A stretch of DNA of 39,724 nucleotides from Candidatus Nitrosomaritimum aestuariumsis (GTDB lineage Archaea; Thermoproteota; Nitrososphaeria; Nitrososphaerales; Nitrosopumilaceae). Positions 1 through 39,724 of the stretch are shown piece after piece (the first letter of the stretch is position 1; the number at the start of each line of letters is the position of its first letter). The stretch covers positions 1 through 39,724 of the forward strand of contig JACEMX010000172.1 in NCBI GenBank assembly GCA_013867335.1. The letters are read 5' to 3'. Position numbers and translations under genes: made by a program. The notes below the pieces were generated by a model that did no database searches, was not told the DNA's origin, and saw nothing but the letters and a program-made list of their open reading frames with translations.

Positions 1-138
1 CTCTGTATCGTGCACAAAATCCCTAGAATCCTACCCACAAATAAAGATATCAAGAATTATTCAAAAAAAGGAATAAACGTGATAACTATCAAAAATTTAA
101 GAGAAAGGAATTATCACTAAATTAAATTAGTATTGAAT

Positions 139-249
139 TTAGTAAGGTCTATCTCTTAATTGATGACAATCACACAAGCATCCTTTTTGACATTTAAGAC
201 GTTTGCAGTCAGAACACACTTTTTTATTCCAATAGGGAGCTGTATTCAC
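139..249 (-). CDS. 36-aa Cys-rich zinc-binding microprotein
   Basis: The minus strand reads from a GTG to a TAA and gives a 36-residue basic protein. Five Cys and a His lie in the second half, spaced C12, C15, C20, C24, C26, C28, H29. The cysteine density is far above chance for AT-rich DNA and suggests one or two bound metal ions. An in-frame TAA lies eight codons above the GTG, and no ATG is available between. It is divergent from the SDR gene at 369. I do not recognise a named family; function unknown. Confidence 0.5.
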   Translation of the reverse strand: MNTAPYWNKKVCSDCKRLKCQKGCLCDCHQLRDRPY

Positions 250-368
250 AAAAGATCTAGATTTTAAATTGAATTAAGGTTTTAGAATAGATTCAAGATA
301 GAATCCTAATTGAAAAATCATCCACTTAACAATCAAATTAAATAATACTTTGAGGCTGTTCAGGTATT

Positions 369-2138
369 ATGTTAAAATTCCAAGGCAAAACAGCACTAGT
401 AACTGGCAGTGGTACAGGTATCGGCCAGGCAATAGCCAAAAAATTTGTAGAAAATGGCGCAAGTGTGGTAATTCTCGGCAGAAGGCCAGAACCACTCCAA
501 GAGACCTCAACTATGCTTGAAGCAATAATTGCAGAAAAAAACAGTGGTGCAAATGTCAAGATTTTCTCAGGTGTTGATGTTGCAGATGAATCTGCAATGA
601 CTGCAATGTTTGATGCCCTAAAAAATGAAAATGTTACAGTAGACTTTATCATAAACAATGCAGGAGTTTCAGGTCCTGTAACTTGTTTTGCAAATGCACC
701 ACTAGATGATTTTAAAAGCACAATTGGAATTCATTTGACTGGAACATTTTGGGGTTCTGTTCAAGCTCTTAAAGTTATGAAAGAAGGTGGAAAGATAATT
801 ACAATCTCAACTTTCTTTACAGAAGAAAGACCTCTTGAGCAAAGACCATACAGATTCCGAAGTCCATATACAGCTTCACAGGGTGCAAAGAACAGACTAG
901 CTGAATGCATGTCATGGGAATTAACAGATAAAGGAATCATATCAATTGCAACAAATCCTGGACCAGTTCATTCAGATAGAATTTACAAAACAGTATATCC
1001 AAAAGCAGCTTCCGAGTTTATGAGAGTCAGTGGATTTGAAGACTTGAGCCCTACAGAAGTTGAAGAAGCAAAAGATGACTTGCTAGAATGTATTCAGGCA
1101 GATGGAATAGATAAAGAAGGAATTGCTAAAACAGCAGAAAAACTTGCTAATGGAAAAGACGTTGCAAAATTAACTGAAACTTTTACAAGACTATTAGAAC
1201 AAATTCAAAAGCTTGCAGGGAAGATCCAAAACAATACATCACATATGATTGCAGATCAACAATTCCTAAAACAATCACAAGTTGCCGAATCAGTTCTCAA
1301 CTTGTGTGACGATGAAATCGCAAAAATACTAAACGGAAAAGTAATTCCTGGTGACAGAGTATTTTATCCAGTAAAGCCTCACATTGGAACTACCACTCCT
1401 GGAGTCCACCAACCAGACTTTAGTGGAAAATCTATCGTGTTTACCGTAGATGGAACTGACAGTATAGATGCTGAGAGAGTAAAATTCCTAGCCTCACATG
1501 TAGAGAAAAACGGTGGAAAATCAGCCTGCTTTATCTCTGAATCCACACCTAAAGAGATTCAAGATGACATTAGCGCATCATGTCACTCACATATAGTTGA
1601 CATCAAAAATCCTGAAGAGGTTCAAAGGTGGCTCAACACTGCCAAAACCAACCTCGGCGAAGTTTTGGCTGTAGTTCACTTGACAGGAAAATTACCTCAA
1701 ATTGGAAAATTAACTGAGCTGAACAGATCAGGATGGGAAGAGTTGATTGCAAAATTCATTACAACTCCTGCGACTGTCGGTCAACAGGCATTAGAGCATT
1801 TTGTGCCAGGAGGTGCAAAAGACCCACGTCTTTACAAAGATGCAAAAGGTGCAATGATGATTATTGGTCCAGACTTACCATCAGGAAGAAAAGTTTCTGG
1901 AACACAAAGAGCTCAAGTAGAAGTTTTCCGCGGAGCATTGCGACCATTTACAACAACTGTAAACCAAGAACTTAGCGACGTTCTAAAATCAAAAGCAAGA
2001 ATCTTCACAGTATTTCCAGGATCTGTAACAGGTGCAGAACCAAACAATGAAAACATTGCACAAGCTTTGAACTTTCTTGTATCTGATAATGCAGCTTCAT
2101 CATCAGAAGTTACATTTTGTGTTGATGAAGCAAGATAG
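369..2138 (+). CDS. Tandem SDR-domain oxidoreductase (malonyl-CoA reductase-like)
   Basis: A 589-aa cytosolic protein with two Rossmann/SDR regions. The first (about 1-230) has the NAD(P) glycine motif TGSGTGIG at 12-19, NNAG at 96-99, Ser147, Tyr167 and the NPGPV segment at 196-200. The second (about 350-589) looks like an SDR fold without a glycine motif. Between them is a helical segment. From memory, this architecture and the stretch around PGPVHSDR resemble each half of Chloroflexus malonyl-CoA reductase, which also pairs an active and a degenerate SDR. Thaumarchaea fix carbon by the 3-hydroxypropionate/4-hydroxybutyrate cycle, which needs such an activity; the assignment is inference. 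The usual YxxxK Lys is Gln171. The ATG follows an AGGT-like site, and the next gene starts 2 nt after the stop. Confidence 0.75.
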   Translation: MLKFQGKTALVTGSGTGIGQAIAKKFVENGASVVILGRRPEPLQETSTMLEAIIAEKNSGANVKIFSGVDVADESAMTAMFDALKNENVTVDFIINNAGVSGPVTCFANAPLDDFKSTIGIHLTGTFWGSVQALKVMKEGGKIITISTFFTEERPLEQRPYRFRSPYTASQGAKNRLAECMSWELTDKGIISIATNPGPVHSDRIYKTVYPKAASEFMRVSGFEDLSPTEVEEAKDDLLECIQADGIDKEGIAKTAEKLANGKDVAKLTETFTRLLEQIQKLAGKIQNNTSHMIADQQFLKQSQVAESVLNLCDDEIAKILNGKVIPGDRVFYPVKPHIGTTTPGVHQPDFSGKSIVFTVDGTDSIDAERVKFLASHVEKNGGKSACFISESTPKEIQDDISASCHSHIVDIKNPEEVQRWLNTAKTNLGEVLAVVHLTGKLPQIGKLTELNRSGWEELIAKFITTPATVGQQALEHFVPGGAKDPRLYKDAKGAMMIIGPDLPSGRKVSGTQRAQVEVFRGALRPFTTTVNQELSDVLKSKARIFTVFPGSVTGAEPNNENIAQALNFLVSDNAASSSEVTFCVDEAR

Positions 2139-2140
2139 GA

Positions 2141-2593
2141 ATGAAAAAATTCAAAGAATTCAGAGTGGGAGACAAATTTTTTTCCACCTGCAGTATTTCT
2201 GAAGATGAGTTAGACGAATACTTTAGATTCTCCAGAGTAAAAAATGCATTCTTGGAAGATTATGGAAGTAAAAAACAGCAGATGGTTTCAGGACGTGCAG
2301 CTCTTTCCAGAATGGAAGGAGAGTTTACCAGACTAAACCAAATTTACGGAAACCACATTATCTTTATTGGAACAGATGGGGATCCAGATTGGGAAAACAG
2401 AAGTACAAGATTTCTCAAACCACTTCATACTGATGATGTTTTAAAATTACAATATACAATTTCAGGTAAAGAAGACATTGATGACGATTATGGAAAAATT
2501 TCAGTAGACTTTAAGGGCACAAACCAAGACGGAGAAACAGTTCTGGTATCTCGCAAAAATCTATACAGAATCAAAAAAGAACCACCAAGATAA
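2141..2593 (+). CDS. MaoC-like hotdog-fold protein
   Basis: A 150-aa protein whose second half follows the MaoC/R-hydratase hotdog pattern: the segment RFLKPLHTDDVLKLQY (about 90-105), then beta strands with an NQDGE turn near the C-terminus. The catalytic Asp-x-Asn-Pro-x-His motif of true (R)-enoyl-CoA hydratases is not seen, so it may bind an acyl-CoA or act as a partner subunit. It begins 2 nt after the tandem SDR gene, which implies co-transcription and a shared acyl-CoA substrate. The exact reaction cannot be read from sequence. Confidence 0.65.
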   Translation: MKKFKEFRVGDKFFSTCSISEDELDEYFRFSRVKNAFLEDYGSKKQQMVSGRAALSRMEGEFTRLNQIYGNHIIFIGTDGDPDWENRSTRFLKPLHTDDVLKLQYTISGKEDIDDDYGKISVDFKGTNQDGETVLVSRKNLYRIKKEPPR

Positions 2594-2603
2594 AATTAAA
2601 ACC

Positions 2604-2698
2604 GGAGAGCCGACATGTCTCTCCAGCCCCTAGTAAGTTGAAACCTAGAAGACATGACTCTATTGCAAAATTAGTATAAAAGCAGTAGATTTTTTTTT
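2604..2698 (+). terminator. Stem-loop and oligo-T terminator after the SDR/MaoC pair
   Basis: Eleven bases after the stop of the hotdog gene is a perfect 6-bp stem (GGAGAG 2604-2609 with CTCTCC 2619-2624, 9-nt loop). A run of nine T at 2690-2698 follows. Archaeal termination mainly needs oligo-T, so the T run is the likelier terminator; the hairpin may protect the 3' end. The convergent TauE gene ends at 2730. Confidence 0.45.
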
Positions 2699-2729
2699 AG
2701 CCTAAATGGATTTAGAGTTCAGAAAATAA

Positions 2730-3491
2730 TCAAAAGAATCCATCAGTAAGAGAATCAAAGAACATTTTGATTGCAGCTGCAATTATTACTACTGACACTA
2801 AAATCTGCAAGTATCTTTCTTTGATGTCAATAGACAATCTAGCTCCAACTAGCCCACCTACAAAGGAGCCAGATGCTAGCAATCCTGCTTGCAGAAAATC
2901 CGAATGTCCAAGAATTGTATGCACTGCAACTCCCGAAAATGATGCAAATAACAATATCAATTGAGATGTAGGTGCTGCCTTTTTCATTGCCATTCCCATT
3001 CCCACTACCATTAATGGAACAAAGATTATTCCACCACCAATTCCAAAAAATGCAGAGATAGTTCCTGCAAAAAAACTAGCACCAACTGCAAATACCATCA
3101 TTTGTTTTGAAAGGTTTACCTGTTTGCCCTCTATTTTTTTTCTCATAAAGATGTAGATAGCAGATGCAATTAGCACAAATCCAAACAACACCTTGAAGAT
3201 TTCAGGTGCGACATCACTTGAAACATATGCACCTAGAACAGTTCCAGGGATTGTCAACAATCCAAGCTTTACACCTAAAGAATACTCTATTCTCTTTTGT
3301 CTAGAGTATGAAATAGTTGATGCTATTGCATTACTGAATGCAGCAAAAAGACTATTGCTAGCTGCAAGTGTAGGAGAGAAACCAAAAAAGGTCAAGATTG
3401 GAACCACGATAATTCCTCCACCCAATCCAATCATAGAACCCAGAACTCCTGCTGCAAAACCTAATGGGATAAGCCACAGTTGATCAATCAT
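2730..3491 (-). CDS. TauE/SafE family membrane permease (copy 1)
   Basis: About 253 aa and highly hydrophobic, with two similar halves that each carry the glycine-rich signature (GMIGLGGGIIVVP near the N-terminus and FFGIGGGIIFVP mid-protein). These are the inverted-repeat marks of the TauE/SafE (DUF81) family, which exports sulfite or organosulfur anions. I use the ATG at 3491; a TTG lies four codons upstream. The gene stands alone, convergent with the SDR operon, so the substrate is not indicated. A second family member is at 30768-31565. Confidence 0.85.
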   Translation of the reverse strand: MIDQLWLIPLGFAAGVLGSMIGLGGGIIVVPILTFFGFSPTLAASNSLFAAFSNAIASTISYSRQKRIEYSLGVKLGLLTIPGTVLGAYVSSDVAPEIFKVLFGFVLIASAIYIFMRKKIEGKQVNLSKQMMVFAVGASFFAGTISAFFGIGGGIIFVPLMVVGMGMAMKKAAPTSQLILLFASFSGVAVHTILGHSDFLQAGLLASGSFVGGLVGARLSIDIKERYLQILVSVVIIAAAIKMFFDSLTDGFF

Positions 3492-3581
3492 TGTAAACGA
3501 CAAACAAACTATCTTTTTGTACGTTATAAGCCATAGAGTTTACCGGAAAAAGTTAACTGGAGTGAGTTTGTGTGATATTAA

Positions 3582-4514
3582 GTGAGTAATAATATTACGC
3601 CATATCTTATCGCGGTTGTTTTTTCCTTTTTGATAGTGGGCTCAACTTCACAGATACAGGCTCAATCAGACTCTCAAGAATTTCAATATTGGTTTTGGCA
3701 AAAGGGAGTAGAAGTTAATTCAGAAGAGGGAGAAAATTCCATTCAATCTACATTCTCAATGGACATAACAAAAACAAACTCTGACTTTCAGACTCTGGAT
3801 TATATTTTTGCATTCACAGATGAAGGAGATTATATTCGAGCAGGTGTTGTTTACCAATCTACAATTGATACTAACTACCTATCTCCAGAATATTTCTTTT
3901 ATTCAGATGACAAACTGCATTATTTTACACTCAACCCTTACAAGCCAGGTATAGAGAATGAAATTTCTATTTTTAATGAAAACGGCTGGAAAATCTCTTT
4001 TCACAATACAGAATCAGAATATTTCCAAGAGTTTGATGTGAGTTGGGCATCCGGGAAATCAATAGGTTATGGAGGAGCAGTGTTTTCAGGTTTTGCAGAT
4101 AGTATTGATACAATTTCTTCATGTGGACAAATTGGAGTAATAAAAGACAGAGAAGGGCAAAAACTGTTTTTTGGTAAAAATAAAAGCGAATGGAGAACAC
4201 CAGAGATTGTAAGGACAGGTTACGAGATAAACCAACAAACCCTTTCAGGTGGCACGGTACTTTATCAAATCCCACCACCAGACTTTGTAGATATTACAGA
4301 AGGAGAAGATGGTTATGACATAACATTTGATTGTCCAAAAAATCAATCAGATCAAATCAAGTCAGATAACATCATTGATCAAATTCAAGATTCTCAGATT
4401 CCCAAATGGGTCAAAAATACAATGAAATGGTATGTAGAAGAAAAAATTTCAGAACAAGAAATGATTAATGCACTTCAATACTTGATTGTACAATCAATAA
4501 TTAAAATAGATTAA
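3582..4514 (+). CDS. Exported protein with C-terminal W-module
   Basis: A 310-aa protein starting at GTG. It has a hydrophobic signal segment (about 7-27, ending in QIQAQ) and a beta-rich, acidic and aromatic ectodomain with no family I recognise. At the C-terminus (about 272-309) is one copy of a W-module: P-K-W-V-K-N-T-M-K-W-Y, an acidic I-S-E turn, then a helix ending LQYLI..SIIKI. The same module appears twice each in the proteins at 6001, 26280 and 28132. It is probably a surface or secreted protein; the function of the ectodomain is unknown. Divergent from TauE, with a shared promoter at 3492-3581. Confidence 0.7.
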   Translation: MSNNITPYLIAVVFSFLIVGSTSQIQAQSDSQEFQYWFWQKGVEVNSEEGENSIQSTFSMDITKTNSDFQTLDYIFAFTDEGDYIRAGVVYQSTIDTNYLSPEYFFYSDDKLHYFTLNPYKPGIENEISIFNENGWKISFHNTESEYFQEFDVSWASGKSIGYGGAVFSGFADSIDTISSCGQIGVIKDREGQKLFFGKNKSEWRTPEIVRTGYEINQQTLSGGTVLYQIPPPDFVDITEGEDGYDITFDCPKNQSDQIKSDNIIDQIQDSQIPKWVKNTMKWYVEEKISEQEMINALQYLIVQSIIKID

Positions 4515-4543
4515 TTCCTTTATTTTTGGATTGGAAAATTACT

Positions 4544-4726
4544 CTACTTCATTATTTCCTGATAAAATTCACTAGTGTTACTCTTTTTAATTTCAAGTTC
4601 TACTAGTTCAGCCCACATTTGCCCCAAAGATGTCAAGATTGTTTCCCGATTCAATGTTCTTGATATTCTTGTTTTAAATAATAAAGAATTGTAATGATTC
4701 CCAACATAGGGAAACTTTTCATTATT
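4544..4726 (-). pseudogene. Coding-like remnant without a start codon
   Basis: On the minus strand a 60-codon frame reads protein-like sequence (start region EKFPYVGNHYNSLLFK, later LGQMWAELVEL) and ends in TAG at 4544. It has no ATG/GTG/TTG near its 5' end and opens right after an in-frame TGA. An ATG in the +1 frame at the same place gives MKSFP and then stops after 22 codons. This fits a 5'-truncated or frameshifted gene. It lies just downstream of the gene at 4761-5417. No family recognised. Confidence 0.35.
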
Positions 4727-4760
4727 TCAAATAATTAGAGCCTTTACCAAATGATTGTGT

Positions 4761-5417
4761 TTAATTGTGGACAGGTATGATAAATTTCCACAAATACCCT
4801 TCTGTGTTTGTTGTAATCTCTAAGAGTAGATTCTTTTGAGCAATTCCGCTTATTTCAGATTTGCTTGTGATTCGTTCTGCCTCCAAATGGTGAGAGTTTG
4901 CAGCATCTATCCAATCCGAAACAGATTCAAATCCTCCTGGAGATTCATCTTCCCAGCATTCACAAACAGTAGATTCAATCATGGTACGATACACGGCCTT
5001 TATTTCATCTAGTTGGGAGACTGTGGGATTTGTCTGGATTACCCCTATTACATACCACGGTTCAGATGGTGCACCAACCATGTGGATATTACCCAAGTAT
5101 TGTCCTTGAGAATCCAAAAGTTCAGTAGAAGTACAATATTCTATAGATTTTTGCAGTGCCTCATCTGAAAAAAATGTACAATATTGTTCAATAGAAAAAC
5201 CATTTAGTTTCAGTGGAGAAGACATTCGTATTTGCTGTAAATCAAGTGTAGATTGAAGATCTTTGTTAGTATCAATATAGGAGAAAGATAGAGTGCTAGG
5301 TTGATTTTCTGGTTCTTGTATGGTTTGAGTCTCGTTATTTCCTGAAGCAATTAATGCAATTGCAACTATTATCACCCCGATTCCCACGCCGGCAGGAATC
5401 AGAGTTTTTTTGTTCAT
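4761..5417 (-). CDS. Membrane-anchored hypothetical protein
   Basis: A 218-aa protein. A short basic start and one strong hydrophobic segment (about 6-26) are followed by a Gln/Glu/Pro linker and an extracytoplasmic domain. The domain has five Cys, two of them close together in a C-E-C-W segment, so disulfides or metal binding are possible. No family is recognised. It is the last of three co-directed genes (6001-7029, 5459-5950, 4761-5417) with gaps of 50 and 41 nt, all with an N-terminal hydrophobic segment, which suggests one unit for envelope proteins. Confidence 0.65.
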   Translation of the reverse strand: MNKKTLIPAGVGIGVIIVAIALIASGNNETQTIQEPENQPSTLSFSYIDTNKDLQSTLDLQQIRMSSPLKLNGFSIEQYCTFFSDEALQKSIEYCTSTELLDSQGQYLGNIHMVGAPSEPWYVIGVIQTNPTVSQLDEIKAVYRTMIESTVCECWEDESPGGFESVSDWIDAANSHHLEAERITSKSEISGIAQKNLLLEITTNTEGYLWKFIIPVHN

Positions 5418-5458
5418 TTTTTTAATAATTTACAATTCCAAGATAAGGCTTTGCAATT

Positions 5459-5950
5459 CTAAATGGATATCAGATCTACCTTTGAGTCTTTTGTTATACC
5501 AAACTGTTCCACAAATCCTGCCGTTACCTCCAGAATATACATCGCCTCACCTGATGGAACGATGCTCTGACATGCCATAATTTCAGTAGGCGTCTCACAG
5601 GGAGGGATATCTTGCTCTATATGGACCACATTTCCATTTGCGTCAATCCAAATCATATCTAGTGCAAATTGCATATTTAGCATCCACAAAGAATAGACCC
5701 CTGGTTCATCGAAAACAAAGATCATCCCTTGATCATAAGGTAATGGGTCTTGGAACATTAAACCACGTATTCGTTTTGACTCATCATCTGCAATTTGTAC
5801 TTCAAGTACTACATCATCAACCTTGATTGTTCCACGTGGAAATTCTACAGATTCTAATTTACTATCACTAGGAATAGACATCAATCCTATAACACCAACA
5901 ATTACTGCAGCCGCTGTAATAGGAACAAGAGCTTGAGTTCTTGTAGTCAT
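5459..5950 (-). CDS. DUF192 family protein, membrane-anchored
   Basis: A 163-aa protein with an N-terminal hydrophobic anchor (about 10-25) followed by a full DUF192 (COG1430) domain. Visible hallmarks are V-x-x-A-D-x-x-x-x-RIRGLMF, a G-M-I-F-V-F-x-x-x-x-x-Y-S-L-W-M-L-N strand pair, the D-M-I-W-I-D hairpin and the terminal Y-I-L-E-V-x-A-G segment. The family is a small beta-barrel of unknown biochemical role, usually extracytoplasmic. It is the middle gene of a three-gene co-directed set. Confidence 0.85.
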   Translation of the reverse strand: MTTRTQALVPITAAAVIVGVIGLMSIPSDSKLESVEFPRGTIKVDDVVLEVQIADDESKRIRGLMFQDPLPYDQGMIFVFDEPGVYSLWMLNMQFALDMIWIDANGNVVHIEQDIPPCETPTEIMACQSIVPSGEAMYILEVTAGFVEQFGITKDSKVDLISI

Positions 5951-6000
5951 ACAGTTACTTGCTTTTCTCCTTTTAAAATAGCTTAACTAGTTATGAAAAA

Positions 6001-7029
6001 TCAAACTTGGTTAATTTGGATGACTCCTTTTTCCACCAGGAATTTTATTGCCTTGATAAAATCATCTTCTTCAATCAGATTGTCAGCCCACCATTTTGCA
6101 TTGTTTTTTACCCATGAAGGCACGTCCTTATCTTGCCAGGAGGCAGGGTATGGAAGATCAGGAATTTCAACAATATCTTCTGCAATCAGGTATTGTATTG
6201 CCTGAGTAAAGGCAGCATCATCAATTTGCCCATCAGACCACCATTTTGCATTGTTTTTTACCCATTCTGGAACAATTTTTGGATCAGGTGAGGGGTTTTT
6301 GTTTAGGGCGAGGTTTATCTTAAGAGAATTTTCAGATGTGAATTCTGAGAGTATAGTCTGACCTCCAGTCATAATGTTAAAGTTTGAAAATTCTGCAGGT
6401 ATTGGTTGAAACATCACTCCATTAATCTCGATGAGAATATCATGTGTTTGCCTTTCTGCCAACATGACAGGTAATGAAACAGATCCACTTGTAGCATGTT
6501 TAAAGGCAGGTCCAAAAATAGTATCTCCGTTTTTGGAGATTGTTATTGTGTAATCAACATGTTCCTGAATAGATTTTTTATTAGGGTTTACAAAGTCAAA
6601 GTTCAGCAATACATTCTTCTTAGATACACTTGGTGCAAGATGTTTGTTTTTTTGTTCAAAAGAAAATGTATCTTTTGCTACATGGTTTTCTGAGCCATAT
6701 CTTGCAAATACACTATATTTTCCAAAGTCTTTTAATGATTCAGAGTCAGCAGGTATCTGAATTTTAAATTGTTTTGATTTATCCATCGATATTTTCTCAA
6801 TGGAGATCACATCGCCGTTTGGTCCAATTATCATAAAGTTAACTTCTTGACCAAAAAGAATTTCTTGCACACTGCCAGAAATGTTAATTTTTTCACCTAC
6901 AAAATAATTGAATTTTTCTACTTCAAGTAAGATGGAATTTTCCTGAGCGTAAACAAGCGGAAAAGACATAACCATAACTAATACTATTATTGTAAAGCCC
7001 GATTTCTTCAAGTAAAAACCAAAACTCAA
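6001..7029 (-). CDS. Exported Ig-like protein with two C-terminal W-modules
   Basis: A 342-aa protein. The signal peptide (about 8-28, ending VYAQE) is followed by an Ig/macroglobulin-like beta domain (about 30-125, with the Y-F-V-G-E-K-I-N-I-S-G pattern). A second beta domain comes next, and then two W-modules in the last ~85 residues (each W-V-K-N-N-A-K-W-W). The start is TTG; a second in-frame TTG lies six codons on. It is first in the co-directed set with the DUF192 protein. A surface-layer or adhesion role is plausible, but only the modular architecture is directly visible. Confidence 0.7.
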   Translation of the reverse strand: MSFGFYLKKSGFTIIVLVMVMSFPLVYAQENSILLEVEKFNYFVGEKINISGSVQEILFGQEVNFMIIGPNGDVISIEKISMDKSKQFKIQIPADSESLKDFGKYSVFARYGSENHVAKDTFSFEQKNKHLAPSVSKKNVLLNFDFVNPNKKSIQEHVDYTITISKNGDTIFGPAFKHATSGSVSLPVMLAERQTHDILIEINGVMFQPIPAEFSNFNIMTGGQTILSEFTSENSLKINLALNKNPSPDPKIVPEWVKNNAKWWSDGQIDDAAFTQAIQYLIAEDIVEIPDLPYPASWQDKDVPSWVKNNAKWWADNLIEEDDFIKAIKFLVEKGVIQINQV

Positions 7030-7208
7030 AAAGATTATTTAATAATAATTAAGTGTCACAGAGATCCATAACAAATTTAGGAAAAACATTTTTTGTTAAT
7101 TTTTTTTTATTACAGATTATAATTTGAGTCAGTGGGATTTTGAATTAGAGGTTTTGACGAAATTAGATGTTCCACATTTTTTAAAATGAACATAAGAGAT
7201 ACTAAGGT

Positions 7209-7241
7209 AATGCATCGAAATTAAAAAAACTTAGAGGTTTT
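7209..7241 (+). promoter_or_regulatory. Promoter-like element and ribosome site for the DUF72 gene
   Basis: An A-rich TATA-like stretch (AATTAAAAAAACTTA, 7219-7233) is followed by GAGGT about five bases before the ATG at 7242. The purine block fits pairing with the archaeal 16S 3' end and supports that ATG. Confidence 0.4.
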
Positions 7242-8057
7242 ATGTCAAGAATGAATCCACAAAACATGGAGTTGAAAATTGGCTGCACTGGATGGAGTTA
7301 TGATGGCTGGTCAGGCACGTTTTACCCCAAAAGAATGCCAAAAACTGAGTGGTTGCAATACTATTCAAAAATTTTTCCAATAACAGAGATAAACTCGACA
7401 TACTACAGAATCCCTGATCAAAGCATTACAAAAAAATGGAATACAGATACTCCAGATGAATTTTCTTTTACTGCAAAGTTTCCATCAATAATCACTCATG
7501 AAAATAAATTAAAAAACATAAAGGAGCATGTTTTCAAGTTTTTGGCATCCCTTACACCGATGTATGAAAAAGTTTTAGCATTAGTTTTACAGCTTCCACC
7601 GTCACTTTCATTTTCAGAGGCAAGACCAAGATTAGAAGAGTTGTTTTCCTACTTGCCTGAGGATTTCAAGTACCCAATTGAAGGCAGACACGAGTCATGG
7701 TTTACAGATGAAGCCATAGAATATCTCAAAGAAAAAAACCATTGTCTGGTGTGGAATGAAGTGCAGGGAGTTAACAATCCAGCAATAGTCACCTCAGATT
7801 ATGTGTACATACGATTAATTGGAGATAGAAGTATTCCAGAATCAAAATTTGGAAAAGTAATAGTCAATCGGGAAAAAGTAATTCAAAAGTGGTCAAATAA
7901 ACTAAAAGAGATTCAAGATAAAGTTAGCCTTGCAATGATTATGACAAACAATCATCTTGAAGGGTTTGGTCCATCAACTGCAAATACACTAAGAATGCAA
8001 TTAGGTTTAGAGGAATTGATATGGGATGAAAAAAAACAGAAGAAACTTGAATTCTAA
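7242..8057 (+). CDS. DUF72 (YecE-like) TIM-barrel protein
   Basis: A 271-aa protein with the family's N-terminal signature GCTGWSYDGWSG and the segment FPITEINSTYYRIP. Later come the PIEGRHESWF strand and a Y-V-Y-I-R-L-x-G-D strand, covering the whole DUF72 barrel. The family is widespread and structurally a TIM barrel, but its reaction is not established. The 3' end overlaps the convergent polymerase gene by 4 nt. The GAGGT block upstream supports this ATG; a second Met eight codons in is also possible. Confidence 0.9.
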   Translation: MSRMNPQNMELKIGCTGWSYDGWSGTFYPKRMPKTEWLQYYSKIFPITEINSTYYRIPDQSITKKWNTDTPDEFSFTAKFPSIITHENKLKNIKEHVFKFLASLTPMYEKVLALVLQLPPSLSFSEARPRLEELFSYLPEDFKYPIEGRHESWFTDEAIEYLKEKNHCLVWNEVQGVNNPAIVTSDYVYIRLIGDRSIPESKFGKVIVNREKVIQKWSNKLKEIQDKVSLAMIMTNNHLEGFGPSTANTLRMQLGLEELIWDEKKQKKLEF

Positions 8058-10213
8058 TTTTCAAACGGCTCAAGTATAGACTTGCAACACTCTTCAAGTA
8101 GTTCAGAGTATTTTTTTGCATCATATTTTTTTGCAAATTCTATTGGTTCCACACGATGGGATATTTTTCTAGAATAATCGCGTATCACGTAACGGATTTT
8201 TTGGCCTGGTTCAACAGTACGTCCCTCCCACTTTAGTTGGTTTAAGGCATCTGCCTGGATTGTGCGACCTTTGTGCTGCCCAGTTCCTCGCGTAACCCTA
8301 TTGGTAAATGCCAGGTCCTCAGGCAGTAATTTGTTCGTAAATAGATGTCCCTCATACTGCTTTTGGATATTTTTTGCCTCAGAAATAGAGTCTTTAATCT
8401 CAGAAATGGTGTTACATTTTGCAAATAAATTCAGAATGTCTTTTTGGCACTGCTTGAAAAATTTTGGAGTGTCCCGTCTCCGGGTTTCAATTCCACGTAG
8501 TTTTAGATTACCATTTTTGTTTGCTCCAAAGTATCTGTTTGCAACAGGCAAGTTAGAATTACTCTTTGAGGGTAAAAATACAATCCACTTGTATACATCC
8601 AAAGATAATTCAAATCCTGTTTTAGATGCAATTGTGTCACGTAATTCTTCATAGTCAGCAACAGTAGAATTTTTTTTATGTATCCATAATGAATCAACAA
8701 TGCCATGCAATACTGTAAAGTTTTTTTCTTCTGCTATTTTCATTGCATGTAATAATAATTGTCTGGCAAATGCACATACTGCCATATGTGCATCAATTCT
8801 TCCAAACTTTGCATTGTTAAATCCCAAATATCCAAAGGATGTGACTAAAATCCATTTTAATGCAGCCTTTCTTTGTGAATATATTTCAGATTGAGTTTTG
8901 TTTTTTGTAGTTTCAATTAGTTCGGTGTACTTTTTTCTCTTATCTAATAAGAGATTCAATGATTGTGGAACTATTCCTTTCCTTTTGCAAATATGATATC
9001 CAAGTTCTGGTACAATGCAAGTTGAATCAGGGCAACATTGGCAGTTTATCGTCTCAGCTGAAATATTTTTTTTCATCATTATATTTCCAAACAGAGATGC
9101 AAAATCAACTTCTCCAACATTTTCATGAGGTCCAATTTGCGGCTCCAAAATAAGACCACCTCGATCTCCAACCAGTAAATCCATTCTTGTTTTGAATATT
9201 TCTGATGCAATAGGCTTCCAAGGAATCAAGAGGTTTCGTTTTGTTGCATTATAGAACTGAACAGAGCTCATGCATTTTCCAATACTTGCCCTTGCTGCAA
9301 TTTGGATTGGGAGTCTGCAAGTTCGTGAAATCTCAAATATTGCCTGAAGTGATTGTTCAGTCTCCCACAAGAATGCATTTGAGCGATCAATGTGAATCCT
9401 GCCTAATAATTGCGTAGAAGTAGGCTTGAAATGAATCTGACCGTATGAAAAATATGACATTCCCCTTGTTTTTGGAATCAAAAGCGGACTGTCTTCTTTT
9501 CCCAAAACTAGCTTGTCAGGAATCTTGTTTTTTTCTGCCCTAAAGGCAAGAAAAGGAAAGTCCCAAGAATCACCTTTTTTTGTAATTATAAAATCAGGGT
9601 CAATGTCTTTTATCATCCGTACACAATCAAGAATCATTTGTTCTTCTGAATCAGATTCTAAAACAACATCGTTGATTTGAATTGATTTTATGCTATCAGT
9701 AAACTTTGGAATTTTTCCAGTGGGTTCTGCATTTACTTGTAAATTAATTTTTGTAAATGAAGGTAATTTGTAATTTGTTTCAGCAATGTCTGATTGTGGA
9801 ATCCATTTTTTATCAAGATCATATTTGCCAAGAGGAAACAAGTCATTTTCATACATGAATGTTTGGGCAGGAGGGACATCCACATTATACAATCTATACA
9901 CTCCAAATTCATCCAAGCCTTCAATTATTTTTCCTAATTTTAAAAGATCAAAAGAATTTTTCAGAGATAGTTTCAGAACCGTAGATTCGTTAAGATCATA
10001 TGCTTTTTCTATTTTCTTTGTCCATTCGTGATTTTTTATTAAAGATTTAATCTGAGAGTTTTTCCATAGTTTGTCTAACTTGTATCTAGTGTTAGATGCA
10101 ACATATACTGAAGGAGTCCAGTTTATTTCTATTCGATGTGTTTTTTTATTTTTAATCCATAAAATGATTTTATCATTTAATGGATAAACATCAAAAAGCC
10201 ATCCAGATATCAT
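8054..10213 (-). CDS. Divergent family-B DNA polymerase
   Basis: A 719-aa protein, shorter than typical archaeal PolB (~780-900). Motif A is VDFASLFGNI (Asp370). The archaeal Cys cluster is at 391-409, followed by R426. Motif B is K453-W-I-L-V-T-S-F-G-Y, with Thr where Asn is usual. Motif C is HGIVDS (Asp507), where the first Asp of DTD has become Val-preceded Ile. The KG/RRD thumb-side motif follows. The two metal-binding Asp remain, so activity is plausible. In the N-terminal exonuclease region, Exo I looks degraded (VNAE instead of DIE), while an Exo II-like DFPFLAFRA survives. Proofreading is therefore doubtful, which suggests an error-tolerant or repair polymerase. The ATG overlaps the stop of the preceding small gene (ATGA). 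Confidence 0.85.
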   Translation of the reverse strand: MISGWLFDVYPLNDKIILWIKNKKTHRIEINWTPSVYVASNTRYKLDKLWKNSQIKSLIKNHEWTKKIEKAYDLNESTVLKLSLKNSFDLLKLGKIIEGLDEFGVYRLYNVDVPPAQTFMYENDLFPLGKYDLDKKWIPQSDIAETNYKLPSFTKINLQVNAEPTGKIPKFTDSIKSIQINDVVLESDSEEQMILDCVRMIKDIDPDFIITKKGDSWDFPFLAFRAEKNKIPDKLVLGKEDSPLLIPKTRGMSYFSYGQIHFKPTSTQLLGRIHIDRSNAFLWETEQSLQAIFEISRTCRLPIQIAARASIGKCMSSVQFYNATKRNLLIPWKPIASEIFKTRMDLLVGDRGGLILEPQIGPHENVGEVDFASLFGNIMMKKNISAETINCQCCPDSTCIVPELGYHICKRKGIVPQSLNLLLDKRKKYTELIETTKNKTQSEIYSQRKAALKWILVTSFGYLGFNNAKFGRIDAHMAVCAFARQLLLHAMKIAEEKNFTVLHGIVDSLWIHKKNSTVADYEELRDTIASKTGFELSLDVYKWIVFLPSKSNSNLPVANRYFGANKNGNLKLRGIETRRRDTPKFFKQCQKDILNLFAKCNTISEIKDSISEAKNIQKQYEGHLFTNKLLPEDLAFTNRVTRGTGQHKGRTIQADALNQLKWEGRTVEPGQKIRYVIRDYSRKISHRVEPIEFAKKYDAKKYSELLEECCKSILEPFEN

Positions 10214-10443
10214 TTTTTGTTGAGTAAGAATTGTATCATTTGATGTTGTATGAGAATCAAAGACATCATCAATGAAGACGTTGTGTAGGGAGAGCCTTTG
10301 GAGTTAATTGCTTTGATGTAGCGATAACATTGCCGAAGCATTTTGTTGAAGAGTTTTCTGTCTTCTGCACGAAGACTATCTCCAAATGCTTTCCAAGATT
10401 CTATCTCCTTTGAGAGGATATCATCGTCTGGAAATAGGCTCAG
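10210..10443 (-). CDS. 77-aa protein, CTG start, paralogue of its upstream neighbour
   Basis: The frame is open from an in-frame TGA at 10450-10452 to the TGA that overlaps the polymerase ATG. It has no ATG, GTG or TTG in its first 30 codons. A CTG at 10441-10443 overlaps the upstream stop as CTGA and follows AGGTGA by six bases, matching the AGGTGA before the upstream paralogue. Read from CTG it is 77 aa. It aligns without gaps (offset 2) to the 79-aa protein upstream: shared W17, F20, L24, D28, L31, F32, Y42, A45, P52, S57, M60. No known family; mostly helical. A frameshifted two-domain gene is the alternative. Confidence 0.6.
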   Translation of the reverse strand: MSLFPDDDILSKEIESWKAFGDSLRAEDRKLFNKMLRQCYRYIKAINSKGSPYTTSSLMMSLILIQHQMIQFLLNKK

Positions 10444-10679
10444 TTTATCTCACCTAGGCCTAAAATCTGCTTGAAGTGATGAAAGATTATCGCCATAAAG
10501 ATAGACTCAAGCCTAATTGGCCTGCATGCCATCATGCATGCAGAAATGTATAGTCGAGCAGTAGCAAAAATGTCATCAAAAAGTTCTTTGTCTTTTTTAC
10601 AAAGAGATGAGCGAAATTTTTTCCATTTTTTTTCCTCATGGTACAATGCAATTCGAAATGAAGGAACGGTTCGACCCAA
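10440..10679 (-). CDS. 79-aa helical protein, tandem paralogue
   Basis: TTG start placed four bases after AGGTGA; the gene sits 8 nt after the RadA-like stop. It is basic and helical. Conserved positions shared with the following 77-aa protein are W19, F22, L26, D30, L33, F34, Y44, A47, P54, S59 and M62. I recognise no named family. Tight coupling to a RadA-like protein and a PolB suggests an accessory subunit in the same DNA transaction. Confidence 0.65.
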   Translation of the reverse strand: MGRTVPSFRIALYHEEKKWKKFRSSLCKKDKELFDDIFATARLYISACMMACRPIRLESIFMAIIFHHFKQILGLGEIN

Positions 10680-10687
10680 AAAATCAC

Positions 10688-11527
10688 CTAGTGAGAAGGA
10701 ATGATTTCCAAAGTATCTTCATCAAGTAGTATGGATTGATTTTTTCCTATGTCACTGAGATGTACGGACAACGAATGATAATTTTGCTTTATTTTGATGG
10801 TTCTTGAAAATAGTTGTAATAGCATTCCATCAAACTGAGTTGGCAGTCCAAGGGACACCACAACTAGACAGTTTTGAATACTTTTGAGAGATTTTACAAC
10901 TGTGCGCAGTATTTGCTCCATTTCTTGTGAGTTCAGATAAGGATCGTTTGTGAAAAAATTAAGTAGATGAGTAATTATCACAATTTTTGTATCAAATTGT
11001 TTTATTGTCTTTTGTAGATCATTTACAATTAGATTCGCAAGTTGGTATACAGTAAATGCCCTACAAGAAATTATTCCAGACAAGATTCTTTTTGCATCTA
11101 GCCCATATTGTTGTGCAAAATCAACGCATTGATACAAATCAGAGCTATTAGCACCATCAATTAACAGCACCTTAGAATCAAGACCACCATATCGGCAAGG
11201 AAGTTGTGCCCTAACACATAGCCTTTCTATTATTTTTTGAGTGTGAATTCCTGCAATGCAGATTTTTTGATTGAGGGTAAGAAAATGTAAAACAGAATCA
11301 ATTTGTTCAATATCAAATGTAAGTTTGGGCATGTCTGATGCTTTCTGAAATACAATGCTAGGAGGTTGTGTCTTGCGTTGCATTTTTCGTTGCTGTAATG
11401 AATCACTCAAGAGAGTACCACAAAAAGGGCAAGGCTCCATACTACGATTTAGAGAAATTTCAGAGTCTAACTCTTTGAGAACGTTGTTACAATGCCCGCA
11501 ATAATACTGAAGTAGCGTCTTATTCAC
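10688..11527 (-). CDS. Zinc-ribbon RecA/RadA-like protein with decayed P-loop
   Basis: A 279-aa protein starting at GTG. The N-terminal zinc ribbon has C10, C13, C33 and C36. From about residue 70 it follows the RadA/RadB core: KVLLIDGANS in place of the IDTE strand, then a Q-Y-G-L-D-A-K-R-I-L-S segment and helix R-A-F-T-V-Y-Q-L-A. The Walker A position reads AGIHTQKIIERL, without GKT, and the Walker B strand IVIITHLL lacks the Asp. It is therefore probably not an ATPase but an accessory paralogue that binds RadA or DNA. It heads the coupled operon leading to PolB. RecA-like partners of error-prone polymerases (bacterial ImuA) are a functional analogy only. Confidence 0.75.
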   Translation of the reverse strand: MNKTLLQYYCGHCNNVLKELDSEISLNRSMEPCPFCGTLLSDSLQQRKMQRKTQPPSIVFQKASDMPKLTFDIEQIDSVLHFLTLNQKICIAGIHTQKIIERLCVRAQLPCRYGGLDSKVLLIDGANSSDLYQCVDFAQQYGLDAKRILSGIISCRAFTVYQLANLIVNDLQKTIKQFDTKIVIITHLLNFFTNDPYLNSQEMEQILRTVVKSLKSIQNCLVVVSLGLPTQFDGMLLQLFSRTIKIKQNYHSLSVHLSDIGKNQSILLDEDTLEIIPSH

Positions 11528-11533
11528 TTGGTT

Positions 11534-11674
11534 TTATGCGTAAATTTGGCTTAATAGGGCAGGTAATGTCAGAATACCCCGATCAAAGTATGGTTTAAGA
11601 TATTTTTGTTCATTTGAACAACCTAGTTTTCTTATTTTTAAAAACCAATTACGATCATGGTTCTGACCTTTCAT
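11534..11674 (-). CDS. 46-aa basic protein before the RadA-like gene
   Basis: Reading from the ATG at 11674 gives a 46-residue basic protein ending 6 nt before the GTG of the RadA-like gene. The second half (YLKPYFDRGILTLPALLSQ) looks like real helical protein. A longer frame begins at 11752, but its extra N-terminus is Phe-rich and unlikely. It may be the first gene of the PolB operon. No family recognised. Confidence 0.45.
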   Translation of the reverse strand: MKGQNHDRNWFLKIRKLGCSNEQKYLKPYFDRGILTLPALLSQIYA

Positions 11675-11809
11675 ATGATAAATAGAATCAGAGATGAGAA
11701 GACAGAAAAAAAAGTTTTCAGTGTTAAAGATAGAAAATTTCAAAATCACCAAAATATGAGTACAGCATCTATTGCATAGTAAATTTTTGAAATTTTAGGA
11801 CAAAAAATC

Positions 11810-11989
11810 CTATTTGGTTTTAACTAGTTCTTTTATTTTTTTAAGGTTAGCAATATTTGATTCATGGAACATGGTCAAAGTTTCTGCTAATGAATCAGGT
11901 AATACTCCTTTAAGATGATCAACGAATTCATTACCCCCAGAAATCATGTCATCGATTAGCTCCTCAATGTCATTTTCTTTTTCAACCAT
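11810..11989 (-). CDS. 59-aa acidic helical protein
   Basis: ATG to TAG, 59 residues, with an acidic start (VEKENDIEELIDDMI), a central G-G turn and a Lys-rich helical end. The composition is typical of a folded helical microprotein and no stop interrupts it. It sits downstream of the 57-nt palindrome. No family recognised and no function proposed. Confidence 0.55.
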   Translation of the reverse strand: MVEKENDIEELIDDMISGGNEFVDHLKGVLPDSLAETLTMFHESNIANLKKIKELVKTK

Positions 11990-12028
11990 AATTTATGACA
12001 GACTAACTAGTATTCAATTGTTTAAAAT

Positions 12029-12085
12029 GGTAGTTCACGCAAGGCCTAGAGGGGGCATTAATTAGAGCTCTTGGCGTGAACTTCC
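12029..12085. repeat. 57-nt imperfect palindrome (long stem-loop)
   Basis: The left arm 12029-12043 (GGTAGTTCACGCAAG) pairs with 12070-12085 (CTTGGCGTGAACTTCC). There is one T/T mismatch and one bulged G, giving 14 base pairs around a 26-nt G-rich loop. It is much more GC-rich than its surroundings. It lies in the gap between two minus-strand small genes, upstream of 11989 and after 12162. It could be a structured RNA, a terminator for the 116-aa gene, or a small element with terminal inverted repeats. Confidence 0.6.
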
Positions 12086-12161
12086 TGATACTATATTATT
12101 TTGAAAATTACTTAACAAAATGCATGTTCAAAACTCACAACAATATCCCAAAGCAGGCTAA

Positions 12162-12512
12162 TCAGAATATCGTTTTCTTAAAATCACTTATCGAGGTCAT
12201 GGTGTGCTTGGTATGATGCCCAATATCATGAATTGTAGCACCATTGTATTTTTTATCAAGATATCTTCCAGCCAAAATCATAGGCCCGCCAATAGCACAG
12301 GTTACCCCTGTAGGTTCCGGGACCCAAAGCATCAAGAATCCAACTTTTTGTAGTTTTTTTCCTGGGGCTGGTGCCTTTTGTAGACATCCAAGTGATTTTG
12401 AGGTGTGAGAGGGGTTTATTTTTGCAATATCAGAATAAAGGCTTGTTTTTCTATGAGTTGTCTCGTGAATTTTTTTGAGTTTGTCTAGTCGTGCCTTTAG
12501 GTGGTCTACCAT
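12162..12512 (-). CDS. 116-aa conserved-looking hypothetical protein
   Basis: ATG start, 116 aa. A Lys/His-rich helical N-terminus (about 1-35) precedes one hydrophobic segment (about 57-82, VGFLMLWVPEPTG then AIGGPMILAGRYL) and a His-rich end. The Pro/Gly-containing hydrophobic part could be a membrane hairpin. No family is recognised. Confidence 0.6.
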   Translation of the reverse strand: MVDHLKARLDKLKKIHETTHRKTSLYSDIAKINPSHTSKSLGCLQKAPAPGKKLQKVGFLMLWVPEPTGVTCAIGGPMILAGRYLDKKYNGATIHDIGHHTKHTMTSISDFKKTIF

Positions 12513-12646
12513 ACAATAATGTCTTTTATGAAAAATTAGTTAAGATTCAAAGATCAAAACCAGACACCTGCAAGTCAATTTCCTATAACCAGAATTTAAC
12601 CAAAAGGACATCCAATTATACTAGACAGGCATGAAAAAATGCAATA

Positions 12647-13108
12647 TTGAAGAAAAATACCAAGAGATTAGAGTCAATAAAGGCAGCACACAAGTCAGAA
12701 AGAACCAGTTTCAGCGTACGAATGGAGGATTATCTTGAAATCATTGCAGAATTGGTTGAGCTGAAAGGATATGCCACTACATTAGATATTTCTAGATACA
12801 TGCATGTTAGTGCTCCAAGTGTCACCAAGATGCTTCAAAGACTAGATGAAAGTGGATTTTTAGAATATGAAAAATATCATGGGATAAACCTTACACCAAA
12901 GGGGAACCAAGTAGCTGAGGCAATTCGCCAAAAACATGGAATCTTGTTGGAATTTTTTGAAATTTTAGGTGTAGGGTATGAGACTGCAAATCAAGATGCA
13001 GAAGGAATAGAACACCACTTAAATCCAAAAACAATCAAACAATTAAGAAAATTCATCACTTTCTTGAAATCTAATCCAAAGATTTTAGAGAATTTTAAAA
13101 ATCTTTAA
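12647..13108 (+). CDS. mntR: DtxR/MntR-family metal-dependent repressor
   Basis: A 153-aa protein from a TTG start; an internal ATG at the MEDYLEII segment (12722) would remove the first 25 residues. The winged-helix DNA-binding part contains GYATTLDISRYM..VSAPSVTKMLQRL, and the dimerisation helices follow. The metal ligands known from Bacillus MntR all have counterparts: Asp and Glu in MEDYLE, His in RQKHGILLEFF, and E..EH in EGIEHH. There is no C-terminal SH3 domain, as in MntR and unlike DtxR/IdeR. It probably represses Mn/Fe uptake genes; no transporter is adjacent. The 3' end overlaps the convergent PIN-ATPase gene by 14 nt. Confidence 0.85.
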   Translation: MKKNTKRLESIKAAHKSERTSFSVRMEDYLEIIAELVELKGYATTLDISRYMHVSAPSVTKMLQRLDESGFLEYEKYHGINLTPKGNQVAEAIRQKHGILLEFFEILGVGYETANQDAEGIEHHLNPKTIKQLRKFITFLKSNPKILENFKNL

Positions 13109-14912
13109 GATAGATACGTATGTCGTTTTGAGATGTTGCCAATTCCATTAGATTTCTTGCAGCATCAGAGCGTCTTGGAATTTTAATTTGGCCTTTTTTT
13201 CCAATTCTGGATGTTGTAACATATTTGTCATTAACAAAGATATCTGCATGCATTGATGTATATTCACGACTAACTTCTAACACGATTGATGTTTTTGATT
13301 CAGAAAATGAGAAAGGCAAGTCTCCCGACATCGAATTTGATGAGGAATCTCGTTCTACAACATCAATGTGAATGTTTAAAGATTTTTCAATGTCATTAAT
13401 GTTAGAGCCACCCCTTCCAATAATTGCAGGGATAGATTGTTTGTCAACCATTACTTTGACTCGATTATCCGATAAAACTTCAACTTCTGCACGTGGATCA
13501 TATCTTTTGAATGTCTCTCGGATTTTATCTTCTGCTAGCTTTTCAATTCCAACTTTTTTTGTTTTTTGTCCGATTGGTACAATTACATTTTCTTCTCCAA
13601 AGGTATAGATTTCATGTTCAAGTTTGTTGTTTTCAAAATTTCTAATCTCAATTACAGGTCTTGCCAAATCAGATTCAGTCATTCCAGTTGGAACCTTTAC
13701 TTTGAGTTCCAAATCATAGACCTTTTCAATTTGCCCGTCTTTGACAAAGACAACAGTATCAAGAACATTTGGGATAATTCCAAGTTCAATTTTTCCAATA
13801 AACCTCTGAATTGCATCAAGGGGGGAATTTGCATGAACCACTCCAACCATCCCAACTCCAGTTAATCTCAAATCAGAAAAAGTAAGAAAATCCTCCCTTC
13901 GTCTTACCTCATCAAATACAGTGTAATCAGGTCTGACCAAAAGAAGAATATCAGCAGTATTATCAAAACTACCATCTAGTTTGCTGTATTGGGTAATACC
14001 AGCATCGACTTGTAAATCTCGCGGAGATTCAAAGGTTTTAACAATTTTTCCTTGATTATGATAAAAGTTTGCAAGACCAGAGGCCAATGTACTTTTTCCT
14101 GATCCAGGTGGACCTGAGATGACAATTCCTTCTGCCCTGTCAGTAAATCTTTCCATTAATTCTGGAGATATAGAGTAATCATCCAATGTCAATTTCACAA
14201 TAGGGTGAACAATAGTAATTTCAAATGATTCAGAAAAGGGAGGCTTTGTTATGGCAATTCGATAATCTTTGTATTGAATTACAGATGCACCAGTTTTTGA
14301 AATTTCAATAGTGCTTGATTCTGATGTTTTAGGAGTATCCAGAATTTGTTTTGCCATAAACTCTAGATCATCACGTGTTAGGAGTTCATCGGAGATTTTT
14401 GTTAATGCGAAAGAACCTGGCTTTCCTTTTTTTGCAAGAGGAGTCAAGTTTTCTTTTAGATGAACACTCATAGTTTCAGAGTCAAAATATTTCAGAAATT
14501 CTAGTTCTTCTTCTTTAATTTCAGGGCGTAGATACACAGATGTAATATCTTCAGTTTGGGCAACTAGATGTTGGACATTATCAGAAGTGTAAAGAGTTGC
14601 TTGTTTTTCTTTTGCAATGTCTTTGATGATAGCATCAATTTTCCCTTTACCAGATAGTCGTATATCATCTAACGAAGGATGATTTCCTTCAATTTTAATT
14701 TCCAGTCCAAAATTTTTAGATAGATTCTTAAGATTTTTTATTTCATTTAATCCTGTAAAGCCTTGGTCTTTTTTCTGGGAGGCTTGAGATTGCAACTCAT
14801 CTACCACTGCCTGAGGAATTATTACTTCGGAATTTCTAATATTTCCAGACTCCATATGAGCTACAAATAACCCATTTATGATCACACTTGTATCAAGAAC
14901 AATTTTTGGCAA
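13095..14912 (-). CDS. PIN-ATPase-KH protein (PINA-like)
   Basis: A 605-aa protein from TTG. The N-terminal PIN domain (1-120) has acidic residues D7, E39, D93 and D111. The central secretion-ATPase-type RecA domain (about 240-430) has Walker A GPPGSGKST at 267-275 and a Walker B region YTVFDEVRR. A KH motif IIGRGGSNI lies near 515. This is the architecture of archaeal PINA, reported in Sulfolobus as a hexameric ATPase acting on Holliday junctions with the Hjc nuclease. It is followed on the same strand, at distance, by no gene; the CheY-like gene lies 56 nt upstream in the same direction. Confidence 0.85.
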   Translation of the reverse strand: MPKIVLDTSVIINGLFVAHMESGNIRNSEVIIPQAVVDELQSQASQKKDQGFTGLNEIKNLKNLSKNFGLEIKIEGNHPSLDDIRLSGKGKIDAIIKDIAKEKQATLYTSDNVQHLVAQTEDITSVYLRPEIKEEELEFLKYFDSETMSVHLKENLTPLAKKGKPGSFALTKISDELLTRDDLEFMAKQILDTPKTSESSTIEISKTGASVIQYKDYRIAITKPPFSESFEITIVHPIVKLTLDDYSISPELMERFTDRAEGIVISGPPGSGKSTLASGLANFYHNQGKIVKTFESPRDLQVDAGITQYSKLDGSFDNTADILLLVRPDYTVFDEVRRREDFLTFSDLRLTGVGMVGVVHANSPLDAIQRFIGKIELGIIPNVLDTVVFVKDGQIEKVYDLELKVKVPTGMTESDLARPVIEIRNFENNKLEHEIYTFGEENVIVPIGQKTKKVGIEKLAEDKIRETFKRYDPRAEVEVLSDNRVKVMVDKQSIPAIIGRGGSNINDIEKSLNIHIDVVERDSSSNSMSGDLPFSFSESKTSIVLEVSREYTSMHADIFVNDKYVTTSRIGKKGQIKIPRRSDAARNLMELATSQNDIRIYLKDF

Positions 14913-14968
14913 AACCTTTCTAATAGTTTTGAGTTAATTAGCCCTAAATTAGTTTGCTTGAGGTTAAA

Positions 14969-15328
14969 CTAACCCAAAATATCATTGATCTGTTTTAAAA
15001 CAGAATTAAAGTCAAAAGGCTTTGAAATACACGATGTTGCACCAATCTCTAAACATTGGTTGATTATTTTTTGATCATCACTTGCAGTGATTAAAACAAT
15101 TTTGGCTTGAGGATTTTTCTCAATAATTTCTGTTAATACAGTTAGGCCGTCTTTTTTAGGCATTGCCAAATCTAAAAGTAGTAAATCCGGAGAGTTTTTG
15201 AAAAATAGATCTGTTGCTTCTTCACCATCTATAGCTTCGGCCACAACTGTGTGATTTCCAATACTCAAAATATCTTTGAGGACAAGACGAATTGCATCTG
15301 AATCGTCTGCAATCATGATGTTTGCCAT
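14969..15328 (-). CDS. Stand-alone CheY-like receiver protein
   Basis: A 119-aa single receiver domain. D8/D9 bind Mg, D53 (in LLLLDLAMPKKDG) is the phospho-acceptor, T81 and K103 (ISKPF) complete the site. There is no output domain. It lies 35 nt downstream of the HPt gene on the same strand, and both are divergent from a histidine kinase at 15781, which suggests one phosphorelay. Confidence 0.9.
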   Translation of the reverse strand: MANIMIADDSDAIRLVLKDILSIGNHTVVAEAIDGEEATDLFFKNSPDLLLLDLAMPKKDGLTVLTEIIEKNPQAKIVLITASDDQKIINQCLEIGATSCISKPFDFNSVLKQINDILG

Positions 15329-15363
15329 GGTAAGGAAATTTCAGTACGGTGTAATAAAAATAA

Positions 15364-15723
15364 TTAATCAGCTATTTTTGTAGCAATATCAGAAACCTGC
15401 TTATGAATTGTAGTAAGATCGTGTGATTTTTCCATAGACAGAGTCATCTGCTCGATGGAGGACACGAGAGGATTAAAGAAGCCATCAACATTATTTCCCG
15501 CCACAATTTTTTTTAATATTGCATCTAATGTCTTTGCTAGATGTCCAACATTTTCTTTGCCCATCATAGGTGCTAATCCTTTGATTTTATGCATGTGAGC
15601 CTCAATTTGTTGGGAATTTTTTGATACATCGGAATCATTTAGACACGAGCCTAGAATCGTACGGATGCCTGACAATTCTTCATTTATTTCCTGGGTTGCA
15701 ACCCTGATGAACTCATCAGACAT
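15364..15723 (-). CDS. Stand-alone HPt phosphotransfer protein
   Basis: A 119-aa all-helical protein with the HPt motif EAHMHKIKGLAPMMG; His45 followed by Lys48-Gly49 is the expected phosphorylated residue. The segment resembles the P1 domain of archaeal CheA, but kinase and CheW-like domains are missing. It lies upstream of the receiver gene and is divergent from the histidine kinase, so it likely shuttles phosphate between the kinase and the receiver. Confidence 0.85.
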   Translation of the reverse strand: MSDEFIRVATQEINEELSGIRTILGSCLNDSDVSKNSQQIEAHMHKIKGLAPMMGKENVGHLAKTLDAILKKIVAGNNVDGFFNPLVSSIEQMTLSMEKSHDLTTIHKQVSDIATKIAD

Positions 15724-15780
15724 GACTGTTCAAGAAATAACATCTCCTCTTTTTATACTTCATGCCTAGTTTTTCAAATT
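15724..15780. promoter_or_regulatory. Bidirectional promoter between HPt and kinase genes
   Basis: Only 57 bases separate the two start codons. A TATA-like TTTTATACTT at 15751-15760 lies about 25 bases before the kinase ATG, the spacing expected for a leaderless archaeal transcript. The reverse strand also has AT-rich sequence in this interval for the HPt gene. Confidence 0.5.
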
Positions 15781-16881
15781 ATGAAGATAGTTAGTAAATT
15801 GTATATGCTAATTGGGATTTTGATTGTAGCTGCTGCATTTAACTTGTTTTTATTATACCAAGATGAGACCACAGGGATCTTTGGTGAGAATTCTAATCAA
15901 CAAACAATAATTCAAATTCTGCTAGGTGTGGATATTGCCACATTTTTCCTAGTACCTGTTGTAATCAGACAATCTCTGTCACCACTTGGGACCATCAACA
16001 AGGCACTCTCAAGAGTGAAAGAAGGAATGTACGGTGAAAAAATAAAATACAATTCTGAAGATGAGATTGGAGAATTAGTAAATTCATTTAACATTATGTC
16101 AGATACAATTAAAGAAAAAGAAGAGCTTGCAAAAAGAACAGAATTAGCAAAAGATGAATTCTTGGCAATGATTACACATGAATTAAAGACACCTCTTGTT
16201 CCCATTCAAGGATATTCAGATATTTTACTAGGAGAGCATTTAGGAACGCTAAATGACGAGCAAAAAAACAGATTATCCATAATAAAATCAAGCTCCGAGA
16301 ATCTTTTAGGAATAATTTCAGATTTGCTTGATGTTCAAAAACTAGAAATCGGCAAATTGCGAATGAAAAAAGACAATGCAGACATTAAAGATGCAATAGA
16401 AGAATCAGTAAAAGCACTTGCTCCCCAGGCTGAAAAAAATAAAATATCTTTATCACATAACGCTGAAAGTGTTGAGATATCCCATGATTCTGCTAGAATA
16501 AAACAGGTTTTGACTAATTTGATCAAAAATGCAATGATTGCAGTAGATTCTGAAAGAGGAAAAATCAAGGTAATCATGGAGGAGCATCCGCAAGAAATTC
16601 AGATTTGTGTCAAAGATAATGGGACAGGCATACCAAAAGAAAAGCAAAAAGACTTGTTTAAAAAATTCTACCAGGTAGATACAACACTGACGCGTGAAAG
16701 AGGCGGAAGTGGTCTGGGTCTAGCAATATGTAAAGGAATTATCGATAATCATGGAGGGGAAATCTACGTTGAGAGTGAAGAAGGAAAGGGGGCAACATTC
16801 ACATTTACAATACCCAAAAATGCCCCAGAAATTACTCAAAGAAAACCAACTTTAGGAACTAAAACTGCTCACTCTAGCTAA
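15781..16881 (+). CDS. Membrane histidine kinase with HAMP
   Basis: A 366-aa protein. TM1 is about 6-25 and TM2 about 43-62, with only a ~17-residue loop between, so there is no sizeable sensor ectodomain. A HAMP region follows (about 63-115), then HisKA with H133 in MITHELKTPL. HATPase boxes follow: N box LTNLIKNAMIAV, then DNGTGIP and GGSGLGLAICKG. All catalytic residues are present. Divergent from stand-alone HPt and receiver genes, which are the likely partners. The stimulus is probably sensed in or near the membrane. Confidence 0.9.
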   Translation: MKIVSKLYMLIGILIVAAAFNLFLLYQDETTGIFGENSNQQTIIQILLGVDIATFFLVPVVIRQSLSPLGTINKALSRVKEGMYGEKIKYNSEDEIGELVNSFNIMSDTIKEKEELAKRTELAKDEFLAMITHELKTPLVPIQGYSDILLGEHLGTLNDEQKNRLSIIKSSSENLLGIISDLLDVQKLEIGKLRMKKDNADIKDAIEESVKALAPQAEKNKISLSHNAESVEISHDSARIKQVLTNLIKNAMIAVDSERGKIKVIMEEHPQEIQICVKDNGTGIPKEKQKDLFKKFYQVDTTLTRERGGSGLGLAICKGIIDNHGGEIYVESEEGKGATFTFTIPKNAPEITQRKPTLGTKTAHSS

Positions 16882-16884
16882 AAA

Positions 16885-17055
16885 ATGAATTTTTTGTATT
16901 CAATACACATGGAAGAAAGTATCGAGCATCAAAAAAACAATGAATTTTACTCAAATTGTACGGCATATTTTGAATTTCTTCGCCACAAAGGTGAAGCAGA
17001 CTATGATTTTGAGGACGAATATTACTTTACTATGCCGGCGATATCAAGCAAGTGA
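16885..17055 (+). CDS. 56-aa acidic/aromatic small protein
   Basis: ATG at 16885 (a second Met at 16909 gives 48 aa) to TGA. The sequence is rich in Glu, Asp, Tyr and Phe (for example YDFEDEYYF) and has one Cys. It starts 3 nt after the kinase stop, so it may be co-transcribed. Coding potential rests on composition only; no family recognised. Confidence 0.45.
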   Translation: MNFLYSIHMEESIEHQKNNEFYSNCTAYFEFLRHKGEADYDFEDEYYFTMPAISSK

Positions 17056-17097
17056 CCATACAGAAGATTTACGAGGCCCAAAGATTCTAAAATTTTT

Positions 17098-18516
17098 ATG
17101 AGTTTTTCTCAAGATCTTGCAGATAAGGCCGTTACCTATGCAGTCACTCAAGGAGCTGATTATTGTGATGTCAGAGCAGAAAAACAATCAATAAATTCTG
17201 CTCTTATTGAAAATGGCGAAATTGAACATGTAAGAGAATTATCAGACAATGGAATTGGAGTCAGAGTTTTAAAAAACGGTGCATGGAGTTTTTTTTCAAT
17301 TACTAATCCCAAATCCTTCGATGAGATCAAAGATTCAATAGGTAAGACCATAAAAAATGCTGCACATTATGCAGAGAGAAAAAATACACCATCAAGACTT
17401 GTCCCTATTAAGATAAATAAAATAACAAAGGAATTCCCTGTAATAAAAAAACCAGATTTAGATGCTTTGATCAAAGTGGGATTAGAATGTAATAATATAA
17501 TTTCAGACCAGTTAAGAATTAGAAAATCTATAGTCAATCCCAAATTTGTAAAAAATTCAAAATATTTTGCAAGTAGCGAAGGATCTAAAATACTACAAAA
17601 TTTTACAGATGTGATAATAGAAATGGTTGCAATCGCACATGAATCAGGATTAACACAATCTGTAAACATTACAGAGGGTGGACGTGGAGGAATGGAGCAA
17701 ATCACTAAAAACAATAAAGCACAAGAAAGTGCAAAAAATATTTCGCAAAAGGCATCTGAACTTTTAGATGCAATCCCCGTAAAAGAAGAAAAAACAACTT
17801 TGGTCATGAATCCAGATTTTGTATCATTGTTAACCCATGAAATTTTAGGCCATCCATCGGAAGCAGACAGAGTTTTAGGAAAAGAAATGGCATGGGCAGG
17901 AGGTGCATGGTGGAAAGACAAGCTTGGAGAACAAGTTGGTTCAGAACATCTTAGCGTATTTGACGATCCTACAATTCCGGGGAGCTTGGGATGGTATTAT
18001 TTTGATGATGAAGGTGTGGAGACAAAAAAGACAACGCTGTTAGAAAAAGGAGTCCTGAAAAATCATATGCAAAACAGAGAAACCGCAAATGATTTTAGAA
18101 CACAGCCATCGGCTAACATGCGCGCTACAAATTATCGATTCATGCCATTAATTAGAATGGCCTGCACCTGTATTGAGCCAGGAGATTGGAATCCTAAGGA
18201 GATGATAAAAGAGGTAAAGTCAGGGTATTTGGTCTCAAACATGAAGGTCCCTTCAATTGACATGAAAAGATACAATTGGAGCATATCAAGTCAATATGCT
18301 CAAAAAATTGAAAATGGAGAGCTAACTGATTTGGTAAGAGATGTAATAGTTATGGGAACTGCACCAGAATTTTTCAAATCAATCGATGCATGTGGAAAAG
18401 ACTTCACAGTAAGACCAATAACCAATTGTGGTAAAGGTGATCCGATGCAATCAATGATCATGGGAAATGGGGGGCCATCAATTAGAGGCACGGCAACAAT
18501 AAAGAGTGTAAATTGA
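17098..18516 (+). CDS. tldD: TldD-family metalloprotease
   Basis: A 472-aa protein matching the TldD/PmbA family over its whole length. Zinc motif HEILGH at 247-252 marks the active TldD-type subunit, and a late Cys in TNCGKGDP is the expected third ligand. In bacteria TldD forms a heterodimer with TldE and degrades peptides. No TldE gene is adjacent; the next genes are two DNA glycosylases whose reading frames overlap in series. Confidence 0.9.
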   Translation: MSFSQDLADKAVTYAVTQGADYCDVRAEKQSINSALIENGEIEHVRELSDNGIGVRVLKNGAWSFFSITNPKSFDEIKDSIGKTIKNAAHYAERKNTPSRLVPIKINKITKEFPVIKKPDLDALIKVGLECNNIISDQLRIRKSIVNPKFVKNSKYFASSEGSKILQNFTDVIIEMVAIAHESGLTQSVNITEGGRGGMEQITKNNKAQESAKNISQKASELLDAIPVKEEKTTLVMNPDFVSLLTHEILGHPSEADRVLGKEMAWAGGAWWKDKLGEQVGSEHLSVFDDPTIPGSLGWYYFDDEGVETKKTTLLEKGVLKNHMQNRETANDFRTQPSANMRATNYRFMPLIRMACTCIEPGDWNPKEMIKEVKSGYLVSNMKVPSIDMKRYNWSISSQYAQKIENGELTDLVRDVIVMGTAPEFFKSIDACGKDFTVRPITNCGKGDPMQSMIMGNGGPSIRGTATIKSVN

Positions 18517-18518
18517 AA

Positions 18519-19112
18519 ATGACTCTAAATCTAGACATAGTAAGAAAAAATGTAATTGATTGTACCAAATGTGAACTAAGTAAAACTAGAACCAATTCAG
18601 TTCCAGGTAAAGGAAATTTTCATTCGGACGTAATTTTTGTTGGGGAAGCTCCTGGACGAAATGAAGACTTGAAAGGAGAGCCATTTGTTGGAGTCGCAGG
18701 AAAAAAATTATCTCTAGCATTAGAAGAAGCAGGAATATCAAGGGATGACGTATACATTACTAACACGGTAAAATGCAGACCGCCAAATAACAGAGTGCCA
18801 AGTAAGCATGAAAAAGAAACCTGTCAGGAGTACATAGAAAAAGAAATTGAGATAATAAAACCCAAAATAATTTGTGTTTTAGGAAACACTGCATTTGGGT
18901 CCATTCTAGGTGGAACTGAGATTACAAAGTTTCGAGGTAAAGTCGGTAAAAAAGATGGTCAATTGTATTTTATCACAATTCATCCAGCAGCTACAATTTA
19001 CAATCAAGGTTTAATTGAGACTCTAAAAGAAGATATCAAAAAATTATTTGAATTAATCAGAGAATTAAAAAATGGTAAAGACATTCCGATAGATATTGAG
19101 TTTTCTGCCTAG
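18519..19112 (+). CDS. Family-4 uracil-DNA glycosylase
   Basis: About 197-199 aa. A TTG at 18513 overlaps the tldD stop; the ATG at 18519 is my choice. The four Fe-S cysteines of family-4 UDG are present (C-T-K-C near the N-terminus, then C in VKCRPP and ETCQ). Motif GEAPGRNED and the HPAA segment form the active site. It removes uracil from DNA in base excision repair. The 3' end overlaps the AAG gene by 17 nt. Confidence 0.92.
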   Translation: MTLNLDIVRKNVIDCTKCELSKTRTNSVPGKGNFHSDVIFVGEAPGRNEDLKGEPFVGVAGKKLSLALEEAGISRDDVYITNTVKCRPPNNRVPSKHEKETCQEYIEKEIEIIKPKIICVLGNTAFGSILGGTEITKFRGKVGKKDGQLYFITIHPAATIYNQGLIETLKEDIKKLFELIRELKNGKDIPIDIEFSA

Positions 19113-19653
19113 AGAATTTTATGCTAGAGATACGGTGATAGTAGCAAAAGGATTGCTTGGAAAAAAGTTAGTCCGAAAAATTGGCAACAAGAAAATTTCT
19201 GGAATAATCACAGAAACAGAGGCATATAGGCACAAAGATGATCCCGCCAGTCATGCGTTTAGAAAAAAAACTGAGCGAAACCGCGCAATGTTCGAAGAAG
19301 TGGGTAGAGCCTATATTTACTTCACATATGGCATGTATTTTTGCTTCAACGTTGTTGCAAGAAATTCTAAGGCAGAAGCAGGTGCAGTTTTGATTAGAGC
19401 AATACATCCAGAAAAGGGAATCGAGGTCATGAAAGAAAACAGGAAAAAAGATGAACTGAAAAGCCTCACAGATGGTCCTGCAAAGATAGCTCAAGCATTT
19501 GACATTAACAAAAAGCAGTACGGGGTAGATTTAACTTGCAATTCAGAGTTGTTCATTACAGAAGGGATAGGGAAAAGAAAAATTATTTCATCACCAAGAA
19601 TTGGAATAAGTGCAGCAACAGAAAACCTTTGGAATTTTAAAATTACTCTTTAG
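19096..19653 (+). CDS. AAG/MPG-type 3-methyladenine DNA glycosylase
   Basis: A 185-aa protein from a TTG, which matches the family's start well (PREFYARDTVIVAKGLLGK). The conserved ETEAYRHKDDPASHA contains the catalytic Glu, and YIYFTYGMYFCFNVV is the minor-groove intercalating region. The C-terminus ends SPRIGISAA as usual. It excises alkylated purines. It overlaps the UDG gene by 17 nt and the convergent VTT gene by 11 nt, so two glycosylases form a repair pair behind tldD. Confidence 0.92.
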   Translation: MSFLPREFYARDTVIVAKGLLGKKLVRKIGNKKISGIITETEAYRHKDDPASHAFRKKTERNRAMFEEVGRAYIYFTYGMYFCFNVVARNSKAEAGAVLIRAIHPEKGIEVMKENRKKDELKSLTDGPAKIAQAFDINKKQYGVDLTCNSELFITEGIGKRKIISSPRIGISAATENLWNFKITL

Positions 19654-20293
19654 AGTTTTCTTCATCGTTGTTATTTTCATCTAAGGTCCATGGAGCAAAT
19701 CGTCCCATGATTCGTTGCCAATCTAACTTTAATAATAAAATAACAACTGATGTCATCATTGCTGCAAAGATTGCTATTCCAATGTAAATTGTACTTACAT
19801 CCTCTACATCTTCTAGCAGCGGTTCTACTAAAGATAATCCCATATAGTGAGAGATAAACACGATTGCATAAGACAAAACAAGCTTTCCAGTTAACGTAGC
19901 AATGAAGAATCTTTTTGGATTATACTTGGCAAGACCTAATGGAACATAAATCAAGTCATCAGGCATAGGGGTTGCCGCTGCAAAAAATGCAGCACCTGCA
20001 CCATATCTTTTTACTAGTCTTTCAAATGGCCGCATACGTTTTCTTGATTTTTTTCCAATTATCCTCCTACCTTCATAGCTTACTGTAAATACAATCACTT
20101 TAGCTGCAGTTGCAGTAACTGCAGAAATTATTGCAAGTAAATGCAGATCAAATGCATTACCTACAGACATTGTTGCCAATAAAAGAAATGAAGGTAACGG
20201 AACAAATGGAATTAAAGATCCAAAAAAGCTTACTAGAGTTAGCCCGATATATCCTACTTCAGGAGCAAACGGGAAGATAGCCGCAAAATCCAC
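19643..20293 (-). CDS. VTT/DedA-family membrane protein
   Basis: A 216-aa protein from GTG. It has several hydrophobic segments, an early S-L-I-P-F-V-P-L-P-S hairpin, and the segment RYGAGAAFFAAATPMPDDLIYVPLGLAKYNP, typical of VTT (SNARE-associated/DedA) proteins with their re-entrant loops. The family moves lipids or polyisoprenyl phosphates across membranes. The C-terminal tail is acidic (DENNNDEENSKE). Confidence 0.85.
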   Translation of the reverse strand: MDFAAIFPFAPEVGYIGLTLVSFFGSLIPFVPLPSFLLLATMSVGNAFDLHLLAIISAVTATAAKVIVFTVSYEGRRIIGKKSRKRMRPFERLVKRYGAGAAFFAAATPMPDDLIYVPLGLAKYNPKRFFIATLTGKLVLSYAIVFISHYMGLSLVEPLLEDVEDVSTIYIGIAIFAAMMTSVVILLLKLDWQRIMGRFAPWTLDENNNDEENSKE

Positions 20294-20413
20294 AATTCAA
20301 GCACGTCTTATACATTATTTAACAAAAGCGAAGGTTTCTCAAAGTCGTGTAGGTGATTTGAAAAATTTGAATCGCATAATCATTAAAATACCATATTCAT
20401 CGAGCAGATTCAG

Positions 20414-20797
20414 ATGGATAAAGCTGATTTAACTGTGATTTGTGATAATATTGCTGCAATAAGCCCCTACATTCGTTTTGTAGGCATTATAAGTGAACAA
20501 GGCAAGTTAATTGCACATAAGAGAAGAGAAGATTTAGAGCCATTTTTAGATGCCAAGAGTACAAAGTATCAATTCTCACACATTGCGATTAAGACTGACC
20601 TCGAGAGTTTCTTTGACGAGAACCTAGGTAAGGTTCAGTTTGTTTGGGAGGAGAGAGAAAAGGTTCAGATCATATCCTTTGCAGTAGGAAAAATAAGAAT
20701 TTGGATATCAATTGACAAGAAAGTAATTCGAAGCGAAATTTTGAGAATTATTGATTCTTGTCTACCAATTGTGAAAAAGTATTCAGAAAGTCAATAG
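20414..20797 (+). CDS. 127-aa roadblock/longin-like hypothetical protein
   Basis: ATG start, 127 aa. It has alternating helices and strands. The N-terminal I-R-F-V-G-I-I-S-E-Q-G-K-L-I-A pattern is like a roadblock or longin fold. Two further strands near 75-105 follow, and a C-terminal helix ends the protein. The assignment to a fold is a pattern impression only. Similar proteins seem common in thaumarchaea. A zinc-finger microprotein starts 5 nt after its stop. Confidence 0.65.
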   Translation: MDKADLTVICDNIAAISPYIRFVGIISEQGKLIAHKRREDLEPFLDAKSTKYQFSHIAIKTDLESFFDENLGKVQFVWEEREKVQIISFAVGKIRIWISIDKKVIRSEILRIIDSCLPIVKKYSESQ

Positions 20798-20801
20798 AGC
20801 C

Positions 20802-20897
20802 TTGAAGTGCCCATATTGCGATATTGATTTGGATTCACTTTCAATGACCGATGGGCTCAAACATATTCTAGAACACAAAAAAAAGAATCAAAATTAA
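20802..20897 (+). CDS. 31-aa single zinc-finger microprotein
   Basis: From a TTG only 5 nt after the preceding stop, this gives 31 residues: CPYC near the N-terminus and H21 and H25 near the end, a C2H2-like spacing of C-x2-C-x14-H-x3-H. The Lys-rich tail could contact nucleic acid. The very short frame makes it uncertain, but the complete metal site and tight spacing argue for it. Confidence 0.5.
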   Translation: MKCPYCDIDLDSLSMTDGLKHILEHKKKNQN

Positions 20898-20929
20898 CAT
20901 TTTTTTAGAATAAAGTTGAGAATAAAGCA

Positions 20930-21211
20930 ATGAAAGGTGAGGATGTCAGAAAACTAATCGATGAGGCAAACCAAAGAGAGAAGAAGGACTATCAAAAAAT
21001 GAACATCGAAGAGCTAAGTGGAGAGCTTAGAGGAGTAATGGAGTTCGAGAGATCTATTTTTGAAAAAATAGAAGAGATGGAAAAGAAAGGAACAGAATCA
21101 GACCTGATAAATTATGCCAAAATGATTATTAAAAATACAACTGGAAGAGAGATTTCAGAAATTCAGGAAATTTATCTAGAGAAAATCGATAGAGATTATC
21201 TATCAAGTTAA
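20930..21211 (+). CDS. 93-aa charged coiled-coil protein
   Basis: ATG start, 93 aa. It is almost entirely charged helix (about 15-60 looks like coiled coil with Glu/Lys heptads), then a short helical tail. No Cys and no membrane segment. It follows the zinc-finger microprotein on the same strand and overlaps the convergent ABC ATPase gene by 9 nt. No family recognised. Confidence 0.65.
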   Translation: MKGEDVRKLIDEANQREKKDYQKMNIEELSGELRGVMEFERSIFEKIEEMEKKGTESDLINYAKMIIKNTTGREISEIQEIYLEKIDRDYLSS

Positions 21212-22144
21212 TTCTTCATCTTCATACAACCAGCACTGAACATAACCTGTCTTGGTCTTTATTTTTGGTGGCAGGTTTTTGCACTTGTCAATTGCTAAAG
21301 GGCATCTTTCTATAAAACGACATTCAGTTGGTGGCTCCAATAAACTTGGAGGGTTTCCTTTGATGTAAGAGGGTTTGTCCCCATGTAATGTCGGGATAGA
21401 TTTTAGCAGTCCTTGAGTGTAAGGATGTTTTGGGTTTTTGTAAATATCATACGATGAGCCAAACTCTACCATTTGACCTGCATACATGATTCCGATTTTA
21501 TCGGCAATCTCAGATAATATTGCCAAGTCATGTGTGATTAACATAAAAGACATTCCTTGCTTTTTTAGATCCTTCAAAAGATTGACAATTTGTGCCTGAA
21601 TTAACACATCGAGGGCAGTAGTAGGCTCATCTGCAATTACAAATCGTGGTTTTAGGAGAAGTGCCATTGCAATTACTACTCTTTGCTTCATTCCACCGCT
21701 TAGTTCATGAGGGTATCTCTTCAAAACCGAGCTATCAAGACTAACTGAATGCATTGCATCTTCAATTGTTTTTTGAATGTCACCATCAAAGTCATGTTGC
21801 TTTAAAACTTCGATGAATTGGTCTTTAATTGTAAAGACTGGATCTAGTGTATTCATTGCACCCTGAAATACCATTGAGATTTTTTTCCACCTGAATTTTT
21901 TATCAAAGTCTGATTCTGAGAGATCTAAAATTGAATCATCACCTAAAACAATTTTTCCTTGCACCTTTCCTCCTGAAAGCATACGAATAATGGATAACCC
22001 CAATGTGCTTTTTCCACATGCACTCTCTCCTGCAATCCCAATTGATTGACCATCTTCGAGATCAAAATCAACATCTTCAACTGCATAAACTGGACCATTT
22101 GAAGAAGAATATCTTGCAGTAAGATCTTTAACTGATAACTTCAT
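21203..22144 (-). CDS. OppD/DppD-type ABC transporter ATPase
   Basis: A 313-aa protein. Walker A GESACGKST, signature LSGGMKQR, Walker B FVIADEPTTALD, H-loop THDLA. The C-terminal extension CRFIERCPLAIDKC is the Cys-rich segment typical of oligopeptide/nickel transporter ATPases. No permease, binding protein or OppF partner is next to it: the flanking genes on both sides are on the plus strand. Substrate unknown. Confidence 0.9.
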   Translation of the reverse strand: MKLSVKDLTARYSSSNGPVYAVEDVDFDLEDGQSIGIAGESACGKSTLGLSIIRMLSGGKVQGKIVLGDDSILDLSESDFDKKFRWKKISMVFQGAMNTLDPVFTIKDQFIEVLKQHDFDGDIQKTIEDAMHSVSLDSSVLKRYPHELSGGMKQRVVIAMALLLKPRFVIADEPTTALDVLIQAQIVNLLKDLKKQGMSFMLITHDLAILSEIADKIGIMYAGQMVEFGSSYDIYKNPKHPYTQGLLKSIPTLHGDKPSYIKGNPPSLLEPPTECRFIERCPLAIDKCKNLPPKIKTKTGYVQCWLYEDEELT

Positions 22145-22226
22145 AATTTCTTAGATCGACTCTTGCTTTTGTGTTTTTCATTAAAGGATATAAACAACTT
22201 TGGCAGAATGAATAAAGTCGAAATCC

Positions 22227-22742
22227 ATGAATCTTCCAATATGTAACTTTGATGCAAAAAACTCTCTTCTTTGTCCTCAATGTGAGAAGAAAGTAGAGGA
22301 AGGACAACTTACAAAGGCAGATGTAGATGCATCAATTAAACTTGCGCAGATCGCAAAGACAAATTCAGAGGTAGACAAATTCACTTTGCATTCATGCAAA
22401 GAGTTCGATGGTAATTTTGTACTATCTTTCTCAAAAGAAGACATCATGGCAATTCGACAAAGTAGAACATTGTACAGGTTAATTCAAGACCAATTTCAGG
22501 GCAAGATTTGGTTAGTGGAAGCAGAAGAAAATGACAGAAAATTCATCGAAGATATGTTTTTTCCAACCAAGATTTTGTCCATCAATAATGTATGGGCACC
22601 GGGTGGAATTCAAAAAACAAAGGCAATAGTCTCAGGCAAATGGACCCCCAGATTCCCAATTAACACTGAAACGGTCGTTCAAATAGTAAAAGATGCCCGA
22701 AACCTTGACATTGAGATAGAATTTGAGAACAAAAGACGGTGA
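22227..22742 (+). CDS. KH-domain RNA-binding protein with Zn segment
   Basis: A 171-aa protein. The N-terminus has C6 and CPQC (three Cys within 19 residues). The middle and C-terminal parts look like KH repeats of the NusA-like archaeal type, with the R-Q-S-R-T-L-Y-R-L-I-Q helix and an A-P-G-G-I-Q-K-T-K-A loop. It ends 6 nt before aspS, a pairing that suggests a role in translation or RNA processing. Confidence 0.7.
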   Translation: MNLPICNFDAKNSLLCPQCEKKVEEGQLTKADVDASIKLAQIAKTNSEVDKFTLHSCKEFDGNFVLSFSKEDIMAIRQSRTLYRLIQDQFQGKIWLVEAEENDRKFIEDMFFPTKILSINNVWAPGGIQKTKAIVSGKWTPRFPINTETVVQIVKDARNLDIEIEFENKRR

Positions 22743-22748
22743 AAAAGT

Positions 22749-24035
22749 TTGGGATTTGTCAAGACACATGATATTGCAGAGCTAACTTCCGATTTAATTG
22801 GAAAACAAGTTGTTTTAGGAGGTTGGATTGAGGATCTCAGAAAGCTAGGCAAGATGACATTTATCACACTACGTGATGTCTCAGGAATTTCTCAAGTTAT
22901 AGTAAAAGGAGAACTAAATGATAACCTAGGAGAAATTAATCGTCAAAGCGTAGTAGCGGTGAAAGGAGTAGTCCAAGAAACAAAGGCTCGTGATTTTGAT
23001 TTTGAGATTAAAGCAGACGAGATTGATGTGCTAGGTAAAGCAATTCATCCATTACCAGTAGACCCCATAGGTCGAGTTGAGAGCAATATTGACACACGTC
23101 TTAATCACAGAGCACTTGATATGAGAAATCAAAAGACAGCATCGATTTTTAAACTTCGTTCCCACGTCTTGCAAATTTTGAGAAAAACATTTGTTGAGAA
23201 AAAATTCATTGAAATTACAACTCCGAAAATTATTGGTTCAGCATCAGAAGGCGGCGCAGATTTATTTTCATTAGAATACTTTGGCAAGACTGCATATTTG
23301 GCACAAAGCCCCCAGTTATACAAAGAGCAGATGACCATAGGACTTGAGCGAGTTTTTGAGATTTCAAATTTTTATCGTGCTGAAAAATCCCACACAGGTA
23401 GACATCTAAGCGAGTTTACCTCAGTAGATATTGAGGCTGCATTCATGGATTACAATGATGTGATGGATGTGTTAGAATCTCTTGTTATGAATGTCTATAG
23501 ATTTACCTCAGAGAACTGCAAAAAAGAGCAAGAGGTAATTGGCCATACAATTGAAGTGCCAAAATCCCCATTTGAGAGAATCACATACAATCAAGCAATA
23601 GACGAAGTAAAGGCTGCAGGCGAGAAAGTAGAATTTGGAGATGATTTGCTTGATTCTCACCTTAGAATCATTGGCGAGAATCATCCAGGATTTTTCTTCT
23701 TGACTGATTGGCCAATGAAACTCAAACCATTTTACATTAGAGAGAAAGACGAAGACCCAGAACTTTCTCGTTCGTTTGATTTGCAGTTTGGATATTTGGA
23801 ATTATCATCTGGCGGAACCAGATTACATAATCCAGACATGTTAAAGGCAAGACTCAAAGAACAAGGGTTGGACCCTGCAGACTTTGCAGACCATCTGCAG
23901 GCATTTGACTGGGGTATGCCACCACATTCTGGATGGGGAATGGGTCTTGACAGACTAATGACCACATTGATTGGAATTGATAATGTGCGTGAAGTTGTAC
24001 TATATCCAAGAGATCCAGACAGGCTGAAACCCTAA
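22749..24035 (+). CDS. aspS: Aspartyl-tRNA synthetase
   Basis: A 428-aa protein of archaeal length from a TTG start (GFVKTHDIAEL). The OB-fold anticodon domain comes first (GGWIEDLRKLGKMTFITLRD). Class II motif 2 region FYRAEKSHTGRHLSEF follows. Motif 3 is GWGMGLDRL, and the C-terminus ends YPRDPDRLKP. It charges tRNA-Asp in the cytosol. Whether it also charges tRNA-Asn cannot be decided here, as no gatCAB is in view. It lies 6 nt after the KH protein. Confidence 0.97.
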   Translation: MGFVKTHDIAELTSDLIGKQVVLGGWIEDLRKLGKMTFITLRDVSGISQVIVKGELNDNLGEINRQSVVAVKGVVQETKARDFDFEIKADEIDVLGKAIHPLPVDPIGRVESNIDTRLNHRALDMRNQKTASIFKLRSHVLQILRKTFVEKKFIEITTPKIIGSASEGGADLFSLEYFGKTAYLAQSPQLYKEQMTIGLERVFEISNFYRAEKSHTGRHLSEFTSVDIEAAFMDYNDVMDVLESLVMNVYRFTSENCKKEQEVIGHTIEVPKSPFERITYNQAIDEVKAAGEKVEFGDDLLDSHLRIIGENHPGFFFLTDWPMKLKPFYIREKDEDPELSRSFDLQFGYLELSSGGTRLHNPDMLKARLKEQGLDPADFADHLQAFDWGMPPHSGWGMGLDRLMTTLIGIDNVREVVLYPRDPDRLKP

Positions 24036-24163
24036 TCATCTAAAAAATTGGTTTGTTAATTTGATTAGTCCTAATAGAATTTAGTTTGTTCAACTAAAAC
24101 AAAACTCGTCTGAATTCTTTCTAAATGACATTCTGCTAAATATCATAAAAATTGGCTTAAAAT

Positions 24164-24316
24164 ATGGGCGAATTTACTAGATGTCCAAATTGTGTAAAAC
24201 AGTTAGTAGAGGTACCTTTGGAAAAAAAGAGAAATTTAATGGTATGTCCTTTTTGTGAATCAGAGTATCCAATTTCTATACCTAAAAAAATAATTTCAAA
24301 ATTTACTCTAAGATAA
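24164..24316 (+). CDS. 50-aa zinc-ribbon microprotein
   Basis: ATG to TAA, 50 residues. Two CxxC knuckles (C7-P-N-C10 and C28-P-F-C31) are 18 residues apart, which is a complete rubredoxin-like zinc ribbon. A basic Ile/Lys tail follows. It is monocistronic in the gap after aspS. Function unknown; RNA/DNA or protein contact is possible. Confidence 0.65.
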   Translation: MGEFTRCPNCVKQLVEVPLEKKRNLMVCPFCESEYPISIPKKIISKFTLR

Positions 24317-24477
24317 TAATTTTTCCTTCAGTTCAAGTAAGTGCATTAAGAAATTATTTTTAGTACATTTCAATTTTAACATATGTTGTGAGATTTGAAA
24401 AATAGGATTGTAAAACATGAGATTTGATTGTTTTTTGAAAAATCATATTTTTATTTGGAGAGGTATTTGTATAGTGC

Positions 24478-24732
24478 ATGATTGAAAAAGAAGATGCAAA
24501 AAAAGTAGCAGAAAGTCTTGGCAATAACCTCATAGGAGTATCACATGATGAAAAAAACTTTGTTAAATTACCAGATAATTTCTGGGGATACTTTGCTCGA
24601 GGCCATCATAAGGACGGTGCCTTTGGAGTAATTGTCACCTATTCAGAAAACAAGTCCGATGTAGATGACTTAATCAAAAAGTACGAAGAATGGGTTGCCA
24701 AAAATAAGAAATCAGATTCGGAATCTACTTAG
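24478..24732 (+). CDS. 84-aa hypothetical protein
   Basis: ATG start, 84 aa. A helical acidic/basic N-terminus, a central aromatic F-W-G-Y-F-A-R-G-H-H segment, a beta strand G-V-I-V-T-Y, and a helical Lys-rich tail. No Cys or membrane segment. The last 8 bases overlap the convergent 43-aa zinc protein. No family recognised. Confidence 0.65.
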   Translation: MIEKEDAKKVAESLGNNLIGVSHDEKNFVKLPDNFWGYFARGHHKDGAFGVIVTYSENKSDVDDLIKKYEEWVAKNKKSDSEST

Positions 24733-24856
24733 TTTCTCGTAGTAATTTACGATAACCCGCACACTCTTTGCAGATGGGCTTTCCTTTGTACTTTGGATTA
24801 CCATCAGTAATTTTTCCAGTTGCCTTGTTTGCCTTACAAATACAGCAATCAACCAT
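24725..24856 (-). CDS. 43-aa zinc-ribbon microprotein
   Basis: ATG to TAG, 43 residues. CCIC at 4-7 and CKEC at 29-32 form a four-Cys zinc site; between them is a K/G-rich loop, then a basic helix G-Y-R-K-L-L-R-E. The spacing looks like a small zinc ribbon or treble clef. Its 3' end overlaps the 84-aa gene by 8 nt. Confidence 0.65.
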   Translation of the reverse strand: MVDCCICKANKATGKITDGNPKYKGKPICKECAGYRKLLRETK

Positions 24857-24939
24857 AGTTGAACAGGTAAATTTGCAATTTATAAAAATTGGCAATTATG
24901 GTAAAAAAGAGATAAATTCAAAGAAACGGATCTACTATA

Positions 24940-25296
24940 ATGCACAAATGTGATTTTTGTGGTTCTTTGTTTGGAGATAGAATATGCTACTTTTGCGATA
25001 AGACTTGTTGCACTAATTGTATGACAGATGACCGTACCCGTTGCAAAGAGTGCTATATCAAAAAAAGACGATTAGGATGGAAAAAGCTACTAAAGCGAAA
25101 CAAAGTTGTTCTTATTTTTGTAGGGTTTTTATGGTTATATGCCGTTTTTCCTGGTCCATTTTTTCCAGGATTAGATCCAATGTTCTATACCATTTCCGTA
25201 GTGGCATTATTGCTAATTATGATTCCAATTTGCATTGCATTATTTTTCTGGTCGCTTAATCCACCTAAATCAGATGTTAGAAAAAGAAAAGACTAA
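24940..25296 (+). CDS. Zinc-finger membrane protein, two TM
   Basis: A 118-aa protein. The N-terminal ~40 residues hold nine Cys in CxxC-type pairs (CDFC, CYFC, CCTNC, CKEC), probably two zinc sites of the B-box/treble-clef kind. A basic K-R segment and two hydrophobic helices (about 53-72 and 84-104) follow, with a basic tail. The zinc domain would face the cytoplasm by the positive-inside rule. Function unknown. Confidence 0.7.
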   Translation: MHKCDFCGSLFGDRICYFCDKTCCTNCMTDDRTRCKECYIKKRRLGWKKLLKRNKVVLIFVGFLWLYAVFPGPFFPGLDPMFYTISVVALLLIMIPICIALFFWSLNPPKSDVRKRKD

Positions 25297-25335
25297 GATT
25301 AATTCAAAGTTAAAACCTGTTTGATTAATTAGAAA

Positions 25336-25593
25336 TTATTTTTTAGATTGTTTTACTTCTAATGGAGCAATCATTTTTGCTCGGTTTTTATTTCTGCGAT
25401 TAGAGCGTAAGCGAGTTTTACAGCATGGACAAAGATAAGATTCAGTTATGATGTACTGGGCACATAGAGCGCACCACTTTTGCCCATTTGAATAACGAAA
25501 GTTACCAGGCAAAAATTTTGAGAATTTTTTTAATTTTTCAGCTTTTGATTCTTTTTTGAGTCTATCACAAAGTCCAGAGCAAACTTGGGCCAT
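25336..25593 (-). CDS. 85-aa basic zinc protein, paralogue of 37224 gene
   Basis: ATG start, 85 aa. C-x3-C near the N-terminus, a Lys-rich linker, then N-G-Q-K-W-C-A-L-C and C-P-C-C-K-T-R-L-R, with a very basic tail. The protein at 37224-37445 has the same layout (NGQKRCQYC and CPCCTRRLR). Basic and metal-binding character suggests nucleic-acid contact. Family name unknown to me. Confidence 0.75.
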   Translation of the reverse strand: MAQVCSGLCDRLKKESKAEKLKKFSKFLPGNFRYSNGQKWCALCAQYIITESYLCPCCKTRLRSNRRNKNRAKMIAPLEVKQSKK

Positions 25594-25738
25594 TTTTTCT
25601 CAAGATAATATGGAATCTTTTCAACTAATATACCTCACAGTGACCAAAAGGTAACTCCATCTGGAAATAATTCTTATTTTATCGAAATTCTAATTCATTT
25701 CAATCTAAGATTATAACCCCAAATCAACAGCATTTACC

Positions 25739-26245
25739 ATGACAAAAGTCACAGCGTACATTGCATCAAGTTTGGACGGATTTATTGCAAAAGAAGATAG
25801 AAGTGTGGATTGGCTTCCAGAAAACGCCGAATCAGGATATAATGACTTTTACAAATCAATAGACACCGTAATTATTGGCAAAGTCACCTATGAGCAAATA
25901 CTGACATTTGGTAAATACCCATACAATGACAAAAAATCATTAGTTTTTACCAGAACTAATCAAAATACAGACGAAAATATAGAATTTCTTCTCGATGTTG
26001 AAAAGTTCATAGAAAGTGGTTTTCTTGGTGCAGGGGAAAACATATGGCTAGTTGGAGGAGCTCAAATTATCGCAGCTTTTCTAAAAAATCAAGCAATAGA
26101 CGAGATAATAATATCATTCATCCCAGTGCTGTTGGGAAAAGGAATACCGCTTTTCGAAAACATAGAAAATGAAATTAAACTTGAATTAATTAAAACCAAA
26201 AAATATGATCAATTGATAGAGACACATTACAAAGTTTTGAAATAA
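25739..26245 (+). CDS. RibD C-terminal/DHFR-like reductase
   Basis: A 168-aa protein with the DHFR-fold marks A-S-L-D-G-F-I-A near the N-terminus, a V-I-I-G-K-V-T-Y-E-Q segment, the NADPH-binding W-L-V-G-G-A-Q-I-I strand-loop, and F-I-P-V-L-L-G-K-G near the end. It belongs to the RibD_C group of NAD(P)H-dependent reductases. The substrate may be a pteridine or pyrimidine, but is not determined by sequence. Monocistronic. Confidence 0.9.
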   Translation: MTKVTAYIASSLDGFIAKEDRSVDWLPENAESGYNDFYKSIDTVIIGKVTYEQILTFGKYPYNDKKSLVFTRTNQNTDENIEFLLDVEKFIESGFLGAGENIWLVGGAQIIAAFLKNQAIDEIIISFIPVLLGKGIPLFENIENEIKLELIKTKKYDQLIETHYKVLK

Positions 26246-26279
26246 TTACCTACAACTCTTTAGAATCATTAATACTTGA

Positions 26280-27557
26280 ATGGTTTTACTTTTTTTTGTG
26301 CAGCGAAAAATCATCATAATTGGGATATTGATGTTTGTTGTATCAATTGTCATTAATCCGATTTATGCTCAATTTACCGACTACAATGACCATGATCCAG
26401 GGATTACTTTAGTTGAAATCCCATCATGGATTAAAAATACAGCGCAGTGGTGGGCAACAGATGCAATTACAGAGAGAGAGTTTTTACAAGCAATAGAATA
26501 CTTGATAGATAATAAAATTATACTAATTTCAGTTTCACCGGCAGAAGACATTCCAAATATCACAGCTACTTACACCTTGCCAGCTAGCCGTCAAGCAGAA
26601 TTTGTTCAGGTTTCAGGCAGTTTTGATATAAAACACACAGGACCATTGACATTAACAATTATCCAACCAGATAAATCAGAACTAATCCTTACTACAATAT
26701 CAAGAGATGGAACATTTGCTGCAACAATGGAGATTACATCAGACTCTCAAATCGGAGCTTATGTCGTTTATGCAGAAATTGAAGGAGAGTTACATTTGGT
26801 AAATGCATTTGAAATCAAAGACAGAGATACGAATAAAGTTCCAGTATGGATTAAAAACAATGCACAGTGGTGGTCTGAAAGTAAGATTACTGATTTAGAC
26901 TTTGTAAAAGGAATTGAATTTTTGGTTTCAAATAAAATAATTGTGATAGACACACCATCAAAACAAACTATACCACCAGGCCCTGGACTAACTGAAGATA
27001 AATGCTCAGGAAATGCTAGATGTTTTTCAGGGCAAGTCACTCAAGTAATTGATGGGGATACAATTAGAATTAACGAGCATTCTATTAGGTTTGCAATGTC
27101 TTCTGCACCCGAACTTGGGGATACGGGTGGAGAAGAGGCACTAGATTTTATTGACGATATTTGTCCTGTCGGTTCTATTGCTTTAGTTGATGAGGATGAT
27201 GGTCAAACGGAGGGAAGTTACGGTAGAATTGTGGCGGTAATTTACTGCAATGATAGAAATCTTAATTCAGAACTACTAGATGCTAATCTAGGGTATTTGG
27301 CCACCGAATTTTGCTCAAAATCAGAATTTTCATCAGAAAAGTGGGCACAAAAACATGGATGTGCAGACTCTAAACCGAATCTCAGCATAGAGGTAACAGA
27401 ATCAGAAAATTGTGACCCATCATATCCGGACTTTTGCATACCATCTCCACCGCCTGATTTGGATTGTAAAGATATACCACAAAAGAAATTCACAGTGTTA
27501 CAACCAGATCCCCACAAATTTGATGGGAATTATGATGGATTTGGTTGCGAAAGATAG
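26280..27557 (+). CDS. Exported SNase-like nuclease with W-modules and Excalibur domain
   Basis: A 425-aa protein. Signal segment 10-30; W-module 1 at 47-83; an Ig-like beta domain (about 93-180); W-module 2 at 187-223; SNase domain about 245-362; Excalibur-type calcium motif at the end (DPHKFDGNYDGFGC). SNase residues match staphylococcal nuclease by position: VIDGDT (Asp258 and Asp260 region), R270, E278 and R316. It is probably a calcium-dependent extracellular nuclease, perhaps for scavenging DNA. Eleven Cys point to disulfides outside the cell. Confidence 0.85.
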   Translation: MVLLFFVQRKIIIIGILMFVVSIVINPIYAQFTDYNDHDPGITLVEIPSWIKNTAQWWATDAITEREFLQAIEYLIDNKIILISVSPAEDIPNITATYTLPASRQAEFVQVSGSFDIKHTGPLTLTIIQPDKSELILTTISRDGTFAATMEITSDSQIGAYVVYAEIEGELHLVNAFEIKDRDTNKVPVWIKNNAQWWSESKITDLDFVKGIEFLVSNKIIVIDTPSKQTIPPGPGLTEDKCSGNARCFSGQVTQVIDGDTIRINEHSIRFAMSSAPELGDTGGEEALDFIDDICPVGSIALVDEDDGQTEGSYGRIVAVIYCNDRNLNSELLDANLGYLATEFCSKSEFSSEKWAQKHGCADSKPNLSIEVTESENCDPSYPDFCIPSPPPDLDCKDIPQKKFTVLQPDPHKFDGNYDGFGCER

Positions 27558-27814
27558 TAAAAATCATACCATTCTAATTTAATTTTCTTGTTTTCAAATT
27601 TCATATTACAGTGTAACAATTAATTTTTTCATCAAAGAAAGTTTAAGGTTAAAATCAAAATTGTGTAAGATTAGTTTATTGCAATCATTACAAAAAGTTA
27701 AGTCAATGAAAAATAATTTTCATAAAATTTTTCAAAATTAATTCTAGCTATTATTATAACTTGTAAGCTAGATGTTTAGAGATTAGTTATGTAAAAATAA
27801 GTGCATTATAGTTT

Positions 27815-27943
27815 ATGGTACAAGTGATTGTTGAAAAAGAATTTAGCAACGAAATAATAGAAAGTACAAAAAAATGTTATCTTTGCAAAGCTTTGTTTCC
27901 AGTTGAATACAAAGACTGTCCAAGATGCAGTATGTTCAGATAA
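27815..27943 (+). CDS. 42-aa zinc-ribbon microprotein
   Basis: ATG to TAA, 42 residues: an acidic helical N-terminus, C21-Y-L-C24 and C35-P-R-C38 ten residues apart, a compact zinc ribbon, and a short end. It stands alone in an AT-rich gap. No family name is assigned. Confidence 0.6.
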   Translation: MVQVIVEKEFSNEIIESTKKCYLCKALFPVEYKDCPRCSMFR

Positions 27944-28131
27944 TAGATTCAGAATAATAGGAATTATCTGTAACGTGTAACGATAACATAAGACGTGTTG
28001 TAACATAGTTGTATTGCTATTTCTAATATAGAATTAGGTCATACACCGTACATGAACACAATGTTGCATAAAAATTTCAAACATGAAATTTTAATCAATC
28101 CAAGAAAAATACCAGCAAATCTAGTTTGAGA

Positions 28132-28833
28132 TTATTGGCTAATTTTCATCAAGCCATCTTTAATTAAAAACTGAATGCCAAGAACGAAGGAGCTGTCATC
28201 GATTTGTCCATCTGCCCACCATCTTGCATTTTGTTTTATCCAGTCTGGAATCTCATTAGTGTCTGAAGATGTACCTTGCTCAGTGGCAGGAATTACCATC
28301 AATCCATCTTTAATCAAGAATTGAATTCCTTGAACAAATGAGCTGTCATCGATTTGTCCATCGGCCCACCATCCAGCATTACTTTTAATCCAGTCCGGGA
28401 TTTTTGTGCCTGATTCTTGTATAGTATCACCTGCAATTACTGTAAACGAAAACTTTTCCACAGTAACCTTTGAGCTTCCATATTGGGCCCTAGCAGTATA
28501 TTCCCCTTCAGCAAAGTCATCACCCAAAACGATTTCATGAGAAAAGGAGGTATCAGAATTTACTGGGAATTTTTCATTTAAGATAAGACTTCGTTGAGAG
28601 TCAAATATTGTGATTTGTAAACTTCTATCCTCACTGTACTTGTTAACATTGCCGGAAATAACAAGCGAGTCTCCAAGATTGTAGGATTTCTCATCAGAGT
28701 AAATTTCAATAGTGTAATTTCCGCTGCTGCTTTGAGCAGGAGGTCCACCATAACCAAATACATTTTGACCTGAAAAAGATACAACAAGTAAGGAACAAAT
28801 CGCAATACTCAAAATTTTTGTTTTGTTCACCAT
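28132..28833 (-). CDS. Exported Ig-like protein with two W-modules
   Basis: A 233-aa protein. The signal peptide (about 5-30) is followed by an Ig/macroglobulin-like domain (about 42-135) with the Y-N-L-G-D-S-L-V-I-S-G pattern. Two almost identical W-modules (about 146-182 and 196-232) close the chain, each P-D-W-I-K then W-W-A-D-G-Q-I-D-D-S-S-F. It is the smallest clear member of the W-module group here, and the cleanest for defining the module. Confidence 0.75.
   Translation of the reverse strand: MVNKTKILSIAICSLLVVSFSGQNVFGYGGPPAQSSSGNYTIEIYSDEKSYNLGDSLVISGNVNKYSEDRSLQITIFDSQRSLILNEKFPVNSDTSFSHEIVLGDDFAEGEYTARAQYGSSKVTVEKFSFTVIAGDTIQESGTKIPDWIKSNAGWWADGQIDDSSFVQGIQFLIKDGLMVIPATEQGTSSDTNEIPDWIKQNARWWADGQIDDSSFVLGIQFLIKDGLMKISQ
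28147..28402 (-). repeat. Direct DNA repeat encoding two W-modules
   Basis: Two ~106-bp copies (28147-28252 and 28297-28402) lie exactly 150 bp apart. A block of 22 identical bases sits at 28191-28212 and 28341-28362. The in-frame spacing and high identity show a recent module duplication within the gene. Confidence 0.75.
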
Positions 28834-28962
28834 CTTTACCTTTTTTTGCTCTTAATAGACCTTAAGGTATGCTTTATTCCCAGTAGTATTTTTTAGAGAA
28901 AGCCTTCACGATCATTTCAATTTTGGCAAAATCTTAATTTTAAGTTCTTTGTTTTTTCTGAC

Positions 28963-29634
28963 ATGCAATATGAAATCATAAAAAATCCAATGGGATTAAT
29001 CGAATTTACCCTAAACAAAGGAGAAACCATCACTGCTGAAGCTGCAGCAATGGTATACATCAAAGGAGAGATAGAAACAAACACTAGAATGAGAAAAAGT
29101 GGTTTTCTAAAGTCACTCAAAGCAGCGGCATTTGGAGGAGAATCATTTTTTGTAAACGAGTTTATCGCACATGAGGATGACTGTAAGCTTGGGCTCACAG
29201 GAAACATGTTAGGAGATATCGAGGTTATTCATGTAGATGAAGAGTTCATAATACAGTCGGGTGCATTTATTGGTTCAACTGAAGGCATTACACTTGATAC
29301 TCAATGGCAGGGATTCACCAAAGGAATTTTTGGAAGTAACCTATTCATGCTTAAGACAATGGGTACGGGAGACATGTTCGTTAATGCATGGGGAGGAATT
29401 GTCTCAAAAAAGCTAGAATCAGGAGAAAAAATGATTCTTGATAACTATCAGCTAGTAGCATTAAGCTCTACTGCACAGTACAGAGTTACAAAACATGGAA
29501 GTTACAAGACATCCTTGTTTGGAGGAGAGGCATTAGTAATGGAAATTGTCGGGCCTGGAACAGTCTATATGCAAACTAAGAACTTTATGGAGTTTGTTCG
29601 TGCGATAATACCATACCTTCCAAAAAGAAATTAG
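28963..29634 (+). CDS. AIM24/TIGR00266-family protein
   Basis: A 223-aa beta-rich protein typical of the AIM24 family: L-N-K-G-E-T-I-T-A-E-A-A-A-M near the start, a basic R-K-S-G-F-L-K-S-L-K-A loop, the G-D-I-E-V-I-H-V strand, and L-F-G-G-E-A-L-V-M near the end. No membrane segment. Structurally a bacterial tryptophan-RNA-attenuator-like beta fold; cellular role not established. Confidence 0.85.
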   Translation: MQYEIIKNPMGLIEFTLNKGETITAEAAAMVYIKGEIETNTRMRKSGFLKSLKAAAFGGESFFVNEFIAHEDDCKLGLTGNMLGDIEVIHVDEEFIIQSGAFIGSTEGITLDTQWQGFTKGIFGSNLFMLKTMGTGDMFVNAWGGIVSKKLESGEKMILDNYQLVALSSTAQYRVTKHGSYKTSLFGGEALVMEIVGPGTVYMQTKNFMEFVRAIIPYLPKRN

Positions 29635-29844
29635 ATCATCCCTCCACAAGGATCACTTAAGAAAATTACCTTGTTTATGAGGAATACATTCCGGATGAAA
29701 TTAACCAGAGGAATCATCAAGATCCCTCACAATTCAAACAAGGTTGGTATTTGTGAATAAAATCCAGTATTCTACGTAGATCTTTAGGTTTTTAATTTAT
29801 GAGAAATGACAAGTTTTTTATTTTTGCCAAAAATTGTTTGATTA

Positions 29845-30696
29845 ATGAAAATGCACAGTAAACCCGTTTTCTCTCTATTGGCAGTTTTTACAATTGCAAT
29901 GACACTAGGCATTTCTAATGCATTTGCCGAAGTCGCAACTGTCAGTACTCCACAAGGAACATCCGTTCCCGGGTGTGAGGCAACAAACGAGTGCTACATA
30001 CCCTACGAGATAACAATCAATGTAGGTGAAGAGGTAACCTGGTCAAATGATGACTCCGCAGCTCACACAGTAACTGCAGGAAGCGCATCTGATGGTCCAT
30101 CAGGCGTATTTGATAGCAGTCTGTTTATGGCAGGTACAACTTTCTCTCACACATTTGAAGAAGCAGGTACATTTCCTTACTTTTGCATGGTTCATCCATG
30201 GATGGAAGGAATTGTAAATGTTGGAACGGCAGAAGTAACAACAACAAGTACACCACAGCCTGAATTAATCTCAGAGAAACCTGCTGAAGAATCTCAAGTT
30301 TCAGTATCTTTAGATCATGAAATTTCAGGTGGGCAAGTAACAAGCATGACAGCTGATGGAAGCCAAAATTCTGTAATCATAGAAGTTGATTCAACTGATG
30401 ATGGTCAAATCACAGTTACATTACCAAGAGATGTTGTTGATGCAACAATTGGTGATGAAGATGACGAATTTTTTGTCCTAGTTGACAATGAAGAAGTTGC
30501 CTTTGAGGAAACAAAAACATCTACTGACAGAACACTAACAATAGAAGTTCCTGCAGGAACAGAAACCATAGAGATTATTGGTACCTTTGCCATTCCAGAA
30601 TTTGGAACAATCGCAGCTATGATATTAGGAATTGCAATAGTTTCAATAATTGCAATTACTGCAAAGACAAAGCTTAGTGTAATGCCAAGAATATAG
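29845..30696 (+). CDS. PEFG-CTERM blue-copper (cupredoxin) protein
   Basis: A 283-aa protein. The signal peptide (about 1-28) is followed by a plastocyanin-like domain (about 30-127) with type-1 copper ligands H74, C114, H117 and M120. A second beta domain (about 145-245) is acidic. The C-terminus has PEFG at 251-254, a hydrophobic helix and a basic end, the PEFG-CTERM sorting signal for archaeosortase-type processing in thaumarchaea. Probably a periplasmic electron carrier; ammonia-oxidising archaea use copper proteins in place of cytochromes c. Confidence 0.93.
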   Translation: MKMHSKPVFSLLAVFTIAMTLGISNAFAEVATVSTPQGTSVPGCEATNECYIPYEITINVGEEVTWSNDDSAAHTVTAGSASDGPSGVFDSSLFMAGTTFSHTFEEAGTFPYFCMVHPWMEGIVNVGTAEVTTTSTPQPELISEKPAEESQVSVSLDHEISGGQVTSMTADGSQNSVIIEVDSTDDGQITVTLPRDVVDATIGDEDDEFFVLVDNEEVAFEETKTSTDRTLTIEVPAGTETIEIIGTFAIPEFGTIAAMILGIAIVSIIAITAKTKLSVMPRI

Positions 30697-30710
30697 AGAA
30701 TACTTCATCA

Positions 30711-30729
30711 CTTTTCTTTTTATTTTATT
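30711..30729 (+). terminator. Oligo-T terminator after the cupredoxin gene
   Basis: Starting 15 bases after the stop is a run of T-rich sequence (about 15 T in 19 bases) on the coding strand, the usual archaeal termination signal. Confidence 0.5.
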
Positions 30730-30767
30730 CATTCAAATGTAATGTATCAAAACAATTATTTGAAAAG

Positions 30768-31565
30768 TTAGAAAAATAAAGTTCTTGACAAAATGTATGC
30801 AGAAATTACAAAAAGCACCACTGCAAATATTTTGCCAAGAGACTCTTTTGGAATCTTGTCAGTTAACTTTACTCCAAAAAGACCCCCCATCACTCCACCT
30901 ATTACAAACAAGAAGGCGACAGTAATTTCCACGTGTCCTGCAACAAAATAGCTGCTAGCTGTTGTCAATCCAAAAGCACTAACAGATACCAGGGATGTGC
31001 CTATTGCTTGAAGGATGTTGAGTCCTCCCGAATACATTAGAGTAGGTACAATCAAAAATCCTCCCCCTATTCCAAAATAACCAGCAAGGGCTCCAACAAA
31101 AAATCCTGATAGAGGAATGTTCTTTTTTGATAACACTACCAATGACTGTTTTCCAGAGCTTTGTACGTCATATTGGGCGGTTTTTCTCTTTAACATCAAA
31201 AATCCTACCACTCCCATGAATAATGCAAAGAACATCACTAAGTTTTCAGAAGGAGTAAGCAATCCCAATTGAGCACCCAACAACGTTCCTCCCAGTCCAG
31301 GTAATGCAAATGCAAATCCTGTTCTGAGTTGAACATTGTTTTTTCTTTTATGAGATATTAGATTGATGGCAGCAATAGTGCCAACAGCTAATGCAGATGT
31401 CCCTATTGCAACATGAACATCTTTTACTCCGACAACATACAAAAGTAAAGGAACCGCAAGGACAGAACCTCCACCCCCAAGCAAACCCAAGCTTAGTCCT
31501 ACTGCCATCCCTGACAAAATAGAAAGAAACAGCGCCAGTGGATCTAAGAGAAACTCAACTGGCAT
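30768..31565 (-). CDS. TauE/SafE family exporter (copy 2)
   Basis: About 265 aa, start chosen at ATG 31565 (a TTG at 31589 is further out). Repeated TauE/SafE signature GLLGGGGSVLAVP near the start and YFGIGGGFLIVP mid-protein; about eight membrane segments. It overlaps the 3' end of the rhodanese-MBL gene by 11 nt. That coupling makes export of sulfite, the product of persulfide oxidation, its likely job. Confidence 0.9.
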   Translation of the reverse strand: MPVEFLLDPLALFLSILSGMAVGLSLGLLGGGGSVLAVPLLLYVVGVKDVHVAIGTSALAVGTIAAINLISHKRKNNVQLRTGFAFALPGLGGTLLGAQLGLLTPSENLVMFFALFMGVVGFLMLKRKTAQYDVQSSGKQSLVVLSKKNIPLSGFFVGALAGYFGIGGGFLIVPTLMYSGGLNILQAIGTSLVSVSAFGLTTASSYFVAGHVEITVAFLFVIGGVMGGLFGVKLTDKIPKESLGKIFAVVLFVISAYILSRTLFF

Positions 31566-32958
31566 CCACCGCACACCTGTTTGGACCAATCTCCAAATCA
31601 GGCACCTCAGTTAGAACTAATTCAATTTCTCCCTTGTTGACTGCAATGATTTTTCTGTAATTCATCGGTCTTGGAAGAGTTTTTGCTACTACCTTTTGGA
31701 TAAATTCTGGTTTTGGAATATCAAGCCAAGGAAGATTCTTGGATTGTTGGATGGTAGAATAAAATGCACCATCTACCGGACTAATATCTTGTCCATGATG
31801 GGTTGGAAATACCAGAGTATAGTGTGGGAGTTGAAGTAATTTTTTGTGAAGAGTTGCATACAATTCTTCAGTAAATTCTTCGGCATTGTCTCTCAAATCA
31901 GGTCTTCCAATGGACTCTACAAATAGGATATCTCCTGTAAAGACATATTTTTCATCTACGACAAAGCTAAGGCTTCCCGGAGTATGTCCCGGAGTATGAA
32001 GGACTCTCAAATTTGTGTTCCCAAAAGCAAATTGGTCTGCATCGCCAACAAAATTTGCATCAAAGTCATACCCCTCGTATTGAGAGAGATATAGTTTTGC
32101 ACCAGTTACCTCTGCCAAATCTCTCGCAGAAGAGACATGATCAGCATGTTGATGAGTGTCAAAGATTTTTGTAATCTTGAAACCATTTTGTTTTTCAAGT
32201 TCAGTGTATCTTTCAACAGGATAGAGGGGGTCTATCACCACTGCTTCGTCATTAGACACTACAATGTGTGATAGGCATCCCTTTCCAATCTTTTGTACTT
32301 GAATGATTTGTATTGGTTCGGATACCACAGTTACTGGTTTTAGTACTTGATTCCAATTGGTTAATCCACCTGCAAGAGTTTGAGAGGAGATTCCTGCTCG
32401 TGATAGAGCAAAACCGGCAATCATTGCCCTGCTTCCATGTGGACAAATTGTTACAATCTCTTTGTCGTGAGGGATCTTCTCCAGTATCTTCGGGTTAAAT
32501 AGATCCTTTAGCGGAATATTGACACTTCCAGGGATTCGATATTCAGAAAACTCATCAGAATCCCTTACATCTAGCAAGAACTTTTCATCCAGGGTTGATT
32601 CTAATTCTTCAGCAGTGATATGCTTGCCTGTTTTTCCTGTGGAAAGATTTCCCTTCCAACTGGAGAAACCTTCTTTCAGATAGTAAGCATCGAGTCCAAA
32701 TTCATTCATCATCTGTGCGATTTCTTTTGAAATTTCTTCAGGCTCTGAAATTAACACAATCTTTACGTTTTCTGGGATTTTAGGCAAAATCTTCTCTTTT
32801 GCTTGCGCATCACAAACTGCATGAACAGACCCGTCCACATGAGATTGTTCAAACTGCTCTAATGAACGTAGGTCAAACACAAGCATAGGTTTTTGCTGTG
32901 CCATATCCTGGCTTAGCTGTTCTGAGGATATAGTTAGATTTTTGGAAATTTGTTTCAT
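31555..32958 (-). CDS. Rhodanese-rhodanese-MBL fusion (persulfide dioxygenase-like)
   Basis: 467 aa from the ATG at 32958 (a TTG at 33006 is less likely, because promoter and operator lie there). The order is: rhodanese 1 (about 10-105) without an active Cys (LISEPEE in its place); rhodanese 2 (about 113-205) with Cys172 in ICPHGSR; then an MBL domain (about 215-465) with THQHADH at 268-274, HTPGHTPGS, and FTGDILF. In bacteria the MBL domain is on the N-terminal side, so the fusion order is notable. It probably oxidises sulfane sulfur to sulfite. Coupled to TauE/SafE. Confidence 0.9.
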   Translation of the reverse strand: MKQISKNLTISSEQLSQDMAQQKPMLVFDLRSLEQFEQSHVDGSVHAVCDAQAKEKILPKIPENVKIVLISEPEEISKEIAQMMNEFGLDAYYLKEGFSSWKGNLSTGKTGKHITAEELESTLDEKFLLDVRDSDEFSEYRIPGSVNIPLKDLFNPKILEKIPHDKEIVTICPHGSRAMIAGFALSRAGISSQTLAGGLTNWNQVLKPVTVVSEPIQIIQVQKIGKGCLSHIVVSNDEAVVIDPLYPVERYTELEKQNGFKITKIFDTHQHADHVSSARDLAEVTGAKLYLSQYEGYDFDANFVGDADQFAFGNTNLRVLHTPGHTPGSLSFVVDEKYVFTGDILFVESIGRPDLRDNAEEFTEELYATLHKKLLQLPHYTLVFPTHHGQDISPVDGAFYSTIQQSKNLPWLDIPKPEFIQKVVAKTLPRPMNYRKIIAVNKGEIELVLTEVPDLEIGPNRCAVDAS

Positions 32959-33001
32959 GACAAAAAGAGGTTTTTGTAAAATATAATCAAGAAGTTTATA
33001 C

Positions 33002-33015
33002 TGCAATCAATTGCA
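33002..33015. promoter_or_regulatory. Palindromic operator TGCAAT-CA-ATTGCA
   Basis: A perfect 6-bp inverted repeat with a 2-bp centre. It lies 8 bases before the RHH regulator start (33023) and next to the TATA-like TATAAAC of the divergent rhodanese-MBL gene. A dimer of the RHH protein bound here would block both promoters, giving autorepression. Confidence 0.5.
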
Positions 33016-33022
33016 AGCATAA

Positions 33023-33553
33023 TTGGATTTGAGCAAAAAAACATCCACCATCACATTTCGAATAGATGAAAAATATGAAAAAGGACTAAGAAAAGAGGCC
33101 GAAGAAAAAAGAATTAGCATGAACACTTTGGCAAATCAAATTTTCGGAGACCATGTAGAGTTGGACCAGTATATGAAAAAGTTTGGAATGGTAGAGATGA
33201 GCAAGGGCTCATTTCGCGAGTTGCTCAACTCTCTGGATGAAAAAAACATCATTAATTTTGCAAAATCAGTTGGCTCAAAGGAGCCCAAGGACTTTATTTT
33301 ATTCAAATGGAAAGAACTAACATCTGAATCCATAACAGAGTTCATCAAGATGTATTTTGAGCATTGTGGTTATGGAATGTGCGATATGCAAAAAGAAGAA
33401 AGCCTCAGGACGGTCAGTGTCCATCATGAGTTTGGAAAGAATGGATCTATATTCTTAAAGGCATTCTTGGAGGCAATCATTCAATCCACATTAGAAAAAG
33501 ATGGAGAAGTGGCAACTACTGAAAATTCAGTAACTCTAAAGTTCTCAGATTAG
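33023..33553 (+). CDS. RHH-type transcription regulator with C-terminal domain
   Basis: A 176-aa protein from TTG (a second TTG is two codons on). The N-terminal ribbon-helix-helix part (about 8-45) has the pattern T-I-T-F-R-I-D-E then helix K-G-L-R-K-E-A and a second helix M-N-T-L-A-N-Q-I-F. The remainder (about 50-176) is an alpha/beta domain with a Cys pair (YGMCDM). It is divergent from the sulfur gene pair, which it likely controls. The ligand is unknown. Confidence 0.75.
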   Translation: MDLSKKTSTITFRIDEKYEKGLRKEAEEKRISMNTLANQIFGDHVELDQYMKKFGMVEMSKGSFRELLNSLDEKNIINFAKSVGSKEPKDFILFKWKELTSESITEFIKMYFEHCGYGMCDMQKEESLRTVSVHHEFGKNGSIFLKAFLEAIIQSTLEKDGEVATTENSVTLKFSD

Positions 33554-33632
33554 CTAATTTTACACTCAATATGAGTAATTATTTCAAAAATACTTGGATT
33601 GTGTAGCATTGGAGATTTATGAATAAAGAGAT

Positions 33633-33956
33633 TCAATAAAACAGATTCATCAAGTTAGTATTTGCAGTGGCAACAATAGATGCGATTCCGGCAAGAGCAA
33701 AAACTAATTTTTTCCGTTTTTGTGAATTGTTTTTTTGGGTAATAGATGAGACAAATGCATGATGTGTGAAAAAGGAATACTCCAAATCAAATTCGTTTGG
33801 ATGAGTTAGAAAACCTTGATGATCAAATTTTGGTTCTTTACATTTTACACAAAAATCAAATGGTGAAAAATCATGTGGATGTAAAGCCCCATGAGTTTCT
33901 CTTCCCTCTTTGTCATATTTCAAATTCCAACATATCCCGCATTGCTCATTTTGCAT
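33633..33956 (-). CDS. 107-aa zinc-binding protein, one TM
   Basis: ATG start, 107 aa. C6 and C9 in CGIC and a later CVKC pair near 36 flank a His/Phe-rich stretch with several His (about 22-55). A C-terminal hydrophobic segment (about 85-105) could anchor it. No family recognised. Confidence 0.6.
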   Translation of the reverse strand: MQNEQCGICWNLKYDKEGRETHGALHPHDFSPFDFCVKCKEPKFDHQGFLTHPNEFDLEYSFFTHHAFVSSITQKNNSQKRKKLVFALAGIASIVATANTNLMNLFY

Positions 33957-34120
33957 TATTGATCAATTCCCAAAAATAATAAAAAAACTTCAAAGTCAAA
34001 ATAACAGTAATGTTTTAAAACTAAAATTTTTTGGAGTAGGTTTTTTAAAAATCGTCAGAAAATAAAAGAACAAGGTATGATTCTATGGATTGACTTTTAA
34101 ACAGATTTCAAAAAAGAGTA

Positions 34121-35716
34121 TTGTTGAGTATTTCAAAGATATGGATGATACTTACCCTTGCGGTAATTTTTTCATTTACATTAATTTCTAATCAGGCATT
34201 TGCACATTATGGCGATTCATTATCAGGTTATGGCACAGCAACTATTGATGGACTCAGATCCCTTGGAGAATGGGATGGGGCACATGTTATTCCAGTCTTT
34301 GGAGGAAAATCTGATAGCAACATGCTTCTTGTAATGAATGATGACGAGAATTTGTATTTTGGATTGTATGTAATTGATAATCTTTTGACCCCAAATGATC
34401 AGGTGACAATTATGTTCGATAATACGCATAATGGAATTCTTGATCTAAATGATGATGCAGGGGGCGTTTTAGGCACGGGAACTGTTTATGATAGGCATTT
34501 TGATGGGAGTCAATGGGTTGCTGATCCTAAAGGAAGTGGAGTAGGTGCCGCACAGCATGATGATACCCGAAACTTCATTGAGTTTTCAAAACCATTAAGG
34601 TCAGAGGACTCAAATGACATGAATTTAGAAGTTGGAGATACCGTTGGATTTTGTCTCATCTACATTCGAGATGGGTTAGAAACTGATACTACCCAATACG
34701 GACCTGCATGTAAGGAGACATCAAACGAGCAAAAGATGTATGGAGATATTGTCATCTTACCATATTCACTAGTTTGGCATGGTCAAATAGCAATGGATGC
34801 AGATAAGAGAAACATCGATTATGGAGAGAACATAACTTATCAAGGGTACCTCTACGGAGACAATCCGATAGAAGATCAATTAGTAAAAGTTACAGTTACT
34901 GAACTCGGTACAGGAAAAATAATATGGAATCAAATTTTATTACCAGAAGCTAAGCCCACAGAATATTTTGAAAATACAGCTTGGCCTTTTTCATTTAACA
35001 TAGATACTGCAAAAAATGATTTCGAAGATGGTATGACGTATGTAGTGGAGGCAAAATATGTTGATGAAACAAGCAAACTGAATTTTTTGATAAAACAAGA
35101 TACAAAACCTGAACTAAAAGACAAAGCTGAAGATGCAAGTCAAGCGATTATAGATGCTGGAAAAGAGACAGGTGAATTGGTTTTAGAAGCAGGTAAAGAA
35201 GCAGGAGATGTGATTGTGGATGTTGGAAATGAAGCTTATCAGAAAGGACTGGAATCGTATGAGGAAACAAAAGACGAAAGACAAGAAATTGCCGACAAGG
35301 TGGAAGAAACGGGTTCTGAGGCAATCTCAGAGATTGAAGAAAGAATTGGTGGAGGCTGCCTTATTGCAACTGCAACATATGGCTCAGAGCTTGCCCCACA
35401 AGTCCAGCAACTTAGAGAGTTAAGGGATAACAAACTACTACAAACAGAATCAGGTTTAGCCTTTATCGAAGGATTCAACAGCATATACTACTCTTTCAGC
35501 CCTCAAATAGCAGATTTTGAGCGTGAAAATCCAGTTTTCAAAGAGGGAGTAAAACTTGCCATTACTCCAATGATTTCATCCCTATCTATTCTAAATCATG
35601 TGGATATGCACACAGATGCCGAAGTGTTAGGATATGGGATATCGCTGATCTTGCTGAATGTTGGAATGTATGTAGGAGTTCCTTTAACAGTAATTATTGG
35701 AATTAGAAGAATCTAA
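34121..35716 (+). CDS. Surface protein: CBM9-like, 11-mer helix, CFI-box
   Basis: A 531-aa protein from TTG with a signal peptide (about 1-28, ending NQAFAHYGD). A CBM9/DOMON-like beta-sandwich (about 30-200) comes first, then an Ig-like domain (about 220-325) and an amphipathic 11-residue-repeat helix (about 342-385). The CFI-box C-terminal module follows, with GGGCLIATATYG at 410-421, and a last hydrophobic helix with a basic R-R end. The CFI-box is a C-terminal module found on exported archaeal proteins. Confidence 0.85.
   Translation: MLSISKIWMILTLAVIFSFTLISNQAFAHYGDSLSGYGTATIDGLRSLGEWDGAHVIPVFGGKSDSNMLLVMNDDENLYFGLYVIDNLLTPNDQVTIMFDNTHNGILDLNDDAGGVLGTGTVYDRHFDGSQWVADPKGSGVGAAQHDDTRNFIEFSKPLRSEDSNDMNLEVGDTVGFCLIYIRDGLETDTTQYGPACKETSNEQKMYGDIVILPYSLVWHGQIAMDADKRNIDYGENITYQGYLYGDNPIEDQLVKVTVTELGTGKIIWNQILLPEAKPTEYFENTAWPFSFNIDTAKNDFEDGMTYVVEAKYVDETSKLNFLIKQDTKPELKDKAEDASQAIIDAGKETGELVLEAGKEAGDVIVDVGNEAYQKGLESYEETKDERQEIADKVEETGSEAISEIEERIGGGCLIATATYGSELAPQVQQLRELRDNKLLQTESGLAFIEGFNSIYYSFSPQIADFERENPVFKEGVKLAITPMISSLSILNHVDMHTDAEVLGYGISLILLNVGMYVGVPLTVIIGIRRI
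35144..35275 (+). repeat. 11-residue amphipathic repeats in the surface protein
   Basis: Four consecutive 11-residue units (starts AIIDAGKETGE, LVLEAGKEAGD, VIVDVGNEAYQ, KGLESYEETKD). The 11-residue period with G/K/E positions resembles LEA group-3 or apolipoprotein-type helices that lie along membranes or unfolded proteins. Confidence 0.7.
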
Positions 35717-35820
35717 AAAATTACCTTTTTAGGTATTTTGAAAATATTATTAATTTTTAGTGATGTAATATTGTTTTTGTACTTACACATGCTTAATTGC
35801 AAAAAATCAAGTAAAACATT

Positions 35821-35925
35821 ATGTCAAAATGTCGAAATTGCGGAGAAGATTTTGTCCCAAAAAAATCAAGTTTTTGCTCTGACGATTGTGCATATGTTCA
35901 TCTAGGGAATCTATTCTTGCATTAA
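35821..35925 (+). CDS. 34-aa zinc microprotein
   Basis: ATG to TAA, 34 residues. C4-R-N-C7 and C19-x3-C23 make a four-Cys zinc knuckle in the form C-x2-C-x11-C-x3-C, seen in small archaeal C4 zinc proteins. The basic K-K segment lies between. Stands alone between the surface-protein and leuB genes. Confidence 0.6.
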   Translation: MSKCRNCGEDFVPKKSSFCSDDCAYVHLGNLFLH

Positions 35926-35976
35926 AAAAAATAGCAATCTTTAAGGATATACCTAAAGTAAAATCAAAATTTTGAT

Positions 35977-36990
35977 CTATAGTCTATCAGTGATTTCTTT
36001 GGTGAATTCTGTTGTGGTTTTATCTCCACCAATGTCTTTTGTTTTTATTCCATCTTTTACAAGACCAAAAATTACAGATTCTAATTTCTCGCCAATTTCA
36101 ATACATTTTGTATCATTGTGTTTTGCACCTAACCAGTCAAACATCATCTTAATTGACAGTAAAAATGATGATGGATTTGCAATGTTTTGTCCTGCAATAT
36201 CAAATGCAGCACCATGAACTGGCTCAAACAAGGCAAATTTGTCACCAATATTGGCAGCAGGAGCCATTCCAAGTCCTCCAACAACCTGAGATGATTCATC
36301 AGATAGGATATCCCCAAAAAGATTGGTAGTTACAACAACATCAAACTGATGTGGTTGACGAATTAGGTTCATAGCACATGCATCAACATACATTTGTTCA
36401 AAAGTAATATCAGGATACTCCTTTGCTACCTCAGAGCAGGCTTTTGCAAACATGCCATCAGTTATTCTCATTACATTTGATTTGTGAACACATGTAACTT
36501 TCTTCATTCCATTTCGTTGTTTTGCAGTCTCAAACGCATACTTTGCAATTCTTTTAGAGGCATCTTCAGAAATAATTCTCAAAGCAACAGAGGAATTTCC
36601 CAAGCTGAATTCTTTACCAGTGTAAAGATCCTCAGTATTTTCCCTTACGATTACCATGTCAATATCATCACGTAAAGCTGGCATGTGAGGATATGATTTC
36701 GCAGGCCTGATGTTTGCATAAAGGTCAAGCATCCTCCTCAACACCACGATTACATCTGCTGCACTCTCCCCAACAGGCGCCTTCAAACATACATCAGAGT
36801 TTTTTATTGCATCAAGTGTCTCATCAGGTAAGGCCTTTCCTTTCTCTTTTATGGCTATGTCACCAGCTAGTAGTGTGGTGATCTCAAATTTCACATCTGT
36901 TTTGTCATTAATTGTATTTAGAACTGAAATTGCAGACTCGGATAATTCTGGACCGATTCCATCTCCAGTTATTAATGATATTTTATACAT
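35977..36990 (-). CDS. leuB: 3-Isopropylmalate dehydrogenase
   Basis: A 337-aa beta-decarboxylating dehydrogenase: G-D-G-I-G-P-E-L at the start, substrate helix LRRMLDLYANIRPAK, V-I-V-R-E-N-T-E-D-L-Y, active-site Lys in V-H-K-S-N-V-M, Asp pair in NLFGDILSDESSQ, and the NAD site EPVHGAAFDIAGQ. NAD is favoured over NADP. The substrate is not fully fixed by sequence (isopropylmalate, homoisocitrate or isocitrate). Nearby leuA and ilvBN make leucine biosynthesis the best reading. Confidence 0.85.
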   Translation of the reverse strand: MYKISLITGDGIGPELSESAISVLNTINDKTDVKFEITTLLAGDIAIKEKGKALPDETLDAIKNSDVCLKAPVGESAADVIVVLRRMLDLYANIRPAKSYPHMPALRDDIDMVIVRENTEDLYTGKEFSLGNSSVALRIISEDASKRIAKYAFETAKQRNGMKKVTCVHKSNVMRITDGMFAKACSEVAKEYPDITFEQMYVDACAMNLIRQPHQFDVVVTTNLFGDILSDESSQVVGGLGMAPAANIGDKFALFEPVHGAAFDIAGQNIANPSSFLLSIKMMFDWLGAKHNDTKCIEIGEKLESVIFGLVKDGIKTKDIGGDKTTTEFTKEITDRL

Positions 36991-37223
36991 AATGGTTTTT
37001 CAAGTAAGGGAATTTTAAATGATTAGTTTTATTGACAGTAAACAATACAACTAGAAACTTTGTTTATTGGCACAAAATAACGGTTTTTTATTTTAGTTTC
37101 TTTTACTCCAAAAACATGTACTATATTACGTGAATCAAATATATACACTATTCTAAGAATTCTCAAAATCAATAATTGGACATAGGGACGAAATAATCCT
37201 TTGAGAATGTCAAATAGATAAAG

Positions 37224-37445
37224 ATGGCAGAATGTACTGAAAAATGTAAGGATTACAAAGTTAAAAAATCACGATCATCTGGACGATATGCCAACGGCCA
37301 AAAAAGATGTCAGTATTGTGAAATTTTCATTCAGTGGGATGGCCTCTTTTGTCCTTGTTGTACAAGACGATTACGTTGTGGTCCAAGAAGCAGACAAGGA
37401 AAAGAAAAATACCAAAAAGAGGTTGTCTCTCAGAGTCATTGTTAA
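37224..37445 (+). CDS. 73-aa basic zinc protein, paralogue of 25336 gene
   Basis: ATG start, 73 aa. C4-x3-C8, then a Lys/Ser/Gly-rich link, N-G-Q-K-R-C-Q-Y-C and C-P-C-C-T-R-R-L-R, with a basic tail. It clearly shares the layout of the 85-aa protein at 25336-25593. It sits between leuB and leuA on the opposite strand, so it is not part of that operon. Confidence 0.75.
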   Translation: MAECTEKCKDYKVKKSRSSGRYANGQKRCQYCEIFIQWDGLFCPCCTRRLRCGPRSRQGKEKYQKEVVSQSHC

Positions 37446-37482
37446 AAGCAAAAGAGTTACAAATTTCTTAAAAAAATAGAAC

Positions 37483-39000
37483 TTAGTTTTTTGCTAGTTT
37501 TTCTTTGAGTGTTTTTTTGAGCATGATTCTGTTAATTCCATCAATTACTGCTTGGACACTAGTAGTTACAATATCCTCACCAATTGCTTTTGCAGATACT
37601 TTGTTTCTGCCAGCATCTTCAATACGAACAGTTACTTCACATAGTGCAGTAGAGCCACCAGAGATTGATGCTAACCCATAGTCTTTAATTTTAATTTCAG
37701 AAATTTTTCCTGTGATTTTCTGGATGGCGTTAAGTGCCGCATCAACAGGTCCTACACCATAATCAGTTCCAATGAAATCCTCTCCATCAATGTTTAGTTT
37801 TACAAACGCATAAGGCATTGTTCCGATTCCAGTGGATACAGAGAACCCTGTAAGATGGACAATTCTTTTGATTCCTGCATCTCCTAATACTTCGGATGCA
37901 ATGGATAATAATTCAACGTCAGTTACTTGTTTTCCCAGATCTCCAATGACCTTTACCTGGTCTAAAATCTGATGTGCCTGTTCTTCAGTTGGAGTAATAC
38001 CATATTCTTCAAGCATTGCATTCATTCCATGAATTCCTGCATGTTTTCCTACCTGAAGCCAGCGTTTTCTGCCAACCAATTCAGGGCTAATAGGCTCATA
38101 GGTCAAAGGATTACTAAGTACACCATGAGTGTGAATGCCTGATTCATGACCAAATGCATTGTCACCTACAATTGCCTTGTTGGGCTGAACTTGTACTCCT
38201 ACAAGTTTCGAGATAAAACGAGATGTTTCATAAATTAATTCAGATTTAATTCCAGTTTCATATTTTTGGTCCCACTGCAAACACTGTAATCCCATTGCAA
38301 ATTCTTCAAGCGAAGCATTTCCTGCTCGTTCTCCAATCCCATTAATTGTCACATGTGCACATTGAGCTCCTGATCTAATTCCAGATAGTGCATTAGCTAC
38401 TGCTAAACCAAAATCATTGTGGCAGTGAAGACTCACTGGAAGATGCGTGGCCTCTATTGTATCTTTAGTAATTTCTGCGATGTACTCTGGTGTTGCATAT
38501 CCTACAGTATCAGGAATATCAACTCTATCAGCTCCTGCTTTTGCAACTTCACCAAAAACTTTTTTCAAGAATTGTCTATCAGTTCGGGTTGCATCTTCTG
38601 CTGAAAACTCTACTTGTAGTCCTCTTGATTTCCCATATTCTACTGCCTCAATAGCTTTTTCAAGTGCTTGTTCTCTTGTGAGTTTTAGTTTATATTCCAA
38701 ATGAATATCAGATGTTGCAATAAAAGCATGAATGTAATTTAATCCAGCATCAACTGCAGCGTCAATATCTTTTTTGTTAGCTCTTGCAAGACCGCAAACA
38801 TCACAAGATAGTCCTTCACTTGTTATCATCTTAACTGCTTTGAGTTCCCCCTCTGAAATTACTGGAAACCCAGCTTCAATTGCATCAACTCCTAGTGCAT
38901 CAAGTTTTTTTGCAATTGTTAATTTTTGATCTGGTGATAGAGAAATTCCAGGTGTCTGCTCACCGTCTCTTAATGTAGTGTCAAATACTCTGATTCTCAT
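37483..39000 (-). CDS. leuA: 2-Isopropylmalate synthase
   Basis: A 505-aa protein with the DRE-TIM barrel start F-D-T-T-L-R-D-G-E-Q, the metal-binding LHCHNDFGLAVANA, G-I-G-E-R-A-G-N-A, and the C-terminal LeuA regulatory domain (about 385-505) for leucine feedback. It condenses acetyl-CoA with 2-oxoisovalerate. Homocitrate or citramalate synthase is possible but less likely beside ilvBN. The ATG overlaps the ilvN stop (ATGA). Confidence 0.92.
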   Translation of the reverse strand: MRIRVFDTTLRDGEQTPGISLSPDQKLTIAKKLDALGVDAIEAGFPVISEGELKAVKMITSEGLSCDVCGLARANKKDIDAAVDAGLNYIHAFIATSDIHLEYKLKLTREQALEKAIEAVEYGKSRGLQVEFSAEDATRTDRQFLKKVFGEVAKAGADRVDIPDTVGYATPEYIAEITKDTIEATHLPVSLHCHNDFGLAVANALSGIRSGAQCAHVTINGIGERAGNASLEEFAMGLQCLQWDQKYETGIKSELIYETSRFISKLVGVQVQPNKAIVGDNAFGHESGIHTHGVLSNPLTYEPISPELVGRKRWLQVGKHAGIHGMNAMLEEYGITPTEEQAHQILDQVKVIGDLGKQVTDVELLSIASEVLGDAGIKRIVHLTGFSVSTGIGTMPYAFVKLNIDGEDFIGTDYGVGPVDAALNAIQKITGKISEIKIKDYGLASISGGSTALCEVTVRIEDAGRNKVSAKAIGEDIVTTSVQAVIDGINRIMLKKTLKEKLAKN

Positions 39001-39479
39001 GCCCCACTCCTTTGTAGTGCAGTGACACCTGTTCGTGCCACATCAATTATTCCAAATGGGGCAGCTAGCTCTTCAAATGCGGCAATTTGGTCAGGTGTGG
39101 CAGTGAGTTCGACCATGATTGAGTCTTTTTTAACATCATGAACCTTTCCACCATATGCATTTGCCAATTTGTTTATCTCCATACTATCATTAGCATTACT
39201 CAGTTTAATCTTAAAAATACTCAGTTCACGGTACACTGTTTTGTGCTCATCAAGGTGCTTCACCTCAACGGTATCTATCATTTTGTCGAGTTGTTTTACA
39301 ATTTGATCTACTTGTTTTTCATCACCATATGTGGTTATAGTCATCCTAGAGTAATCAGGATTTTCAGTTACCCCCACTGAAATACTATCAATGTTGAAGT
39401 TTCTTGATCTGAAAAGATGAGTTACTTTGAACAATATTCCTGGTTTGTTTTCTACCAATAAAGAAAGAATTGCCCACAT
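38997..39479 (-). CDS. ilvN: Acetolactate synthase small (regulatory) subunit
   Basis: A 160-aa protein with an ACT domain (about 3-75: LLVENKPGILFKVTHLFRSRNFNIDSISVG) and the ALS small-subunit C-terminal domain (about 85-155). It binds valine and controls IlvB. It overlaps leuA by 4 nt and starts 11 nt after the ilvB stop. Confidence 0.95.
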   Translation of the reverse strand: MWAILSLLVENKPGILFKVTHLFRSRNFNIDSISVGVTENPDYSRMTITTYGDEKQVDQIVKQLDKMIDTVEVKHLDEHKTVYRELSIFKIKLSNANDSMEINKLANAYGGKVHDVKKDSIMVELTATPDQIAAFEELAAPFGIIDVARTGVTALQRSGA

Positions 39480-39490
39480 CTCTAATCACT

Positions 39491-39724
39491 TTATGATGGG
39501 AGCACCATATCACTAAGAGAAGTTCCAGGAGCAACAAATGGAAGTACGTCTTCCTCAGGATCAATTGGAATGTCAATTACCGTTGCAACATCACTGCTTA
39601 ATGCAGATTTGATTGCCTTGTCTAACTCATCCATTGATTCTGCACGAATTCCTTGTGCACCGTAAGATTCTGCCAATTTAACATAATCAGGACAATATTT
39701 TCCTTGGTCAACTCCAATCATTCT
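39491..39724 (-). CDS. ilvB: Acetolactate synthase large subunit, C-terminal part
   Basis: The window cuts this gene: only the last 77 codons of the C-terminus are present. The segment with D-Y-V-K-L-A-E-S-Y-G-A and the terminal E-D-V-L-P-F-V-A-P-G-T-S-L-S-D-M match the ThDP-binding C-terminal domain of IlvB. Located just upstream of ilvN on the same strand, as in the usual ilvB-ilvN order. Confidence 0.85.
   Translation of the reverse strand, partial: RMIGVDQGKYCPDYVKLAESYGAQGIRAESMDELDKAIKSALSSDVATVIDIPIDPEEDVLPFVAPGTSLSDMVLPS

Follow-up and report, generated by a model that had tools for sequence, protein, structure and literature searches.

The four-gene locus at positions 8054-11527 of the window (the whole 39,724-nucleotide stretch analyzed here) is very probably a PolB2 mutasome operon, encoding a polymerase without proofreading (PolB2), an inactive RadA-like protein (iRadA) and two small PPB2 proteins. 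This identity is based on the motifs and fold of PolB2, an iRadA that has lost its Walker motifs, a PPB2 pair with a single MGRT arm, the linkage of these genes across the class, five clusters of partner genes unlinked to their polymerase, and the literature. The operon is an ordinary member of a kind noted since 2014, here in a marine-type ammonia-oxidizing archaeon. Makarova et al. (2014; PMC4104785) drew attention to the operon of arCOG07300 (PPB2) with an inactive RadA, and the PolB2-iRadA-PPB2 complex, or "PolB2 mutasome," was modeled by Timinskas et al. (2025; PMC11791011), who read PolB2 operons as mutasomes and likened them to Pol V. The sequence-only reading had suggested a translesion module resembling ImuA-ImuB-DnaE2. 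PolB2 operons are interpreted in just this way in PMC11791011, and genetic and biochemical work on Sulfolobus PolB2 lends support (PMC7390963, PMC8764526), but the module itself was already known (PMC4104785). The basic discovery is already published, and what is added here is the class-wide anatomy and the details given below.

Operon layout and promoter region

All four genes are on the minus strand. The gene for iRadA (10688-11527, GTG start) encodes a RadA/Rad51 fold without Walker A or B, preceded by an N-terminal zinc ribbon. Its stop codon is separated by 8 nt from PPB2a (10440-10679, TTG start), which carries the MGRT arm and overlaps PPB2b (10210-10443) by 4 nt (CTGA), and PPB2b in turn shares 4 nt (ATGA) with PolB2 (8054-10213). 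The coordinates, order and spacing first read from the sequence are all exact. Since this arrangement recurs in most related loci, it is not due to chance. PPB2b is armless and arCOG07300-like, with the N-terminus (L)SLFPDDD. Its start codon is CTG in the window, whereas six relatives have TTG at this codon and further ones ATG or GTG, which supports the position of the start. The weakness of CTG as a start in the window copy counts against the mutasome reading. On the plus strand, a gene for a DUF72 family protein (7242-8057; Pfam DUF72, 7e-50) converges with polB2 and overlaps its end by 4 nt. The same arrangement is seen in L003, L004 and L005, and a DUF72 gene is also found near PolB2 copies that have no iRadA/PPB2 linkage (L019, L021, L022). 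DUF72 genes are known to be enriched near polB2 (PMC11791011).

About 57 nt directly 5' of iRadA (11528-11584) are kept in six same-genus loci, and the outer flanks are partly non-alignable. In transcriptional order this segment holds an imperfect dyad, GGTATT-CTGAC-ATTACC (11562-11578, minus strand), whose form is kept in same-genus loci, then a TATA-box-like CCTATTAAG (11550-11558, minus strand), kept in the six loci, and the GTG start about 25 nt further on. The dyad is a candidate operator, and at this distance from the GTG the TATA-like box would be expected to give a leaderless transcript. A similar dyad, GGTTAT-N6-ATTACC, accompanies a TATA box in another genus (L056), the only one of the more distant loci in which a dyad was evident on inspection by eye. 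The operon's own copy of GGGTATN7TWACC is the only one in the assembly, so no regulon is claimed. A conserved dyad beside the operon's TATA box is not mentioned in the published PolB2-mutasome papers searched.

The polymerase and its partners

PolB2 is a divergent B-family polymerase of 719 aa with a degenerate exonuclease domain. It matches Pfam DNA_pol_B (2.5e-26) and exo1 (9.5e-13), its AlphaFold model is a confident B-family fold (pLDDT 88.7), and the top Foldseek matches are polymerases of the KOD/9N/Pfu type (E~1e-39). The sole other B-family match in the assembly (1.46 Mb in 184 contigs) is a PolB1 with an intact YGDTDS. In the tree PolB2 stands apart from PolB1, whose clade has a support of 100/100; the tree is made of Nitrososphaeria sequences only, and placement as PolB2 leans on motif and operon evidence. 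A polymerase scan of the named genome collection returned only five close relatives, the nearest being from Nitrosopumilaceae. Asp370 (motif A), Lys453 (motif B) and Asp507 (motif C, LHGIVDSL) are kept and the first Asp of DTD is lost, exactly as first described; Ile505 stands in its place. Most archaeal PolB2s likewise have this Asp replaced and retain the motif C His and the second Asp. The claimed loss of an intact Exo I also holds, no Exo I DxE being found in PolB2. Compared to Pfu polymerase, about 40-42 residues are missing between the exo and palm domains, in the region of Exo III (residues 262-289 face Pfu 258-327).

The loss of the first DxD Asp and the degenerate exonuclease recall an older view, in which the polymerase has no catalytic activity and the operon, instead of synthesizing DNA, controls replication or the restart of forks. 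The 2014 paper inferred such an inactivation and proposed roles in repair or in replication regulation (PMC4104785). We consider this very improbable, as Asp370, Lys453 and Asp507 are invariant across the aligned class members, and Sulfolobus PolB2 (Dpo2), with identical Asp loss and His retention, does polymerize DNA: experiments show a lesion-bypass and mismatch extender devoid of exonuclease activity (PMC8764526). H503 and D507 are both invariant in the 20 class members aligned. In favor of the PolB2 mutasome, residues P331-W-K-P334, E338, K341 and D350-R-G-G353 are invariant in the class-wide alignment, and this 331-353 segment corresponds to the site of the iRadA- and PPB2-binding motifs in the published model (PMC11791011). 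It ends with the loop motif D350-R351-G352-G353, the D(K/R) motif near the active site; D(K/R)(A/G)G was absent from the nine PolB1 sequences in which it was sought. Some PolB2 mutasomes carry a C-terminal PCNA-binding motif on iRadA or PolB2. The C-terminal end of PolB2 here, CKSILEPFEN, is only loosely PCNA-motif-like, and that of iRadA, DEDTLEIIPSH, is without the canonical QxxLxxFF, both being read off alignments without a profile search. Separately, cysteines C391, C393, C394 and C409 of the palm region (8987-9043, residues 391-409) are invariant in 20 out of 20 aligned members and form a possible metal or disulfide site.

As a single sequence, iRadA matches Pfam Rad51 at 1.3e-10. Its AlphaFold model (pLDDT 89.6) retrieves Rad51/RadA with Foldseek (E~1e-15); the alignment behind these two results, A2, includes one genuine RadA row and hence a slight bias toward a RadA match, of which the single-sequence Pfam match is independent. 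When iRadA is aligned to genuine RadA, the Walker A motif GEFGSGKT faces GI---HTQK and a Thr lies opposite the Walker B Asp. The protein is therefore, as had been proposed, RadA-like with a zinc ribbon and without the Walker A Lys or the Walker B Asp. The ribbon (CxxC...CxxC), close to the N-terminus, is present in all fully read Nitrosopumilaceae copies and in many other class members of alignment A2, and is missing from some iRadAs (for example L026, L028, L033, L036, L041 and L055). The word zinc is absent from the main text of Timinskas et al. (PMC11791011), and no mention of an N-terminal iRadA ribbon was found in the published PolB2-mutasome papers searched.

The two small proteins, whose kinship the sequence-only reading had recognized, are indeed paralogues of about 78 residues (hhalign profile-profile probability 98.3%, E=1e-14), and neither has a significant family in Pfam or NCBIfam. 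The diagnostic MGRT N-terminal arm is found in PPB2a (MGRTVPSFRIAL) and in 22 of the 23 aligned PPB2a orthologs, with MDRT in the remaining one. One MGRT-bearing copy is also what is reported where PPB2 is duplicated (PMC11791011). The PPB2a/PPB2b pair is kept widely across the class, and this retention is not mentioned in the PolB2-mutasome papers searched. Natural fusions occur as well: in L026 (896-1477) a single ORF joins PPB2a to PPB2b through a low-complexity linker, and ORFs of about 220 residues contain both in L066 (1560-2234) and L068 (3021-3686).

Distribution across Nitrososphaeria

A class-wide search covered 300 genomes, and the loci were then read with profiles built for each component. 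Among the 53 main-clade PolB2 copies (window excluded), 38 have iRadA and/or PPB2 genes adjoining polB2, so the genes are not rare neighbors and the translesion reading stands. The order in linked loci is nearly always iRadA-PPB2a-PPB2b-PolB2, with iRadA in divergent orientation in L039. In five genomes of one genus, iRadA-PPB2a-PPB2b are clustered (L041, L042, L043, L045, L046) on a contig other than that of PolB2, which stands alone at L018-L022. No partner was detected alongside the polymerase in 10 of the 53 copies with the profiles used; these partners are possibly too divergent, and one copy is at a contig end.

Within Nitrosopumilaceae the operon is found in a small minority, complete PolB2 copies having been seen in the genus of the window and in G120, G152 and G218, three further genomes. 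One same-genus locus, L038 (1605-2633), has an intact iRadA and lacks PPB2a, PPB2b and most of PolB2: a 62-codon remnant of the PolB2 C-terminus comes directly 3' of the iRadA stop and is followed by DUF72; either the missing part was deleted naturally or the assembly is faulty here. This remnant genome and the patchiness in Nitrosopumilaceae indicate that the operon is dispensable, a point against the mutasome reading. Patchiness, together with a published tree that suggests frequent PolB2 transfer among archaea (PMC11791011), would also suit a selfish polymerase cassette, or one belonging to a mobile element, that does not serve host repair. Such an origin is considered most unlikely, because no integrase or hallmark mobile gene was recognized in a non-exhaustive reading of the window ORFs, the within-class tree groups PolB2 largely by family, and the DUF72 neighbor is kept across genomes. 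Nitrosopumilaceae PolB2s form one group in that tree, with a support of 100/99.

The class also holds a second, deeper PolB2 clade, in which most members (L078-L081, L083-L085) keep the first DxD Asp, motif C reading for example YADTDS, YGDTDS or YGDVDS. This agrees with the TACK origin of DxD-intact PolB2 sequences noted previously (PMC11791011). In L078-L082 and L084 the iRadA ORF runs on into a PPB2-like domain starting with MGRxTPSF. A genuine radA with an intact Walker A is also seen upstream of the cassette in several families (L078-L082, L085 and L053, where it spans 791-1792). It directly adjoins the cassette in L053 and L082, the distance to the iRadA ORF being about 4 nt in L053. The PolB2-mutasome papers searched make no mention of it.

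Proposed mechanism and related systems

By comparison with Sulfolobus work and published models, we infer damage tolerance, mutagenesis, polymerase activity and complex formation for the window's PolB2 mutasome; in the papers searched, no experiment on a Nitrososphaeria member was found, a point against the mutasome reading. A single leaderless transcript would be made from the TATA box, presumably upon damage. PolB2 would most likely extend primers past lesions following insertion of a base across from the damage, with iRadA and the PPB2 trimer bound to it. In the published model, iRadA would mimic the RadA-RadA filament contact via the PolB2 loop just before DRGG, and one arm of the trimer, here the MGRT arm of PPB2a, would insert among polymerase, iRadA and DNA (PMC11791011). 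As the armless PPB2b is widely kept and sometimes fused to PPB2a, the trimer may be a mix of both. A bolder and rather doubtful proposal is that Nitrososphaeria PPB2 is a heteromer, an asymmetric trimer with one arm-bearing PPB2a and armless PPB2b in which the division of labor of the arms is genetically encoded, and that the cassette is linked in function to the filament of active RadA, with iRadA perhaps derived from a radA like those upstream of the cassette in several lineages and perhaps docking the polymerase at the filament end. Mixed and pure trimers were modeled similarly well, but the most reliable published complexes contain arm-bearing copies only (PMC11791011), which counts against a mixed trimer.

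The PolB2 mutasome is documented in Nitrosopumilaceae, and its anatomy is shown class-wide in Nitrososphaeria. The paired PPB2 copies, the iRadA zinc ribbon and the linkage to radA offer simple tests of the control of a B-family polymerase by a RadA-like partner, and some Nitrososphaeria are cultivable.

The window operon resembles the published PolB2 mutasome in having all three components in the order iRadA-PPB2-PolB2, a single MGRT arm in the PPB2 pair, the loss of the first DxD Asp, the D(K/R) motif and the DUF72 neighbor. It differs by the zinc ribbon of iRadA and by the wide retention of the PPB2 pair in Nitrososphaeria, which is only occasional in the published set. With Sulfolobus Dpo2, PolB2 shares the motif C pattern (first Asp gone, His kept) and a non-intact exonuclease, but the host lineage differs and the activity of the window protein is predicted from homology. 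The Sulfolobus enzyme is damage-induced and required for damage-induced targeted mutagenesis (PMC7390963, PMC8764526). The E. coli Pol V mutasome (UmuC-UmuD'2-RecA) has a published architectural likeness, with a polymerase bound to a recombinase homologue and a small subunit whose N-terminal arm is inserted; however, it uses a Y-family polymerase and an active RecA, and not one component is orthologous. Finally, ImuA-ImuB-DnaE2 likewise associates an error-prone polymerase and a RecA-fold accessory protein in one operon, and the ImuA1 and ImuA2 groups are also without Walker motifs. The initial statement that the parts are unrelated in sequence is right for the polymerases, but not for iRadA and ImuA, which are both members of the RecA/RadA superfamily. 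DnaE2 is of the C-family and ImuB of the Y-family, and PPB2 is absent from that system, whereas family searches found neither a Y-family nor a C-family gene in the four-gene operon, whose polymerase is of the B-family.
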